Below, piece by piece: positions 1-64,000 of a DNA stretch of 64,000 nt. This DNA is from Ghiorsea bivora (lineage in GTDB: Bacteria > Pseudomonadota > Zetaproteobacteria > Mariprofundales > Mariprofundaceae), in the NCBI RefSeq assembly GCF_000744415.1, contig NZ_JQLW01000006.1, positions 62,001 through 126,000 of the forward strand. Direction: 5' to 3'. The position numbers and the translations under genes are program-made. The notes beneath the pieces are model-generated. The model was not told the DNA's origin, made no database searches, and was given only the letters and a program-made list of their open reading frames with translations. Within the stretch, counting starts at the first letter, position 1. Each line of letters starts with the position of its first letter.

Positions 1-101
1 CGGGAAAGACCCTGAGCTTTTGCCCAGCGCCCATTTCCATCCATAATAATAGCAACATGTTTGGGCACACGTTGTAGCGGCAGCCCTTCAGCAGAAGACA
101 T
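1..101 (-). CDS. uppS: Undecaprenyl diphosphate synthase, N-terminal part (runs off the window)
   Basis: Only the first 33 codons are inside the window. They contain the family signature [10 protein letters not shown] at residues 18-27, with Asp21 as the catalytic, Mg-binding residue of cis-prenyltransferases. The enzyme condenses isopentenyl diphosphate units onto farnesyl diphosphate to make the C55 lipid carrier for peptidoglycan and O-antigen precursors. The start ATG shares one base with the frr stop (TAATG), so translation is probably coupled to frr. The order pyrH-frr-uppS is a classic conserved arrangement. Confidence 0.93.
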
Positions 102-646
102 TAAACAGTTAAAATATCCTGTTCTTTTTTCTCAATCACAGCATCCACTTCTTTCACAAAGCTATCTGTAATTTTCTGGATTTCATCCTGCAATCGTTTG
201 GATTCGTCTTCAGGCAAACCTTCTTCTTTCACCTGTTTTTTCACTGCTTCATTGGCATCACGACGCAAATTACGCAATGATACTTTTGATTTTTCAGCCA
301 TAGACTTAGCTTGTTTAACAAACTCTTTACGGCGATCTTCCGTTAATTCAGGTAAAATCAAACGAATCACTTCACCATCATTGGAAGGTGTTAAACCCAA
401 GTCTGAAGCCAATAACGCTTTCTCCAAATCTTTCAACACAGCCTTTTCCCAAGGCGTAATCATCAAAATACGCGGCTCGGGTACAGAAATGCTTCCCACT
501 TGGCTTACAGGCACATCTGAACCGTAATAAGGAACACGCACATGATCCAATAAGGCGGCATTTGCCCGACCTGTACGAATCGTTGCCAATTCAGTTTTTA
601 GTGCCGAAATCGTCTTGTTCATTCGCTCTTTCAAATCTTCAAACAT
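101..646 (-). CDS. frr: Ribosome recycling factor
   Basis: The product is 181 residues, close to the usual 185. It splits post-termination ribosomes together with EF-G so that they can start again. The sequence has the typical family blocks: [19 protein letters not shown] near residues 16-34, the VPVSQ and ITPWEK region around residues 45-68, and the long C-terminal helix [14 protein letters not shown]. The start is well supported: a purine-rich AGGAG Shine-Dalgarno sits about 8 bases ahead of the ATG. The gap to pyrH is one base and uppS overlaps its stop codon, so all three are likely co-transcribed with tsf and rpsB upstream. Confidence 0.97.
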
Positions 647-647
647 C

Positions 648-1370
648 TCAACTCTCCTGGACTACTGTGCCCACAGGTTCACCCATCACAGCTTTTAACA
701 TCTGTCCTTGTGTTGTCACATCAAACACCACAATTGGCATTTGGTTATCGCGACATAATGACATCGCCGTAGCATCCATCACACCCAATTGTTTGGTTAA
801 TGCTTCGGTAAATGTCAGGGTATCATAACGTGTAGCCGTTGGGTCTTTGACTGGGTCAGCCGTATAAACACCATCTACTTTGGTACCTTTAAGCACCACA
901 TCTGCATTGATTTCCATAGCGCGTAAACTAGCGGCTGTATCTGTTGTAAAATAAGGATTGCCTGTACCTGAGGCAAAAATAAGAATCCGACCTTTTTCAA
1001 GGTGGCGCACAGCGCGCCTACGGATATAGGGTTCGGCTACTTCTTTGATGTGTAATGCTGAAATCACACGAACCTTAGCGCCTTGTCGTTCCAAAGCATC
1101 CTGCAAAGCAATCGCATTCATCACGGTTGCCATCATACCCATATAATCAGCACTTGCTCTGTCCATACCAGAAGCTGTACCCATATTACCACGGAATATG
1201 TTACCACCACCAATCACAATGGCTAAGTCCACCTTGCTATCACGCACTTCAATCAGCTCGCTCGCCAAACGATTAATCGTATCAGGATCAATACCATAAC
1301 CACTTTGGCCCATCAATACCTCACCAGATAGTTTGAGTAATACCCGTTTATATTTGGTGCTTGATGCCAT
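648..1370 (-). CDS. pyrH: Uridylate (UMP) kinase
   Basis: The 240-residue protein belongs to the hexameric bacterial UMP kinase family (amino-acid kinase fold), which makes UDP from UMP and ATP in pyrimidine synthesis. Visible motifs are the N-terminal LLKLSGEVL nucleotide-binding segment, the glycine-rich [11 protein letters not shown] around residues 52-62, [16 protein letters not shown] near residues 131-146 for UMP binding, and [15 protein letters not shown] near residues 157-171. Full length, intact. It lies between tsf and frr as in many proteobacteria. A hairpin 3' of tsf (1420-1451) may lower expression relative to the ribosomal part of the operon. Confidence 0.97.
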
Positions 1371-1419
1371 ACGAACTCCTTAAAGCTTTGATACCAACAT
1401 GCCTTACTATAAAATGAAT

Positions 1420-1451
1420 GCCTCAAGCTTGCGCAAAAACAAACTTGAGGC
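1420..1451 (-). terminator. Hairpin between tsf and pyrH (candidate attenuator or weak terminator)
   Basis: An exact 8-bp inverted repeat, GCCTCAAG at 1420-1427 and CTTGAGGC at 1444-1451, encloses a 16-base loop. On the minus strand it lies just after the tsf stop and is followed by ATTCATTTTAT, which is only moderately U-rich. Partial termination or 3'-end protection is more likely than full termination, because pyrH-frr-uppS follow with no obvious strong promoter of their own. Confidence 0.4.
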
Positions 1452-1474
1452 AATCATAATTGTTTAACTTGTTA

Positions 1475-2365
1475 TTAACCTTTGATTTGCGCTGCAACTT
1501 CAGCAGCGAAATCTTCTTCTTTTTTCTCAATACCTTCACCCAAAGCAAAGCGAGCAACAGCAACGACTTTCGCGCCCGATTGAACATCAGATACGGCTTT
1601 AGCTACAGTTTTATCCGTATCCATCACAAAAGCTTGATCCAACAAACAGTTTTCTGAATAAAATTTATTCATTTGCCCAGCAACAATCTTTTCAACAATC
1701 GCTTCAGGTTTACCGCTTGCCAATGCACGCTCAGTTAATACCTTACGTTCACGCTCAATGGCTTCATCCGTAACAGAATCACGTGAAATAAATTCAGGGT
1801 TTACTGCTGCAACATGCATAGCAACATTGCGTGCAATCGCTGCAAGCGCATCATCAGCTTCGCCTTCAACTGCAACCAATACACCAATTTTACCTGCACC
1901 ATGGATATAACCAGAAACCACACCATTGGTTTCCAAGATTTGGAAACGGCGAACGCTCATATTCTCACCAATCGTTGCAATCAATTGCGACAATGTTTGT
2001 TCAACGGTTAAACCCGCATCAAAATCCATTGCCAACAAAGCAGCTACATCTGCAGGGCGTTTTTCAAGGATAAAACCAGCCAATTTATCTACAAATGCCA
2101 CAAACTGATCATTTTTACTTACGAAATCAGTTTCAGCGTTCACTTCCAACACAACAGCAGCATTACCGTTGGTTTTTGTTGCTACAATACCTTCTGCTGC
2201 AACACGTCCAGCTTTTTTCTCTGCAGCGCCCAGACCTTTTTTACGCAAGTAGTCTACGCCAGCATCAAAATCACCACCCACTTCAGTGAGTGCCTTTTTA
2301 CAATCCATCATGCCTGCGCCTGTTGCTTCGCGCAGTTTTTTTACGTCAGCAGCTGTAATTGCCAT
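1475..2365 (-). CDS. tsf: Elongation factor Ts
   Basis: The protein is 296 residues from the chosen start. EF-Ts is the guanine-nucleotide exchange factor of EF-Tu. The N-terminal domain reads MAITAADVKKLREATGAGM, then MDCKKAL, and the EF-Tu contact motif TDFVSKN is present at about residues 79-85. An ATG four codons further upstream (2377) exists, but the GGAG Shine-Dalgarno lies after that codon and about 6 bases before the ATG at 2365, and the family begins at this second Met. It follows rpsB after about 70 bases that hold a GNRA-loop hairpin. Confidence 0.97.
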   Translation of the reverse strand: MAITAADVKKLREATGAGMMDCKKALTEVGGDFDAGVDYLRKKGLGAAEKKAGRVAAEGIVATKTNGNAAVVLEVNAETDFVSKNDQFVAFVDKLAGFILEKRPADVAALLAMDFDAGLTVEQTLSQLIATIGENMSVRRFQILETNGVVSGYIHGAGKIGVLVAVEGEADDALAAIARNVAMHVAAVNPEFISRDSVTDEAIERERKVLTERALASGKPEAIVEKIVAGQMNKFYSENCLLDQAFVMDTDKTVAKAVSDVQSGAKVVAVARFALGEGIEKKEEDFAAEVAAQIKG

Positions 2366-2384
2366 TTCTATCTCCATCCAGTTG

Positions 2385-2402
2385 ACGCGCCTTTCGGCGC
2401 GT
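2385..2402. promoter_or_regulatory. GAAA-tetraloop hairpin just ahead of the tsf ribosome-binding site
   Basis: A perfect 7-bp stem, ACGCGCC and GGCGCGT, encloses TTTC on the plus strand, which is GAAA on the minus (message) strand. It sits in the rpsB-tsf spacer and its 3' side ends about 9 bases before the tsf Shine-Dalgarno. On the message strand it has no following U-tract, so it does not look like an intrinsic terminator there. It could be a processing or stabilising element separating rpsB from tsf. Function is inferred. Confidence 0.5.
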
Positions 2403-2438
2403 TTTAGCTATGTATAATTTTATTAAGTTTACTTTGAA

Positions 2439-3263
2439 TTAAGCTTTTTCTTCAGTTGCTGGCGCAGCTTCTTCCGCCGCTTTTTCAACAACTTCTTCTG
2501 CTGGTGCTTCTACAGCTTCTTCAGCTTGGTTTGCCATTTGCTCGATAATATCAGCACCATCTTCAGCATTTTCCAAGTGGAAAGTCTCCGTACCTTCAAT
2601 GATTGCATCTGCAATTTTGCTGCAGAACAAACGCACAGCACGAATCGCATCATCATTACCAGGAACCACGTAATCAATACCTGTTGGATTACAGTTTGAA
2701 TCCACAACCGCAACCACTGGAATACCCAATTTTTGCGCTTCTTTCACTGCCAACTCTTCTTTTTGTACATCAATCACAAACAAGCAATCTGGCAAGTGAG
2801 TCATTTCTTCAACACCACCCAATGTGCGTTCAAGTTTATCAAGGTCGTTTTGCAATTTTAATGCTTCTTTTTTGGTGATTAGGTCAAAAATGCCTTCTTC
2901 TTTTTTGCGCTTCAACTCTTTCATTTTACGCACAGATTGCTGCACTGTTTGGAAGTTGGTCAACATGCCACCCAACCAACGGTGATTTACATAGTATTGA
3001 CCTGCACGGCTTGCTTCTTCTTTCACAGCATCACGCGCTTGACGTTTCGTACCCACGAACAATACACGTCCGCCAGCAGCAGCTAGTTCGCGCATGAAAT
3101 CGTAAGATTCATTTGCCATACGTAGTGTTTTTTGAAGGTCGATGATATGAATACCGTTACGTGAACCGAAAATGTATGGTGCCATTTTAGGGTTCCAACG
3201 ACGGGTTTGGTGACCAAAGTGTACGCCTGCTTCTAGCAGTGCTTTCATAGTAAATTGAGACAT
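2439..3263 (-). CDS. rpsB: Small ribosomal subunit protein S2
   Basis: The 274-residue product is a complete S2, with [22 protein letters not shown] at the N-terminus, [10 protein letters not shown] around residues 67-76, the coiled-coil helix region near residues 100-160, and [24 protein letters not shown] around residues 190-213. After about residue 235 it carries an acidic, alanine/glutamate-rich tail longer than in E. coli S2. S2 is a late-binding protein at the back of the 30S subunit and interacts with S1. It heads the rpsB-tsf-pyrH-frr-uppS cluster; a promoter with a perfect -35 lies about 120 bases upstream. Confidence 0.97.
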
Positions 3264-3384
3264 TTTAATGTGCTCCGATTGTTATTATTTCCTCCACGCT
3301 TCCAATCCCCATTTCTCTAGGGCACAACGGAAGAAACGTGTGCGAATTGGTTGCGCTTTCTACGCAAAAACAGCACTATGTCAA
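3264..3384 (-). promoter_or_regulatory. rpsB promoter and leader
   Basis: On the minus strand a perfect -35 box TTGACA (3379-3384) is separated by 16 bases from TAGAAA (3357-3362), a 4/6 match to the -10 consensus. Transcription from here would give a leader of roughly 85 bases before the rpsB ATG. The leader contains CCC and GGGG tracts able to pair around AGAGAA, and a GGAGG ahead of the start region. Ribosomal protein S2 represses its own mRNA in several proteobacteria; this leader could be such a site, but I cannot confirm the fold. Confidence 0.5.
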
Positions 3385-3404
3385 CAATACATAAGCTTTC
3401 CCTA

Positions 3405-3764
3405 CTATAAGTTTCCTGCTGCAATGACAATAAAGACAAAAACAGCAATCGCCGCAATAAAGCAACTTCGTTTCACAAGTTTACTTCGTCCATATTTAAG
3501 CGCCTCTGCTCCCAGAATAATATAAACTAGCAAACCAACAATTTTTGCAGCCAGCCAACCTGATTCAAGCAAGGAATATTCCAAAACAAATGCCATGTAT
3601 AAACCACTGAAAAGCAGCACCGTATCCACACTATCTGGTAAAACACGACGGTACAAAACATTTGTAACAGGACGCTCAACCCACATGGCAATACCACGCC
3701 AGACAAACAACAAAATAGAAACCAATGCACAGCCCATATGTGTATACAGCAACGTTATTGTCAT
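3405..3764 (-). CDS. SirB family integral membrane protein
   Basis: The 119-residue protein is almost wholly hydrophobic, with four predicted membrane helices (about residues 5-22, 45-62, 68-88 and 98-117). The pattern of a first helix followed by RG..MW, then LPDSVDTVLLFSGL, then GWLAAKIVGLLVYIILGAEAL matches the SirB2 family. Family members are named for an effect on invasion gene expression in Salmonella, but their biochemical role is unknown. The gene lies 20 bases upstream of the rpsB promoter on the same strand; the neighbours give no functional hint. Its own promoter was not identified. Confidence 0.8.
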   Translation of the reverse strand: MTITLLYTHMGCALVSILLFVWRGIAMWVERPVTNVLYRRVLPDSVDTVLLFSGLYMAFVLEYSLLESGWLAAKIVGLLVYIILGAEALKYGRSKLVKRSCFIAAIAVFVFIVIAAGNL

Positions 3765-3850
3765 ATTTCTTTCCTCACCTCTAACAATTAAAAATCATAA
3801 CCAAAATAGAAGACACAGCATAACTATCAATTTATTTCAAACTAGGAAAC

Positions 3851-4159
3851 TTATTTATCGTCCATCATTTTTTTTAAATTTGCAAAAGGGTTAGAAGTTG
3901 CTGCCTGCTGTTCATCTGGCGTGGTAATCTCCCGCATTTCACTAAAGCGCTGATGCTCATTGTCATGACAATAAATACATAGCAACTCCCAGTTGCTACC
4001 ATCCGCAGGATTATTATTGTGGTTATGGTCTTTATGATGAACAGTAAGCTCTCTTAGATTTTTCCCAGTAAAATCTCTTGCGCACCGCCCACAGACCCAT
4101 GGATAAATCTTTAGTGCGCGTTCCCGATAGTTTTGCCCTGCACTCGTAGAAACCATCAT
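3851..4159 (-). CDS. Small HNH nuclease-family protein (YajD-like)
   Basis: The 102-residue protein carries an HNH core: CGRC at residues 23-26, LTVHHKDHNHNNNPADG around residues 38-54, and CIYCHDNEH around residues 62-70, giving the two zinc-knuckle CxxC pairs and the His-Asn-His catalytic line. It resembles the short stand-alone YajD group. Family members are predicted metal-dependent DNA nucleases; no substrate is known. A GGAG Shine-Dalgarno stands ahead of the double ATG at 4157-4159 and 4154-4156, either of which may be used. The C-terminus (about residues 75-102) is a hydrophilic tail of no known role. Confidence 0.85.
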   Translation of the reverse strand: MMVSTSAGQNYRERALKIYPWVCGRCARDFTGKNLRELTVHHKDHNHNNNPADGSNWELLCIYCHDNEHQRFSEMREITTPDEQQAATSNPFANLKKMMDDK

Positions 4160-4397
4160 TTTCTCCTTTTACCAAAACACAACTTATTGAAGTTGCCCGC
4201 ATACCGAGGATTGTGCATCCTTTTCCTACATTTATCCATACTAGGCTATAAAATGAATACACAATACCAATTCTCAACAGATTCACTACGCCATACATAA
4301 GCGGAACAATCAGCTTGAGGGTAGAAATACATGGTTGCAAGACCTAACCTCAAAACCCTAACTTACAATTAATCCTTCTCACCGCTAATATTCGCTT
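4160..4397. other. Non-coding divergent spacer between the HNH gene and bioH
   Basis: The 238 bases separate the minus-strand HNH gene from the plus-strand bioH. I see no convincing open frame, RNA gene or repeat. Both flanking genes should have promoters here, but no hexamer pair stands out enough to be named. bioH has no clear Shine-Dalgarno ahead of its ATG. Confidence 0.5.
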
Positions 4398-5165
4398 ATG
4401 TCTTTACTACCCAATATCATCTTTCTTCACGGCTGGGGGCAGTCTGCACAAATTTGGCATCAGCAGGTGAAACATTTCTCACCTTTAACTCGAACTTATG
4501 CCATCAACCTACCTGGGCATGGTGGCGCTTGTGATATAACACAAGAACAATGGATTTCGCATTTAACCCGTGAAGTTGAGCACCATATCAACACACACCA
4601 ACAACCCACGATTCTTGTGGGCTGGTCGCTTGGCGGGCAACTCGCTTTGACTTTGCAAGCTGCATTGCAGGATAAACTTGCAGGGCTGGCATTGGTTTCG
4701 ACCACGCCAACATTTAGGCAACAACGCGATTGGTTACACGGTTGCAGCGATGAAGTCTGGCAAGAATTTGAGCAAGCAAGCCAACAACAAACACCCAAAC
4801 TCATGCAACGTTTTTTTCAAATGATGCTGTATGGCGACAAACTTAGTCGAAAAGATATGCAGAATATCGCCAAAACAGCCGTCCACAAAGAGTATCCACC
4901 CACAAAGCAAGGTTTAACAACAGGTTTAAACCTGTTGTCTGACTTGGATAATCGCGCATTTTTGGGCGATATACAACTGCCCACATTGGTTATCCACGGT
5001 GCACAAGATGTCATTGTGCCAACAAAAGCAGGGCAATATTTGGCAGCGCATATCCCCAATACCCAGCTACAAATATTTGAAGACTGTGGACATGCGCCAT
5101 TTCTCACCCATCATGTCGCCTTCAATCAATTATTGGAGTCATGGTGGAAGAATTTATCAATGTAA
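4398..5165 (+). CDS. bioH: Pimeloyl-[acyl-carrier protein] methyl ester esterase
   Basis: The 255-residue alpha/beta hydrolase has the nucleophile elbow GWSLGG (Ser77), the acid Asp204 in GAQDVIVP and His232 in DCGHAPF, the complete catalytic triad expected of BioH. The oxyanion-hole motif HGWGQ is at residues 11-15. BioH removes the methyl group from pimeloyl-ACP methyl ester, ending the disguised fatty-acid route to the biotin precursor. The assignment from a general hydrolase fold is made firm by overlap with bioC, whose product adds that methyl group: the bioC ATG lies 25 bases inside the bioH end. Cytoplasmic. Confidence 0.9.
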   Translation: MSLLPNIIFLHGWGQSAQIWHQQVKHFSPLTRTYAINLPGHGGACDITQEQWISHLTREVEHHINTHQQPTILVGWSLGGQLALTLQAALQDKLAGLALVSTTPTFRQQRDWLHGCSDEVWQEFEQASQQQTPKLMQRFFQMMLYGDKLSRKDMQNIAKTAVHKEYPPTKQGLTTGLNLLSDLDNRAFLGDIQLPTLVIHGAQDVIVPTKAGQYLAAHIPNTQLQIFEDCGHAPFLTHHVAFNQLLESWWKNLSM

Positions 5166-6013
5166 ATAATGTGCGCCGCGCGTTTTCTGGCGCAACAAGC
5201 AGTTATGATGACCACGCCGAATTGCAACGTGAAATCGGGCGGCGTTTATTGGCACATCTCGACTTCACCAAACTTCAACCCCAATCCATTTTGGACATTG
5301 GCTGTGGCACAGGTTTTTTCACCCGTTTATTGGCTGAAAAATACAAAAAAGCACATATTTATGCTTCCGATATTTCAGAAACCATGGTTTGCCATACCAA
5401 ACAACAATTCCCCAGACGTATGCCTTGGCAACGTAAATACCACCATGCAGTTAGTGATGCCGTCGCTCTACCTTTTAAAAAGGCATCCTTTGATTTGGTC
5501 ACATCCAACCTTGCTATGCAATGGGTGCCTGAAGCCCAAGCCATGATGCAAGAAATGCGCCGTGTGCTCAAACCAGGTGGGTTGATTTTATTCTCCACCT
5601 TTGGGCGCAGAACATTAAGCGAACTCAAACAAACCCTTGCCCATATCAACCCTGAACATACCAGCTCTGTATTGCCTTTTGCTGATGTGATGAGCTTGGG
5701 CAATAGCCTTGGTGAATGCGCCGTAGAAGACCATGTGACCGACTCTGATTTATTCACTCTCACCTACCCCAACACCATGGGTTTGGTGCGTGAACTTAAA
5801 GGCATTGGTGCATCCGCATCTGCCATCCAAGGGCGCAGCGGTGGTTTGTATGGCAGAGCCTTATTGCGTGATATTGAGGCTTATTATAGTGAGCATTTTC
5901 AACATGAAGATGGGCGTATTCATGCTACATTTGAAGCTTTGTATGCCCAAGCTTGGTACAAAGATGTGGGATATGCTGACCGTGACAATATTATCCCCAT
6001 TCAGGTTGCTTAA
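5141..6013 (+). CDS. bioC: Malonyl-[acyl-carrier protein] O-methyltransferase
   Basis: The 290-residue protein begins VNNVRRAFSGATSSYDDHAELQ, typical of BioC, followed by the SAM-binding motif ILDIGCGTGFFT (about residues 50-61), the acidic loop ASDIS, and the class I methyltransferase post-motif VLKPGGLILFSTFG. It methylates malonyl-ACP with SAM so that fatty-acid synthesis can build the pimeloyl chain. The ATG overlaps the 3' end of bioH, so the pair is translationally coupled and forms a two-gene biotin initiation and termination unit. No bioF, bioA, bioD or bioB gene lies in this window. Confidence 0.92.
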   Translation: MVEEFINVNNVRRAFSGATSSYDDHAELQREIGRRLLAHLDFTKLQPQSILDIGCGTGFFTRLLAEKYKKAHIYASDISETMVCHTKQQFPRRMPWQRKYHHAVSDAVALPFKKASFDLVTSNLAMQWVPEAQAMMQEMRRVLKPGGLILFSTFGRRTLSELKQTLAHINPEHTSSVLPFADVMSLGNSLGECAVEDHVTDSDLFTLTYPNTMGLVRELKGIGASASAIQGRSGGLYGRALLRDIEAYYSEHFQHEDGRIHATFEALYAQAWYKDVGYADRDNIIPIQVA

Positions 6014-6018
6014 GCGCC

Positions 6019-6957
6019 TTGTTTTTTGACCATGTTTTTTGGACATTAAGTCTTGCCCTGGCTTTTGAATACATATGGGGCGACCCAAAATCGAATTGGC
6101 ACCCAGTTGCCACTTTAGGTAATTTTGCCGAACAAATTGAGAAGCTTTTATGGAAAAATAGCAGATTTTCAGGTTTCCTTGCTTGGTTTTTGGTATTTTT
6201 CGGCTCTTTAAGCATCTTTATTACGCTTTGGTATCATCTTGCTTACGACCATGCGTGGTTATCCGTCATTTTTGAAGCTTTATTATTCTGGTTCTCTTTG
6301 GGCTGGAAATCGCTGATTGAACATACCCAAAGCATTACCTCAGCAAACAATATTGAAGAGGCAAAAGCCAAAGTCAGTATGGTGGTTGGACGCAACACAG
6401 ACCAAATGAACCAGCAAGACATTCACAAAGCCAGCATTGAATCCTTAGCCGAAAACACTTCTGATGCCATCATTGCCCCATTATTTTGGTTTATATTGTT
6501 GGGGGCTTGGGGAGCTTGGGCTTACCGCATTATCAACACTTTGGATGCCATGTGGGGCTATAAAAATGAAAAATACACTTATTTTGGTTGGTTTGCGGCA
6601 AAAATAGATGATATTGCTAACTTTTTTCCTGCCCGTATCACGGCGCTGTTGATGTTACTCCAACAACCACGTCTTTTGAATAAAATTCCAAGCATTTACC
6701 ATCAAGCCAAACAACATTTATCACCCAATGCTGGGTTCCCAGAAACTGCCATGGCATTTCTTTTAGGTATTCGTTTGGGTGGTGATGTTGTCCGCGATAC
6801 AGGCATAGAACATCGCGCATACATGGGTGATAACCCACAAAGCATCACCACCACACATATCCAACAAGCTATCCATATCAGCAACCGCTGTGTTTATACC
6901 ATGTTAGGCTTAACATATACCGGTATTCTCTATACAAGTTTCATGCATATGTTATGA
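6019..6957 (+). CDS. cbiB: Adenosylcobinamide-phosphate synthase
   Basis: The 312-residue membrane protein matches CbiB/CobD: an N-terminal hydrophobic helix with EYIWGDPKSNWHPVATLG, then VVGRNT near residue 122, ASIESLAENTSDAIIAPLFW around residues 138-157, INTLDAMWGYK, and AAKIDDIANFFPARITALL. It attaches the aminopropanol (phosphate) arm to adenosylcobyric acid late in vitamin B12 synthesis. No ATG is available near the N-terminus; the TTG at 6019, five bases after the bioC stop, is the only start that keeps the first helix. The stop overlaps the start of the next gene by four bases. Confidence 0.92.
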   Translation: MFFDHVFWTLSLALAFEYIWGDPKSNWHPVATLGNFAEQIEKLLWKNSRFSGFLAWFLVFFGSLSIFITLWYHLAYDHAWLSVIFEALLFWFSLGWKSLIEHTQSITSANNIEEAKAKVSMVVGRNTDQMNQQDIHKASIESLAENTSDAIIAPLFWFILLGAWGAWAYRIINTLDAMWGYKNEKYTYFGWFAAKIDDIANFFPARITALLMLLQQPRLLNKIPSIYHQAKQHLSPNAGFPETAMAFLLGIRLGGDVVRDTGIEHRAYMGDNPQSITTTHIQQAIHISNRCVYTMLGLTYTGILYTSFMHML

Positions 6958-7901
6958 CAAACCTTCCTCACGGCGGTAATATTGAAGAAATTGCCAAACA
7001 GTGGGAATGTGCACCCGCTGATATTCTTGATTTATCCACGGGTTTGCACCCCGCAGGCCCTCCAACATGGTTAGGAAATTGGCTCAAGGAAAACAGTCAT
7101 CTGGTTGGTCATTACCCCGACAGATTCGGGGAACCTGCACGTTCTGCCTTGGCAACATTCATGGGCATTGCCCCCGAAAACATCTTAATCATTGCAGGCG
7201 CACAAGCTGCCATCGAAGTTTTACCCCAAGCATTGCAATGGCAACACATGGCCATCAAACAACCCTGTTATGCTGAACCAATTCGAGCAGCAACACGTGC
7301 GGGTTGTCAGGTGATTGCTGTGGACATGCAGGCTACAACATATCCTGATGCGGATTGTGTGTGGATTACCTGTCCGCACAACCCTTTTGGACACAAAGAA
7401 ACATTCCCTCAACATCGCCATGGTGTCTTGGATGAGTCTTATATGCCTTTTAATGAACGCCAAGCTTTGGGCATATTGTCTGATGTAATTCGCCTTGGTT
7501 CATTAACCAAAACCTTCTGCATTCCAGGGTTGCGTTTGGGGTATATCATTGCCGAACAAACCCACATCCAAAGCTTACAATCATGGCTTCCACCATGGCC
7601 AACATCCACACTTGCAGCACACCTTTTACCCAAGCTGCTTCCCCAAGCTGCGCAACGTGATGCACACATTGTCACATTAAGACAACAAATGCTTGATACA
7701 TTAGCACAGCATAATTGGGAAGTTCAACAAGGTTTTACCAGTTTTGTGCTTGCCAGACCCAAAGACAAGTTGCCCGACTTTGCATCATCACGCATACTTG
7801 TCCGCCGCTTTCCTGAATGGGATAGTTTGGCAGGTTGGTTAAGGTTCGGCTATCCTGCATCAGAAAAAGATTGGCAACGTTTCATCGCAGCACTTACATG
7901 A
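6954..7901 (+). CDS. cobD: L-threonine-O-3-phosphate decarboxylase (cobalamin synthesis)
   Basis: The 315-residue PLP enzyme of the class I/II aminotransferase fold starts with NLPHGGNIEEIA and LDLSTGLHP, typical of the CobD (Salmonella)/CobC (Pseudomonas) family. The PLP-binding Lys186 lies in LGSLTKTFCIPGLRLGY and the ITCPHNPFGH stretch is the substrate-side asparagine loop. It makes (R)-1-amino-2-propanol phosphate, the arm that CbiB attaches, and the two genes overlap by four bases (ATGA). It is shorter than typical histidinol-phosphate aminotransferases and the neighbourhood argues against that alternative. Symbol follows Salmonella nomenclature. Confidence 0.88.
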   Translation: MTNLPHGGNIEEIAKQWECAPADILDLSTGLHPAGPPTWLGNWLKENSHLVGHYPDRFGEPARSALATFMGIAPENILIIAGAQAAIEVLPQALQWQHMAIKQPCYAEPIRAATRAGCQVIAVDMQATTYPDADCVWITCPHNPFGHKETFPQHRHGVLDESYMPFNERQALGILSDVIRLGSLTKTFCIPGLRLGYIIAEQTHIQSLQSWLPPWPTSTLAAHLLPKLLPQAAQRDAHIVTLRQQMLDTLAQHNWEVQQGFTSFVLARPKDKLPDFASSRILVRRFPEWDSLAGWLRFGYPASEKDWQRFIAALT

Positions 7902-7930
7902 TACCATGTAGTGCCAAGGAGTAAGATTGA

Positions 7931-10900
7931 ATGAGCAACATGTTTAAACATTTAACCCAACAACTAAGTTTAGGTTTTGCCGTTGGTTTATCCTTGCTCG
8001 TCACTACCCCCATACAAGCAGCGCCCACAATTGTTGACAGTATTTCAGCCGACCAACTGACTGGCATTGCAAGCAACAATATTTCATCCCTCTATGCAGA
8101 CCATGGTGTTTTATGGATCACAGACAAACGTAATATTGCCTACCAATGGCGTGTTGGCGAAGCACCTAGCGTATTCCAGAAGGGCAATGAAAAGCAAAAG
8201 TTTAACAGTTTAATACCTATCTCAGATCAACGTTTTGTACTTACAGACACACGCAATGCACATTTTTTGGTAAGCACCAAAGATAGTTGGAATAGTTTTG
8301 CGGAAGAAGGGGACCAAGAGGGTCAAATTGACAACCCCATTGCCGCAGCTTGGTCAAAACATGGCATTATATATATTGCCGACGCTGGCAATGACCGCAT
8401 CTCAGCTTTTACCCCCGAAGGCTTGTTTTTATTCACTTTTGGTGATGATGCAGACAAAAATTCAGAAGACCTAAACTTAAAACATATCACGCATATTGCG
8501 GTTGACCGTCAAGGCAGAGTCTATGTATTGGATGAAACGGGTGGTGGCAGAATATCCATTTATTCGGCCCAAGGCGAATTGGATACTATCTTAGGCAAAG
8601 ACGAGTTTAAACTCTTTGAGCATAACAATCCTAAACTCACGGCCATGACTGTGCGCCCAGATGGTGTATTGATTATTGCCGAAAAGAAAAGCGGGCACAT
8701 TTTAGAAATTGATTGGGAAAACATGAAAGTTTTGTCTTCTTTTGGCACCAATGGCAAAGGAAGGGGACAGTTTCAACGTATAGGTAGCCTAGCACTGGAT
8801 GTGGACGGTAAGCTGTATGTTGCTGATCAAGGCAATAAAAAAATTGAAATTTTCCAACTGGATTGGCAAGACACGGGGCACCTAAACCTCAAACAAGACC
8901 ATATGAGCATACTGCCTTCTTCCGTATTGTTATCAGCTTGTGAAAAATCTTACATTTATAGTGCAGAACAAATTTTGTGCCTAAACAGCAAAAAAGACAG
9001 TGTTTCTATCCGTTCGCACGATGGTGTTGTGTTACAACAGTTAAATAGCAAGTTTAACGACCCTATTCAGGCTACTTTTGACCAAAATGAACTACTCATT
9101 TTAGATGATAAAGGGGTTAAAGTTTTTGATAAATCAGGAAAATTCAAGTTTGCCTTTGGCAGCAAAGGTCGGCGTGATGGTGATTTGTCCGATGCCTCAT
9201 CCTTAACAGTAACCCCAGATGCTGTTTTTATTGCAGACACAGGCAACAAACGTATCCAAGTATTTAGTCGCAATGGTTTGTTTAAACAGTCCATAGGCAA
9301 TACCAAAGGTGATACGACCACATTAAAAGAACCCACTGCTGTTGCCATTGGCAGCAATGGTCAAATCTATGTTGCCGATGCCGAGCTGCGACAAATTCTT
9401 GTATATTCCAACAAAGGCAAGCTGCTTAAACAATTGGGTTATCCCGCTGAGCATCGCCATGAATTTTTAACCATCCATGACATTATGACAACCCAAGGTA
9501 ATATGTTGTATGCCATGGTTTCTACAGCCAACAACCCACTTAGCGTTTGGGTGTACCATAATAATCAATATGTTTATCGTTTTTCACCAAGTTCCCAACA
9601 GGCACAAGCTGGTTATGACAAACAATGGGCAATGGCAAACACAAAACTACAAGCCAATTCTGTCACCCAATTAAAAAGCTTGGCAAAACAAGCATTACAA
9701 AGCACTGTTAGTATCAACTTAGACCTTAGTGTAGAACCAACTTTAAGTTTATTTAAAGCATCCAGTAGCCTATTTGGTAATGATAACAACTGGATATTTA
9801 ACCCTATCCCTTCCAAGCCCAATGTGATTACCATACTTGATACTGCAAACCATACTCGTCATACATTTATTGCCCTTTTCCCACCTAAAAAGGTGAGAAA
9901 TATTAGCATCACGGGTGATGAAAAACAGGCACACCTACAATGGCTTGCAGCAAGCAATCATTTCACTGGTTATTATAATATTTACGGCCGCAAAGATATA
10001 TCCTCACCATTCCAAATGGTACAACAGAGCATACAACCAGAAATCACACTTGACCGTGAAAAGTTTGCCTTTACAGAATATAGAGTGTCAGCATCTACAC
10101 CACTTGGTAAAAACAGTGCACTATCTACAATTTATCAAGATGGTTTCTGGCTGGGTTACCGTGCTTTTATGGCTCATGATTATGAGCATGCCTTAGATTT
10201 ATTAAGTGAAGCAACATTAGCTAACCCTAAACATGCACAAGCTTGGTTATATCTTGGCAAAACCCAAATGGCTCTGCACAACTTTGATGAGGCTAGTTTA
10301 ACCTTTAAAAAACTTGGTCAATTTACAGATTGGCAACAACAGTCGATTTACCTTCAAGCTGAAGCTTTGATGCAAAAAGAAGCATGGCTGGATGTAAAAT
10401 CTTTGGTTGACCATGCTGAAGCCAATGGAAATATTGATGCCTACTTATACAGTTTATCAGCATACGCATTAATGCAGTTGGATGATGTGCCCAGTGCTAT
10501 TTATTATCTGAGCCAAGCTGTGAACCTTGAACCAACATCACCCACTTGGCATTTAGCGCTCGCCGATGCCAACTTTAAACTGGGTGCTGAGAAAGACGCA
10601 GCAGCTGAATTACTTTTAGCCACGCAACTTGCAGGAAACAACATCAATTCTTGGCTTGAAATTGCTAGAACATATACCAAATATCATATGTATGATGATG
10701 CTATTGTGGCTTATGAACGCGCATTACGCCTGGATGCAAAACACCCACAAGCACTACCAGAACTTGCCAAGCTACATTTGATAAAAGGCAACCTTGCAGA
10801 TGCACGTTCATTGGCAACACGGATGTCGGGTATTCCTAAGCTTAAAAGCACCTCTTATTATATTCTAGGACAAGTCGCACTGGCCGAAGGCAAAGCCCCA

Positions 10901-13081
10901 TTGGCTTTAGCCATGTTGGCAAAAGCTGGGCAAAGCGACCCAAACAATGCCAATATTTGGTTATCCATGGCAAATGCTTATGCCAAGCTCAACCAACCTG
11001 CACGTGAAACGGAGTTTCTCGTCAAAGCCAATGCTGTAGATGACAACAACTTTGATGTGCATATGCGGTTAGCCACGGCCTGTGAAGCCAAAAAAGATTT
11101 ACCTTGTACGCGTAACCATTATAAACGTGCCATTACCATTGATAAATCCAATATCACAGCCCAACTGGGGTTAGCACGTACTGCCATTGCTATGGGTAAA
11201 ATGATTGAAGCCAATCACCATGCTCTAGAAGCCCTCAAAATTAACCCTACATCAATTGATGCACACCTAGTGTTGGCAGAAGTGCAAAGTGCACGTGGTA
11301 TGATTCCAGCCAGTATTGCCACGCTGAAAAAAGCTATGAGTATTGAAGAAGCCAATATGGACGTTTACCTTGCTTTAAGTAAAGCTTATATTGATAACCA
11401 TATGTATGATGAAGCGATTGCGATTACAGACAAAGCTATGTTATTGGATGTACGCAACCCTGCACCGCTGATTTTAAGTGGTAATATATATCTCGCACGT
11501 CAATCCTTTGATTTGGCTATTTCTGCTTTTGAAAAAGCTGTAAACCTTGCCCCAGACAATGCTAAATACCGCCTACAACTTAACACTGCATATTTACAGA
11601 AAAAACGCTCGGCCGATGCTGGTGGTAATGTGGTGGGTTTAACACTGAACACACCACAATTCTCCCGCGTATTTTCCGCAGCCTACAAACAATACACTGA
11701 TGTTCCTGTAGCCACTTTAAAAATCAATAATGCTGCTGGTGTTGATTACACCAATGTTAAAATTTCCTTTTTCGTGAAAGAATATATGGACTTTCCTACA
11801 ACCACAGTTGTGGAGCGCGTACCTGCAGGTGGCGAAGTTGAAGTGCCTTTATTGGCTGCCTTTAACAACCGCATTTTAGATATTGATGAAGATACGGGTG
11901 TACAAAGTGAAGTGCGTGCTGAGTATTATTTATCAGGTAAACCACATGTGGATACGCGTCATGAAATCATGACGATTTATGGTAAAAATGCCATCACATG
12001 GAATAAATTGGAAATGGTTGGTTCTTTTGCAACACCAAAAGATGATGCCTTAGCCGTCTTTGTTCGTCAGCTGGTCAATACTTATACACCCAAAGGTGGT
12101 GCTGTAAACCCACGCGTTGCCAAAGCCATGACTGTATACAACGGTTTATCAGCATATGGTATCAAATACCTTGTTGACCCCAATACACCATACGGAAAAC
12201 TAGGTGCAACCCAACTCGACACCGTACAATTTCCAAGGGAGACCTTAAGACAACGCAGTGGTGATTGTGATGACTTATCTATCCTTTTGGTCGCAGCTTT
12301 ATCAAACCTAGGTATGGAAACCGCTATCTTAGATGTACCACAACATCTTTTAATGATGTTTAACACTGGTGTACCAGCCTCTCGCAGCGGTTCAATTAGC
12401 CTCAATGATAACGCCTTAGCGATTATCAATGATCAAGTCTGGATTCCATTGGAAGCCACGCTTATTGCCTCAAGTTTTAATGAAGCATGGGCAGAAGGTG
12501 CCAGAAAATATCACTTGTATGGTAAACAGGGTAAAATGAAGATTATGCCATTGGCAAAAGCTTGGGAGAGTTACCCTCCTGTAACCCTGCCACCTGCAAA
12601 CTTTGCTTTAACCATTCCAGACCAAAACATTGTTGGCAGTAAAATCCAAAAAGAATGGGCAATTCTAGCCGTCAAAGCATTGGAACGTCAGGTGAGGCCG
12701 TATCGTATTATGTTGGCTCTCGATGCCAGCAATACCCAAGCACAGATGCAAATCGCCGTAGTTTATGCACGAAATGGTTTGTATGAACAAGCCGTGCAAG
12801 AATTGGAAAATATACGCCAGAAAGACCCCAATAACGTTGCCGCACTCAACAACTTAGGCAATATTTATTATATGCAACAAAACTATCAAAAAGCATTGCC
12901 AATGTATGAGCAAGCCGCAGCGGCAGCACCTAACAATGCAGATATCAGAGTAAATATTGCAATGCTCTATTATAAAATGGGTGATGCTTTGAAAGCTAAA
13001 CTTGTATTTGATGAAGCAACAGCGCTTGATGACCAAATACCTAAGCGTTATGAACAGTTAGCATTCCTCTTACACCAGTAA
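7931..13081 (+). CDS. Very large secreted NHL / FN3-like / TPR / transglutaminase-like protein
   Basis: The 1716-residue protein has an N-terminal signal peptide ending near TPIQAA (residues about 25-32). Residues about 140-500 hold NHL-type beta-propeller repeats (IADAGNDRI, VADQGNKKI, IADTGNKRI, VADAELRQI, each followed by a FG or LG turn). An FN3-like segment spans about 650-735. A long array of TPR helices covers about 740-1230. A beta-rich region of about 1240-1385 follows, then a transglutaminase/papain-like core with RSGDCDDLS (Cys near 1444) and a histidine in VPQHLLMMF, then two to three more TPRs up to the end. The third catalytic acid position reads WIPLEAT, Glu where Asp is usual. 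A strong AAGGAG precedes the ATG. Function unknown; export and scaffold or peptide-processing roles are inferred. Confidence 0.85.
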   Translation: MSNMFKHLTQQLSLGFAVGLSLLVTTPIQAAPTIVDSISADQLTGIASNNISSLYADHGVLWITDKRNIAYQWRVGEAPSVFQKGNEKQKFNSLIPISDQRFVLTDTRNAHFLVSTKDSWNSFAEEGDQEGQIDNPIAAAWSKHGIIYIADAGNDRISAFTPEGLFLFTFGDDADKNSEDLNLKHITHIAVDRQGRVYVLDETGGGRISIYSAQGELDTILGKDEFKLFEHNNPKLTAMTVRPDGVLIIAEKKSGHILEIDWENMKVLSSFGTNGKGRGQFQRIGSLALDVDGKLYVADQGNKKIEIFQLDWQDTGHLNLKQDHMSILPSSVLLSACEKSYIYSAEQILCLNSKKDSVSIRSHDGVVLQQLNSKFNDPIQATFDQNELLILDDKGVKVFDKSGKFKFAFGSKGRRDGDLSDASSLTVTPDAVFIADTGNKRIQVFSRNGLFKQSIGNTKGDTTTLKEPTAVAIGSNGQIYVADAELRQILVYSNKGKLLKQLGYPAEHRHEFLTIHDIMTTQGNMLYAMVSTANNPLSVWVYHNNQYVYRFSPSSQQAQAGYDKQWAMANTKLQANSVTQLKSLAKQALQSTVSINLDLSVEPTLSLFKASSSLFGNDNNWIFNPIPSKPNVITILDTANHTRHTFIALFPPKKVRNISITGDEKQAHLQWLAASNHFTGYYNIYGRKDISSPFQMVQQSIQPEITLDREKFAFTEYRVSASTPLGKNSALSTIYQDGFWLGYRAFMAHDYEHALDLLSEATLANPKHAQAWLYLGKTQMALHNFDEASLTFKKLGQFTDWQQQSIYLQAEALMQKEAWLDVKSLVDHAEANGNIDAYLYSLSAYALMQLDDVPSAIYYLSQAVNLEPTSPTWHLALADANFKLGAEKDAAAELLLATQLAGNNINSWLEIARTYTKYHMYDDAIVAYERALRLDAKHPQALPELAKLHLIKGNLADARSLATRMSGIPKLKSTSYYILGQVALAEGKAPLALAMLAKAGQSDPNNANIWLSMANAYAKLNQPARETEFLVKANAVDDNNFDVHMRLATACEAKKDLPCTRNHYKRAITIDKSNITAQLGLARTAIAMGKMIEANHHALEALKINPTSIDAHLVLAEVQSARGMIPASIATLKKAMSIEEANMDVYLALSKAYIDNHMYDEAIAITDKAMLLDVRNPAPLILSGNIYLARQSFDLAISAFEKAVNLAPDNAKYRLQLNTAYLQKKRSADAGGNVVGLTLNTPQFSRVFSAAYKQYTDVPVATLKINNAAGVDYTNVKISFFVKEYMDFPTTTVVERVPAGGEVEVPLLAAFNNRILDIDEDTGVQSEVRAEYYLSGKPHVDTRHEIMTIYGKNAITWNKLEMVGSFATPKDDALAVFVRQLVNTYTPKGGAVNPRVAKAMTVYNGLSAYGIKYLVDPNTPYGKLGATQLDTVQFPRETLRQRSGDCDDLSILLVAALSNLGMETAILDVPQHLLMMFNTGVPASRSGSISLNDNALAIINDQVWIPLEATLIASSFNEAWAEGARKYHLYGKQGKMKIMPLAKAWESYPPVTLPPANFALTIPDQNIVGSKIQKEWAILAVKALERQVRPYRIMLALDASNTQAQMQIAVVYARNGLYEQAVQELENIRQKDPNNVAALNNLGNIYYMQQNYQKALPMYEQAAAAAPNNADIRVNIAMLYYKMGDALKAKLVFDEATALDDQIPKRYEQLAFLLHQ

Positions 13082-13148
13082 GCATGACACAAATCACAGA
13101 TTTATATATAGAAGTAACTATGATTCTACAATCAAAGGAGAAATAATC

Positions 13149-13685
13149 ATGAAACACCTTATTATCATTTGCTTATCATTCGGGCTTATTTCAAGCCAAG
13201 CAATAGCAACGGAGAATATTGATAAAAGCAATACCTATCAGGTTGTTAAATCTGAACGTTCGTTTTTCAGTTCTTTGTGGAGTAAAATCAAACGTATTAT
13301 TCCTAGAAAACATGCAGCCAATACCACTGCAACTGCGGTGATTGGTGTTCGAGGTGCCGAAACCACGGAAAGTGCGCTTAAACCACACTGGGAAGGTGAC
13401 CTCTCATCAGATACTGCATTTCGCAATGATGTAAAACAATTTGAAGATGGAACCAAATTATGCGAGTCAGACACACCGCAGCAAGGTGAAGCGGTTTTTG
13501 AAGGTTTACTTAAATCCACAGGTAACGATATGCTTAAAGCCAATACATTGCTTGCCTTAGCATCGTGTTATGCTCAAAATGGTAATGAGGCTAAAGGTCG
13601 CGAGTATTTGCAAACCTTTACAACTCAATACCCAAAACACCCTATGTATGAAGAAATTAATACTTGGTTGTCTGCAGGGAAATAA
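13149..13685 (+). CDS. Small secreted protein with C-terminal TPR-like hairpins
   Basis: The 178-residue protein has a signal peptide (cleavage expected after SQAIA, about residue 21). A basic linker with SKIKRIIPRKHAA is followed by a conserved-looking TAVIGVRGAETTES motif around residues 61-76. From about residue 90 helices with EAVFEGLL, ANTLLALASCYAQNG and AKGREYLQTF suggest one or two tetratricopeptide hairpins. Two cysteines (in KLCES and ASCYA) could form a periplasmic disulphide. It follows the giant repeat protein by 67 bases with its own AAAGGAG ribosome-binding site, so it is probably a partner in the same exported machine. Function is not known. Confidence 0.75.
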   Translation: MKHLIIICLSFGLISSQAIATENIDKSNTYQVVKSERSFFSSLWSKIKRIIPRKHAANTTATAVIGVRGAETTESALKPHWEGDLSSDTAFRNDVKQFEDGTKLCESDTPQQGEAVFEGLLKSTGNDMLKANTLLALASCYAQNGNEAKGREYLQTFTTQYPKHPMYEEINTWLSAGK

Positions 13686-13703
13686 TAACTAAACTCGCAC
13701 CGC

Positions 13704-14741
13704 ATGACTATACAAGCATGGAACGCTGACATTGAGCAAGAAGCTCGCAACTACCAGAATACACTGACAAAACCGCAAGGTTCGCTCGGTCTATTAGAAG
13801 ATATCGCCTGTTGGTTTGCTGCTCGTCAAGGTAAGTATATACCTGACAAACTCGTACCCCATATTACAATTTTTGCAGCCGATCATGGGGTAACAGATGA
13901 GGGTATTTCTGCATTCCCTTCTGTAGTCACCACGGAAATGCTCAAAAACTTTAGTCATGGTGGCGCAGCCATTAATGTTTTGGCAAAACAAGCTGATGCA
14001 ACACTCGCTATTGTTGATGTAGGCGTGTTACTAGATACCCAAAATATCCAAGGCATCACACATGCCAAAGTGCGTGCAGGCACTGCCAATCTTAAAATTG
14101 AGCCTGCAATGACAACGGATGAATGTGCCCAAGCCATTCAGGTGGGTAGGCAAGAAGCAAAAAAAGCGATTGCCAATGGGGCAAACATCTTAATTGCTGG
14201 TGATATGGGTATTGGCAACACCACTGCGAGTGCCTGTCTGATTTGTTTGTTCACCCAACATAAACCTCAAGATATTGTCGGCAGTGGTACAGGCATTGAT
14301 GCTAAAACCCAAGCACATAAAGTAGACGTCGTACAACAGACTTTAAGACGTATTCAAAACCAAGGCATACAAGCAGAAGCTTACTTGGCACAAGTTGGTG
14401 GTTTGGAAATTGCAGCGATTACAGGTTTTTATCTTGAAGCCGCTGAGCAAGGTATCCCTATTCTGCTTGATGGTTTCATTACAACAGCAGCAGCACTTGC
14501 TGCCCAGCAATACGAAGTGAATATTCAACAATGGATGCTGGCTAGCCACCAGTCACAAGAACAAGGGCATACACTTGCGCTCAAAAAACTACAGCTCTCA
14601 CCATTGCTTAACCTACAGTTACGCCTAGGCGAAGGCTCGGGGGCAGCACTTGCCTTACCCTTATTACAATCTGCCATCGCTTTACACCGCGAAATGGCAA
14701 CTTTTGAAAGTGCCAACGTGAGTGATAAAGACCCTATTTAA
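13704..14741 (+). CDS. cobT: Nicotinate-nucleotide-dimethylbenzimidazole phosphoribosyltransferase
   Basis: The 345-residue protein matches CobT throughout: LTKPQGSLGLLEDIA near residues 21-35, FAADHGVTDEGISAFP around 57-72, HGGAAINVLA, GDMGIGNTTASAC around 168-180, and the catalytic glutamate Glu310 in LRLGEGSGAALALPLL. It transfers the phosphoribosyl group of nicotinate mononucleotide to dimethylbenzimidazole, starting the nucleotide loop of B12. It is separated from cbiB-cobD only by the giant secreted protein and its partner. No clear Shine-Dalgarno precedes the ATG. Confidence 0.95.
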   Translation: MTIQAWNADIEQEARNYQNTLTKPQGSLGLLEDIACWFAARQGKYIPDKLVPHITIFAADHGVTDEGISAFPSVVTTEMLKNFSHGGAAINVLAKQADATLAIVDVGVLLDTQNIQGITHAKVRAGTANLKIEPAMTTDECAQAIQVGRQEAKKAIANGANILIAGDMGIGNTTASACLICLFTQHKPQDIVGSGTGIDAKTQAHKVDVVQQTLRRIQNQGIQAEAYLAQVGGLEIAAITGFYLEAAEQGIPILLDGFITTAAALAAQQYEVNIQQWMLASHQSQEQGHTLALKKLQLSPLLNLQLRLGEGSGAALALPLLQSAIALHREMATFESANVSDKDPI

Positions 14742-14785
14742 TTACACTTTTTGACAATCGCCTTGGATTAATCTACGTTTAGAAC

Positions 14786-15688
14786 ATGACAGTAATCCAT
14801 GGTAAAACATCCTTATATGGCATCATTGGTGACCCCATTAGCCATTCACTCTCACCACTTTTTCAAAATTATTTCCTAGAACAGGCCAAACAAGATGCTA
14901 TCTATGCTCCATTCCATGTGCTTCCTGATACCCTTAATCTCGCTCTATTGGGTTTGCATGCATCACATATTCAAGGGCTGAATATTACGGTTCCGCATAA
15001 GGAAACAGCACTCGCTTTGGTGGATGCCGATGACGATGCACGCATGATTGGTGCAGTCAACACCATCAAACGTACAGTAAATGGATGGCTGGCCACCAAT
15101 ACTGACTGGCAAGGTTTTGCAGCCGTATTACAAGGAATTCAAGCTGATATGGGCAATGCGCCTGTGTTATTGTTTGGTGCAGGAGGCACAGCAAAAGCAG
15201 TGATTCATGCCCTAGTACAACAAGGTGCTAAGAAAATTTATATATGCAACCGCAGCATACAACGTGCTGAACAACTTATTCATCAAACAAAACGAAACTA
15301 TGCTGTTGAAATCATACACCTTGCTTGGCAACAAGAAGATATAAATCGAGTATACACAGAATGTAAAACAATCATCAACACAACCAGTATTGGTTTAAAA
15401 CAAAATGATACTTTTCCCTTCAGCATTACAGGCGTAGGCGTGGCCATTGATGCTGTTTACAAACCACAAGGAAAAACAGCTTTTACTGTGGCAGCAACTG
15501 CAGGCGATTATCACACAACAGATGGACTACCTATGTTGATTGCACAAGGTATTGCTTCTTTCGCTTTTTGGCATCACGAAGCTATACAATCTGGACATCT
15601 CAGCTTGCCAGATAAGTTAGAGTCACTACACTGGGTAGAGCGTCAATTAGCAAGACAGCCTTTAAACCTGCCCGGCTGGGGGACATGA
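14786..15688 (+). CDS. aroE: Shikimate dehydrogenase (NADP+)
   Basis: The 300-residue enzyme has the substrate motif GDPISHSLSPLFQN (residues 15-28), the catalytic Lys72 in NITVPHKE, Asp107 in NTDWQGF, the NADP-binding glycine loop LFGAGGTAKAV near residues 128-138 followed by CNRS, and the C-terminal DGLPMLIAQG. It reduces 3-dehydroshikimate to shikimate in aromatic amino acid synthesis. The 300 residues slightly exceed the roughly 270 of E. coli AroE, with the extra length at the C-terminus. It ends one base before pilB; aroE next to pilus genes is seen elsewhere and is probably co-transcription without shared function. Confidence 0.95.
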   Translation: MTVIHGKTSLYGIIGDPISHSLSPLFQNYFLEQAKQDAIYAPFHVLPDTLNLALLGLHASHIQGLNITVPHKETALALVDADDDARMIGAVNTIKRTVNGWLATNTDWQGFAAVLQGIQADMGNAPVLLFGAGGTAKAVIHALVQQGAKKIYICNRSIQRAEQLIHQTKRNYAVEIIHLAWQQEDINRVYTECKTIINTTSIGLKQNDTFPFSITGVGVAIDAVYKPQGKTAFTVAATAGDYHTTDGLPMLIAQGIASFAFWHHEAIQSGHLSLPDKLESLHWVERQLARQPLNLPGWGT

Positions 15689-15689
15689 T

Positions 15690-17387
15690 ATGATGAAAAC
15701 GCGATTAGGTGATATTTTATTACGTAAAAATGCTATCACCCAAGAACAGCTTGAAGAAGCTATGAAAAATATGAAGTTAAATGGTGAAACATTAACGGCA
15801 TCATTGGTCAAAGCGGGTGTTTTCACTGAAGATGAACTTGTCAAATTTATCAGTCAAACCTTTGGTCGCCCAGCTATTGATCTTAAAAGTTTAGATATTG
15901 ACACTGAACTGACCAAAATTCCAGTTGATATGATGCTCAAAAACCATGCTATTCCTGTCAAACGTAAAGGAAATGTCATCACCCTTGCTGTCGCTGACCC
16001 CTATGACATTAACAGTATGGATGAAATGGCATTCATTGCGGGTAGTCAAATTGACGTGGTTATTGTCCGTGAAAGCGAACTGATTTCCAAACTCGAAGAA
16101 ATTAGTCAAACAGGGCACGACTTAGAAGATGTGATGGCAGAAATGGGTGCCGATGACATGTCTGTTGTTGAAGCTGAAGAGTTTCAAGCCGATGAAAACA
16201 CTCTCGCCTCAGCCAGTGAAGAAGCACCCGTAGTCAAATTGGTTAACCTTATTCTGCTTGATGCTATCAAACGTGGCGCATCGGATATTCATATCGAACC
16301 TTATGAAAAAGTTCTGCGCGTACGTTACCGTGTGGATGGTGTATTGCAGGAAATCATGCGCCCCCCCATGAATATGCGTGATGCTTTGGTATCTCGACTA
16401 AAAATCCAAGCTAAACTTGATATTACTGAGCGTAGAGTTCCCCAAGATGGCAGGATGAAACTCCGTTTATCCAAAGCGAAAACAGTCGATTTCCGTGTCT
16501 CTGTATTACCTACCCTTTTTGGTGAAAAAGTTGTGATGCGGTTATTGGATCAATCCAACCTACAAACTGATTTAACCAAATTGGGTTACGAACCTGATGA
16601 TTTAAAAATATTCCAAGAAACCGTACAGCTTCCTTATGGCATGGTATTGGTTACAGGCCCCACAGGTTCGGGTAAAACGGTAAGTTTGTATTCAGCTGTG
16701 GCTGAAGTAAACAAACCTGGCATCAATATTTGTACGGCAGAAGACCCTGTAGAGTTTAACTTTATGGGTATTAATCAAGTGAATGTTAACCCTGCTATTG
16801 GCATGGACTTCCCTGCTGCACTCAAATCATTCTTACGCCAAGATCCTGATGTGATTTTGATTGGTGAGATTCGTGATTATGATACCGCAGCTATTGGTAT
16901 TAAAGCCGCACTGACAGGGCACTTGGTATTGGCAACCTTGCATACCAATGATGCGCCATCCACCATGACACGAATGGTGAATATGGGCATTGAATCCTTC
17001 CTCGTTGGTTCTGCTGTGAATATGGTTACAGCACAACGTTTGGGTCGACGTATTTGTAGTGAATGCGCTGAGCCTATCAAGCTCGACCCGCATGCCTTGC
17101 TCAATGCAGGGCTAAAAAAAGAAGACTTGGATACATTCACACCCATGCAAGGTAAAGGTTGCACTATTTGCAATGGTACGGGTTACAAAGGCCGCGTGGG
17201 TATTTATCAAGTGATGCCCGTCTCAGACAATATTCGTGATGCTGTGTATGCTGGCAGAAACTCAGATGAGATTAATGAAATTGCCATTAGTGAAGGTGTA
17301 AAAACACTGCGCATGGCAGCATTGAACAAAGTAAAAGAAGGTGTTTTAACACTAGAAGAGTGCTTGCGTACCACCGTAGGAGATTGA
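15690..17387 (+). CDS. pilB: Type IV pilus extension ATPase PilB
   Basis: The 565-residue protein starts with the N-terminal GspE/PilB domain (LGDILLRKNAITQEQLEEAM), then the hexameric ATPase. Motifs are the Walker A GPTGSGKTVSLYSA (about residues 323-336), the Asp box AEDPVEF, Walker B with LRQDPDVILIGEIRD, and the His box GHLVLATLHTND. Two CxxC pairs (CSEC and CTIC, about residues 453-498) form the zinc-binding site typical of extension ATPases and absent from PilT. It powers pilin polymerisation at the inner membrane. A second in-frame ATG directly follows the first. PilC follows after one base. Confidence 0.96.
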   Translation: MMKTRLGDILLRKNAITQEQLEEAMKNMKLNGETLTASLVKAGVFTEDELVKFISQTFGRPAIDLKSLDIDTELTKIPVDMMLKNHAIPVKRKGNVITLAVADPYDINSMDEMAFIAGSQIDVVIVRESELISKLEEISQTGHDLEDVMAEMGADDMSVVEAEEFQADENTLASASEEAPVVKLVNLILLDAIKRGASDIHIEPYEKVLRVRYRVDGVLQEIMRPPMNMRDALVSRLKIQAKLDITERRVPQDGRMKLRLSKAKTVDFRVSVLPTLFGEKVVMRLLDQSNLQTDLTKLGYEPDDLKIFQETVQLPYGMVLVTGPTGSGKTVSLYSAVAEVNKPGINICTAEDPVEFNFMGINQVNVNPAIGMDFPAALKSFLRQDPDVILIGEIRDYDTAAIGIKAALTGHLVLATLHTNDAPSTMTRMVNMGIESFLVGSAVNMVTAQRLGRRICSECAEPIKLDPHALLNAGLKKEDLDTFTPMQGKGCTICNGTGYKGRVGIYQVMPVSDNIRDAVYAGRNSDEINEIAISEGVKTLRMAALNKVKEGVLTLEECLRTTVGD

Positions 17388-17388
17388 T

Positions 17389-18585
17389 ATGCCCAAATTT
17401 ATTTATACTGCAAAAAACAGACAAGGACGCGAAGTAAAAGGTGAGTTTGAGGCGGTTAATAAAGATGTTGCTATTGCAACCCTACGCAGACAAAGCCTTG
17501 CCGACATCAAAGTAAAGAAAAAACCCATTGAAATTCATATCGGCGGTGACCCCAAAGTTACTGAAAAAGATATCAGCATCTTTTTTAGGCAACTTTCCAC
17601 CATGATTAATGCAGGTTTACCCTTGGTACAATGTTTCGAATTATTACAAAAGGGTACGGACCACAAAGGTTTGTTAAAACTATTCAATGGTATTCAAACA
17701 GAATTAGAAAGCGGCTGCCCTTTCGGTGAAACATTACGAAAATTCCCTAACGACTTTGATCGCCTCACCTGCTCATTGGTTGAGGCAGGTGAAAAAGGTG
17801 GTATTTTGGATACCATTCTTTTACGTATTTGTGAATACAAAGAGAAATCGTTAGCCCTAAAGGCAAAAGTTAAATCAGCCATGGTTTACCCTGCATCTAT
17901 TTTGGTTATTTCTTTTATTGTAACTGCGATTTTAATGATTTTTGTGGTTCCCATCTTCGCAGAAATGTTCTCTAGCTTTGGTGCTGAGCTTCCTGCACCA
18001 ACCCAAATTGTGATGGCAATATCCGATGGTTTTGTCGAATACTGGTATTTGGTATTTGGTGTACCTATAGCCATCGTTTTTGCGATTAAAGCTATTTATA
18101 AAACACCTGCAGGGAATTATCAGTTGGATAAACTGATGCTAAATTTACCTGCCATTGGTGATGTGCTTCGCAAAGGTGCGGTTGCGCGCTTTACGCGTAC
18201 GTTTTCAACATTAAGTGCTGCTGGTGTACCCATTTTAGAAGCCATGGATACAGTGGCTGAGACATCAGGCAATGCAGTGATTGAAGAAGCTGTCGTCAAT
18301 GCCAAAGAGTCCATCAGCCAAGGCCAATCTTTAAGCCAACCACTGGAAGAAAGTGGTGTTTTCCCAATCATGGTAACACAAATGATAGGTATCGGTGAGC
18401 AAACAGGTGCTATGGAAGAAATGTTAGGCAAGATTGCCGATTTTTATGAAGAAGAGGTTGATACTGCCGTTGATAATATGACAGCGCTTATGGAACCTGC
18501 CATTATGGCATTCCTAGGTGTTGTCATTGGTGGTCTTGTGATTTCCATGTATCTACCTATCTTCATGATGGCTTCGGTGGTATAA
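17389..18585 (+). CDS. pilC: Type IV pilus inner-membrane platform protein PilC
   Basis: The 398-residue protein carries two GspF/PilC repeats. The first has FFRQLSTMINAGLPLVQCFELL near residues 65-86 and the second has FTRTFSTLSAAGVPILEAMDTV near 263-284. Three membrane helices lie at about residues 167-190, 205-230 and 365-392. It forms the platform that links PilB to the growing pilus. Translation starts with an ATG 2 bases after the pilB stop, preceded by GGAG. The pair belongs to the cluster pilB-pilC-pilS-pilR-pilD; no pilin gene is inside the window. Confidence 0.96.
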   Translation: MPKFIYTAKNRQGREVKGEFEAVNKDVAIATLRRQSLADIKVKKKPIEIHIGGDPKVTEKDISIFFRQLSTMINAGLPLVQCFELLQKGTDHKGLLKLFNGIQTELESGCPFGETLRKFPNDFDRLTCSLVEAGEKGGILDTILLRICEYKEKSLALKAKVKSAMVYPASILVISFIVTAILMIFVVPIFAEMFSSFGAELPAPTQIVMAISDGFVEYWYLVFGVPIAIVFAIKAIYKTPAGNYQLDKLMLNLPAIGDVLRKGAVARFTRTFSTLSAAGVPILEAMDTVAETSGNAVIEEAVVNAKESISQGQSLSQPLEESGVFPIMVTQMIGIGEQTGAMEEMLGKIADFYEEEVDTAVDNMTALMEPAIMAFLGVVIGGLVISMYLPIFMMASVV

Positions 18586-18599
18586 AATCACCTCCTACC

Positions 18600-20192
18600 A
18601 TGTCTGTAACCACTGACTCTATTTTTCAAGGGTCTTATGAAAAAAGCCGCTTAAGTCGGCTGTTTATTGCCCGCAATATTGGTTTATTCATCCTTCTTGT
18701 CACTTTTTCTTGGTTTATCAAAGGAACCCAAGTCAACACACAAGTTGTGCTGCCAAGTGTTTTCTTGTTATGGTTGTTTCTGTTGGTTGCTCAGTGGATA
18801 TTGCTACAGCAACTTAAACCGAATGTGTGGAACCTTCTTTTCCAGTTATGCTCTGACTTCATACTCATTGGTGTATTGATATTTAGTAGTGGTGGTATTG
18901 CCAGTCCTTTGGTTTTTCTTTTGGGCGTGATTATTATCATTGCAGGTGCTCAAGCGCGCGTATTACTTGTACTTACCACAGCTGTTTTGGCAGCCATGAC
19001 ATACCTTATTGCTATTTATATTTATGCCGCTTCGCAACATACAGCCATCACCGATGAACACACCCTAAAAATTCTACTACAAACGTCCCTATTTTTCCTT
19101 GCTGGCGGCATTATGGCGCTCATTGCTCGCCGCCATTCAAATTTACAACAAGCAGAGCACAGTGCAACCAAAGCACACAAGAAACTGCAAGCCTTAAATA
19201 AACAAATATTATATACCATGCAAGAAGGCATGGTTTTTTTAGACGATAGGCTCTACATCCATGATTATAATCCAGCTGCACAAACTTTATTAAACCTACA
19301 ATCGAATTGCAGGGGAAAAGCTTTACATACTATCCTTCATACGTCTTCTGATATGTTGTACCGCATCATGAAAAGTGATTGTCAAAGTTTTAAGTCAGAA
19401 CAAAAAAATGGTGATGAACACCTTCTTTTTAACCTCGTACATATTCGTGGCGAGCAAAATATGTGGTTAATGACCATCGTCAACATTACAGAAACGCGTA
19501 ATTTAGAACAAAAACTTGCAGAACAAGATAAACTTGCATCTTTAGGGCAAATGGCATCCATGCTAGCCCATGAAATTCGTAATCCTATGCAAAGTATTGC
19601 CCAAGCCGTAGAGCTTATGGGCTTACAACAGCCCAATAATAACTTAGAACGTATTGTAACCGACGAAATATCCCGCTTAAACCGTTTGGTCTCGGATATG
19701 TTAAACTATGCTAGCCCCTTACAACCTCATGTTCAGCATGTATCTATTTTAAAGCTTCTACAAACCTCGGTTGCACATATTGATTTAAACAATCAATACC
19801 AAATCCAAATCAACTGCCCTGATCTGCGTATAAATATCGACCCCGACCATTTTCGCCTTGTCACGGACAACCTGATTCGCAACGCGGTACATGCTAGCCC
19901 CGAGCCAGCATCTATCATACTAACATTCAAACATCACAAAAACACTTGGAGCTTTAACGTACGTGACCACGGTAAAGGTATTCACGGCGTAATGCGTAAG
20001 AAACTCTTTGAGCCCTTTCAAACCAACCGAAAACAAGGTACTGGTTTAGGGCTAGCAACAGTATGGCAAGTATGCCAAGTTAACGGCTGGAGAATTACTT
20101 TGGATGAGACTATTCACGATGGTAGCTGCTTTGTGATAACATCCCAGCCGAACAGTCCACAGCAAGGAGAGAACAGAAAACAACATGGCTAA
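18600..20192 (+). CDS. pilS: Sensor histidine kinase PilS
   Basis: The 530-residue protein has six membrane helices in the first 190 residues, as in PilS, which is thought to sense pilin in the membrane. A PAS-like segment (about 200-290) leads to the H-box MLAHEIRNPMQSIAQAVELM with the phosphorylated His near 324. The HATPase domain has N-box DNLIRNAVHASPEPA, G1 VRDHGKGIHG and G2 GTGLGLATVWQV. It should phosphorylate PilR, whose gene overlaps by eight bases. The N and G boxes are intact, so it looks active. No strong Shine-Dalgarno is seen ahead of the ATG. Confidence 0.9.
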   Translation: MSVTTDSIFQGSYEKSRLSRLFIARNIGLFILLVTFSWFIKGTQVNTQVVLPSVFLLWLFLLVAQWILLQQLKPNVWNLLFQLCSDFILIGVLIFSSGGIASPLVFLLGVIIIIAGAQARVLLVLTTAVLAAMTYLIAIYIYAASQHTAITDEHTLKILLQTSLFFLAGGIMALIARRHSNLQQAEHSATKAHKKLQALNKQILYTMQEGMVFLDDRLYIHDYNPAAQTLLNLQSNCRGKALHTILHTSSDMLYRIMKSDCQSFKSEQKNGDEHLLFNLVHIRGEQNMWLMTIVNITETRNLEQKLAEQDKLASLGQMASMLAHEIRNPMQSIAQAVELMGLQQPNNNLERIVTDEISRLNRLVSDMLNYASPLQPHVQHVSILKLLQTSVAHIDLNNQYQIQINCPDLRINIDPDHFRLVTDNLIRNAVHASPEPASIILTFKHHKNTWSFNVRDHGKGIHGVMRKKLFEPFQTNRKQGTGLGLATVWQVCQVNGWRITLDETIHDGSCFVITSQPNSPQQGENRKQHG

Positions 20193-21549
20193 TATTTTAC
20201 TCCTTGATGACGAAGCGAATGTACGCGAAGTATTGTCGCTCTCCTTAGGCTCATTTGGTCATGATGTCACTAGCATTGCTACGCCTAATGAAGCAGTACA
20301 AATGTTAGAGCAGCAAACTTTTGATGTCGTCATCACCGATTTACGTATGGATGGTGAAGACAAGGGGTTGGATGTAGTTCGCCAAGCCAAAAGCATACAG
20401 CCGCATGTCATTGTTTTACTACTCACAGCCTATGCTAGCGCTGAAACAGCTGTTGAAGCCATGCGCAATGGTGCATTTGACTATATCACCAAACCCGTAT
20501 CACGTACCGAGCTTGGCGATATTATCGAACGAGCCTTAGCGGCAAAAGATATCTCTCCAACCCATCAAAGCTTAGAAGAAACGATGGCAACAGCCGAGAC
20601 AAAAGGCACATTGATTGGTGATTCCCATGTGATTCAACGTGTTCGAGATCGAATACAGCGCGCAGCAAAGCGTGACTTTACAGTGTTAATCACAGGAGAA
20701 TCAGGTACAGGTAAAGAGTTGGCAGCCCGCCTTGTTCATGAGCAATCACCTCGAAATCATGGACCATTTGTGCCCGTACATTGTGGTGCGATTCCTGAAA
20801 ACCTTTTTGAATCTGAACTATTTGGTTATGTAAAAGGCGCATTTACTGGTGCTGATTCTGATAAAACTGGTCTGGTTGAAAGCGCTGATGGTGGCACACT
20901 TTTCCTCGACGAAATTGGTGAAATGCCATTACTTATCCAGGTAAAGTTACTACGTGTATTACAAGATATGCGTGTGCGCCGTGTAGGAAGTGAACATGAA
21001 ATTCAAGTTGATGTGCGTATTGTTGCCGCCACTAATCGCAATCTTGAAGCCGAAGTCCAAGCTGGAAATTTCCGAGAAGATTTATTTTATCGGCTTAATG
21101 TTATCCCTGTACATATGCCAAGCTTACGTCAGCGCAGAGAAGATATTCCCGCTTTAGTGCAAGCTTTGATGCAACGCTGCGGTGGTCGCAATGTATTTAT
21201 CTCCGATGCCTGCATGCAAAAACTAAGTAATTTACCTCTTGCTGGTAATGTGCGTGAACTAGAAAATACCCTTCAACGCCTCTTGGCATTGTCTGATGAC
21301 GATGCTTTGGATATCCATCTGATTGATGAACTACAAAACCCAAATGCAACACCAGAAATCAATCTCAATCATTTGCAAGAACAAGGTATATCTTTAGATA
21401 CCCAACTTGAACACATTGAAAAAGCTTTGGTTGAAGAAGCCCTGGCTCAGACAAAGAATAATGCAACCCAAGCTGCCAAGCACTTGGGCATAAGTTTTCG
21501 TTCTATGCGTTATCGTATGCAAAAGTTAGGGCTGAAAGAGGAAAAATAA
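20185..21549 (+). CDS. pilR: Sigma-54-dependent response regulator PilR
   Basis: The 454-residue NtrC-family activator has a receiver domain (acid pocket DDE, phospho-acceptor Asp52, Lys102 region KPVS). Its AAA+ domain has intact Walker A GESGTGKE, the sigma-54 contact loop GAFTGA, Walker [14 protein letters not shown], and arginine fingers in [12 protein letters not shown] Fis-type helix-turn-helix ends the protein ([22 protein letters not shown]). PilR activates pilin transcription at sigma-54 promoters. Its intact motifs contrast with the degenerate NtrX-like protein at 35460. The stop codon shares a base with the pilD start (TAATG). Confidence 0.94.
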
Positions 21550-22325
21550 TGGACTTACATCTATTCTCCGTCTTATCTTTTTCCATACTTGGTTTATTAT
21601 TTGGTAGTTTTGCCAATGTTTGTGTGCATCGCATCCCCCGTGGTGAATCAATTGTAAGCCCTGGTAGCCAATGCCCAAACTGTCATACTGCTATTGCATG
21701 GTATGATAATATTCCTCTACTCTCATGGTTGTATTTGGGAAGAAAATGTAGGCATTGTTCCCATCCTATTACATGGCGCTACCCCTTTTTAGAACTTAGC
21801 ATGGGTGTATTATGGGGGCTTATAGCGTGGTATATCCCATTTAACAGTTTGTACTTTGCGCAAGCTATTGTATTGGTTAGTTTATTATGGATTTTAACCT
21901 TAATTGATTTGGAAACATTTTTATTGCCCAATGCTTTAACCTTTCCAGGTATCGCTTTGGGTTTATTCTTTGCTTGGCAAGCAGGTTATATACAAGATGC
22001 TATCATGGGTGCTTTGGCAGGTTATGCTGTATTTTGGTTGGTTGCATGGTTATTTCTCAAAGCCACTGGGCGCGAAGGCATGGGGCAAGGTGACTTTAAA
22101 TTACTTGCCATGTTGGGCGCTTTTATGGGCTGGCAAGCATTGCCATTCATTATTCTTTTATCATCGCTTACAGGGGCAATCATTGGTTCTATTGCACTTA
22201 TATTAAGCAAAAAAGGTCTGCGTGCAGAAATACCCTATGGTCCATATTTAGCAGTAGCAGGTGTGATTTGGTTCTTTTGGTCTAGCCCGATACTCAAAGC
22301 ATACCAAGCTTATTTAGGCGAATGA
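21549..22325 (+). CDS. pilD: Type IV prepilin peptidase / N-methyltransferase
   Basis: The 258-residue membrane protein matches PilD/GspO: the GSFANVCVHRIPRGESIVSPGS N-methyltransferase segment (about residues 19-40), two CxxC pairs (CPNC and CRHC) for zinc, and the two catalytic aspartates of the peptidase in LIDLETFLLPNALT and GQGDFKLLAMLGAFMG. About seven to eight helices. It cleaves the leader of type IV pilins and pseudopilins and methylates the new N-terminus. It starts on the last base of pilR and its stop overlaps the coaE start by four bases, the usual pilD-coaE neighbour pair. Confidence 0.95.
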   Translation: MDLHLFSVLSFSILGLLFGSFANVCVHRIPRGESIVSPGSQCPNCHTAIAWYDNIPLLSWLYLGRKCRHCSHPITWRYPFLELSMGVLWGLIAWYIPFNSLYFAQAIVLVSLLWILTLIDLETFLLPNALTFPGIALGLFFAWQAGYIQDAIMGALAGYAVFWLVAWLFLKATGREGMGQGDFKLLAMLGAFMGWQALPFIILLSSLTGAIIGSIALILSKKGLRAEIPYGPYLAVAGVIWFFWSSPILKAYQAYLGE

Positions 22326-22909
22326 CCCTTTTTTATGGCTTAACTGGCGGTATTGGAGCAGGCAAATCAACTGTGGCCAAGATGTTTGCCGATTGGGGTG
22401 TACCTACCCTTGATTTGGATGAGGTTGGTAAAATATTATTAGATGAACCTCAAGTTCAACAGCAATTAGTTGATGCATTTGGCTTAGAAATACTTCAAGA
22501 CAATAAAATAAACCGAGATCAATTGCGTACTATTGCTTTTCAATCTAAGCAAAACACAAAAGCACTCAATGGCATTATGCACCCTACAATCCGAAAGGCT
22601 GAAATGATTTGGCGTGAGAAACAAAATGCACCTTTTGCCATTATTGAAGCATCCGTTTTGATTGAGTCGGGTGATATAAACCGTATGAGTGGGTTAATTG
22701 TGGTGCTCACGAATATAGGAATACGCAAACAACGTGTGTTAGCACGCGGCAAACAAGATTCATCCATGTTTACAGCTATTCTACAAAAACAGTGTAGCGA
22801 TGAACAACGAAAACAAATGGCTGATTATACCATCCATAACAATAGTGATTTACAAGCTTTACGGCAACAAGTAGACATCCTATACAAGCAATTACAACAG
22901 ACAACCTAA
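22322..22909 (+). CDS. coaE: Dephospho-CoA kinase
   Basis: The 195-residue P-loop kinase has LTGGIGAGKSTVAKMFADWGV at residues 7-27, DLDEVGK near residues 32-38, the IMHPTIRK motif, and the lid arginines in RVLARGK. It phosphorylates the ribose 3'-hydroxyl of dephospho-CoA, the last step of coenzyme A synthesis. The ATG overlaps the pilD stop (ATGA), so the two are translationally coupled. It is the last gene of the plus-strand pil cluster; 144 bases of convergent spacer with two inverted repeats follow. Confidence 0.95.
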   Translation: MTLFYGLTGGIGAGKSTVAKMFADWGVPTLDLDEVGKILLDEPQVQQQLVDAFGLEILQDNKINRDQLRTIAFQSKQNTKALNGIMHPTIRKAEMIWREKQNAPFAIIEASVLIESGDINRMSGLIVVLTNIGIRKQRVLARGKQDSSMFTAILQKQCSDEQRKQMADYTIHNNSDLQALRQQVDILYKQLQQTT

Positions 22910-22930
22910 CCCACTCTCATATCAAACAAA

Positions 22931-22955
22931 GTTAAGATACCTGTGGTATCTTAAC
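22931..22955. repeat. Perfect 11-bp inverted repeat downstream of coaE
   Basis: GTTAAGATACC and its exact complement GGTATCTTAAC are separated by three bases (TGT). It lies 21 bases past the coaE stop in the convergent spacer with the Cyc2-like gene. On the plus strand no U-tract follows; on the minus strand it is followed by TTTGTTTG. It could be a weak terminator for read-through from the minus side, a 3'-end stabiliser for the coaE message, or a protein site. Confidence 0.6.
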
Positions 22956-22991
22956 ATGAATCACGCTTAACCAAAATAATAACCAAAGCAT

Positions 22992-23019
22992 AAAAAAAGG
23001 GAGCCCTAAGGCTCCCTTT
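22992..23019 (-). terminator. Intrinsic terminator of the Cyc2-like gene
   Basis: On the minus strand a stem of GGGAGCC and GGCTCCC closes a four-base loop, with A/T pairs extending it by three, and is followed by a run of seven Ts. It begins about 35 bases past the stop at 23054. The symmetric A- and T-flanks allow some termination in the plus direction too, protecting against read-through from coaE. Confidence 0.9.
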
Positions 23020-23053
23020 CTCAAGTCATTACAACTTTTAGCTTTAAACTAAC

Positions 23054-24223
23054 TTAGATAAGTAGTTCGAAGTCAAGAAGTGTAGTTTTTGTTTTTGATG
23101 CAGGAGTAACACCAAATGCAGAGGTTTTTTCTTCATTGTATGACAATGATACTACAAAGTTTTGGTAAGCTTCCCACTCAACACCAACAAGTGTTTTGTC
23201 AATTGTGAAATCTGCTTTATCTTGACCAAGACCAGCCAAGAAGATCAAGTTATGTGTTGGTTTTACAGTTGCACGGAAAGAATAACCAGTACGGTCACTT
23301 GTAGCTGTTGCATAAACATTTGTAGCAGACTTAGGTGCTGTAGCATAATCAGCAAATACACCGATTTGCATATCGCCTACTTCACCAAATGCTTGAACAT
23401 CAATACCAGTACGTTTAGTATCAATGTTGTTCTGAGAACCCGTTACAGCAATCGCACCAAGACCAACTTCCCAGTCACCTGCTTCTAAGAAGTAGTTACC
23501 ACGAAGTACTGGAGCTAATGTGAATCCAGTTCCAACACCAGTAGCACCAGAAGCAACATCAACCATTGCCAATTGTGCAGCCCATGCGTCAGTACCAACC
23601 CAACCAGTTACACCAACACCACCTGCAAGACCAGCCATTGCACCATTGATTGTTAGTGATTTACCACCAAGCAAACCACCATGTTGACCCCAAACAGACA
23701 TCAATTGAAGACCAGAATCTTCACCGAAGCCATCAGCCCAAATTGTAGCACCAACTTTCATGTCGCCCATGTCCCAAGAATTGAACAATTGAACATTTGC
23801 ATAAGGTTGACCACCGCCTGCAACATCAGCAGCTGCGAATTCAATGAATACACCAGTGTGCTCGCCACCACGACCACCAACCATGAATACTTGGTCAGCG
23901 AAGCCAATTGAATTGGCTTTTGTTGTACCATTATCTACACTTTGAAATTGAGGACGAACCATTGCAGTCCAGTTTACTACTGCTGGAATTGAAAGACCTT
24001 CATCTTCAATCAAAGCTTGGTCTCCAACGTCAGTCAATGCGCCCATTTTAAAAGCACGACCATACGCGTTCAAAGTTGGGAATGATTGGAAATGACATGC
24101 TAGGCAAGCAGAACCAGTTTGGCGTGCAAACGCCGGAATAGCTTCAGAAGTTGTTGGAGCGACTGATACAGAAGCAACAGCAGCAACAGCTAGAGAAGCA
24201 GCAGAAAGAATAATTTTCTTCAT
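23054..24223 (-). CDS. cyc2: Cyc2-like monohaem cytochrome-porin fusion (candidate outer-membrane Fe(II) oxidase)
   Basis: From the ATG at 24223 (preceded by AGGA) the product is 389 residues. A signal peptide (residues 1-28, ending TTSEA) leads directly into IPAFARQTGSACLACHFQ: a single c-type haem site CLACH at residues 40-44, followed by FPTLNAYGRAFKMGA. This block is characteristic of Cyc2. The remaining 320 or so residues are a glycine/alanine-rich, amphipathic-strand-rich region ending in an aromatic-poor LLDFELLI strand, fitting a beta-barrel of about 16 strands. Cyc2 proteins take electrons from Fe(II) at the cell surface. An ATG three codons upstream at 24232 lies inside the AGGA and is less likely. 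Strong terminator downstream; divergent from purL. Role is by family; iron use here is inferred. Confidence 0.82.
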   Translation of the reverse strand: MKKIILSAASLAVAAVASVSVAPTTSEAIPAFARQTGSACLACHFQSFPTLNAYGRAFKMGALTDVGDQALIEDEGLSIPAVVNWTAMVRPQFQSVDNGTTKANSIGFADQVFMVGGRGGEHTGVFIEFAAADVAGGGQPYANVQLFNSWDMGDMKVGATIWADGFGEDSGLQLMSVWGQHGGLLGGKSLTINGAMAGLAGGVGVTGWVGTDAWAAQLAMVDVASGATGVGTGFTLAPVLRGNYFLEAGDWEVGLGAIAVTGSQNNIDTKRTGIDVQAFGEVGDMQIGVFADYATAPKSATNVYATATSDRTGYSFRATVKPTHNLIFLAGLGQDKADFTIDKTLVGVEWEAYQNFVVSLSYNEEKTSAFGVTPASKTKTTLLDFELLI

Positions 24224-24488
24224 GTTTAACATCCTATTGTTTTTTTATTTGGCTCGCCCGAAAGTGAACCAGTGTTTTTTGTTTGCAATTTCCTCCCGAT
24301 AATTCCTTAGGCAAAGCCTTAAGCCTCATTGGTCTCCCATTGCAACGCTGCGAAACATCACCGCAAACATGTCATGCGTCAATTGAGCACTTTAAAACAT
24401 GTGTATTTTTGACACACCTTGTTTTTCTTTAAGTATAGCAACAAAACATGAATGTCGAAATTTATGGTTTAGCCATTAGACTGCCGCC
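24224..24488. promoter_or_regulatory. Divergent promoter region and long leader between cyc2-like gene and purL
   Basis: Plus strand: TTGACA (24409-24414) with TATAGC (24434-24439) 19 bases on, a candidate purL promoter; purL has no clear Shine-Dalgarno. Minus strand: TATACT (24432-24437) occupies almost the same bases, with a TCGACA-like -35 about 15 bases upstream, a candidate cyc2 promoter giving a leader near 200 bases. That leader holds a hairpin around 24308-24322 and a strong GGGAGG (24293-24298) that is not at the cyc2 start; it precedes a 20-codon TTG frame whose TAA ends 2 bases before the cyc2 ATG. Spacings are imperfect, so the exact start sites are uncertain. Confidence 0.4.
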
Positions 24489-27400
24489 ATGTCTGAATCC
24501 AATCCTAACTCACTTATCATCTTAAAAGGTCAAAATGCACTATCTGCATTTCGCGCCAGTAAACTCAGTGCATCACTTGGCACTACACAATTATCAGCCC
24601 ATTACATCTATATCATAGAAACCTCAGCACAGTGGTCGGAACAAAATATAGACACATTAAATAAACTCTTGGGTTGCCAAACACAAAAATTTAGCAGCCA
24701 TGGTATGTATCTCGTAACGCCTCGCATTGGTACGATTTCACCTTGGTCTAGCAAAGCAACGGATATTGCAAACATTTGTGGATTAGATGCTTTAATTCGT
24801 ATTGAACGTGGTATCGCCTATGATATTGAAGGTGAAGAAAACACCATTATACCCTTGATTCACGACCGCATGACAGAGTCTGTTTTACGAACCACTGACG
24901 ACTTAAAGCTATTGTTTCAGCACCAAGCTCCACAGCCATTAACCCGCATTGATATCTTAAAAGACGGACGAAATGCGTTAGAAGCTGCCAACACAACATT
25001 GGGTTTGGCGCTCGCTGAAGATGAAATTGATTATTTACTTGAAAACTTTTTAGCCCTCAAACGTAACCCTACTGATGCTGAATTGATGATGTTTGCCCAA
25101 GCCAACTCTGAGCATTGCCGCCATAAAATCTTTAATGCGGACTGGAAGATTGATGGTGAAACCAAAGACATATCTTTGTTTGGCATGATTCGTCATACCC
25201 ACCAAACATCACCACAAGGCACAATTGTCGCCTATGCTGACAACTCATCGGTGATTGAAGGTGGCAAATCCAAACGTTTTTATCCTGACACAAACAAAGT
25301 CTACCAAGCGCATGATGATGTTACTCATATCTTGATGAAAGTGGAAACCCATAACCACCCTACTGCCATTTCCCCATTTGCTGGTGCTGCCACAGGTTCT
25401 GGTGGTGAAATCCGCGATGAAGGTTCAACGGGCATTGGTTCTAAACCCAAAGCGGGTTTAAGTGGTTTTACCGTATCCAACTTACAAATTCCTAATTTTG
25501 AACAGCCTTGGGAAACCCATCATGGGAAACCTGAACGTGTGTCTTCAGCTTTGGACATCATGTTAGATGGCCCCATCGGTGCTGCGGCATTTAATAACGA
25601 ATTTGGTCGTCCGAATATCAATGGTTATTTCAGAACTTATGAGCAAGAAGTGGCAGGCGAACTTAAAGGCTACCACAAACCCATCATGTTAGCAGGTGGT
25701 GTGGGCAATATTGATGCCCGTCATGTGAACAAAGATGAGGTCCCTGCTGGTTCTTTAATTATTCAACTGGGTGGCCCTGCTATGTTGATTGGTTTGGGGG
25801 GCGGTGCAGCATCCAGCATGGATACCGGTGCCAATGCTGAAAACCTTGATTTTGACTCTGTGCAACGGGGTAACCCAGAAATGGAACGGCGTTGCCAAGA
25901 GGTGCTCGACCGCTGCTGGCAGCAGGGCGATGACAACCCCATTTTATTTATCCATGATATCGGTGCTGGCGGGTTATCTAATGCTGTACCTGAGTTAATT
26001 CATGATGCTGGGCGCGGTGGTAAGTTTGATTTACGCAATGTGCATAACATGGAAACCAGTATGAGCCCTATGCAAATTTGGTGCAATGAGGCGCAAGAAC
26101 GTTATGTGCTTGCCATTGCTCCTGAATCTTTACCGGCATTCACTGCGATGTGTGAACGCGAGCGTTGTTTATTTGCCGTGCTTGGTGAAGCAACTGATGA
26201 TGGGTATTTGCATGTTGATGATTCGCTATTGGGTGATGCACCTGTTGATTTACCGTTGGATGTATTATTGGGTAAAGCACCCAAAATGTTACGTGATGTG
26301 CAACATGCACAGCCTAAATCTACCCCACTACCCAATCATATGAACATCAAAGAAGCAAGCTTGCGTGTGCTTCGTTTACCTTCTGTTGCAAGCAAAGAAT
26401 TCCTTATCACCATTGGCGATAGAAGTGTCACAGGTTTGGTTGCTCGCGACCAAATGGTTGGACCTTGGCAAGTACCCGTGTCTGATGTTGCTGTCACAGC
26501 CTCTGATTTTAGCAACCACACTGGCGAAGCCATGGCTATGGGCGAACGTACACCTATTGCTGTGTTGAATGCTGCCGCCTCTGGGCGTATGGCAGTAGGC
26601 GAAGCTTTAACCAATATTGCTGCGGCATCTATTGCGAAGCTGGGTGATATTAAATTATCCGCCAATTGGATGGCAGCTTGTGGTCATGAGGGTGAAGATG
26701 CTGCATTGTATGATACAGTTAAAGCTGTAGGTATGGAATTATGCCCTGCTTTAGGCATTTCTATCCCCGTAGGTAAAGACTCTTTATCCATGAAATCCAC
26801 ATGGTTTGAAGGCGAAACCAAAAAAGAAGTGGTTTCTCCACTTTCACTGGTTGTATCTGCTTTTGCACCCGTCACGGATATTCGCAAAACACTTACCCCT
26901 CAATTGCGCACTGATATGGGTGACACTGACCTTATCCTGATTGACTTAGGTCAAGGTCAAAACCGCTTGGGCGGCTCATGTTTGGCACAGGTCTATCAAG
27001 CCACTGGTGAAACAACGCCAGACCTTGATGATGCATCCATGTTTGCCAGCTTCTTCAATGCGATTCAAAAGCTAAACCAAAATGATTTACTGCTGGCATA
27101 CCACGACCGCTCAGATGGTGGTTTATTCGCAACCCTCGCAGAAATGTGTTTTGCTGGTCGCACAGGCATTGATATTTATCTGGATGAACTAGGGCATGAC
27201 AGCTTATCCATCCTCTTTACTGAAGAGCTTGGTGCCGTGATCCAAATCCAACGCAACCACAGAGAAAAAGTATTGCAAACACTTGAAAAGGAAGGGTTAG
27301 GTCATATCACACATCTCATTGGCAGCACCAATGATGATTTGCAATTGCACATGGTTTACAATCATCAAACGGTATTGGATGAACCTGTTCTAGATCTGCA

Positions 27401-28325
27401 ACAAATATGGTCAGAAACTTCATACCAATTGGCAAGCTTGCGTGACAACCCTGAATGCACCAAACAAGCTTTCGATGCTATCAACAACCCTGATGACCAA
27501 GGTTTATTTGCTGATTTAACCTATGATGTATGTGAAGACATAACAGCGCCCTTTATCAATCATACACGACCTAAAATAGCAGTATTGCGCGAACAAGGCG
27601 TGAATGGACAAGTTGAAATGGCTGCCGCATTTGATAAGGCAGGATTTACATCTGTAGATGTTCACATGTCCGACTTGATTGAAGGACGTGTATCATTAGA
27701 AGATTTCCAAGGGCTTGTCGCTTGTGGCGGGTTTTCATTTGGTGATGTGTTAGGTGCAGGTCGCGGTTGGGCAAACTCGATTCAATTTAACCCACGCGCA
27801 GCCGAAACATTCCAAACATTCTTTCATCGTGATGATGTATTTGCCTTAGGTGTATGTAATGGTTGCCAAATGATGAGCCAGCTCAAAGAAATGATTCCAG
27901 GTGCCGAACATTGGCCAAGCTTTGAACGCAATATTTCCGAACAATTTGAAGCACGTTTACTGATGGTTGAAGTCATGGATTCCCCATCCATTCTGATGCA
28001 AGGTATGCAGGGCTCTAAATTACCGTTGGTGGTGGCGCATGGTGAAGGTCGCGCTATGTTTAAACACGATAACCAACAACATGTTGCGGCATATTTGCGC
28101 TACATCGATGCGAAAGGGCAAGCTGCAACAACTTACCCCGCCAACCCCAATGGCTCACCTGATGGTTTAACTGGATTTAGCTCCACAGATGGACGTTTTA
28201 ATATCATGATGCCACACCCCGAGCGTTTATTCCGAAACAGTCAGTTTTCTTATTACCCTGAAACGAACCAAGAACAAGGTGCTTGGTTACGTATGTTCCA
28301 GAATGCAAGGCTCTGGTTAGCTTAA
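24489..28325 (+). CDS. purL: Phosphoribosylformylglycinamidine synthase (single-chain)
   Basis: The 1278-residue protein is the large one-polypeptide FGAM synthase of proteobacteria. Order: N-terminal PurS-like domain (1-150), linker, two AIR-synthase-type halves with [15 protein letters not shown] near 203-217 and [19 protein letters not shown] near 290-308, and from about 1040 a class I glutaminase domain with the nucleophile Cys in GVCNGCQMM (near 1122) and the His-Glu pair in MPHPERLFR. It converts FGAR, glutamine and ATP into FGAM in purine synthesis. Monocistronic: flanked by the promoter region at 24409 and a terminator hairpin. Confidence 0.97.
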
Positions 28326-28328
28326 ATC

Positions 28329-28364
28329 AAAAAAGCCTCTGATAATTTATATTATCAGAGGCTT
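28329..28364 (-). terminator. Terminator between convergent purL and the FHA gene
   Basis: A perfect 14-bp stem (28333-28346 with 28351-28364) closes a TTAT loop. On the minus strand it is followed by six Ts, making a strong intrinsic terminator for the kinase/phosphatase/FHA operon. On the plus strand it starts about 7 bases after the purL stop but lacks a clean U-run, so it may serve purL mainly as a 3' stabiliser. Confidence 0.88.
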
Positions 28365-28393
28365 GATGTTGAGTGTTATTGATTAGGTACACT

Positions 28394-29116
28394 TTATTTC
28401 TTAATAAAGAATTCCAGCTTGGTATCACTTAATTCAATAATATCACCATCTTTTAATACACGCGGTGAACTTCCAACCACCTCACCATTAACTTTTAACT
28501 TACTTATCCCTTCAAGGTAAGTGATATGGTAACCTGTAGGTCTGCGAGTAATGACAGCCGCTTGTTTACCCACAAGTAAACCCTTCACCTTAATTTTACA
28601 GCCATCACCCTTACCAATACTGGTAAGCGATGATTTCAGCTCAACCACCTTACCCATTAATGGGCCTGAAATATATTGAACCTTAGCCAAAACCATAGGT
28701 GAAGCGATAGAAGGTCTTGCTGATGCACCACCTTGTGTCATCATCTCTTCTCGTGCAGCTGAACTGATAATCATGGTTTTATCCATATCATCTTCCTCAA
28801 CTGGTGCTGCAACTGGACTTTCATTTTCAAGAGCTACAAATGTTAAGGTATGTTTACCCACTGTAATCACATCCCCATTATTCAGGATATGTTTCGATGT
28901 TTCTTGTCCATTAACTAGGGTACCATTGGTACTCCCCAAGTCTTCAAGAATAACTTTTTTACCAATTTTTAATACTCTGGCATGTTTACTACTCACTGCC
29001 AGATTATCAATATGAATTGTATTCTCAGGTTTTCGCCCAATCGTTGTTTCTTCTTGATCGAGCTCAAACTCAGAAATAACCGTATCTTTGAACTTCAAAA
29101 TAAGCTTGGTACTCAT
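28394..29116 (-). CDS. Double-FHA domain protein
   Basis: From the ATG at 29116 (GGAGGG 8 bases ahead) the protein is 240 residues. Residues about 1-95 form a canonical FHA domain: IGRKPENTIHIDNLAVSSKHARV and LEDLGSTNGTLVNG contain the Gly-Arg, Ser-His and Asn-Gly residues that bind phosphothreonine. A linker of about 50 residues with EEDDMDKTMIISS contains threonines that could be phosphorylated. The C-terminal half (about 140-240) is a second, diverged FHA-like fold: IGKGDGCKIKVKGLLVGKQAAVI lacks the Arg and Ser-His. It lies one base after the PP2C gene, so it is most likely the phospho-reader of the kinase module. No membrane segment. Confidence 0.88.
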   Translation of the reverse strand: MSTKLILKFKDTVISEFELDQEETTIGRKPENTIHIDNLAVSSKHARVLKIGKKVILEDLGSTNGTLVNGQETSKHILNNGDVITVGKHTLTFVALENESPVAAPVEEDDMDKTMIISSAAREEMMTQGGASARPSIASPMVLAKVQYISGPLMGKVVELKSSLTSIGKGDGCKIKVKGLLVGKQAAVITRRPTGYHITYLEGISKLKVNGEVVGSSPRVLKDGDIIELSDTKLEFFIKK

Positions 29117-29117
29117 C

Positions 29118-29930
29118 TTATTTCCCTCCAAATAGTCGCGAAAACAAACCTTTCTTACGCGACGTTGAACCTTTGACTCGAATCAATATGACTGAAATAT
29201 TATCTGGGCCACCTGCATCATTGGCCAAATCAATCAGTGTTTGTGCGGCTACATCCAAATGATTTGCATGTTCAATCATGGTCAAACGAATCGCTTCATC
29301 GGGCACCACATCCGTTAAACCATCCGAACACATCATATAAATGTCGCCTACACGTGTAATTTCTTCAACAACATCAGCTTCAACATCTTTCTCAACACCC
29401 AAAGCTCGCGTCACTAAATTCTTAATCGATGAGTTTCGTGCATCTTCAGCAGTAAGTAAACCACGTCGCACTTGCTCTTGTATTAAGGAATGATCTTCTG
29501 TGACGTGGGTCAAGTATTCATCACGTAATAAATACATACGCGAATCACCAACATGTGACACTGCCACCCTGTCACCATAAAACAAAGCAACCACCAATGT
29601 TGTACCCATACCTGCGCACTCAGGTTTAGCTTCGGCTGTTTCAATAATCACATTATTGGCAGTGACTGCTGCTTTACGGGCTAAAACCGCTTCTTTTGAA
29701 AAACCTGTTTCTTCATCAAGTTCACCTTGGGGAAACCTTTGAATGCCATCTTTTAACAAACGCATGACCAAATCCACAGCCATTGCACTGGCTACTTCAC
29801 CAGCATTATGCCCACCCATTCCATCTGCTAAAATTGCAATTCCATTTGCTACATCAATGCCAACACAGTCTTCATTGTGGTCTCTCTTCACGCCCACATC
29901 TGTGACAGCAATCATCTCAAGTGCACTCAT
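29118..29930 (-). CDS. PP2C-family Ser/Thr protein phosphatase
   Basis: The 270-residue protein has the PP2C metal and phosphate motifs in order: DVGVKRDHNEDCVG (about 11-24), ILADGMGGHNAGEVAS (33-48), GMGTTLVVALFYGDRVAVSHVGDSRMYLL (107-135), EDHSLIQEQ, MCSDGLTDVV (around 200-209) and GGPDNISVILIRV near 240. These place the binuclear Mn/Mg site. It is a soluble phosphatase that should remove phosphate from Thr/Ser residues placed by the neighbouring kinase; the genes overlap by four bases (ATGA). The basic C-terminal tail KGSTSRKKGLFSRLFGGK is an unusual addition of unknown role. Confidence 0.93.
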   Translation of the reverse strand: MSALEMIAVTDVGVKRDHNEDCVGIDVANGIAILADGMGGHNAGEVASAMAVDLVMRLLKDGIQRFPQGELDEETGFSKEAVLARKAAVTANNVIIETAEAKPECAGMGTTLVVALFYGDRVAVSHVGDSRMYLLRDEYLTHVTEDHSLIQEQVRRGLLTAEDARNSSIKNLVTRALGVEKDVEADVVEEITRVGDIYMMCSDGLTDVVPDEAIRLTMIEHANHLDVAAQTLIDLANDAGGPDNISVILIRVKGSTSRKKGLFSRLFGGK

Positions 29931-32521
29931 TTCTTACCATCCTTTGCCGCCATTACTTTCAGGCATGCAATAATTCCTCGAATTACTGCACCACCATTGG
30001 GCAAGCGTTTATCTGGGTTCTTTTCTAACATATCATTAATCAACGTACTTACCTCTTGGGGTAAGTTAGGGTCAAACTCGCGAATATCAGGGTGTGGTTC
30101 ATTGGCAATCTGAAACAATAATGTTGCCATGGAATCCCCTTTAAACGGTCGTTTTCCCACCAACATTTCATACAACATCACACCCAAAGAAAAAATATCC
30201 GAACGCCCATCAACGTGTTTTCCTGAAAGTTGCTCAGGGGACATATATGAAGGTGTACCCAATACAATACCTGTTTTGGTCTTGCTTGATGCAGTAATAC
30301 GCGCAATACCAAAATCCGTTACTTTTACTGTTTTATCTTTAAGTAACATAATATTGGCAGGTTTAATATCCCTATGCACCACATGTTGCTGGCTTGCATA
30401 ATGCAATGCTTCTGCCACTTTGCCAACAATCTTTAAGGTTGCCATTTGCGGCAATAGCTTGCCTTTTTTCGTATATGGTGCCAAATCAGTACCATCCAAA
30501 TATTCCATAGCGATAAAAGCAAGGTCATGTTCTTCACCTGCATCATACATGGTGACAATATTCGGGTGATTTAACATACCAGCCGTTTCTGCTTCACGAA
30601 AGAACCTGTCTTTCACATCTTGCAGCTCATCACCCTCAAATTCTTGTGATAATGCCATGGTTTTAATCGCTACATCACGGTTAATTTTCGGGTCTTTACC
30701 CAAATATACTGTGCCCATTGCACCTTTGCCGATTTCCTTCACAATTTCATAGCGACCCAAAGTAGGTTTTGCACCACCCGTAATCATCAGGGTTCCCATA
30801 CCGCCACCTGCACCACTACCACCAAACACCATGGATTCCCCAGCATCTTTGGTGCGCTCCATACGCTGTTTCACATCTTTGAATTTAGGATTATGCTCTA
30901 AAATGTACTCATAAACTGCCGCTGCTTTATTAAACTGACGTTTACGTTCAAAATCGAGGGCTAAGGTATACATACCCTCTAAAATATCATCTGCTGGTGG
31001 ACATTTTTTAAACTTATCAAAAGCCATGTCCAACATGCCTTGACTCTGAAAGGACAAGGCTAACATTTTATTGGTTTCAGCAGATTCTGATGAAATCTTT
31101 GCTCTATCATCTTCACTGGCAGAGAAGCGTTTAATGGTTAAAATCACATAACCCACAAGCAATAGGCTTGCAGCAGCAATGGTTGACACCCACAAACCGC
31201 TATCAACCAAAGACACATACGTATAACCAAGAATCACCAACAAGGAGCTAAAAGTTACCAGCGTACCCAACAAGGCACTCAACCTTGGCAAGACAACCGC
31301 CAAGTAGAAACCTACTGCAAGCAATAAGACAAGTCCTACAATACCTGCCCATTCAGGTGTGGTGATAAAACTACTATTAAGCAAACTTTCTATCACATTC
31401 GCATGATAATCCACAGCATTCATATCATTGCTTACTGGCGTTTGGTAACCTTCACCAATACCAACGGCTGTTACACCAATAAGTACAATTTTATCCTTAA
31501 ATACATCTAAGGGCACTTTACCTGCTTTTAAATCATAAAAAGAAACATGACGAAATGCCTGCCCTTCTTTATCACCTAAATCCGCATAAAACTTTGGTGC
31601 AACCTGCATCACGTCATCCGTTGGAATCACCAAAGCACCCAGCTCTACGCTCTGCCCTATATTCACCAACACATCATTCATGGTTAGGTTTAAATCATGC
31701 GCCACCATTGCCAATGACATTGACGGCAAGAATTTGCCGTAATATTCAACAATTAAAGGTTCTGAGCGAAGCACACCATCCAAACTGGGCAAAACATTAA
31801 GGTAACCAATACCTGTAGACACTTGGGACAACTTGGCAAAAGGGTAAGATAACTTCACCGCACTAATCGGTGGTGCAGAAGCATCAACATCACCAATATT
31901 TTCAATCGCCATCCGTGAAATATAGGGTGGCAACGTACTATCAGGTCGTCCAAAAGCGTCCCCTGCCTCATAAAACATAGGCATAAATACATTACCCGCG
32001 TGTTGAACTGCTTTCACTAACCTCGCATCGCCATTTTTAGCCATGGCTTCTGCAACAACTTTATCAGCTTGTAATAACTTGGCATCTGCCTGCGCAAATT
32101 TGGCATCTGCTTCTGCTCCACGGCCTTGCGCTGCCAAAGCATCAGCTTCTGCAAGCAATGCATCACCTTGTTCTTGTAAGAGATCTGCCAACTTCAAGGC
32201 TGCATTATTGCCATTATCAGCTTGTTCTTCGCTATAAAAAACATCAACACCAATCATGCGAACTTGCGCTTGGCTCAAGGTTTCAATCATATCCGCCATT
32301 TCTGTGCGAGGCCATGGCCAGCGACCAATTAAATCAATCGATGCATCATCAATATCAACAATGACAATACTATCATCGGCAGGTTGCGCACTGGTTTCTA
32401 AAGCAAAATCATAAACTGAAAACTCAAGGTTTTTAATGATTGATGAATCATACGCAGCAAAAAAGACTAGCGTAAGCACTAACCCCAAAAACCAATCTGT
32501 TTTCCAAAATGCTCTTTTCAC
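29927..32521 (-). CDS. CHASE2-domain transmembrane Ser/Thr protein kinase
   Basis: The 864-residue protein begins with a GTG preceded by AGGGGA. One helix (about 9-25) leads to an extracytoplasmic CHASE2 sensor domain (about 45-380, with VIVDIDDASIDLIGRWPWPR and DKIVLIGVTAVGIGEGYQTP), followed by three helices (about 385-460). A short TPR-like stretch (about 480-560) precedes the kinase domain: GKGAMGTVYLGKD near 597, VAIK, HRDIKPANIM near 713, DFG near 736 and the SPE activation-segment end. All catalytic residues are present. Between about residues 114 and 160 the sensor holds an alanine-rich insertion of EADA/AQAD-type units. It heads an operon with PP2C and FHA genes. Confidence 0.93.
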   Translation of the reverse strand: MKRAFWKTDWFLGLVLTLVFFAAYDSSIIKNLEFSVYDFALETSAQPADDSIVIVDIDDASIDLIGRWPWPRTEMADMIETLSQAQVRMIGVDVFYSEEQADNGNNAALKLADLLQEQGDALLAEADALAAQGRGAEADAKFAQADAKLLQADKVVAEAMAKNGDARLVKAVQHAGNVFMPMFYEAGDAFGRPDSTLPPYISRMAIENIGDVDASAPPISAVKLSYPFAKLSQVSTGIGYLNVLPSLDGVLRSEPLIVEYYGKFLPSMSLAMVAHDLNLTMNDVLVNIGQSVELGALVIPTDDVMQVAPKFYADLGDKEGQAFRHVSFYDLKAGKVPLDVFKDKIVLIGVTAVGIGEGYQTPVSNDMNAVDYHANVIESLLNSSFITTPEWAGIVGLVLLLAVGFYLAVVLPRLSALLGTLVTFSSLLVILGYTYVSLVDSGLWVSTIAAASLLLVGYVILTIKRFSASEDDRAKISSESAETNKMLALSFQSQGMLDMAFDKFKKCPPADDILEGMYTLALDFERKRQFNKAAAVYEYILEHNPKFKDVKQRMERTKDAGESMVFGGSGAGGGMGTLMITGGAKPTLGRYEIVKEIGKGAMGTVYLGKDPKINRDVAIKTMALSQEFEGDELQDVKDRFFREAETAGMLNHPNIVTMYDAGEEHDLAFIAMEYLDGTDLAPYTKKGKLLPQMATLKIVGKVAEALHYASQQHVVHRDIKPANIMLLKDKTVKVTDFGIARITASSKTKTGIVLGTPSYMSPEQLSGKHVDGRSDIFSLGVMLYEMLVGKRPFKGDSMATLLFQIANEPHPDIREFDPNLPQEVSTLINDMLEKNPDKRLPNGGAVIRGIIACLKVMAAKDGKK

Positions 32522-32628
32522 AAAAACGCATCCCCTAAATAATGTTTAAGTCACTCATAAATAAGTATATTTAGACGGTACAATAGACGAATTAAACGCA
32601 TATAGCCAACTTTACGAGATATAAAAGC

Positions 32629-34068
32629 TCATTTTCGCCAGAATTCAGGCACTAGCAATACAAAAAATGTAAAAATCTCCAATCTTCCCAATACCATACC
32701 AAACATCAGAACTGCTTTGGCAGTGTCGGGTAGCATTGCATATGTTGAAGCAGGACCTACATCACCAAAACCTGGCCCTGCATTAGTAATTGTTGCTGCA
32801 GAAGCAGAGATTGCAGTCAGTATATCTACACCCGTCATCGCAACCAAAACAGCAATAACGATAAAACATACAATATACAATGCAAAAAAGCCCCATAAAG
32901 CCTGAACAACTGAACCTTCCACACTTTTATTGCCGACTTTAACATGCAGCACAGCATGCGGATGAATCAAGCGCCGAACCTCTCGTATACCTTGCCGAAA
33001 AAGCAATAAAATCCGAACCACCTTCATTCCACCTGCCGTCGAACCTGAGCAACCGCCTACAAACATGACAATGAGAAAAAACAAAGACGTTGCTGGCGGC
33101 CAAAGCCCATAGTCACTCACGGCAAAACCTGCAGAAGTGGAAATCGAAACAATATTAAAAACCACCTCATTCCATTCACCCTTACCTGAACTAACCGTCA
33201 ATACACCAACGATGAGAATGATGCTTGCCAACCACTTAAAATAGGTCATCAACTCATCATCTTCCAAATAGGTTCTTAGCGTAAAACCGTTACGTAATGC
33301 CATAAAATGTAAGGTGAAGTTAACAGCTCCCAAAATCATGGTAACCACAATCACACCCCGAATCCATAGCGATGAAAAATGCCCTACACTGGCATCATGC
33401 GTAGAAAATCCGCCAGTGGACACCGATGTCATGGCGTGATTAAGCGCATCAAACCAGCCCATACCAGCTAGTTTTAAAGCAATGGTTGCCATCACTGTGG
33501 TAGCCAAATAAAGCAACCACAATACTTTGGCTGTTTCTGTCACACGGGCAGTCAGCTTGTCTTTCACTGGCCCTGGAGTTTCAGCTTTGAACAACTGCAT
33601 ACCACCCACGCCCAAAAGTGGCATGACTGCCACAGCTAAAACGATAATTCCCATACCCCCCAGCCACTGCTGCATAGAACGCCAAAATAAAATCGCATGA
33701 GGCATGTTATCCAAACCCGTCAATACTGTTGCACCTGTTGTGGTCAAACCTGATGTTGATTCAAACAAAGCATCAACCACTGTCTTACAAGTACCTGTCG
33801 TCAAAAAAGGGATAGCTCCCAATACCGATAAAACCACCCATGCCAAAGCCACAATCAGGAACCCGTCCTTATGACCCAACTGTTTGGGAGCTTCTCCTGC
33901 CCAACTCACCATAGAAATGCCCAGTATTAACACCAACACACCTGCTAAAATAAACTGATCCGCATGACCTGAGTCATAATATAATGCAACCAGAGCAGGA
34001 AACATCATGCCGCCTGCAAACAAACAGACCAGCACACCCAATGTCCAAACAATACCTTTAAGATGCAT
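32629..34068 (-). CDS. trkH: Trk potassium uptake channel TrkH
   Basis: The 479-residue membrane protein has the four pore-loop repeats of TrkH: LFESTSGLTTTGATVL near residues 103-118, MTSVSTGGFSTHDAS near 212-226, FNIVSISTSAGFAVSDYG near 306-323 and SASAATITNAGPGFGDVGPAS near 418-438, each offering the selectivity-filter glycine. It conducts K+ under control of the TrkA rings. Last gene of the minus-strand series that starts at rne; trkA lies 21 bases upstream. The pairing trkA-trkH in one operon supports the call. Confidence 0.95.
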   Translation of the reverse strand: MHLKGIVWTLGVLVCLFAGGMMFPALVALYYDSGHADQFILAGVLVLILGISMVSWAGEAPKQLGHKDGFLIVALAWVVLSVLGAIPFLTTGTCKTVVDALFESTSGLTTTGATVLTGLDNMPHAILFWRSMQQWLGGMGIIVLAVAVMPLLGVGGMQLFKAETPGPVKDKLTARVTETAKVLWLLYLATTVMATIALKLAGMGWFDALNHAMTSVSTGGFSTHDASVGHFSSLWIRGVIVVTMILGAVNFTLHFMALRNGFTLRTYLEDDELMTYFKWLASIILIVGVLTVSSGKGEWNEVVFNIVSISTSAGFAVSDYGLWPPATSLFFLIVMFVGGCSGSTAGGMKVVRILLLFRQGIREVRRLIHPHAVLHVKVGNKSVEGSVVQALWGFFALYIVCFIVIAVLVAMTGVDILTAISASAATITNAGPGFGDVGPASTYAMLPDTAKAVLMFGMVLGRLEIFTFFVLLVPEFWRK

Positions 34069-34089
34069 GATTTACATGCGCCTCATACA

Positions 34090-35463
34090 TCAAAAAAACT
34101 CAAGACGCACTTCAAAAAGCCGTTCAATATCACGAATCGCATCTGCCCGAGATACCAGCACAACATGGTCATTCGGCAATACCATGCTCTCCCCATCAGG
34201 GATAATGACCGTCTCCCCGCGAACAATTGCGCCAATCACAGTATCTTTAGGTAAGCGTAAATCTTTAAGCGGCAGCTCCAAAATCTTTGCCGTTTCAAGT
34301 GCTTCAGCTTCAATCACTTCAAGCGTTCCGTCTCCCAAAGGCGACATACCTAAGATACTGCCTTTACGAACATGGCGTAAAATCGAAGCCGCTGTTGTAA
34401 ACCGCGGCGATACAATCACATCCAAGCCAATTTCTCGCACAAGATCCGAATAAATCGCACGGTTTACTAATGTAACCACATGCGGAACTTTATACTTACT
34501 CGCAATCAAACTACTTAAAATATTTGTTTCATCATCATTGGTTAAGGCTAAAAAGTCATCCATGTGGGCAACAGCCTCTTCTTCTAACAAGTCTCGATCT
34601 AAAGCATCACCATGCAACACAATGGTCGAATCCAAATGATCGGATATCCACTTGGCACGCTCTTCATTGTGCTCAATCAGCTTAACCGATACCCCCATTC
34701 TCTCCAAAGCTTGCGCCACGGCATAACCAACATTGCCACCACCAACCAACATCACATTACGCTTCACACTTTGCTCTTGTTTACAACCTTCCAAAGCCTC
34801 TACAACAGCTTCAACCTGATGACTGGAAACAGCAAGGTACACACTATCACCCGCCAACAACACCGTGTCCTTCATGGGTACTTTCCATTTGCGATTATGC
34901 TCATGCGCCACCACAAAAACACGGTTATCCCCCATCACGTCAGCAAGTTCTTCTAATGCCAAACCCGCCAGTAAACTTTTGGGCCGAATCATCATCCCAA
35001 GCAGTTGCACTCTATCACCAGCAAAACCCTGAGCATCCATAGCCGATGCCACTTGATAGCGTTTTACAATCGCTCTTGCCGCCTCATGTTCAGGAGAAAT
35101 AATCATATCAATAGGCAATTCATCACGCCCAAACAATTGTTTATTATTGGCAAAATCAGGTTCACGAATACGTGCCATCTTCGTTGTGACTTTAAAGAGA
35201 GAATGTGCAACTTGGCATGCCAACATATTGGTTTCATCACTCGCAGTGGCTGCAATCAACAAATCTGCATTTTTTGCCCCCGCACTTTCCAATACTGAAG
35301 GGTGAGCAGCATTACCCAATACCGTACGCACATCCATAGTATCAGCAACGCGTTGTATGCGCTCTTCATTACTATCCACCACGGCAACATCATGCCCTTC
35401 TGCAGCCAATCGCATGGCAATATGAAATCCAACTTCCCCTGCACCCAAAACTAAAATATTCAT
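34090..35463 (-). CDS. trkA: Trk system K+ channel regulator TrkA
   Basis: The 457-residue cytoplasmic protein consists of two RCK units. The first begins ILVLGAGEVGFHIA at residue 3, the second MLVGGGNVGYAVAQAL near 232, both dinucleotide-binding Rossmann loops with the following acidic residue for ribose. Each is followed by a TrkA-C domain (about 140-220 and 370-455). It gates TrkH in response to nucleotides. The start ATG overlaps the ntrX stop (ATGA), tying K+ uptake to the NtrYX system, an association also seen in other proteobacteria. Confidence 0.95.
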   Translation of the reverse strand: MNILVLGAGEVGFHIAMRLAAEGHDVAVVDSNEERIQRVADTMDVRTVLGNAAHPSVLESAGAKNADLLIAATASDETNMLACQVAHSLFKVTTKMARIREPDFANNKQLFGRDELPIDMIISPEHEAARAIVKRYQVASAMDAQGFAGDRVQLLGMMIRPKSLLAGLALEELADVMGDNRVFVVAHEHNRKWKVPMKDTVLLAGDSVYLAVSSHQVEAVVEALEGCKQEQSVKRNVMLVGGGNVGYAVAQALERMGVSVKLIEHNEERAKWISDHLDSTIVLHGDALDRDLLEEEAVAHMDDFLALTNDDETNILSSLIASKYKVPHVVTLVNRAIYSDLVREIGLDVIVSPRFTTAASILRHVRKGSILGMSPLGDGTLEVIEAEALETAKILELPLKDLRLPKDTVIGAIVRGETVIIPDGESMVLPNDHVVLVSRADAIRDIERLFEVRLEFF

Positions 35464-36836
35464 TTGTTGGGTGGTGTTAAATCATGTGATTTTATTTTTC
35501 GGTGCAACTGACTTCTTTCCATTCCAATATCCGCCGCTGTTTTACTAACATTCCAATCATTTTTTTCCAAATGGTGCACAATATAACTTCTTTCAAAACG
35601 TTTTCTCGCATCATGGAAACCATCCATCAACACCGAATCATCAGGCACTGCTGAAAAGCTTGGTTTCTGCAAAGATGCATCCAAAGGAAGCATCGTGTCT
35701 ACGGTTAGCGTTTGTCCTGAACATAAAATATGGCACCGCTCCACATAGTTACGCAGCTCGCGTATATTACCAGGCCAATCATAGGCTTGAAGCAATGTTA
35801 TCACGTCATCGGAAAACACAACGGGCTCGCCCCCTAGGCTTTCCACCTGCTCTTGTGCCAAAAAAGCAAGCAATGCAGGTATATCCTCTAAACGCTCATT
35901 CAACTTTGGCATACAAATCGTTACACCATTTGTTTTGGCATATAAATCAGCAAGCAAAACTTCACCTGATAACAACACATCCTGCGTACAACACGAGCTC
36001 ATCAACAGGCGTACATCACATGGATGCTGTTTCTGATTACCTAATCGTTGCGCGCGCTTTTCTTGTATGACTTTAAGCAGCCCCTGCTGCAGAGGCAAGC
36101 TTATTTTTGTAATATCTTCAAGGTATAACGAACCTTCATGCGCAGCCTCCAAGCGACCACGCTGCGTGTAAAGTGCGCCAACAAAGGCTCCTTTTTCATA
36201 ACCAAACAATTCATGCTGCGTTTCTTGTTCAGACAATGTACCTTGATGGAAGGTAATATACGGTTGTCCTTGGCGTTGTGAGGCTTCATGAATCAAACGC
36301 GCCACGATAGACTTACCCGTACCATGATCACCAATAATCATGACTGGTGTATCTTTCATGCTGGCTTTTTTTATCGCTTTTCGCACCTCTTGAATCACAG
36401 GACTATCACCAATCAACTGTGATGAAGCTCGACTTGTCTCTTGCTTTAAATCAAAGTTTTCCGTTGCTAAACGTCGTTTCTCAATCGCATTACGCAGCAA
36501 AATAAGCAACTTTTCAGAAGAAAAAGGTTTTTCAATAAAATCAAATGCGCCCAACTTGGTCGCACGAACCGCTGTATCTATCGTGGCATGCCCAGACATC
36601 ATAATAACGGGCACATCTGCATCCATTTGTTTAATGCGACTCATGGTTTCCAAACCATCAATGCCAGGCATCCAAATATCTAAAAAAATACAATCAACAG
36701 GATGTTTCCGAAAACGTGCAACAGCCTCTTCACCCGAAGGCGCAGTGCTCACCAGATAACCCTCATCCTCAAACAATCCCTGTAAAGACTCTCGGATTGG
36801 CTGCTCATCATCAACAATTAAAATATGAATCGTCAT
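35460..36836 (-). CDS. ntrX: NtrX-like response regulator with degenerate AAA+ domain
   Basis: The 458-residue protein has a complete receiver domain (DDE pocket, Asp53, KPFS), an AAA+ region (about 140-370) and a Fis-type helix-turn-helix (SKTAADIGMERSQLHRKIK). The AAA+ part keeps Walker A as GDHGTGKS (169-176), but the sigma-54 loop reads GAFVGA (216-221) not GAFTGA, Walker B reads YLED rather than FLDE (acids swapped at 240-241), the sensor asparagine segment is SSCCTQD, and the two arginine-finger positions around 293-301 are Leu and Lys. It therefore probably binds DNA without activating sigma-54 polymerase. Overlaps ntrY and trkA by four bases each. Confidence 0.85.
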   Translation of the reverse strand: MTIHILIVDDEQPIRESLQGLFEDEGYLVSTAPSGEEAVARFRKHPVDCIFLDIWMPGIDGLETMSRIKQMDADVPVIMMSGHATIDTAVRATKLGAFDFIEKPFSSEKLLILLRNAIEKRRLATENFDLKQETSRASSQLIGDSPVIQEVRKAIKKASMKDTPVMIIGDHGTGKSIVARLIHEASQRQGQPYITFHQGTLSEQETQHELFGYEKGAFVGALYTQRGRLEAAHEGSLYLEDITKISLPLQQGLLKVIQEKRAQRLGNQKQHPCDVRLLMSSCCTQDVLLSGEVLLADLYAKTNGVTICMPKLNERLEDIPALLAFLAQEQVESLGGEPVVFSDDVITLLQAYDWPGNIRELRNYVERCHILCSGQTLTVDTMLPLDASLQKPSFSAVPDDSVLMDGFHDARKRFERSYIVHHLEKNDWNVSKTAADIGMERSQLHRKIKSHDLTPPNK

Positions 36837-39022
36837 GCCTTTTCCTCCTCCAAACCTCGAAGTATAAGTTTATGCGGCAAACACATACAAAAACGTGTAG
36901 GAGATGCTGCAGAGACCAACATTAAGGTACCATCATGTTCTTCAGTAATACGTTGTGCAATCGCCAAACCTAAACCACTACCATCCCTCTTGGTTGAAAA
37001 GTACGGCTCAAACATATGCTTTTGTGTTTTTTCATCAATACCAGGGCCTTCATCTTGCACATAAAACTTGGTATCATCTTCTGTAACCTCAACATAAACA
37101 CGCACAGGCGTTTTTGTAGCCAGCGCATTATCAATCAAGTTAATCAACACCTGCCGCACCTGATCGGGGTCACAACATACTTCCCCTTCGGGTAAACCCT
37201 CAAATGTAACATTCTGATATGCACTGTATAACTCTCGCAAATCTTGCAGTAATGAACGAATACTTACCACTTCAGTTCTCGGTTTGGGTAAGGTTGCCAA
37301 ATTCGAGAAATCAGCCAACAAACGCTGCAAACGTTCAACTTGGGTAATCACAGCTTTGGTACACGTATCAAAGATCTCAACAGGATCTACCTGTGAACGA
37401 AAACGCCGCTGTAGGCGTTCGGTTGAAAGTTTAATCGGTGTTAGCGGGTTCTTAATTTCATGCGCCAAGCGTTGCGCAACTTCTGACCATGCCTGATGTT
37501 TTTGTGCTTCCGCCAACTGTGTCACATCATCAAAAACCAACAACCATCCAGAAAAAAGCTGATCCTCTTGTTTGCCTAACACTGTACCTCTGGCAAGAAT
37601 TTTAATGGTTTGAAAACCATGGAAAAGTTCAATTTCATGTTGCAAGCTGTCCAAACCTTGGGTTTGCAAGGTTCTAAAGAAATTTAATACTGGTGCCAAA
37701 TGAACTTCTGAGAAATCAAAAATCGAAACTTTCTTTTGCGTGGATTCAGGAATAACCAACAGCTCTTGGCAAGCTTGATTCATCAACCGAATATCACCAC
37801 TTTGATCCAATAAAATTACGCCACTTTGCAAATTAGATAGCAGATTTTCCAATACGTATTGACGTTGGCGACTGCTAACCAATGCCCCTGTCAATTCTTC
37901 TTGTGTTTGTTGTAACATTTCCATATTTTGCCGAAGTTTTGCTGTCATACTATTAAATGAACGCGCCAATGAACCCAGCTCATCCTCTGCATGTACAGGC
38001 ACCAACACATCAAACTCACCTGCTTCTACTCTTTTTAAAGCCAAAGCTAATTCTTCAATGGGTGTGGTGAGCTTGCGTGCAAAGAACAAAGCTAACAAAC
38101 CTGCAATACATGTGATGAGCACCATGGCTATCATTAAGGTGTGCGTAAATATTTCCTGAATACCTTGTCTATGCCGTTCAAGCTCTCGATATGATTTATA
38201 ATCAGATTCTATACTTCGTGCACTCAAGGTCACTTCATCAGGCAAACGAATTTCCGCACGCAACAAAGCGACAAAACGCTGCTGCATGTACAAAGGCAAA
38301 TAACCCACAACATATTCACCGCTTTTACGTACTTCATGCTCAACAGCTTGCCTACCTAAAACCTTACTCAACCTTGCCGTATCCGACAGGTCACGAATTT
38401 TTAAATCACTAAATTGTTGTCCTGCAACCTGCTTACTTGCCACCGCAATCAAACGCTCTGACACATCAAAAAGCTCCACTTTATGCCAGCCATATTGGTC
38501 AATCAGTTTACCCAAATGCTGACTAATCAACATCGTGCCTAATGGCTGTGTAACAATCTCAAGTGGAAAGTCATCATCTTGTGCCACTTGTGATAATGAC
38601 AATTCCATATCTGACTCCGCCCCAGAGTAAAAGCCCTGCGCCAAACTCATGGCTTTGTCCAATAAGGTATCAACCCGAACATCAAACCAGACATCAAGAC
38701 CCTTATCAATCACTTGGTTTGCTGTCAGTTGCAACAGCAACGACGGTACCAACACCATCAATACCATAGCCGCCACCAATTTTGTACGAAGGTATGAACC
38801 AGCATGTTCTTCTTTGCTTGATTTTAATCGATAAATCCCAACCAAAAAGAAAACAACAGCTAATACAAAAAATAAAAAAACAGTTAACCAGTTCAGAAAA
38901 CTCGGCCCAAATTGATCATGACTAGGCCAAGACAAGATACCTACTGTCAATAATAATACTGCAACAACAAAAGGCACCCAAACAAGGGGTTTCAACCTAC
39001 CCCTATGCAAAACCTCACTCAT
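36833..39022 (-). CDS. ntrY: NtrY-like sensor histidine kinase
   Basis: The 729-residue protein has membrane helices at about residues 14-31, 44-62 and 83-100, a periplasmic sensor segment (about 105-295), a fourth helix (about 300-322), HAMP (about 318-370), a PAS domain (about 390-500) and the kinase core. The H-box WSEVAQRLAHEIKNPLTPIKLS is the signature of NtrY. N-box INLIDNALATK, G1 VQDEGPGID and G2 GSGLGLAIAQRI are intact. The partner gene ntrX overlaps by four bases. NtrYX systems elsewhere respond to nitrogen or redox/oxygen conditions; the signal here is unknown. It overlaps the DUF4390 gene by eight bases. Confidence 0.92.
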   Translation of the reverse strand: MSEVLHRGRLKPLVWVPFVVAVLLLTVGILSWPSHDQFGPSFLNWLTVFLFFVLAVVFFLVGIYRLKSSKEEHAGSYLRTKLVAAMVLMVLVPSLLLQLTANQVIDKGLDVWFDVRVDTLLDKAMSLAQGFYSGAESDMELSLSQVAQDDDFPLEIVTQPLGTMLISQHLGKLIDQYGWHKVELFDVSERLIAVASKQVAGQQFSDLKIRDLSDTARLSKVLGRQAVEHEVRKSGEYVVGYLPLYMQQRFVALLRAEIRLPDEVTLSARSIESDYKSYRELERHRQGIQEIFTHTLMIAMVLITCIAGLLALFFARKLTTPIEELALALKRVEAGEFDVLVPVHAEDELGSLARSFNSMTAKLRQNMEMLQQTQEELTGALVSSRQRQYVLENLLSNLQSGVILLDQSGDIRLMNQACQELLVIPESTQKKVSIFDFSEVHLAPVLNFFRTLQTQGLDSLQHEIELFHGFQTIKILARGTVLGKQEDQLFSGWLLVFDDVTQLAEAQKHQAWSEVAQRLAHEIKNPLTPIKLSTERLQRRFRSQVDPVEIFDTCTKAVITQVERLQRLLADFSNLATLPKPRTEVVSIRSLLQDLRELYSAYQNVTFEGLPEGEVCCDPDQVRQVLINLIDNALATKTPVRVYVEVTEDDTKFYVQDEGPGIDEKTQKHMFEPYFSTKRDGSGLGLAIAQRITEEHDGTLMLVSAASPTRFCMCLPHKLILRGLEEEKA

Positions 39023-39569
39023 GCTTTAAACCTTGTGCTGGCAAAACAAGCTCAACTGTACCCATATCCACGCCTCCGAGAATATCAGCAAACCAACCTT
39101 TACTGCCTTGTTCACCCTCATATATATACAATTGGGTTTCTAAATAAAACTTTTCTTGCCCATCTAAAATAGACACATCCACGACTGCCGCATGATGCAT
39201 TTCCGTTAAAAATCGCATAGCAACATGTACATTTCTTGTATAATGCACCACACCACTGCTCAAGTCTCGCATCAACCAACGTTTGGTCACCAAATCAGGG
39301 ATAACTTGGCGCCCCAAACGTACGCTAGCCACTGATTTATCCAACCAAAACCGTTGTTTACGCAATACATCAAACTGCCAAAATACAGTCAGCGAAGAAC
39401 CGCCAGCCAAAACATTCAGCACGTATGCTTCTTGATTAAAAGTCTGAACATCGCAATAAACCACACCATCCTCAATATGGACATGCGTTTCTTTGTTTAG
39501 ATTTTCTTTTGCTTCTAACGGTGTCCATGTAAAACACACACATAAAAGGTATATCAATACGCGTAACAT
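39015..39569 (-). CDS. Secreted DUF4390-family protein
   Basis: From the ATG at 39569 the protein is 184 residues with a signal peptide (LRVLIYLLCVCFTWTPLEA). An alternative TTG start at 39605 would add 12 residues and lie one base after the pgeF stop. The mature part is beta-rich with the tryptophans and basic residues typical of DUF4390 (VFWQFDVLRKQRFWLDK, TKRWLMRDLSSGVVHYTR, VDVSILDGQEKFYLETQL). Family members are encoded just ahead of ntrY in many beta- and related proteobacteria, so a periplasmic accessory role in the NtrYX pathway is plausible but unproven. Overlaps ntrY by eight bases. Confidence 0.75.
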   Translation of the reverse strand: MLRVLIYLLCVCFTWTPLEAKENLNKETHVHIEDGVVYCDVQTFNQEAYVLNVLAGGSSLTVFWQFDVLRKQRFWLDKSVASVRLGRQVIPDLVTKRWLMRDLSSGVVHYTRNVHVAMRFLTEMHHAAVVDVSILDGQEKFYLETQLYIYEGEQGSKGWFADILGGVDMGTVELVLPAQGLKHE

Positions 39570-39606
39570 TACCGCTAGCCTAAAACGGATATTCGCGATG
39601 AGCAAC

Positions 39607-40320
39607 TTATGCCAGCATAATCATTGATAACTGACGACCTGTATCGCCTTCATCCCGCCGAAATGAATAGTATAAAGGGTCAATATGGCAAACTGTACAG
39701 TGGGATGAAGTTTCGATATTTTCAGGCTGTACACCAGCACATAAGAGTTGCTCCTGATTCACTGAAGCTAAATCTACAAAATAAGTTCCATGACGATAAA
39801 AGCTTACGTTTTGTTGACAAACATCACTAAACTTCTTGGCAACATCTGGGCTCACTTCAAAACAGCATGGACCAATAGATGGACCTAAACTTGTCACAAT
39901 TTTTTCAGCATTAGCCCCACGCTCACACATGGCTTGCACAGCTTTAAACACAGCTTGTGCCACAGTACCTTTCCAGCCTGCATGTACAGCTGCAATCACA
40001 CCAGCTTGTTGATCCGCCAAAAGTATGGGTACACAATCTGCGGTACGCACAGCTAAAGCAACACCCTGATCTGTAGCCAGCAATATATCTGCTTCTTGCT
40101 GATGCATATGACCCAAACCCGAGCAGTGTAATACTTCTGCCTTATGAGCTTGTATCACTTGATGCGGTATAGGCATATGGGTCTGATGACATAATACTTG
40201 GATATTGTGAGCCAACTTTGTTTCATCAAGCAGTGAAAAATCAGCGGTCGTTCCAGCCTCGCGATTCGTAAACACGGCTTGAACACCATGTTTCTGCAAT
40301 AACCGTGAAACATAAAACAT
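39607..40320 (-). CDS. pgeF: Peptidoglycan editing factor / multicopper polyphenol oxidase-like protein
   Basis: The 237-residue protein belongs to the YfiH/PgeF (DUF152) family. Motifs are VIQAHKAEV (His near 58), AVRTADCVPILLAD (Cys near 106), VIAAVHAGWKGTV (His near 123), GPSIGPCCFEV and the C-terminal YYSFRRDEGDTGRQLSMI. The His/Cys/His triple binds zinc or copper in the family. In E. coli PgeF keeps the peptidoglycan precursor free of L-serine; other members show adenosine deaminase or laccase-like activity. The start lies one base after the rluD stop; the rluD-yfiH pair is strongly conserved. Confidence 0.93.
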   Translation of the reverse strand: MFYVSRLLQKHGVQAVFTNREAGTTADFSLLDETKLAHNIQVLCHQTHMPIPHQVIQAHKAEVLHCSGLGHMHQQEADILLATDQGVALAVRTADCVPILLADQQAGVIAAVHAGWKGTVAQAVFKAVQAMCERGANAEKIVTSLGPSIGPCCFEVSPDVAKKFSDVCQQNVSFYRHGTYFVDLASVNQEQLLCAGVQPENIETSSHCTVCHIDPLYYSFRRDEGDTGRQLSMIMLA

Positions 40321-40321
40321 C

Positions 40322-41293
40322 TTACATCAATGTTTTTAACGCTGTATTTAACTGCGCAAGTTCATCAGGAAATGGCGCAAAACACAAAATATCTTCTTGC
40401 GTAATTGGGTGCACAAAACCTAATGTTTCCGCATGCAAAGCTTGGCGAGATAAATTTTTCAACACACTGTATGCTGGTTCCGCAATGGTTTTACTTGGAT
40501 TAAATTTACGACCGTACACTGCATCACCCAATACAGGCATACCTTCATGACTTAAATGCACCCGAATCTGATGTGTACGCCCAGTATGAAGCCGCAAACG
40601 CATGCGGCAAAAGTGTTCATCAAAACGTTGCTCTAAACTGGCGTCGGTAATCGCTACTTTTCCTTGCGGCACCACTGCCATTTTTTGTCTATTATGCGGG
40701 TGTCTACCAATCGGAAGCTCAATGCGTTTCTGCATCCAACGTGGAAAACCTCGACACCACGCAACATACTCTCGTTGCAAATCATGGTTAGCAAATAATG
40801 CAGACAAGCCTTGGTGCGCAGCTTCAGTTTTGGCAACCACCAAACTACCTGAAGTATCTTTATCTAACCGATGTACAATACCTGGTCTCTCAACACCATT
40901 AATACCAGGCAGACTTTCACAGTGATGCAACAAAGCATGCACCAATGTACCCGTATCATGACCATGAGAAGGATGAACAACCATACCCGCAGGTTTATTG
41001 ACTACAATAAGGTATTCATCCTCAAATAATACATCCAGTGGTATATCTTCTGGTTGCAAGTCCATGGCTTGAGCCACAGGGATGTCAGCAAGAAAAACAT
41101 CGCCTTCCATCACTTTTACCGACCGCTTCAAGCGTTGTTTTTTTGCACCAGACTGCCAAATACAACCTTCATCCAATAACTGTTGAATACGCACCCTTGT
41201 TAATCCAGACAGGGCTGTTAAAGCCGCATCCAAACGTTTCCCATGCCACTCACTAGGAATATCCCACGTGACTACATTCTTATCCGAAGTCAC
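40322..41293 (-). CDS. rluD: Ribosomal large subunit pseudouridine synthase D
   Basis: The 323-residue protein has an N-terminal S4 RNA-binding domain (about 17-75, RLDAALTALSGLTRVRIQQLLDEG) and the RluA-family catalytic domain with HRLDKDTSG (Asp144 as nucleophile), the RTHQIRVHLS motif near 250 and LGDAVYGRKF. It modifies helix 69 of 23S rRNA (positions equivalent to 1911, 1915 and 1917). The order rluD-pgeF supports RluD over other RluA members. It lies three bases after the rne stop. Confidence 0.92.
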   Translation of the reverse strand: MTSDKNVVTWDIPSEWHGKRLDAALTALSGLTRVRIQQLLDEGCIWQSGAKKQRLKRSVKVMEGDVFLADIPVAQAMDLQPEDIPLDVLFEDEYLIVVNKPAGMVVHPSHGHDTGTLVHALLHHCESLPGINGVERPGIVHRLDKDTSGSLVVAKTEAAHQGLSALFANHDLQREYVAWCRGFPRWMQKRIELPIGRHPHNRQKMAVVPQGKVAITDASLEQRFDEHFCRMRLRLHTGRTHQIRVHLSHEGMPVLGDAVYGRKFNPSKTIAEPAYSVLKNLSRQALHAETLGFVHPITQEDILCFAPFPDELAQLNTALKTLM

Positions 41294-41296
41294 AAC

Positions 41297-43267
41297 TTAT
41301 ACTTCTGTCGTAGTTGACGGCTCTTTTTTCGGTTGCGCGGCAGCAGTATTATTTTTCTTTTGATTATTTTGCTGCTGGTTGTTTTGCGTCTGATCGTTCT
41401 GTTGTTGAGCACCTTGCTGTTGACCCGCTTTATCTTTTGCTGGGCGACGACGACGACGACGGCGACGCTTTTGCCCTTCTTCGCCTTCAGTTTTGGTCGG
41501 TTTTTCCTGTTTTACATCCACTTTTACCGCAGGTTTATTCTTTTTCGTACGATTGGGTGTACGTTTGCGTTTGCGTGAAGTGTTTTTATGCTTCACCTCT
41601 GGTTTATCTTCTTTTTTCTCACCAAAAAGTTTATCTAAAAGCGCCTTAAACCAACCCACTTTAACAGCCTTCACAATCGGTTGTGGAATACCTACCACGG
41701 GTTTCATCGGTTTAAGCTTGCGAGCAACACGCTGAGGTTTTTTGCCTTTCATTGTATCTTCAAGCATTTCCAAACGGTCTTGGTTATCATCACGCCAATG
41801 TCGTTCGATACGGTAGTGTGGAATCATCAAATCGGGGCGGATTTGCAAAGAAATCTGCACATCATGATTTTCTTCAATGCGGGCAATATAGTCCCGCTTA
41901 TTATTCATCAGGTATTCACCTGTTTCCGATGGCACTTGAACCACAAGCTTGGGTTTTTTGCCTTTTTCAGCCAAATCTTCCATGCGCGTCAACATTTGTA
42001 ACGCCATAGACTCAACCGTCAGAATAGAACCACGACCTTGGCAACGCGGACATGTTTCCGTTGTTGTTTCACGCACCGAAGGATGCAAACGCTGACGTGA
42101 CATTTCCAACAGACCAAAGCGTGAAATACGTGCAAATTGCACTCTGGCTTTGTCTGCAGCTGTGGCACTGCGCAATTCTTCTTCAACTTGTTGACCATGT
42201 TTTCGGTTTGCCATATCGATAAAATCAACCACAACCAAACCACCAATATCTCGAATGCGAAGTTGGCGCGCAATTTCACGCGCAGCCTCAAGATTGGTAT
42301 CCAAGGCTGTGTCATCAATATGTTTACGCCCTGTGGAGCGCGATGAGTTCACATCTACTGCAGTTAAAGCTTCCGTGGGGTCAAATACAATAGAGCCACC
42401 CGACGGCAAACGAATCTCACGTTCATGAATTTGTTCACATTGGCTTTCAATACCATATTGGCGGAAAATAGGTTTTTTACCCCTATATAGTTTTACTAAT
42501 TTCTCTTTGCCTGGTAATACCGCATGCACAAAGTTTTTGGTGCGGGTATAAACCTCATGGTTATCCACCCAGATCTCATGAATATCATCACTAAAATGAT
42601 CACGTATGGCACGGGTTGCCATGTCTCCTTCCAAATAAATCAATGAAGGTGATGGTGCTGTGCCACTTTTGATACGAATTTCATCCCACAAACGTTGTAA
42701 ATACGAATAATCACGTTCCAAAGCTTCCAGCTTTTGGTCACGTCCTGCAGTACGAACAATCAAACCCATATTATCAGGCACATTCAATTGCGATAAAATT
42801 TCTTTAAGTGCACGACGCACATCTTCTGGAAGTTTACGTGAAATACCACCGCGCTCTGTATTTGGGCTCAATACCAAATAACGGCCAGCCAACGATAAAT
42901 ACGTGGTTAAAGCAGCACCTTTATTACCGCGCTCTTCCTTTACCACCTGCACCAATACTGATTGTTTTGGTTCTAATACATCTTGAATATTTACGTTGCG
43001 TGGATCTTGGGTTTTATCAACACCATCTTTCCAATAGTCCGGATGAATTTCGCTTAGTGGCATAAAACCTTGGCGCAACGCACCATATTCTACAAATGCG
43101 GCCTGCAAGCTGGCTTCAACTTTGGTGATGGTTCCTTTATAAATATTGCCCTTGGTTAGGACTTTGTGCGTGGATTCTATGTCTAGTTCTTGTAAAAAGT
43201 CATCTTCGACAATAGCAACACGGCTTTCTTCCTCGTGTGAGGCGTTGATCAACATCAACTTCTTCAT
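41297..43267 (-). CDS. rne: Ribonuclease E/G family endoribonuclease (RNase E-like)
   Basis: From the ATG at 43267 (AAGGA ahead, matching the family start MKKLMLINASHEEESRVAIV) the protein is 656 residues. Order: split RNase H-like part, S1 domain (about 37-125, GNIYKGTITKVEASLQAAFVEYG), 5'-sensor, DNase I-like catalytic part with the metal-binding Asp in LTAVDVNSSRSTG and the second in VVDFIDM, and the zinc link ETCPRCQG. After about residue 500 comes a basic, then glutamine/asparagine-rich tail that includes an eight-arginine run. It is longer than RNase G but lacks the full E. coli scaffold. A 21-codon upstream extension is not expected to be translated. Divergent from rluC, as in E. coli. 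Confidence 0.93.
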   Translation of the reverse strand: MKKLMLINASHEEESRVAIVEDDFLQELDIESTHKVLTKGNIYKGTITKVEASLQAAFVEYGALRQGFMPLSEIHPDYWKDGVDKTQDPRNVNIQDVLEPKQSVLVQVVKEERGNKGAALTTYLSLAGRYLVLSPNTERGGISRKLPEDVRRALKEILSQLNVPDNMGLIVRTAGRDQKLEALERDYSYLQRLWDEIRIKSGTAPSPSLIYLEGDMATRAIRDHFSDDIHEIWVDNHEVYTRTKNFVHAVLPGKEKLVKLYRGKKPIFRQYGIESQCEQIHEREIRLPSGGSIVFDPTEALTAVDVNSSRSTGRKHIDDTALDTNLEAAREIARQLRIRDIGGLVVVDFIDMANRKHGQQVEEELRSATAADKARVQFARISRFGLLEMSRQRLHPSVRETTTETCPRCQGRGSILTVESMALQMLTRMEDLAEKGKKPKLVVQVPSETGEYLMNNKRDYIARIEENHDVQISLQIRPDLMIPHYRIERHWRDDNQDRLEMLEDTMKGKKPQRVARKLKPMKPVVGIPQPIVKAVKVGWFKALLDKLFGEKKEDKPEVKHKNTSRKRKRTPNRTKKNKPAVKVDVKQEKPTKTEGEEGQKRRRRRRRRPAKDKAGQQQGAQQQNDQTQNNQQQNNQKKNNTAAAQPKKEPSTTTEV

Positions 43268-43268
43268 T

Positions 43269-43284
43269 GCGGTTCCTTTACCGC
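43269..43284 (-). promoter_or_regulatory. Hairpin presenting the rne ribosome-binding site in its loop
   Basis: On the minus strand GCGGT and ACCGC form a 5-bp stem around the loop AAAGGA, which holds the Shine-Dalgarno; the ATG begins two bases after the stem. Such a structure could limit ribosome access and offer a cleavage target, fitting the known autoregulation of RNase E through its 5' untranslated region. The stem is short, so the effect is inferred. Confidence 0.45.
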
Positions 43285-43425
43285 TGACAGTATAAACCTT
43301 TGAAACAACACAAGTTATTGTGATATCCAAAGCATATTTTAATTGTCACCCCAACCAAGTATTTGCACACAACAAACACCAAACTCGGGTTAAAATCTGT
43401 ATCTATTTAAGACCGTCAGGCGGCT

Positions 43426-43454
43426 TTTATATTTATTTACTGTACATCGCTCAA
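43426..43454 (-). promoter_or_regulatory. Candidate rne promoter
   Basis: Minus strand: TTGAGC (43449-43454) and TATAAA (43426-43431) are separated by exactly 17 bases. The -10 matches the consensus at 5 of 6 positions, the -35 at 4 of 6. A start near 43419 would give an untranslated leader of about 150 bases, long as is usual for rne. The rest of the 387-base spacer up to the rluC start holds the inverted repeat at 43471-43497 and no supported gene. Confidence 0.5.
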
Positions 43455-43470
43455 CACGGCGTTGGCTAAG

Positions 43471-43497
43471 GTGAGTCCCCTAAGAAAAATGACTCAC
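43471..43497. repeat. Inverted repeat in the rne-rluC divergent spacer
   Basis: GTGAGTC (43471-43477) and GACTCAC (43491-43497) are exact complements separated by 13 bases. It lies 17 bases upstream of the candidate rne -35 box and 158 bases ahead of the rluC start, so it may be an operator for either gene, or a hairpin in an rluC leader. No family of regulator is recognised. Confidence 0.4.
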
Positions 43498-43654
43498 TCT
43501 CCGTAAATATCGTCTGAACGAAGCGACTAACTTCTCAAGTTGCATGTTTAGCACCCTTGTTTTCAAACCGATACGCGACACATTACTCGCTATATATCGC
43601 CACACACGCGGAACACATGTACAATCTGCCCCATTAAAGCAAATAGGAGCCACT

Positions 43655-44608
43655 TTGGCAAGTTCAGAGCTAAAAAACGAAAAGAAACCCCACCTTATTA
43701 TTGATAAAAATGAGGATAATAGCCGTATTGACCGCGTACTTTGCCGCCTGCTAGGGCAGGAAAAGCGTACCCTTATTTTGCGCTTGATCCGAAAAGGAAA
43801 CGTAAGGGTCAATAGCAAACGTATTAAACCCGAGTTTCGTGTTCATGAAGGCGACAGTGTATTTTTACCCGCCAGCCTGCGTCCTGATGCCCCTGAACAA
43901 CAAGCTCAAACATTTATGCCAACCATCAAAAACTTAATCACCCTTTATGAAGATGATGATTTACTGATCATTGATAAACAGGCAGGCATTGTTGTACATG
44001 GCGGCAGTGGTCATGATGTAGGGCTGGTTGAACGCCTTAAAGTACAACTCAACTTGCCAGAATTACGCTTGGCACACCGCCTAGATAGAGATACCAGTGG
44101 ATGTTTATTACTGGCCAAAAACCTAAAAACCTTACGCAAACTTACCGAAAGTTTTCGTAATCGTGATGCCCACAAAACATATCTCGCTTGGGTAGCAGGA
44201 CACCCCTACCCTTATGCAGGACGCATGCAGTCCAAACTACTTAAAGGTGTGACCCAAAGTGGTGAGCGTATGGTTGTGGATTCTGAACATGGGCAAGAAG
44301 CCATCACTGATCTACAAACCGTATTGTTGCGTGAACATGCAGACTGGCGGTACAGCTTGGTTGCATTACAGCCGCACAGCGGAAGAACCCATCAACTGCG
44401 TGTACAGCTACAACAAGAGGGACATGCTATCTTGGGCGACCCCAAATACGCAGAAAAAGGCGACCTTAAACATTACAAAACTATCAAAGGAAAAGGTTTA
44501 GCTTTGCATGCTTGGCGACTTCGTTTTGAACACCCAAGTACAGGAAAAATATTAGAATGTCGTGCGCCTTGGCCTAAGCGTTGGGCGCACTTCAAAAAAG
44601 AGACCTAA
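43655..44608 (+). CDS. rluC: Ribosomal large subunit pseudouridine synthase C
   Basis: From a TTG at 43655 with a perfect AGGAG five bases ahead the protein is 317 residues, near the usual RluC length, and the nucleophile in HRLDRDTSG becomes Asp144. An S4 domain (about 20-75) precedes the RluA-type catalytic domain with SGRTHQLRVQL and LGDPKYAEKG. The open frame extends upstream to an ATG at 43544, but those 37 residues have no family counterpart. It modifies 23S rRNA positions equivalent to 955, 2504 and 2580. Head-to-head with rne, as in E. coli, which favours RluC over RluD. Confidence 0.9.
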   Translation: MASSELKNEKKPHLIIDKNEDNSRIDRVLCRLLGQEKRTLILRLIRKGNVRVNSKRIKPEFRVHEGDSVFLPASLRPDAPEQQAQTFMPTIKNLITLYEDDDLLIIDKQAGIVVHGGSGHDVGLVERLKVQLNLPELRLAHRLDRDTSGCLLLAKNLKTLRKLTESFRNRDAHKTYLAWVAGHPYPYAGRMQSKLLKGVTQSGERMVVDSEHGQEAITDLQTVLLREHADWRYSLVALQPHSGRTHQLRVQLQQEGHAILGDPKYAEKGDLKHYKTIKGKGLALHAWRLRFEHPSTGKILECRAPWPKRWAHFKKET

Positions 44609-44694
44609 GGAAGTTCTGAACAAACCATGAACTCGCATCTTGCGCCCAAAGCATTCAAAATCTGCTTCTCTCAAACTTATTCAGAGCTTCCTTA
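44606..44694. repeat. 89-bp element with 18-bp imperfect terminal inverted repeats (MITE- or REP-like)
   Basis: The left end TAAGGAAGTTCTGAACAA and the complement of the right end, TAAGGAAGCTCTGAATAA, agree at 16 of 18 bases. The interior (about 53 bases) has no open frame. The element exactly fills the space between the convergent genes rluC and the RRM protein, and its first three bases are the rluC stop codon TAA. The right terminus resembles the end of the element at 61345-61497 (AAGGAAGC then CTGA). It may act as a bidirectional terminator or be a small non-autonomous mobile repeat. Confidence 0.5.
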
Positions 44695-44699
44695 AAAGT

Positions 44700-45152
44700 T
44701 TACTTCTTATCTTTGGCTTCGTTCACGCGAAGCTTGCGACCTGCAAACTCTTCGCCATTAAGCACTAAAGCTGCTTTCACATCGCCAGCCGAACCCATTT
44801 CTACAAAACCATAACCTTTGGGGCGGCGACTAGGGCCACCACGAACCAAACGCACAGAAACAACCGTACCATAAGTTTCAAACAAACGTTGTACTTCTTC
44901 TTCACGCGCTTTAAATGGGATATTACCCACATACAACACATTTGTATTATTATGTTTCACTTTTGAACTCGAGCGACATGGACCGCCACCAAATGCCCAG
45001 GCACCCAATAAAAAGCCAATCACTAAACCCGATGCCAACACTGAACCTACAGGTATTTCTTGGTTCAAACCTACCATAGGGCCAACAAAATAACCAATCA
45101 AACCCAATGCAATTGCCATCGCAATACCTTTACTTACACAACCAATATTCAT
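44700..45152 (-). CDS. Membrane-anchored RRM RNA-binding protein
   Basis: From the ATG at 45152 (GGAG nine bases ahead) the protein is 150 residues. Two hydrophobic segments (about 8-26 and 37-57, with GPMVGLNQEIPVGS between) are followed by a short polar linker and a complete RRM domain from about residue 70: RNP2 LYVGNI, RNP1 KGYGFVEM, ending in RKLRVNEAKDK. Bacterial RRM proteins are usually short soluble proteins of the Rbp type; a tethered one would sit at the inner face of the membrane and bind RNA there. An upstream in-frame extension of 21 residues has no ribosome-binding site. Target RNAs unknown. Confidence 0.85.
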   Translation of the reverse strand: MNIGCVSKGIAMAIALGLIGYFVGPMVGLNQEIPVGSVLASGLVIGFLLGAWAFGGGPCRSSSKVKHNNTNVLYVGNIPFKAREEEVQRLFETYGTVVSVRLVRGGPSRRPKGYGFVEMGSAGDVKAALVLNGEEFAGRKLRVNEAKDKK

Positions 45153-45280
45153 AAAAAAACACTCCAAAAAGGGATACAACCCTGAAAAATATGGGCGCAA
45201 CCTGCCAATTTTCACTAAAGAAACAACAAGATTGATATGAACCTTTTGCTATCACTTACGTTTTACATAAGTTTTCGACC

Positions 45281-46732
45281 ATGAAAACAAACGCGCTTAT
45301 GATTCAAGGAACAGCCTCAGGTGTCGGAAAATCTGTCTTAGTTGCAGGCCTTTGCCGCCTACTTGCTCGTAATGGCGTGAAGGTTGCTCCGTTTAAGCCA
45401 CAAAACATGAGCAACAATGCAGCAGTCACTGCAGATGGCGGCGAAATCGGTAGAGCCCAAGCCTTACAAGCCTTGGCTTGCGGCATTCAACCGACTGTAG
45501 ATATGAACCCTGTACTTATCAAACCTGAAAGCAACCAAAAGGCACAATTGATTGTACGCGGCAAAGTACATGGTCGTTTACATGCCAAACATTTTCGTAA
45601 AGATAGAATTGCCTTGCTCGATACCGTGCTCCAATCCTTTGACACCCTACAACAACAATATGACATGGTGATTATTGAAGGTGCTGGCTGCCCAGCAGAG
45701 CCCAATCTTATGCTTGGTGACATTGCCAATATGGGTTTTGCCGAAGCTGCGGATATACCCGTGTGGTTGGTTGGAGACATTGATAAAGGCGGTGTGTTCG
45801 CCTCCCTCAAAGGATGCATTGATATTCTACAAGATGAACACAGTCATAGGATTCAAGCCCTACTCATCAATCGATTCAGAGGTGATCCAGCTTTATTGAA
45901 TGATGCTTTAACGTGGCTTGAGCAAGACACAAACAAACCCATCATAGGGGTAATCCCTATGCTTAATTTAGACTTACCTGAAGAAGACAGTCCCTTTAAA
46001 CATGAGCAATTATCTAAAAAACAACAGCAACTGCATATTGCCGTGATTGCTTATCCACACATGTCTAACCATGATGACTTAGACCCTTTAGCCTCCGACC
46101 CAGATATCCAAGTCTCTTTTGTACGCAATACAGATGAACTTCAACCTTGTGACTTGATTGTATTACCTGGCTCCAAACATGTGTCTTCAGACTTGGCTTG
46201 GTTAAAAACACAAGGATTTGCTGATAAAATCCAACAACATTTACGCTATCACGGAAAAGTTTTAGGTATTTGTGGTGGCCTTCAAATGTTGGGGAAGCAT
46301 ATTGTAGACACCGTTGACGATGCATTTAGCTCCAGTGTCGAAGGCGAAAGCTGCCAAGGTTTAAGCCTATTACCCATACACACCCAAATGATGCCTGAAA
46401 AAACACTCAAACAAGTACAGCAAACAGCAAACTTTCCGCAAGGACACTTGGTCACAGGATATGAAATTCACCATGGCGTATCCCATACCAATGAACATCT
46501 ATTTCCTTTTGCTGCATGCTCTGAAGACAAACAAGTCTGGGGAACTTATGTGCACGGTTTATTTGAACAAGGTGAATTTCGCCAAGCTTGGTTACTCGAA
46601 CTAGGCTTTAAGACAACAAATAACACCAATCAATATGATCGAACCTTGGCATCTTTAGATATACTTGCTGACCAATTGAAAAAAAGCCTGCACCCCCAAT
46701 ATCTACAACAACTGCTAATACCAAAATCCTAA
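45281..46732 (+). CDS. cobQ: Adenosylcobyric acid synthase (glutamine-hydrolysing)
   Basis: The 483-residue CobQ/CbiP enzyme has the dethiobiotin-synthetase-like N-terminal half with IQGTASGVGKSVLVAGLCR (residues 8-26), KPQNMSNNAAVTADGGEIGRAQALQA, and VIIEGAGCPAEPNL. The C-terminal type 1 glutaminase has the nucleophile in LGICGGLQMLG (Cys near 333) and the catalytic His in TGYEIHHG and YVHGLF. It amidates four carboxyl groups of adenosylcobyrinic acid diamide. It stands alone, about 30 kb from cbiB-cobD and cobT, so the cobalamin pathway is scattered. No cobalamin riboswitch was seen ahead of it. Confidence 0.95.
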   Translation: MKTNALMIQGTASGVGKSVLVAGLCRLLARNGVKVAPFKPQNMSNNAAVTADGGEIGRAQALQALACGIQPTVDMNPVLIKPESNQKAQLIVRGKVHGRLHAKHFRKDRIALLDTVLQSFDTLQQQYDMVIIEGAGCPAEPNLMLGDIANMGFAEAADIPVWLVGDIDKGGVFASLKGCIDILQDEHSHRIQALLINRFRGDPALLNDALTWLEQDTNKPIIGVIPMLNLDLPEEDSPFKHEQLSKKQQQLHIAVIAYPHMSNHDDLDPLASDPDIQVSFVRNTDELQPCDLIVLPGSKHVSSDLAWLKTQGFADKIQQHLRYHGKVLGICGGLQMLGKHIVDTVDDAFSSSVEGESCQGLSLLPIHTQMMPEKTLKQVQQTANFPQGHLVTGYEIHHGVSHTNEHLFPFAACSEDKQVWGTYVHGLFEQGEFRQAWLLELGFKTTNNTNQYDRTLASLDILADQLKKSLHPQYLQQLLIPKS

Positions 46733-46840
46733 ATCTTTTTCGCTTCAGCATGAGGAAATTATGGCATCACCTTTGCTAGTATACTTGCAATCGTACTTCA
46801 GCCAGCACTTCAACCAGTGATACATTGAAAGGAGCCTACT

Positions 46841-48151
46841 TTGGAAGCAAGTCATGTAGCAGAAATTGAAACTTTATTTCAGGCTGTAACCAGTGGTGAT
46901 TTCACCTTTAGAATAAGCGACGACCACCCCCTATCCAACTCAGCCAACCATATGATGCAATGGCTGGATCAAATGCAACTTAAAGAGCTCAAAGATAAAG
47001 TCGAACTAACCATGACAGGCTTTGAAAACACCATCAATATGGCAAAGCTGCAGCAGTTGGCGGATGGTGTTGCCCAACGCACAGAAACCATGGCATCAGC
47101 CACCGAAGAAATGAGTATTACCGTACAAATGATTGCCGAGCAGGCTGATAAAGTTGGCTGTCAAAGTGAACAAGCAAAGATTGCTGTCGATGAAGGCAGT
47201 CAGTCTATGAAACAAGTGTTTGATGTTATCCATGCCACAACACAACAAATGGACAATGTTACCGATGAGGTTCAACAGCTTGCGAGTGTATCCAAAGAAA
47301 TTGATAGCTTATTAACAACCATACAAAAAATATCCGATCAAACCAATTTACTTGCCTTAAATGCCACAATTGAAGCAGCTAGAGCTGGTGATGCAGGCCG
47401 TGGATTTGCAGTTGTGGCAGGAGAGGTCAAACAACTATCCCATCAAACCAAAGATGCCGCTGATAACATTGTAGAAAAAAGTATAAGCATACAAAAATCT
47501 GTTGCGGCTGTCGTTGCACGTTTGAGCGAAATGTCTGAAACGGTTACCAATGCATCATCCATTGTCGAAACCACACAAACCTCCATGGACACCATCGTTT
47601 ATAATATGCAGCAGGTGGATGAAAGCGTACATGGCATGCACCATGCCACCAAAGAACAAGCTATTGCATCCACTGAAATCGCTGAGGGTGTAACCCAATG
47701 TCATGCGGATGCAAAAGTAATGGATACCCAAGCCAATCAAAGCTTAAACACAACAGATAAAATGGATGTTTCGCTACGTGCAGACCTACAAGAGTTTTCA
47801 GAGCTTAAAATCACCAATGCTGTCATTCAGCTCGCTAAAAGCGACCATATGTTTTGGAAAAAACGTTTAATGGATATGATTTTAGGCCGCGGTAGCATTG
47901 ATATCAACGAAGTCACTGACCACCACAGTTGCCGTTTAGGCAAATGGTATTACAGCAATGGGCAAGCTGAGTTTGGTAACTGCGCTTCTTTCAAAAGCAT
48001 TGAATCACCCCATACCGATATGCATAGATTAGCCAAACAAGCAGTCAGTAAGTTCAATGCTGGTGATATAGCTGGCGCTACCCAAGACGTAGATGCCATT
48101 ACCCCATTATCAGCTGCTGTAGTCAAAGGTCTGGAAGAGTTAGAACAGTAG
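46841..48151 (+). CDS. Soluble methyl-accepting chemotaxis protein with C-terminal CZB domain
   Basis: The 436-residue protein starts at TTG with AAGGAG six bases ahead. It has no membrane helix. A short N-terminal helix region (about 1-50) precedes the MCP coiled-coil signalling domain with the hairpin tip [30 protein letters not shown] (about 170-200). From about 325 a chemoreceptor zinc-binding (CZB) domain follows: [27 protein letters not shown] and [10 protein letters not shown] give the His/Cys zinc ligands. CZB receptors sense zinc or oxidants such as hypochlorous acid. It heads a signalling cluster with a histidine kinase and a single-domain regulator; cheA or cheW is not nearby. Confidence 0.9.
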
Positions 48152-48166
48152 ACTATACTTACTTAC

Positions 48167-49960
48167 ATGACTCATAAGCCAAATAATATTCTTGGTGTTT
48201 TTCGCCAGCTTTCACTTTTTCAAGTTGTTCTGGCAGCATCATTCTTACTGGTATTAAGTTATTTTTTCTACTTAATGTCCAATAGTTTAGCTGAAAGCCT
48301 TGAAAAAGACTTACACAATGCTTTTGACCAACAAAATTTAACCGTAGTTGATATTGCCAGCTCTCGCGTAGGTTTTCATATTGCCAACGATGTTGCAGAG
48401 AATGTGCGTCTTCTCGGGCAGTTCCCTGCCATGCAACGCTTAGAATTCCACAATGGCACGCGTGATATGGAAAAAGTAAATACTTTTGCAGCTCCTAGAG
48501 TAGATGGTTTTATTTTATTTGATGCACAAGGTGACTTCTTCAGTGCATTCCCAGAGTCCATGCAACACATCTATCAAGGCAACCAATCTACCCAGCCTTT
48601 CTTTCAAGTAAGCAAAGAAACTTCCTCACTTTATTTTTCCAACTGGTTCCCAGATGGTGACCACCTTAAAATGCGTGTCTCTGCCCCCATATACAATCGC
48701 ATCGTTGATAAAAACTTTCCTGAACCAACCAATCAACTTTCTGGTGTCATCATGGCGCAAATTGACTTTGATCGCACAGTTGCCAGTGAACTAGGTCGAC
48801 TGAAATCTAGCGGGATTATGCACTGGATTATTGATGAGAAATCTGGCGATGTGCTTTATCATTCTGTACTACCTCGCACCACCAATAAAAATGCTATTGA
48901 TTCAGACGAAAGTACCTTGGCAAAAAAGCTACTGCAAGCTTTTTCCTCAACTATCTTAGAGCCAGGTATTCATCGCACAAAAATAAACGGAAAAGATTAT
49001 TCTATAGCAAGTGCACGTAGCACCGTAGGTCCACACAAAATTATTGTAAATTTGGCATATGATGATTCTTCCGTAACCAACTTGGTTCATGAAAAAACAA
49101 GCCGTATTTATCAGCTAGGGATAACCTTTCTGATTGTTGTACTCATAGGTGCATGGATAACCTTACGTCAAATTGCTAAGCGCCAAACTTTAATTACAGA
49201 AAAAGAACACCTTGCTCGAGAGTTATCATTAGAAGAAGATAAGAAAAAACTACGCGAGCAAGTCTTTCAACTACAAAAAATGGAAAGCTTAGGCTCTTTG
49301 GCTGCGGGTACAGCACACGAACTGAATAATGCTTTAACTGGACCTATGGGAATGCTTAGCATACTTGCATTAAAACCAAATATGCCAGAAGAGAAACGCA
49401 CAAAAATGTTAACCAAAGCTGTTAAAGGCATTGAACAAGCTCGCAGTATTGTCGAAAGCTTACTGCGTTTCTCCCGCAGTGAACGTAATGAAAAACATGC
49501 GGGTGATATCAATGAAGACGTACGCTTTGCCCTAAACATGTATAAAAAAGAGCTTGAACATGCAGGCATTGAGTTAAACTGTCATTTACAAGAAGGTTTA
49601 CCCGATGTCATTGCTTCACACCGACAAATACAACAAGTTATTCTAAACTTAATCACCAATGCTAAATATGTATTAAACAAGGGTGACTCTTTAAATATAT
49701 CCACCAAGCCCCTAGAAAAGAATAGTATTGATGGTGTGCTCATCCAAATTACAGATACAGGCCCTGGTATGGATCAAGAAACACAACAGCGTATCTTTGA
49801 ACCTTTCTTCTCAACCAAACCCGTTGGTGATGGAACAGGATTAGGGCTGTCCATTTGTTATGGTATTATTCAAGAACATAATGGTACCTTAGATGTACAA
49901 AGCCGACCAGATGAAGGGGCAACATTTAGCATCTGGCTTCCACTGAACCAAGAGTCGTAA
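48167..49960 (+). CDS. Cache-type sensor histidine kinase
   Basis: The 597-residue protein has a membrane helix at about 16-37, a periplasmic region of about 270 residues that fits a double Cache fold (with FILFDAQGDFFSAFPE and GVIMAQIDFDRT), and a second helix at about 317-336. A coiled coil leads to the HisKA domain with SLAAGTAHELNNALTGPMGML (His near 384), then HATPase with ILNLITNAKYVLNKG, ITDTGPGMDQ, FEPFFSTKPVGDGTGLGLS. Asn replaces the common Pro after the HEL motif, as in several soluble-output kinases. The response regulator follows after one base and is the likely phosphate acceptor. Confidence 0.9.
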   Translation: MTHKPNNILGVFRQLSLFQVVLAASFLLVLSYFFYLMSNSLAESLEKDLHNAFDQQNLTVVDIASSRVGFHIANDVAENVRLLGQFPAMQRLEFHNGTRDMEKVNTFAAPRVDGFILFDAQGDFFSAFPESMQHIYQGNQSTQPFFQVSKETSSLYFSNWFPDGDHLKMRVSAPIYNRIVDKNFPEPTNQLSGVIMAQIDFDRTVASELGRLKSSGIMHWIIDEKSGDVLYHSVLPRTTNKNAIDSDESTLAKKLLQAFSSTILEPGIHRTKINGKDYSIASARSTVGPHKIIVNLAYDDSSVTNLVHEKTSRIYQLGITFLIVVLIGAWITLRQIAKRQTLITEKEHLARELSLEEDKKKLREQVFQLQKMESLGSLAAGTAHELNNALTGPMGMLSILALKPNMPEEKRTKMLTKAVKGIEQARSIVESLLRFSRSERNEKHAGDINEDVRFALNMYKKELEHAGIELNCHLQEGLPDVIASHRQIQQVILNLITNAKYVLNKGDSLNISTKPLEKNSIDGVLIQITDTGPGMDQETQQRIFEPFFSTKPVGDGTGLGLSICYGIIQEHNGTLDVQSRPDEGATFSIWLPLNQES

Positions 49961-49961
49961 C

Positions 49962-50348
49962 ATGAAAAGAATACTTACCATAGATGACAATGAACTTGTT
50001 CAAGAAATCTTAGAGCCTATGCTAGATATTTGGGCAGAAGAACGTCAGTTACCCATTGAAATCATAACTGCAAGTAACGGCAAAGAAGCATTATCATGGG
50101 TTAATCAGCATAGTGCTCCAGATTTGATATTATTGGATGTGCGTATGCCTATTATGGATGGTGCTGAATTCTTACGACAAACAGCTTTGCTTGGTTTGGA
50201 TATCAAGCCGTTCACCTTACTACTTACAGGTTACGCCGATGACCTAGAAGAACATTTAGGCACGGATGCCTTACTCATGAAACACCTACGCAAACCATTC
50301 ACAGCACCCGAATTATTCCAAGCATTAGATAAACTGGTGTCAAAGTAA
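49962..50348 (+). CDS. Single-domain response regulator
   Basis: The 128-residue protein is a stand-alone receiver domain: acidic pocket DDNE near residues 8-11, phospho-acceptor Asp59 in ILLDVRMP, the Thr in LLLTGYADD and Lys in HLRKPFTAPE. It has no output domain, so it should act by protein interaction (CheY- or Spo0F-like). It lies one base after the sensor kinase. Together with the CZB chemoreceptor upstream it suggests a cytoplasmic signalling chain, though the receptor-kinase link is inference because the kinase has no CheW-binding part. Confidence 0.9.
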   Translation: MKRILTIDDNELVQEILEPMLDIWAEERQLPIEIITASNGKEALSWVNQHSAPDLILLDVRMPIMDGAEFLRQTALLGLDIKPFTLLLTGYADDLEEHLGTDALLMKHLRKPFTAPELFQALDKLVSK

Positions 50349-50362
50349 ATCTATACCACCCG

Positions 50363-50719
50363 CTATTTTAAAGTGCCTAAATAGGCAATAACATCCTCTC
50401 TGGCTTGTTCATCCTGCATTTCAGGTAATGTAGGCATGGTTAGGTTATAGGTATTACTTTCTTTTAAATTTTGTGCATACTCATCATGTTTAATCATTTT
50501 ACTTGGGTTTTGTAAAAAGCTATGCAGCCATTTCATATCCCTGCGCTCTGTAATACCAGCCAGACCTGGTGCAAATTTCTCATCATAACTGGGTTTATGA
50601 CAATGGAAACACAACCGATCAAAAATAGCCTTTCCTTTAACCATATCACCTGCATGAGCAGGCACAAGCAAACCCCAAAAGGCAAAAGAGAGAACGCTTA
50701 TTTTTACATAGATTTTCAT
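50363..50719 (-). CDS. Periplasmic class I c-type cytochrome
   Basis: The 118-residue protein has a signal peptide (to about residue 23, VPAHA) and one haem site CFHCH at residues 37-41, with Met95 in LTMPTLPEM as the likely sixth ligand. It ends in a helix with AREDVIAYLGTL, as usual for small monohaem cytochromes c. It could carry electrons across the periplasm, for example downstream of an outer-membrane oxidase such as the Cyc2-like protein, but it is 26 kb away and no direct link is visible. It follows the redoxin gene on the minus strand after about 55 bases. Confidence 0.88.
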   Translation of the reverse strand: MKIYVKISVLSFAFWGLLVPAHAGDMVKGKAIFDRLCFHCHKPSYDEKFAPGLAGITERRDMKWLHSFLQNPSKMIKHDEYAQNLKESNTYNLTMPTLPEMQDEQAREDVIAYLGTLK

Positions 50720-50774
50720 ATTTTATCCTTTTCGGGTTTACTTTTCACAATCAAGAAAGTGCTGTATTAGAGAG

Positions 50775-51323
50775 CTAGTCCAACCACTTGATAGAGCAGC
50801 CAATGGTTGGGTGCTGTGGTTGCGGTGCAGGTTTACCTGCAACCAATGCTTCTGCAGCAGGCAAAAGCTCTTCCTGAGTCACTTTTCTTTCATCTTTCCA
50901 ATAATCATCAATACGCCCGTGATAATAAAGCTCACCATTTTTATCAAACATATAAATATCAGGCGTGCATTGCGCATCAAAAGCCTTAGCAACCTCTTGT
51001 GTTTCATCTGCAAGATATGGAAAGTCAATATTCCATTCATCTAATTTCTTACGCATAGCGTCCACATTATCTTCTGGGAAACCAGGATGAATATTAGGAT
51101 TAATTGCTATCGTATTGATACCCATTGCCTTTAATGTTGCCGCATGACGCACCAAACGTGGCCAAACTGCAATGGCATAAGGGCAATGGTTACATGTAAA
51201 TGCTACCACCAAGCCGTGTTCTCCAATTTGCTCTTTTAAAGCGTGTGCCACACCTTTAGAATCATTCAGCGTAAAATCAGGAAGTGTAAACTCTCCCTTA
51301 TAAATTGATGCTACCAATGCCAT
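50775..51323 (-). CDS. Thioredoxin-fold (AhpC/TSA-like) protein with CNHC motif
   Basis: From the ATG at 51323 (GGGAG eight bases ahead) the protein is 182 residues without a signal peptide. VVAFTCNHCPYAIAVWPRL places a CxxC pair at residues 44 and 47 in the active-site position; PNIHPGFPEDNVDAMRKK and CTPDIYMFDKNGELYYHGRIDD are typical of the thioredoxin-family redoxin group often annotated as resA-like or alkyl hydroperoxide reductase-like. It is likely a cytoplasmic thiol oxidoreductase or peroxidase; the substrate is unknown. A start 12 codons upstream would add a hydrophobic stretch but has no ribosome-binding site. Confidence 0.85.
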   Translation of the reverse strand: MALVASIYKGEFTLPDFTLNDSKGVAHALKEQIGEHGLVVAFTCNHCPYAIAVWPRLVRHAATLKAMGINTIAINPNIHPGFPEDNVDAMRKKLDEWNIDFPYLADETQEVAKAFDAQCTPDIYMFDKNGELYYHGRIDDYWKDERKVTQEELLPAAEALVAGKPAPQPQHPTIGCSIKWLD

Positions 51324-51508
51324 AAACCAAACTCCCAAAATACATATGTTAGCCTGCAATCATGGAAGAAAAAACACAGCAAATCAAGCGTGTTATTCCA
51401 ATGATGAAAAACTGGCATCATACCTGCTGGTAAATCATTTAGGTGACCCACACAGCGGAACGCACCATAAAAACACAAGCAATAAACAGCCACAATGCGA
51501 GGTACCCA

Positions 51509-52795
51509 TTGTCTGAAAAAGATCATATGATTGATGAACTACTGGATGGATTGGACACCATTCGCCCTACCCTGCTTGCCAGCAAAGAAAAAAATGGCGA
51601 ATTACGCAGTTTACTCAGGCGCATGCTTTCCTTATTGGAAGCTTTGCAACACATGCCGCACATCGAACCTTCCCTTTATGCCAAAGTCATCATGATGTTA
51701 ACCCCTTTGGTAGATGCCGAACATGGTGTTTTACTCAAACATTTACAACATGAACACGCCGACACACAAACATGGCAACAACTTGAACAACATTTAAAAA
51801 CTCGGCAACAACTCATCAAAACCGCGCAGCAAGATTTACCTAGCGTACAACTTATGCTACGCCGAAGCTGCAATTTATTGGGTAAACCATACCCAGATAC
51901 AGCTGAGCTCAAACAAAACTTAAACCTATTTGAGCAATACCTTAGAGAATATTTGCAACACCATGCGAAACTTCGTTTGGGTTTCACATCGGTTACAGCA
52001 GCACTCAAAGATTCCGTCAAAGCCATGGATCATGTATTGCATGATATTGGTGATGAATCACCCGAGCTCAAACAAGCCCAACAAGTTTTAGAGCAGAAGC
52101 TACCCGAAGACCCCGCCCAAGCCCAAGCCCTACTCAAACATGCCGCACAAAATATTCGCCAAGCCAGTAAAAAGCTCAGCAACGCTAGCCATAAAGTCAA
52201 AGCTACCATGTCTGCACAAATCCAACAAATGGATGCCTTATCCCAGCGCTTAAAACAAGCTGAAGCACAAGCGAGAAATGACCCACTTACAGGTTTAGCC
52301 AACCGCAGAAAACTACGCGAGTATTTTCAAACCTTACCCCAAGACGTACCCAGTTTATTTCTCATGCTTGATATTGACCACTTCAAAAAAATTAACGATA
52401 CCCATGGTCATGATGCTGGCGATGAAGTATTGATTAAAGTTGCAGACTTACTCAAACAATCTGTACGCAGCACAGATATGGTTGCCCGCTTGGGTGGTGA
52501 AGAATTTTGTATCATCTTGGCCAACACTACAACCAAACAAGGCATCAAATTGGCAGAAAATATTCGTAAAACTATTGAAACAACAACATTCTCAGGCCCA
52601 CATGGGGAGATTCAAATAACCATGAGTATCGGCGTTGCAGAACGTCAGCTTGATGAAGCCATCAACCACTGGTTAAAACGCGCTGACCAAGCCCTTTATC
52701 ATGCTAAAAACAATGGTCGAAACCAAGTTACAACCACAGCTTTACCTATGGCTAAGATAACAAATAAACAAGAAGGGTTGAATTCAGTCAGCTAG
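51509..52795 (+). CDS. Diguanylate cyclase (GGDEF) with N-terminal helical region
   Basis: From a TTG at 51509 (GAGG six bases ahead) the protein is 428 residues; GTG at 51443 and ATG at 51527 are alternatives. The first 240 residues are helical with coiled-coil stretches and no membrane segment. The GGDEF domain starts with DPLTGLANRRKL, continues with MLDIDHFKKINDTHGHDAGDEVL, and the active-site loop reads GGEEF near 329. An RSTD inhibitory I-site lies five residues before it, so product feedback is expected. It makes the second messenger c-di-GMP from two GTP. The gene directly precedes dnaG. Confidence 0.9.
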   Translation: MSEKDHMIDELLDGLDTIRPTLLASKEKNGELRSLLRRMLSLLEALQHMPHIEPSLYAKVIMMLTPLVDAEHGVLLKHLQHEHADTQTWQQLEQHLKTRQQLIKTAQQDLPSVQLMLRRSCNLLGKPYPDTAELKQNLNLFEQYLREYLQHHAKLRLGFTSVTAALKDSVKAMDHVLHDIGDESPELKQAQQVLEQKLPEDPAQAQALLKHAAQNIRQASKKLSNASHKVKATMSAQIQQMDALSQRLKQAEAQARNDPLTGLANRRKLREYFQTLPQDVPSLFLMLDIDHFKKINDTHGHDAGDEVLIKVADLLKQSVRSTDMVARLGGEEFCIILANTTTKQGIKLAENIRKTIETTTFSGPHGEIQITMSIGVAERQLDEAINHWLKRADQALYHAKNNGRNQVTTTALPMAKITNKQEGLNSVS

Positions 52796-52814
52796 CCCCC
52801 TATAACATAGGTCT

Positions 52815-54545
52815 ATGGCACAATTTTCTTCCTCATTCCTCGATGAACTCATTTCTCGTACTGACTTGGTTGAGGTGATTGCTCGCCATGTTGAGCTAAA
52901 ACCATCAGGCTCGAATAATATGGTTGGTTTGTGTCCTTTTCACCATGAAAAGACCCCCTCTTTTTCTGTATCTGTTGATAAACAAATGTATTACTGTTTT
53001 GGTTGCGGCAAGGGAGGAAATGCTTATCGTTTTTTAATGGAACACGATGGTTACCCCTTCCCCGAAGCCGTTGAATACCTAGCCAACAAAGCTGGCATGC
53101 CCATGCCTGAAGCTCGTACCGTTAACCCTAAAGAAGAGGCACGCAAAAAACAGGCCTATCATTTGCTTGACCAAGTTGCATCTGTTTTTTCACGCACACT
53201 ACAGGCAGACGAAGGCAAACAAGCCAAAGCATACTTTGCCCAACGCAAACTTCCCGATAGCATTATTCAACGCTACCAGTTGGGGTTTGCACCTGCAGGT
53301 TATGGTTTTATGCAGCGCTGTTTTGGCTCTGAAACACATACTTTACAACAATTAGAAAGCATTGGTTTACTGGTGAAAAATGAGCGGGGTTATGCCGACC
53401 GCTTCCGTGGGCGGGTGATGTTTCCTATCCGTAATAAACGCGGGCAAGTGGTCGGTTTTGGTGGGCGTATTATGGGAGATGGCGAGCCAAAATATTTAAA
53501 CTCACCTGAAACAGATTTTTATCATAAATCCGACTTACTCTATGCCTATTCCGAACACCGCGAATCCATTCGCAAACATAAAATGCTTGTGGTCGTTGAA
53601 GGTTATATGGATGTATTGGCTATGGCAGCCTTTGACTTACCCTATGCCTTAGCACCTTTAGGCACAGCTATCACAGAGCAACAATTATCCCATATCCTAC
53701 GTTTACATGGAGAGCCTGTGTTTTGTTTTGATGGTGACCGCGCAGGTAGGCAAGCGGCTTGGCGTGCCATCGAACGCATGTTGCCTATTTTAAAAACAGA
53801 GCATGCACCCAAATTCCTCTATTTACCAGATGGCGAAGACCCTGATACCTTGCTCCAAAAAGAAGGTAAGAATGCCTTTGAAAAACGCCTAAAACATGAT
53901 GCACAACCCATGCTAAACACATGGATACAAGGGTTAAAAAATATTGCAGGTAGTGGCGCTGAAGGTCGGGCTCGTATGGCAAAAAAAGCAGACCAAATGC
54001 TAAGTAAAATGCAAGATGACTACCTACGTCAGGCGTGGCAAGTTGAAATCGAAAACATTAGCGGAGTGATGTTAAAACAAACAAAACCTACGCAATACAT
54101 GTCTAAACCAAGGCAAACTTCAACAAGAAAAATGGCACCTAGGCTTGCTGTGACACCCATGACACATGAACAATTTATGGCTGCATTACTACAAAAACCT
54201 AGTAGGTTCCAACTTTTACCTGAAGATGCTTTTCATTTTTTTGTTGACAGCAACCCGATATTCCCGATATACACCCGAGCCTTTTCGTTGGCAGGCGATG
54301 ATGAAAACACCACATTTGATATAGCGGCACAGTTGATGCGGGAATTCCCCGACACAGATATAGCACGCTGGGTGAACCTGCCAAAAGTCGAAGATGAAGC
54401 GTTTCAAATGCTTTTAAGGGATATGCATCTTGCATACCTTAAAGCACAGCTGAGCCAGACAGAAAACTTATCTGTCCGAATCAAGCTGCAAGCAGAGTTA
54501 AAAGCACTGCAAGCAGAATTAAAAGCTTTGAAACCAACAAACTAA
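52815..54545 (+). CDS. dnaG: DNA primase
   Basis: The 576-residue primase has the N-terminal CHC2 zinc finger (Cys40, His43, Cys61, Cys64), the RNAP-like basic region, and the TOPRIM domain with VVVEGYMDVLAMAAF (about 256-270) and the metal-binding DGDRAGRQAA (about 304-313). The C-terminal helicase-binding domain follows after a linker near residue 420. It makes RNA primers for replication. It lies 53 bases upstream of rpoD, the conserved core of the macromolecular synthesis operon; the usual rpsU is absent from this spot. Confidence 0.96.
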   Translation: MAQFSSSFLDELISRTDLVEVIARHVELKPSGSNNMVGLCPFHHEKTPSFSVSVDKQMYYCFGCGKGGNAYRFLMEHDGYPFPEAVEYLANKAGMPMPEARTVNPKEEARKKQAYHLLDQVASVFSRTLQADEGKQAKAYFAQRKLPDSIIQRYQLGFAPAGYGFMQRCFGSETHTLQQLESIGLLVKNERGYADRFRGRVMFPIRNKRGQVVGFGGRIMGDGEPKYLNSPETDFYHKSDLLYAYSEHRESIRKHKMLVVVEGYMDVLAMAAFDLPYALAPLGTAITEQQLSHILRLHGEPVFCFDGDRAGRQAAWRAIERMLPILKTEHAPKFLYLPDGEDPDTLLQKEGKNAFEKRLKHDAQPMLNTWIQGLKNIAGSGAEGRARMAKKADQMLSKMQDDYLRQAWQVEIENISGVMLKQTKPTQYMSKPRQTSTRKMAPRLAVTPMTHEQFMAALLQKPSRFQLLPEDAFHFFVDSNPIFPIYTRAFSLAGDDENTTFDIAAQLMREFPDTDIARWVNLPKVEDEAFQMLLRDMHLAYLKAQLSQTENLSVRIKLQAELKALQAELKALKPTN

Positions 54546-54597
54546 GATTAAACAACTAAAATAAAAAAATAATTTCCGCAAACGGTGGCTACAAAGC

Positions 54598-56571
54598 ATG
54601 AGTAAATTGGATCAATCAAAGGTAAAAGAACTTGGCACATTAATGGCCAAGGGTAAAGAAGCTGGTTTTATTACCTATGACGAATTAAACAGTCATTTAC
54701 CCAAAGGTTTGGTCGATGCCGATCAAGTTGAAGGTATTATCAACCTCTTTACTGAAATGGGTGTTGAAGTTGTTGACCCACAACGCGCACCCACAGGCGA
54801 ATATGCCATGCGTAAAGACCGCTTACGCAAAGAAGACTCTGCACTTCGCGCTGATACTACAACATTAGGTACAGTCATCCGTGTGGACGACCCTGTGCGT
54901 ATGTATTTACGCGAAATGGGTACAGTTGAACTCTTAACCCGTGAAGGTGAAATTGAAATTGCCCGTCGTATTGAAGAAGGACGTATGCAAGTGCATGAGG
55001 CCATTTGCCTTTGTCCTGCAACCTTCCGTGAAATCATGCGTTTGGGTGAGCGCGTCATTGAAATTCGTGATGAAGCCGTCGAGCTTGAGGAAGAACCAAA
55101 TTTCAAAGATATCCTAGATATTGATGATAAAGTGGTGAATGCCGCAGCCATTGCTGAATATGAAAACCGCATGAACAAAAGCGAAATGGACGATGATGAC
55201 CTCATTGATGCCAAACCTAAGATGAATGCAGAAGAGCTTTCAGCTGCCATTAAAGCACGCACAGCGACACCTGACGGCACACCTATGGAAGAAACCGTCA
55301 TCACCAAAGAAGAGCAGCTTGAAGAAGCATTAGAGCACTTTGAAAAAGCAAAAGAATTGCACGAAGAATTTTTACGCATACGCCAAGAACGTGTACGTAA
55401 ACCACGCGACAAGAAATTGGCAGCGCAAGCATCACAACTTTTAAATGCCATGTTGATTGAATTGGTTACCATTCCATTTTCAACCAAACAATTGGTTATG
55501 CTTGTCAGTCGTTTTAAAAGTGCCATTGACCGTGTTCGCAAATACGAACGTGCGATTCGTGACCAAGCACTTAAAGCGAAAATGCCACGCAAACTATTTT
55601 TAGAAACATTCCCTACCCGTTTAACCGATGAAAAATGGGTCAATGATATGTTAAAGCAACACCCTGACGGACGATGGGTGGAAGCATTTGAACTATCTGC
55701 AAATAAAATACGTGAAAACCAACGCCGCCTCAAACGTGTTGAACAAGAAACAGAAATGGATGTTTATGAGCTTAAAGATGTGGCACGTAAACTTACCATG
55801 GGCGAAGCAAAAATGCGCCAAGCCAAACGTGAAATGATTGAAGCCAACTTACGTTTGGTGATTTCAATTGCTAAGAAATATACCAACCGTGGTTTGGGTT
55901 TCTTAGACTTGATTCAAGAAGGTAATATCGGTTTGATGAAAGCCGTGGATAAATTTGAATGGCGCAGGGGTTATAAATTCTCCACCTATGCAACATGGTG
56001 GATTCGCCAAGCCATTACTCGCTCCATTGCTGACCAAGCCCGGACTATTCGTATTCCTGTACACATGATTGAAACCATCAATAAAATCATGCGTATATCA
56101 CGTCAAATGGCACAAGAAACAGGTCGTGAACCAAGCCCTGAAGAACTTGCAGAACACTTAGAAATGCCTATTGAAAAAGTAGAGCAAATTCTTGAAGTTG
56201 CAAAAGAACCCGTATCACTGGATACACCCGTTGGTGATGATGATGACACCAGCTTGGGTGACTTTGTGCAAGATACCAAAGCTGAAAACCCACTGGATAC
56301 TGCTGTCATTGAAGCATTACGCGAGTCCACACACGAAGTGTTAGAAAACCTAACGGACCGTGAGCAAAAAGTGCTTCGCATGCGTTTTGGTATTGGTATG
56401 AATACCGACCATACCTTAGAAGAAGTGGGCAAACAGTTTAATGTAACGCGTGAGCGTATTCGTCAAATTGAAGCCAAAGCATTACGCAAACTTCGTCATC
56501 CATCACGCGCACAAAAACTTAAAACCTTCGCCGAAAGCCCTGAGCTTTCATCATCGTTACTCAACAAGTAA
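54598..56571 (+). CDS. rpoD: Primary sigma factor RpoD (sigma-70)
   Basis: The 657-residue protein has region 1.1 (about 1-80, [26 protein letters not shown]), region 1.2 ([22 protein letters not shown], about 97-118), a long non-conserved insertion, region 2 with [41 protein letters not shown] and [15 protein letters not shown], region 3 ([17 protein letters not shown]) and region 4 with [32 protein letters not shown] that reads the -35 box. It directs housekeeping transcription. The start lacks a strong Shine-Dalgarno. A good terminator follows. Confidence 0.97.
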
Positions 56572-56582
56572 CTTTTAAACAG

Positions 56583-56610
56583 AAAAAAGGCAGCTCAGGC
56601 TGCCTTTTTT
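56583..56610. terminator. Bidirectional terminator after rpoD
   Basis: GGCAGC and GCTGCC pair around TCAG, with six As before and six Ts after. It starts 12 bases after the rpoD stop and 57 bases past the stop of the convergent secreted-protein gene, so it should end transcription from both sides. Confidence 0.92.
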
Positions 56611-56666
56611 ATTTATACCCTTATTGATTCGATGCGCTATGAATGCCAGCACCTTATCTATCAATA

Positions 56667-57221
56667 TCAATCAATATCCACATAAAAAACCAAACCTAAA
56701 TCTTTATCTTCATGAAATTTGGTCCATACATTAAACACTTTACTCGGGTCAGATAACATCGTGCGTTTGACTAAAAATTGTTTTTTATGCGTACCCGCCG
56801 CATCCGAATCCAACACGTCACAAACACCACTAATCGAAAAAAACAATGAATCCTCATCCGATTCATCATTAAAAAAGAAACGACAATTCAAGCCACTGTT
56901 TGCTAGCTTATTTTCTGATGTCATGCGCAACACATCGGACTGTACATTAATAATATCCCTGTCTTTCACTTTGGGCGTACGCAATGCAACCATGACATGT
57001 GCATCTTTTTCCACAGATGAAATCAATGCACTTAAAGAACCCGTAAATAGACCTTCAAAATTGGCGTTTTTATGGTCCTTTTGAAAAGCAACAAGGTTTA
57101 CCTGTCGAATCGTGTCCGCATAAACTTGGCTTGGCATGAATGCATATAAACTACAAAGCGAAAATAATAAGATAACAAGCTTATATGGTAAATGTAGTGA
57201 TACTACGGTGCGTAAATTCAT
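56667..57221 (-). CDS. Secreted protein of unknown function
   Basis: From the ATG at 57221 (AGGA eight bases ahead) the product is 184 residues with a signal peptide spanning about 14-35 (VILLFSLCSLYAFMPSQVYA). The mature protein has two cysteines (in LNCRFFFND and ISGVCDVLD) that could form a disulphide, and a mixed helix/strand pattern with no motif I can place. It starts 11 bases after the stop of the next small secreted protein, so the two form a unit. Function not recognised. Confidence 0.65.
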   Translation of the reverse strand: MNLRTVVSLHLPYKLVILLFSLCSLYAFMPSQVYADTIRQVNLVAFQKDHKNANFEGLFTGSLSALISSVEKDAHVMVALRTPKVKDRDIINVQSDVLRMTSENKLANSGLNCRFFFNDESDEDSLFFSISGVCDVLDSDAAGTHKKQFLVKRTMLSDPSKVFNVWTKFHEDKDLGLVFYVDID

Positions 57222-57232
57222 GGACAATATCC

Positions 57233-57532
57233 TCAAAGCCTTCTTATAAAAGCAACAGTTTCCTGTTGTGTTTGATTAATTTTTTGCTGAAGTGCATTTT
57301 TCATCAAAAGCACGTCCTGTCTTGGCATACCAATCTCTTCAAGCTGGTTAATATCCCGCAAGTTATACACCAAATCACGTAACTTTGATATCATCACACG
57401 TAATGTTTGCATTCTTTGTGATGTTAAATTTGGATTCATTTCCAAACTGCTGCCAACCGCAGCATCTGCAGCAGACAGCTGCATCACTGTCATGCCAATA
57501 ACAAACGAAACCAACATCAATAACTTATACAT
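57233..57532 (-). CDS. Small secreted helical protein
   Basis: From the ATG at 57532 (AGGTGG ahead) the product is 99 residues. A signal peptide (YKLLMLVSFVIGMTVMQLSAADA) is followed by a mostly alpha-helical mature part of about 75 residues with many Leu, Gln and Met, no cysteine, and a heptad-like pattern (MISKLRDLVYNLRDINQLEEIG). It could form a coiled-coil or oligomeric periplasmic protein. It precedes the other secreted gene by 11 bases. No family recognised. Confidence 0.65.
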   Translation of the reverse strand: MYKLLMLVSFVIGMTVMQLSAADAAVGSSLEMNPNLTSQRMQTLRVMISKLRDLVYNLRDINQLEEIGMPRQDVLLMKNALQQKINQTQQETVAFIRRL

Positions 57533-57614
57533 ATCACCACCTATCATTGCATACGGGCGGCATATTTCATGTCATCTATGATACCAGTGTGACACAGAGA
57601 AGTCTTTCATCAGC

Positions 57615-58412
57615 TTACGCTTCAGGGCGAATACAAATCCTTTGAATATTTGTTGTTTTCCGAGTTTGCGCATCCACTGTAATTTTTGTGGCAAAAATTG
57701 TAGCACCACGCTCCACAGCCTCAAATCGCTGCGGTAACCGCTTCACCATGCGGCGTAACGCCCCTTCTTTTTTCATACCAATAATAGAATTATAAGACCC
57801 CGTCATACCAATATCGGATTGGAAAGCTGTGCCACTGGGGTGAATAATTTCATCACAAGTTGGCACATGGGTATGCGTACCATAAACCATACTCACTTGC
57901 CCATCGAGATACCAACCCATACCCATCTTTTCACTGGTCACTTCAGCATGAAAATCCACCAAAATAGCATTTACATCATCAGGAATTTCTTCCAGTACTT
58001 TATCCGCAGCTTCAAAGGGGCAATCCCAAGTGCCCATAAATACTTGTCCTATCAAATTCATCACTACAACTTTATGCCCATCACGGGTTTCTTGCACCGT
58101 CCAACCATTACCTGGGGCATATTTAGAAAAGTTGGCAGGGCGAACAAACCTATCATCTTCTTCAATTTCTTCTAAAAAACTACGCTGGTCCCAGCAATGG
58201 TTACCATTGGTAATCACATCCACACCCAAAGCGAATAACTCATCCGCAAGTTTAAGCGTTGTACCAAATCCTGCGGCAATGTTTTCACCATTGGCAACAC
58301 AGAAATCAATTTGATGCTCATCCAATAAATTGGGCAAATGGTCGCGTAATGCTCTGCGCCCTGCTTTACCAAGCACATCACCAATGATAAGAATGTTTAA
58401 ACTATTGGACAT
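57615..58412 (-). CDS. YmdB-type metallophosphoesterase
   Basis: The 265-residue protein matches the TIGR00282/YmdB group of calcineurin-like phosphodiesterases: NILIIGDVLGKAGRRAL at residues 6-22, VANGENIAAGFG, TNGNHCWDQ near 68-76, LVDFHAEVTSEK, and MVYGTHTHVPTCDEIIHPSGTAFQSDIGMTGS. The Asp, Glu, Asn and His residues for a two-metal site are all present. In Bacillus YmdB hydrolyses cyclic nucleotides and affects gene expression; the physiological role in proteobacteria is unclear. An AAAGGA lies seven bases before the ATG, and the start overlaps ygfA by 11 bases. Confidence 0.9.
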   Translation of the reverse strand: MSNSLNILIIGDVLGKAGRRALRDHLPNLLDEHQIDFCVANGENIAAGFGTTLKLADELFALGVDVITNGNHCWDQRSFLEEIEEDDRFVRPANFSKYAPGNGWTVQETRDGHKVVVMNLIGQVFMGTWDCPFEAADKVLEEIPDDVNAILVDFHAEVTSEKMGMGWYLDGQVSMVYGTHTHVPTCDEIIHPSGTAFQSDIGMTGSYNSIIGMKKEGALRRMVKRLPQRFEAVERGATIFATKITVDAQTRKTTNIQRICIRPEA

Positions 58413-58965
58413 GAATGATTCCTTTCTCTGTAATAATTGTTGTTAATGGCACATCATGCTGTTCAACAGGAATATTGGGAAGCTCTTGGCATGAAAAAGC
58501 AACACCAACTTGCTCATCAAGGTATTGCGCAAAGTCTGCTAACCAACGGTCAAAGTAACCCTTACCCATACCCAAGCGATTACCCTGCCTATCAAAGCCC
58601 AATAAAGGGCATACAATCATACTTCGCTTAGCACTGGGCTTCCATATTTCACCTTGTTCAGGCTCTAAAACCCCAAAAGAACCTTTGACCCATAATGTGG
58701 GCTCATCAACCTTTACCCATTGCATGGCTGTATCTGCCAACATACGCGGTACAAAACATTCAATATCCGTAAGGTTTAACAATGACTCCGTATCCACCTC
58801 AAAAGGTAAAGCTTTGTATACAAGCAATTGTTGCACACCTTTGCAATGCAGATAAGGCAATAAGTGCTGCACAATTTGGCAAGAATAATATTGTTTATCT
58901 GCTTGCGATAATTGCTGCCGTTGCTTATTTAAATATTGGCGGAGTTCTTGTTTTTGTTGCGTCAT
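58402..58965 (-). CDS. ygfA: 5-formyltetrahydrofolate cyclo-ligase
   Basis: From the ATG at 58965 the enzyme is 187 residues; in-frame ATGs at 58974 and 58989 are alternatives, the last lying in the 6S RNA tail. Family motifs are LRQYLNKQRQQLS at the N-terminus, the central MIVCPLLGFDRQGNRLGMGKGYFDRWL (about 127-153) with the nucleotide-binding loop, and VAFSCQELPNIPVEQHDVPL near the end. It converts 5-formyl-THF to methenyl-THF with ATP. Lying directly downstream of the 6S RNA and zapA reproduces the conserved zapA-ssrS-ygfA layout of proteobacteria. Confidence 0.93.
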   Translation of the reverse strand: MTQQKQELRQYLNKQRQQLSQADKQYYSCQIVQHLLPYLHCKGVQQLLVYKALPFEVDTESLLNLTDIECFVPRMLADTAMQWVKVDEPTLWVKGSFGVLEPEQGEIWKPSAKRSMIVCPLLGFDRQGNRLGMGKGYFDRWLADFAQYLDEQVGVAFSCQELPNIPVEQHDVPLTTIITEKGIIHVQ

Positions 58966-58984
58966 ATCAGGCATAAAATAAAAA

Positions 58985-59158
58985 AGCATCCCCGCGCTGT
59001 CGTATCATCAGGAAGTTGTCGAACCCTCATAGTGAGGGGGGCGAAGCATTGTTGCATTAGGTTCTTTCGCAAGGAACGACGCACACAACAACAATAGCAA
59101 TCTCCCAATCGAAACACATAGGCTCAGGCAACTATGTTGTGACTCGATCAGCGCAGGG
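58985..59158 (-). ncRNA. ssrS: 6S RNA
   Basis: The spacer between zapA and ygfA carries a roughly 174-base RNA with the 6S pattern. The ends form a closing stem: 5' CCCTGCGCTG (59158-59149) pairs with 3' CAGCGCGGGG (58999-58990). Near the 5' side is GCCTGAGCCTATG, resembling the conserved CCCTGAGCCGAT of E. coli 6S; the central bubble and terminal stem-loop (GTTCCTTGCGAAAGAAC) follow; then GGGTTCGACAAC precedes the 3' strand. A run of Ts with ATTTTAT follows. 6S binds sigma-70 RNA polymerase and represses it in stationary phase. The 5' strand of the stem overlaps the last codons of zapA by about 11 bases. Position exact to a few bases. Confidence 0.85.
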
Positions 59159-59441
59159 ACACGTTAGCTAAACCCTCTGCTTGTGCAACCGCTTGGTCAA
59201 GCTTGGATATCAGCTTGTTTAATGCCTGTGGTGAAGCTTGTTTTTGATTTAATAAATCATCTGCCAAATTCAGCGCAATCAACGCCATAATTTTACTGGT
59301 ATCGATAATTGTACCCGAGCTTTTTAAGGCATCAAACTGCTCTTGTACCAAAGCAGCAGCAGCTTCTACCTTTTTCGGGTCATCATCGGTATGAATATGA
59401 AGTTTCAAACCTGCAAGGTTAATTTCTACGGATTCACTCAT
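59148..59441 (-). CDS. zapA: Cell division protein ZapA
   Basis: From the ATG at 59441 the protein is 97 residues (ORF extends 10 codons upstream into the neighbouring gene). The N-terminal part SVEINLAGLKLHIHTDDDPKKVEAAAALV and IMALIALNLADDLLNQK are typical of ZapA, with a coiled-coil C-terminal half. ZapA binds FtsZ and bundles Z-ring filaments. The start lies 10 bases after the stop of the ZapB-like coiled coil. The last codons of the gene also form the 5' strand of the 6S RNA closing stem. Confidence 0.88.
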   Translation of the reverse strand: MSESVEINLAGLKLHIHTDDDPKKVEAAAALVQEQFDALKSSGTIIDTSKIMALIALNLADDLLNQKQASPQALNKLISKLDQAVAQAEGLANVSLR

Positions 59442-59451
59442 ACTAAAACGC

Positions 59452-59742
59452 TCATGTTTGCCTACTTGCATTTTCAGCAGCTAACACATCAAGTTTTTCA
59501 ATCGTATGTTCAATACGTGCTTTGGCTTCCAACCGTTTGTTTTCTAAGTTTTGATGCTCTAACTGTAACTTTTCAATTTGTTCGCGACGTTTACGCAACT
59601 CTGCTTCTGCCAAACGTGCCACTTCTCGCAAACGACGATTCTCCGCCAAAATTTGCTCATGATTACGCCGAATCGTTGCCAAGTGCTCAAGCAGTATAGC
59701 TACCTGCTCTTCTACTTTTTTACTTTGTTCCTCTGCATTCAT
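59452..59742 (-). CDS. ZapB-like small coiled-coil protein
   Basis: The 96-residue protein is almost entirely a single coiled coil, rich in Glu, Arg and Leu, with regular heptads (ILLEHLATIRRNHEQILAENRRLREVARL, then IEKLQLEHQNLENKRLEAKARIEHTIEKLDVL). It precedes zapA, where small coiled-coil proteins of the ZapB/TIGR02449 type are usually found; there they link ZapA-decorated Z rings to other division factors. Sequence alone does not distinguish it from other coiled coils, so the role rests on context. Confidence 0.7.
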   Translation of the reverse strand: MNAEEQSKKVEEQVAILLEHLATIRRNHEQILAENRRLREVARLAEAELRKRREQIEKLQLEHQNLENKRLEAKARIEHTIEKLDVLAAENASRQT

Positions 59743-59780
59743 GTCGTGATTGAAACACTGAACAAACTATAGGTCAACAC

Positions 59781-59945
59781 TCAGTCTTGCTGTATTTGTT
59801 GAATCGTATTGCAATGGTGGCAAACCACAGCTTCATTGGCAATACGTTTATGACAAGTGTCACATGGCTTTTGTTTGAAAAAACGTTTGTATAAATGTAA
59901 CACAAGCATCACCATAATAATGGCTAAAACCAAACGAACAATCAT
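59781..59945 (-). CDS. 54-residue membrane-anchored zinc-ribbon protein (too short for routine calling)
   Basis: The frame opens with ATG at 59945, whose bases overlap the tatC stop (ATGA). It encodes 54 residues: a membrane helix (VRLVLAIIMVMLVLHLY, residues 3-19), a basic stretch (KRFFKQK), then CDTCHK (Cys28, Cys31) and VVCHHCN (Cys42, Cys45), ending in a Gln-rich tail. The two CxxC pairs fit a zinc ribbon or rubredoxin-like knuckle, possibly facing the cytoplasm. Translational coupling to tatC argues strongly that it is made. No family recognised; a role near the Tat translocase is possible but unproven. Confidence 0.7.
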   Translation of the reverse strand: MIVRLVLAIIMVMLVLHLYKRFFKQKPCDTCHKRIANEAVVCHHCNTIQQIQQD

Positions 59946-60703
59946 AATTCACGCTCTTTATTGTCTTCAACTTCTTTGGCTTTTTTTGCCGCCATATGAG
60001 ACAACACAATACCTACTTCATAAAGCAATAACATGGGCAATGCCAATAAGGTTTGCGAAATAATATCAGGTGGCGTAAGAATAGCCGCAAAAATAAATGC
60101 CCAAACAATCACATAACGTCTTTTGTCTTTAAGGGCTTGTGTCCCCACCAAGTCCATGCGCACCAATAACATAATAATGATTGGAATTTGAAAGCTCATG
60201 CCAAAAGCAAACAACAGCTTCAATACCAAAGTTAAATACTCTTTAATCGCAGGCATTGCCTGAATTAAATCTGTAGAAAAACCAAGGAAAAACTTAAAAA
60301 TAAGTGGGAAAACTACATAAAAAGAAAAAGTTGCCCCTGCAATCATTAAGAACAAGCTAGATACAAAATAACCAAGAAAAGCCCGTCGCTCATTTTTATA
60401 TAAACCAGGGGCTACAAATGCCCACAGCTGATAAAATGTAATCGGGGCAGTGACAAATAAACTTAATACCAAAGCAATTTTCAAATACGTAAAAAACACA
60501 TCGGGCGCATTTAAAAATACCAAAGGTGTACCCGGTGGTAATGCTGCACGAATGGGCGCTGAAATAAATTCAAACACAATGTCTGAAAAATTCATCAATA
60601 CCAAGACACCAAAAACATAAGCTAAAATAGCAATCATCAATCGTTTTTTCAGCTCTTTAAGATGTGTCATCAATGGTGTTGCATCTACTGCTTGCTCAGT
60701 CAC
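59942..60703 (-). CDS. tatC: Sec-independent protein translocase TatC
   Basis: The 253-residue protein has six membrane helices and the TatC signature near the N-terminus, ATPLMTHLKELKKRLMIAILAY (residues 9-30), where the LTHLxELRxRL motif contacts the twin-arginine signal, then YQLWAFVAPGLYKNERRA near 95-112 and GMSFQIPIIIMLLVRMDLV near 160-178. It is the receptor of the Tat pathway for folded, cofactor-bearing proteins. It overlaps the tatB stop by four bases and its own stop overlaps the 54-residue protein by four bases. Confidence 0.95.
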   Translation of the reverse strand: MTEQAVDATPLMTHLKELKKRLMIAILAYVFGVLVLMNFSDIVFEFISAPIRAALPPGTPLVFLNAPDVFFTYLKIALVLSLFVTAPITFYQLWAFVAPGLYKNERRAFLGYFVSSLFLMIAGATFSFYVVFPLIFKFFLGFSTDLIQAMPAIKEYLTLVLKLLFAFGMSFQIPIIIMLLVRMDLVGTQALKDKRRYVIVWAFIFAAILTPPDIISQTLLALPMLLLYEVGIVLSHMAAKKAKEVEDNKEREL

Positions 60704-61014
60704 GTATCTTTCTTCTCTTGTTTAGAATCATCTGTTACTGATTGCGTAGCCGCTTCTACTTCTGCTTTAACTTGCGACATATCCGAAGTTGCCGCTTGCA
60801 TATGTGTTTCCACTTCTTCTTTTATCTGCTGCACAGGTTTCGTAAGCTGTTGCTTTTCTTGGTCAAGTTGCATTTTAAGACTGTTCAACCACAATCGACC
60901 TTCTCGCACGACTTTAGCAATTTGTGCCAAAAAAGATGGTAAACGTTCTGGTCCAAGCACCAAAAAACCAACAATACCTATAAGGATGAGTTCAATCATC
61001 CCAATATCAGGCAT
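60700..61014 (-). CDS. tatB: Sec-independent protein translocase TatB
   Basis: The 104-residue protein has the short N-terminal membrane helix with IELILIGIVGFLVLGPERLPSFLAQIAK, the GPERLP hinge separating TatB from TatA, followed by an amphipathic helix and a long acidic/helical tail. It forms the substrate-recognition complex with TatC. The gene overlaps tatC by four bases and follows tatA by 32 bases. Confidence 0.94.
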   Translation of the reverse strand: MPDIGMIELILIGIVGFLVLGPERLPSFLAQIAKVVREGRLWLNSLKMQLDQEKQQLTKPVQQIKEEVETHMQAATSDMSQVKAEVEAATQSVTDDSKQEKKDT

Positions 61015-61046
61015 GTTTTATTGCTCCGACAAATAAGTATAACATT

Positions 61047-61265
61047 TTACGATGATTTTTTATCCTTTTGTTTTTCAGTAGAAGATACTTCTACATCAAT
61101 GGTTTTATCATCATCTTTATCTTTTTCATCGATAGAAATATTGGTTCTAAAGCTCTTAATACCTTTAGCAAGCCCTTCGCCCAAAGCTGGTAATTTTTTC
61201 GCGCCAAATAATACCATGACGATTACCAATATTAAGATTAATTCCGTTGTTCCTAAACCAAACAT
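61047..61265 (-). CDS. tatA: Sec-independent protein translocase TatA
   Basis: The 72-residue protein has the N-terminal membrane helix ([20 protein letters not shown]) with the FGAKKLP hinge and the amphipathic [13 protein letters not shown] helix typical of TatA. It oligomerises to form the translocation path. The tail is short and charged (DEKDKDDDK and so on). An AGGGG Shine-Dalgarno precedes the ATG. It is the first of tatA-tatB-tatC plus the 54-residue gene; the 242 bases upstream to tex contain a structured repeat. Confidence 0.94.
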
Positions 61266-61344
61266 AATACCTGCCCCTTCATTTTTTCATTTCTGCAAAC
61301 TTACACGTTCGCAAGCCTAAGGCAAGCAAAGCAAAGTCTCATTA

Positions 61345-61497
61345 AGATAATGCTGATTTATTGGCATCCTGCCAAACATCAGGACGAGAAAAGAAAAGCG
61401 TGGTTTTCCTTTCTCTTACAAATCAATCGCTTACGCTATTTATTTGGCAGACCATCCATGATCTGCACGGAAGCACTAAATAAATCAGCGCTTCCTT
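61345..61497. repeat. Structured palindromic element between tex and tatA (REP/BIME- or MITE-like)
   Basis: An exact 11-bp inverted repeat, GCTGATTTATT at 61352-61362 and its complement at 61479-61489, bounds about 140 bases. Inside are a 12-bp stem with one mismatch (61386-61397 with 61404-61415, loop GCGTGG) and a long hairpin 61434-61490 whose arms CGCTATTTATTT and AAATAAATCAGCG enclose the palindrome GCAGACCATCCATGATCTGC. The minus-strand right end AAGGAAGCGCTGATTTATT resembles the end of the 44606-44694 element. No open frame. It fills most of the tex-tatA spacer. Confidence 0.6.
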
Positions 61498-61507
61498 CAA
61501 TTTCCTA

Positions 61508-63838
61508 TTATTTTTCTAATGCCTTGGCAAAGGCTGCTGCAAAAGCATTGTCTGCCTGTGGTTTTCCACGTCCTTGTGAACCTTTAACCCGTGATTTTTG
61601 TTTTAATTTCTGTTGCACTTGTTTGCTCACACTAGACTCTTGTTTTCGTTGCGGTTTTTTATCTTTTCTAACCACTTCACCCGTTGCTTTCCCATCCGAG
61701 CGCATACTTAATGAAATACGCCGCCGCTTCATGTCCACTTCACTCACTTTAACAGTAACGACCTGCCCTGTTTTCACCAACTTACGTGGATCATCAACAA
61801 ACTGATCGGCCAAAGCAGAAATATGAATCAAACCATCTTGATGCACACCAATATCAACAAATGCACCAAAATTCGTAACATTACTGACTACACCTTCAAG
61901 CTGCATACCTACACGTAGGTCACGAATATCATTCACACCTGACTTAAATTTTGCTGTTTTAAAACTTGGGCGCGGATCACGACCTGGTTTTTCTAGCTCA
62001 GCCAATACATCACGCACGGTCTGCTCGCCAAAGTTGCCTTGTGCCAAGGTTTGAATATCCACAGCCTTACTTAAACCTTCTTTGCCCACAGCCTCATGTA
62101 AATCCAATGATAGCTGCTGCAACACACGCTCCACCAAAGCATAAGCTTCAGGGTGTACCGCTGAGGCATCTAGCGGATTATCACCGTTTAGAATCCGCAA
62201 AAAACCAGCCGCTTGCTCAAATGTTTTTTCACCCAAACCTTTAATAGATAACAATTCATTGCGATTGCTAAATGCACCTTTGGCATCACGCTGCTCTACA
62301 ATTGCCGCTGCTACGTTTCGATTTAAACCTGCAACATAAGCAATCAACTCAACCGATGCCGTATTTAAGTTTACCCCCACCGCATTCACACAGTCTTCAA
62401 CCACACTGGTCAAAGCCTCGTTCAAGCTTACCTGATCAATATCATGTTGATACTGCCCCACCCCAATAGCCTTAGGCTCAATTTTCACCAATTCTGCAAG
62501 CGGATCCTGCAAGCGGCGAGCAATCGAAACGGCTCCACGCAAAGAAACATCAACATCAGGAAACTCTTTGGATGCAAGCTCAGAAGCCGAATAAACCGAT
62601 GCCCCAGCCTCGGAAACAATCACTGAAGTTAATTTAAACTGCGGATATGTTTCCATCAGTTCTGCAACCAATTTCTCCGTCTCACGTGAGCCTGTACCAT
62701 TCCCAATAGCAACAAGTTCTGGTTTATGTTTATCCACCAACACTGCCAATGCGGCAAGCGACTCTTGCCAGCGGTTTTTCGGCTGATGCGGATAAATCAC
62801 GGCAGTTTCAAGTAATTTCCCATGCTGATCTATCACAGCAACTTTCACACCCGTACGAATACCAGGATCTAAGCCCAGCACAGCCTTTTGCCCAGCAGGT
62901 GCGGCAAGCAATAAGTCGCGAATATTCTCACCAAATACTTTAATTGCCTCTTCTTCTGCACGTTGGCGTAAATCTTTAAAGAAGTCAGTTTGAAAACGTT
63001 TAAGTATCTTTTGCCAAGCCAAATTCGCCGTGTCTTGTAAAAAGCGATAGGCTGCAGCACCTTGACGAAATTTAAAATGTGTACACAGCATCCCAACATA
63101 CACACTTGCATCTTCTTCCATATTCGCCAGTAATTTTAAACGTAAAAAACCTTCTTGCTGCCCACGGAACAACGCCAATGCCCGATGTGAGGGTATCTTT
63201 TTGTATAGTTCTGTATAATTGAAGTAATCGGTAAACTTCACGGCTTCTTCTTGTTTCTTTTTCACCACGCGACTACACATCACAGCACTTTTCTGCAAAT
63301 GTCTGCGCAACTTACCCAATAACACGGCATCTTCACTAAACTGCTCAATAAGAATGTCTTGCGCACCTTGTAAAGCATCATCAATGCCTTCAATACCAAG
63401 CTCAGGATTCACAAAACCCAAAGCATGCTGCTTAGGTTGTTGGTCTTGATTGGATAACAAAAGCGTCGCTAAAGGCTCTAACCCTGCTTCTTTTGCCACG
63501 CTAGCTTTGCTGCGACGCTTGGGTTTATAAGGTAAATATAGGTCTTCCAACTGTGTTAAAGATACGGCTGTCAAAATCTTATTTTGCAACTGTGGGGTTA
63601 ATAAACCTTGTTTTTCTATACTTTTAAGAATGCTTTGCTGTCGCGCCGAAAATTCACGCAATTGCCCCAAACGTTTTTCCAAAGCACGCAGTTGAATATC
63701 ATCCAAATTGCCCGTCATTTCTTTACGGTATCGTGCAATAAACGGTACGGTCGCGCCTTCATCCAATAAAGAGACTGCCGCTTTCACTTGTTTGGGCTGA
63801 ACACCCAGTTCTTGTGCTATAGTTTCAATGATTTGCAT
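61508..63838 (-). CDS. tex: Tex family RNA-binding transcription accessory protein
   Basis: The 776-residue protein matches Tex: N-terminal helix-turn-helix-like region (IAQELGVQPKQVKAAVSLLDEG), FIARYRKEMTGNLDD, the YqgF/RNase H-like fold with AVLGLDPGIRTGVKVAVID (about 318-336), helix-hairpin-helix (LNTASVELIAYVAGL and AKGAFSNRNELLSIKGLGEKTFEQAAGFLRI), and an S1 domain (MQLEGVVSNVTNFGAFVDIGVHQDGLIH, near 650). A basic tail ends the protein. It binds RNA and affects transcription and translation, reported to matter for toxin regulation in some pathogens. A self-complementary hairpin precedes the ATG. Confidence 0.94.
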   Translation of the reverse strand: MQIIETIAQELGVQPKQVKAAVSLLDEGATVPFIARYRKEMTGNLDDIQLRALEKRLGQLREFSARQQSILKSIEKQGLLTPQLQNKILTAVSLTQLEDLYLPYKPKRRSKASVAKEAGLEPLATLLLSNQDQQPKQHALGFVNPELGIEGIDDALQGAQDILIEQFSEDAVLLGKLRRHLQKSAVMCSRVVKKKQEEAVKFTDYFNYTELYKKIPSHRALALFRGQQEGFLRLKLLANMEEDASVYVGMLCTHFKFRQGAAAYRFLQDTANLAWQKILKRFQTDFFKDLRQRAEEEAIKVFGENIRDLLLAAPAGQKAVLGLDPGIRTGVKVAVIDQHGKLLETAVIYPHQPKNRWQESLAALAVLVDKHKPELVAIGNGTGSRETEKLVAELMETYPQFKLTSVIVSEAGASVYSASELASKEFPDVDVSLRGAVSIARRLQDPLAELVKIEPKAIGVGQYQHDIDQVSLNEALTSVVEDCVNAVGVNLNTASVELIAYVAGLNRNVAAAIVEQRDAKGAFSNRNELLSIKGLGEKTFEQAAGFLRILNGDNPLDASAVHPEAYALVERVLQQLSLDLHEAVGKEGLSKAVDIQTLAQGNFGEQTVRDVLAELEKPGRDPRPSFKTAKFKSGVNDIRDLRVGMQLEGVVSNVTNFGAFVDIGVHQDGLIHISALADQFVDDPRKLVKTGQVVTVKVSEVDMKRRRISLSMRSDGKATGEVVRKDKKPQRKQESSVSKQVQQKLKQKSRVKGSQGRGKPQADNAFAAAFAKALEK

Positions 63839-63839
63839 A

Positions 63840-63875
63840 CTTGCCCCAGCATTGTTTTACAATTTGAGGGGCAAG
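63840..63875 (-). promoter_or_regulatory. Hairpin directly upstream of the tex start
   Basis: On the minus strand CTTGCCCC and GGGGCAAG are exact complements (63868-63875 with 63840-63847) around a 20-base loop that contains a second 5-bp hairpin (ATTGT and ACAAT). The 3' arm supplies the only purine-rich stretch near the ATG, which begins one base later. It would hide the ribosome-binding site, so tex translation may be conditional. Confidence 0.45.
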
Positions 63876-63941
63876 ATAACATGAAGTTTCGTCAGCGCAC
63901 TGACAATTTCAGACACCACACAAACATGAAGCAGGTGCGAC

Positions 63942-64000
63942 TTAAATATCTAAGGTCTGAATATAGTCTTTAAACAACTTACCATATTTGGGGTGTCTTA
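63942..64000 (-). CDS. Possible C-terminal end of a gene entering from the right edge
   Basis: The minus strand is open from the window edge to a TAA at 63942-63944 and encodes 18 residues ending HPKYGKLFKDYIQTLDI. Composition looks protein-like, but 19 codons are too few to identify. The gap to tex is about 100 bases, consistent with an upstream gene of the same strand. Weak evidence. Confidence 0.3.
   Translation of the reverse strand, partial: RHPKYGKLFKDYIQTLDI

Follow-up and report, generated by a model that had tools for sequence, protein, structure and literature searches.

A probable Cluster 1 Cyc2 cytochrome-porin in Ghiorsea bivora, with a genus-constant leader and a mature part that appears to be exchanged in place

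The gene studied here, on the minus strand of the window (the whole stretch of 64,000 nucleotides of Ghiorsea bivora DNA that was analysed), is very probably a cyc2 of Cluster 1, in a Ghiorsea-type zetaproteobacterium, and appears to be a mosaic, with a leader that is constant in the genus and a mature part that has been exchanged at a fixed locus. The organism would then carry the standard Cluster 1 type of Fe(II) oxidase. Extended to the Zetaproteobacteria as a whole, this reading has about an even chance of being right: Cluster 1 cyc2 would be a locus with a constant leader and a variable barrel, at which a genus-specific start and signal segment of ~60–80 bases is kept nearly unchanged in its nucleotides and whole haem-barrel alleles (sometimes together with coaE in Ghiorsea) are exchanged behind it between species and genera. 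The concentration of variation in the extracellular loops would fit selection by phages, predators or iron conditions for new surfaces on what is the main respiratory outer-membrane protein of the cell. That Cyc2 moves horizontally (PMC12442345) and that its porin part is poorly conserved (PMC8406198) has already been published; the literature searched, which was incomplete in coverage, yielded no description of a constant-leader mosaic. If the mosaic is real, cyc2 trees cannot be read as histories of species or of metabolism, even within a genus. Barrel-based markers, whether for amplicons or for read mapping, would then overlook alleles, while the leader would serve well as a marker, and diversifying selection may act on the exposed loops of this key biogeochemical enzyme.

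The host genome is 2.15 Mb in size, in 13 contigs, and its same-genus relatives include contigs of Ghiorsea sp. The gene is solitary, between coaE and purL (Table 1). It starts at the ATG at 24223; a second in-frame ATG lies upstream, at 24232, and is the less likely start codon because AGGA stands just before 24223. An earlier note on this DNA had described a stand-alone gene with a strong terminator. The first part stands, and a hairpin with a 13-bp stem and a T-run does lie 31 bases past the stop codon, but the number of hairpin matches in the cyc2 region was not above that in shuffles, and it is the position of the hairpin that suggests a terminator role. Elsewhere in the window, at 28394–32521 on the minus strand, consecutive genes for an FHA-domain protein, a PP2C-like phosphatase and a CHASE2-like/Ser-Thr kinase (translations read by eye) are likely to form a signalling module.

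Table 1. Features of the cyc2 region, in window coordinates
Feature	Position	Strand	Basis or remark
cyc2 (probable Cluster 1), 389 aa, predicted outer-membrane monohaem cytochrome-porin	23054..24223	-	motifs, model, profile and homologue matches
Putative signal-peptide leader, codons 1–28	24140..24223	-	first 15 codons near-invariant in nucleotides across Ghiorsea
AGGA ribosome-binding site within the conserved TAGGATGTTAAA stretch, 5' of the start codon	24232..24235	-	sequence and alignment
Cytochrome region, residues 29–70 (AxPxFARQT, CLACH, PTL)	24014..24139	-	
Haem c attachment site CLACH, residues 40–44	24092..24106	-	Cys40, Cys43 and His44 invariant (48 sequences)
16-stranded beta-barrel, residues 84–389	23057..23974	-	predicted; most variable in the inferred extracellular loops
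Long third extracellular-side loop, residues 165–201, SVWGQHGG motif (His181)	23621..23731	-	conserved in type a
Terminator-like hairpin 3' of cyc2	22993..23022	-	
coaE, convergent flank	22322..22909	+	50–65% identity among Ghiorsea species, discordant with pilD/purL
purL, divergent flank	24489..28325	+	syntenic in Ghiorsea

The N-terminus of the protein, MKKIILSAASLAVAAVASVSVAPTTSEA, resembles a Sec signal in its n/h/c layout (judged by eye), and is followed by a motif block, AIPAFARQTGSACLACHFQSFPTLNAYGRAFK, that holds the sole CxxCH of the chain. Both the AxPxFAR[QK][TY] motif upstream of the haem site and the PxL motif downstream are present, in the order AIPAFARQT, three residues, CLACH, four residues, PTL. 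The upstream spacing is the same in P0002, a second Cyc2 homologue encoded in the same genome; the literature gives five residues upstream and four downstream, although the upstream counting convention may differ (PMC8406198). His44 is the only invariant histidine in the family alignment of 48 sequences, in which no invariant second axial haem ligand was found. The mature protein has no invariant methionine, and His181, present in 41 of the 48, is absent from Ferriphaselus and from type b (the form carried by three Ghiorsea contigs, below). That the protein is a common porin whose CxxCH is there by accident is next to inconceivable: its barrel does resemble those of the general porins PorB, OmpF and OprP, but the invariance of Cys40, Cys43, His44 and the P-x-FARQTG motif in all 48 sequences refutes this idea. 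The combination that had been read from the sequence at the outset, a signal peptide, a single CLACH and a barrel-like region in one protein of 389 residues, is confirmed, the signal peptide as Sec-like in form and the barrel as a prediction.

An AlphaFold2 model built with the 48 aligned sequences (pLDDT 82, pTM 0.80) places 16 strands between residues 84 and 388, with a long third loop containing two short helices; the predicted barrel (residues 84–389) has ~306 residues rather than the 320 first estimated. The earlier note had also envisaged a haem domain plugging the barrel; this domain is weakly predicted (pLDDT below 50 at residues 8–38), and the model does not place the plug. The best matches among solved structures (VIA-align) were OprB (Z 22.4) and OprO (Z 22.1), followed by OmpT and PorB, and Foldseek returned PorB, OprP (E 4e-10) and Omp32, with OmpF also among the porin matches. 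A sequence search against solved structures gave nothing meaningful. The OprO/OprP, OprB and PorB porins share the 16-stranded barrel and the long third loop, but are only ~10% identical to the window protein and have no haem domain. Published models of Cyc2 from Mariprofundus ferrooxydans PV-1 have an OprO/OprP-like barrel, in agreement with the present one (PMC8406198). When the loops are classified with the two termini taken to be periplasmic, as they are in porins, pair identity is 0.24 in the inferred extracellular loops, 0.56 in the periplasmic turns and 0.74 in the haem region, and the residues inserted in members of the family fall mostly in the inferred extracellular loops, the most variable class. 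The structure model of P0002 was poor (pLDDT 62) and was left out of the analysis.

Searches of Pfam and NCBIfam with the window protein gave no match, and neither library seems to include a Cyc2 model. A profile of the family itself matches 33 of the 39 high-quality zetaproteobacterial genomes, and the open reading frame is not a chance one, because full-length homologues are present in most genomes of the class. Named carriers include Mariprofundus micogutta ET2 (47% identity over the alignment), M. erugo P3 (42%), Mariprofundus sp. EBB-1 and KV, and the gallionellacean Ferriphaselus sp. R-1. The sequence and predicted-structure features, the barrel among them, and the iron-oxidizing habit of such relatives (M. 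micogutta, M. erugo, Ferriphaselus) uphold the identification as a Cyc2, and none of the outcomes that the earlier note had named as refuting it was seen. The suggestion that its 389 residues might mark a distinct short branch does not hold, the full-length members examined having about 371–457 residues; the length also exceeds the minimum of 365 residues for a Cyc2. One contig, L059, has a pair of cyc2 copies, equal in score and ~1 kb apart (G065:C314:4817-6034 and 7043-8260), representing either a tandem duplication or an assembly repeat.

P0002, a protein of 446 residues, is encoded in another part of the genome (L002, G000:C5:353784-355121). Its architecture is the same, with a conserved N-terminal haem motif (FARKYG...CNSCH), but it is only 24% identical to the window protein, is longer, is far more conserved between Ghiorsea species (92–96% in several genomes) and lies beside a gene for an NtrC-type regulator. 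Such a response-regulator gene (NtrC/PilR type) is adjacent in most related loci, which suggests dedicated regulation of cyc2 genes of this type. Against its own profile the window protein (P0001) reached 536 bits, and against the P0002-type profile 40 bits; it did not group with the Cluster 3-type Cyc2 of Zetaproteobacteria. All Zetaproteobacteria OTUs (ZOTUs) are reported to have a Cluster 1 cyc2, and fewer a Cluster 3 gene (PMC7029218). The single-contig genomes G023 and G074 match the P0001 type only, and the Cyc2 of Ferriphaselus R-1 aligns with P0001 over its full length (32%, E about 1e-40) but with P0002 only over ~60 N-terminal residues. Given this distribution, the Ferriphaselus match and the published ZOTU pattern, P0001 is most likely the Cyc2 of Cluster 1, which in neutrophilic iron oxidizers is the presumed Fe(II) oxidase, and P0002 the Cluster 3 protein; the assignment is based on distribution and one homologue from the Gallionellaceae. 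The distribution and the Ferriphaselus match also speak against the longer P0002 as the Cluster 1 copy. The characterized Cluster 3 protein is Cyt572 of Leptospirillum. Four genomes of one genus (G076, G082, G086 and G088, 94–99% complete) have a Cluster 3-type cyc2 without a Cluster 1-type match.

Compared by description, the Cyc2 of M. ferrooxydans PV-1 has a signal peptide, where the window protein has a Sec-like N-terminus, and the same single CxxCH, AxPxFARQT and PxL motifs and 16-stranded OprO/OprP-like barrel (PMC8406198), and both proteins come from neutrophilic zetaproteobacterial hosts. By analogy with this protein, a haem-loaded state, a topology, the oxidation of Fe(II) and a route for the electron can be proposed. 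The Sec signal would be cleaved and one haem c attached at CLACH; the chain would then be inserted into the outer membrane as a 16-stranded porin, with the small cytochrome domain at its periplasmic mouth. Dissolved Fe2+ would enter the barrel from outside and be oxidized at the haem, and the electron would pass to a periplasmic cytochrome. This carrier is probably not Cyc1 but another cytochrome, because ZOTU9, to which Ghiorsea belongs, is reported to lack Cyc1 (PMC7029218). High expression of the window gene is plausible from published data on Cluster 1. The Cyc2 of Acidithiobacillus ferrooxidans (Cluster 2), also compared by description, is likewise a monohaem cytochrome-porin and the Fe(II) oxidase of the published model, but this organism is an acidophile with cyc2 in the rus operon, together with cyc1 and cox genes (PMC10654088), whereas the window cyc2 is solitary. 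A different electron donor, such as another extracellular reductant, an electrode or a mineral surface, with P0002 oxidizing the iron, appears improbable. The genome does hold this second, well-conserved homologue, and Cyc2 homologues also occur in organisms with no known iron oxidation (PMC7029218), but the window type is near-universal in a class of iron oxidizers and has a match in the neutrophile Ferriphaselus. In addition, the Cyc2 of PV-1, a Cluster 1 protein, is reduced by Fe(II), which it oxidizes, with a redox potential of 208 mV that suits neutral pH (PMC8406198), and the expression of Cluster 1 goes up with Fe(II) (PMC7029218).

The first 63 nt of the window cyc2 are 95–98% identical to those of ten other Ghiorsea genomes, carriers of type b included. 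The corresponding leaders of two control genes reach 30–84% (BamA) and 30–98% (Pal), both being mostly below 65%. In codons 2–15, codon identity given the same residue is 0.98–1.00, versus 0.62–0.70 in the mature part. The effect is milder in the early codons of the Cluster 3-type gene (0.83–0.87 versus ~0.7), and there is little or none in purL, pilD and pilR. The intergenic region 5' of cyc2 is poorly conserved save around the ribosome-binding site. No silent leader cassettes were found in the organism's own genome, in which the leader is single-copy (next matches of at most 23 bases), and no near match to it was found in phages. Codons 2 and 6 covary (e.g. between L081 and L085), with AAG accompanied by CTT in 38 sequences and AAA by TTT in 10 (sequences, not events, being counted); these changes would preserve one G-C/A-U pairing if a hairpin formed at the start codon, though the evidence is weak. 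No such RNA hairpin is claimed, as the pair is not predicted by RNAalifold and the stability is not above that of synonymous controls.

On Ghiorsea contigs, cyc2 adjoins purL, and on those long enough the order is pilD-coaE-cyc2-purL. Identities of the mature Cyc2 do not follow those of its neighbours. L063 and L065 have PurL proteins that are 97% identical and Cyc2 proteins that are 69% identical; the window and L065 share 91% in PilD, 92% in PurL, 53% in CoaE and 75% in Cyc2; and in L069 and L070, Cyc2 (88%) is closer than PurL (83%). For 12 contigs, the maximum likelihood trees of PurL and of the mature Cyc2 are each rejected on the alignment of the other gene (AU test, p 1e-6 and 2e-7), bearing in mind that most of the relatives are metagenome bins and that PurL may itself have recombined. 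Measured against BamA, taken as a reference for the whole genome, the mature Cyc2 is 72–73% identical where BamA is 94% and 77% identical where BamA is 58%. Three Ghiorsea contigs (L107, L111 and L113) carry type b, the mature part of which is ~34% identical to the window protein in the two measured (the two mature types being about 35% identical) and groups in the tree with Mariprofundus sp. KV and others, apart from other Ghiorsea. The pattern recurs in cultured Mariprofundus. In this genus, cyc2 is followed by a lipoprotein-like gene and then by trp-like genes; at this locus KV has type b, and type a is found in M. erugo, M. micogutta and EBB-1, the downstream trpD-like proteins being 80–83% identical, and the leaders of KV and M. 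erugo are 97% identical over 63 nt. These results suggest in-place exchange of the mature Cyc2 behind a leader constrained at the nucleotide level. The claim is one of decoupling from the flanks, rather than of a uniformly higher rate: the idea of a barrel more variable than other envelope proteins was corrected by the BamA and Pal controls, BamA itself being 56–59% identical to distant members across the genus.

A doubtful but not negligible alternative is that the leader is held constant only by purifying selection on the start of translation and the choice of codons in a highly expressed gene, with a fast-evolving barrel and no special exchange. The conserved block does consist of the ribosome-binding site and ~20 codons, GCT makes up 88% of alanine codons in the leader versus 49% in the rest of the gene, and the Cluster 3 gene shows its own milder rise in early codon identity. 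Differences in rate, however, cannot alone give a Cyc2 identity of 69% at a PurL identity of 97%, or the BamA comparisons above, the AU tests reject the tree of each gene on the alignment of the other, and type b genes have the leader of their host genus. Most simply, selection on translation initiation accounts for the constancy of the leader and exchange behind it for the discordance; the leader may act as the crossover point. Chimeras of metagenome assembly, falsely joined at the conserved leader, are an improbable source of the mosaics, even though a near-identical stretch of ~60 bases invites false joins and many of the relatives are bins: cyc2 has the expected genes on both sides in five Ghiorsea contigs (L065, L066, L107, L111 and L113), and Mariprofundus sp. 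KV, titled as a genome with 263-fold coverage rather than as a MAG, has a type b gene that follows a leader of the Mariprofundus kind and occupies the trp locus shared with other Mariprofundus. With regard to the flank, CoaE is 50–65% identical among Ghiorsea species in which PilD and PurL reach 91–92%, and the window coaE is closest to that of L113, a type b carrier.
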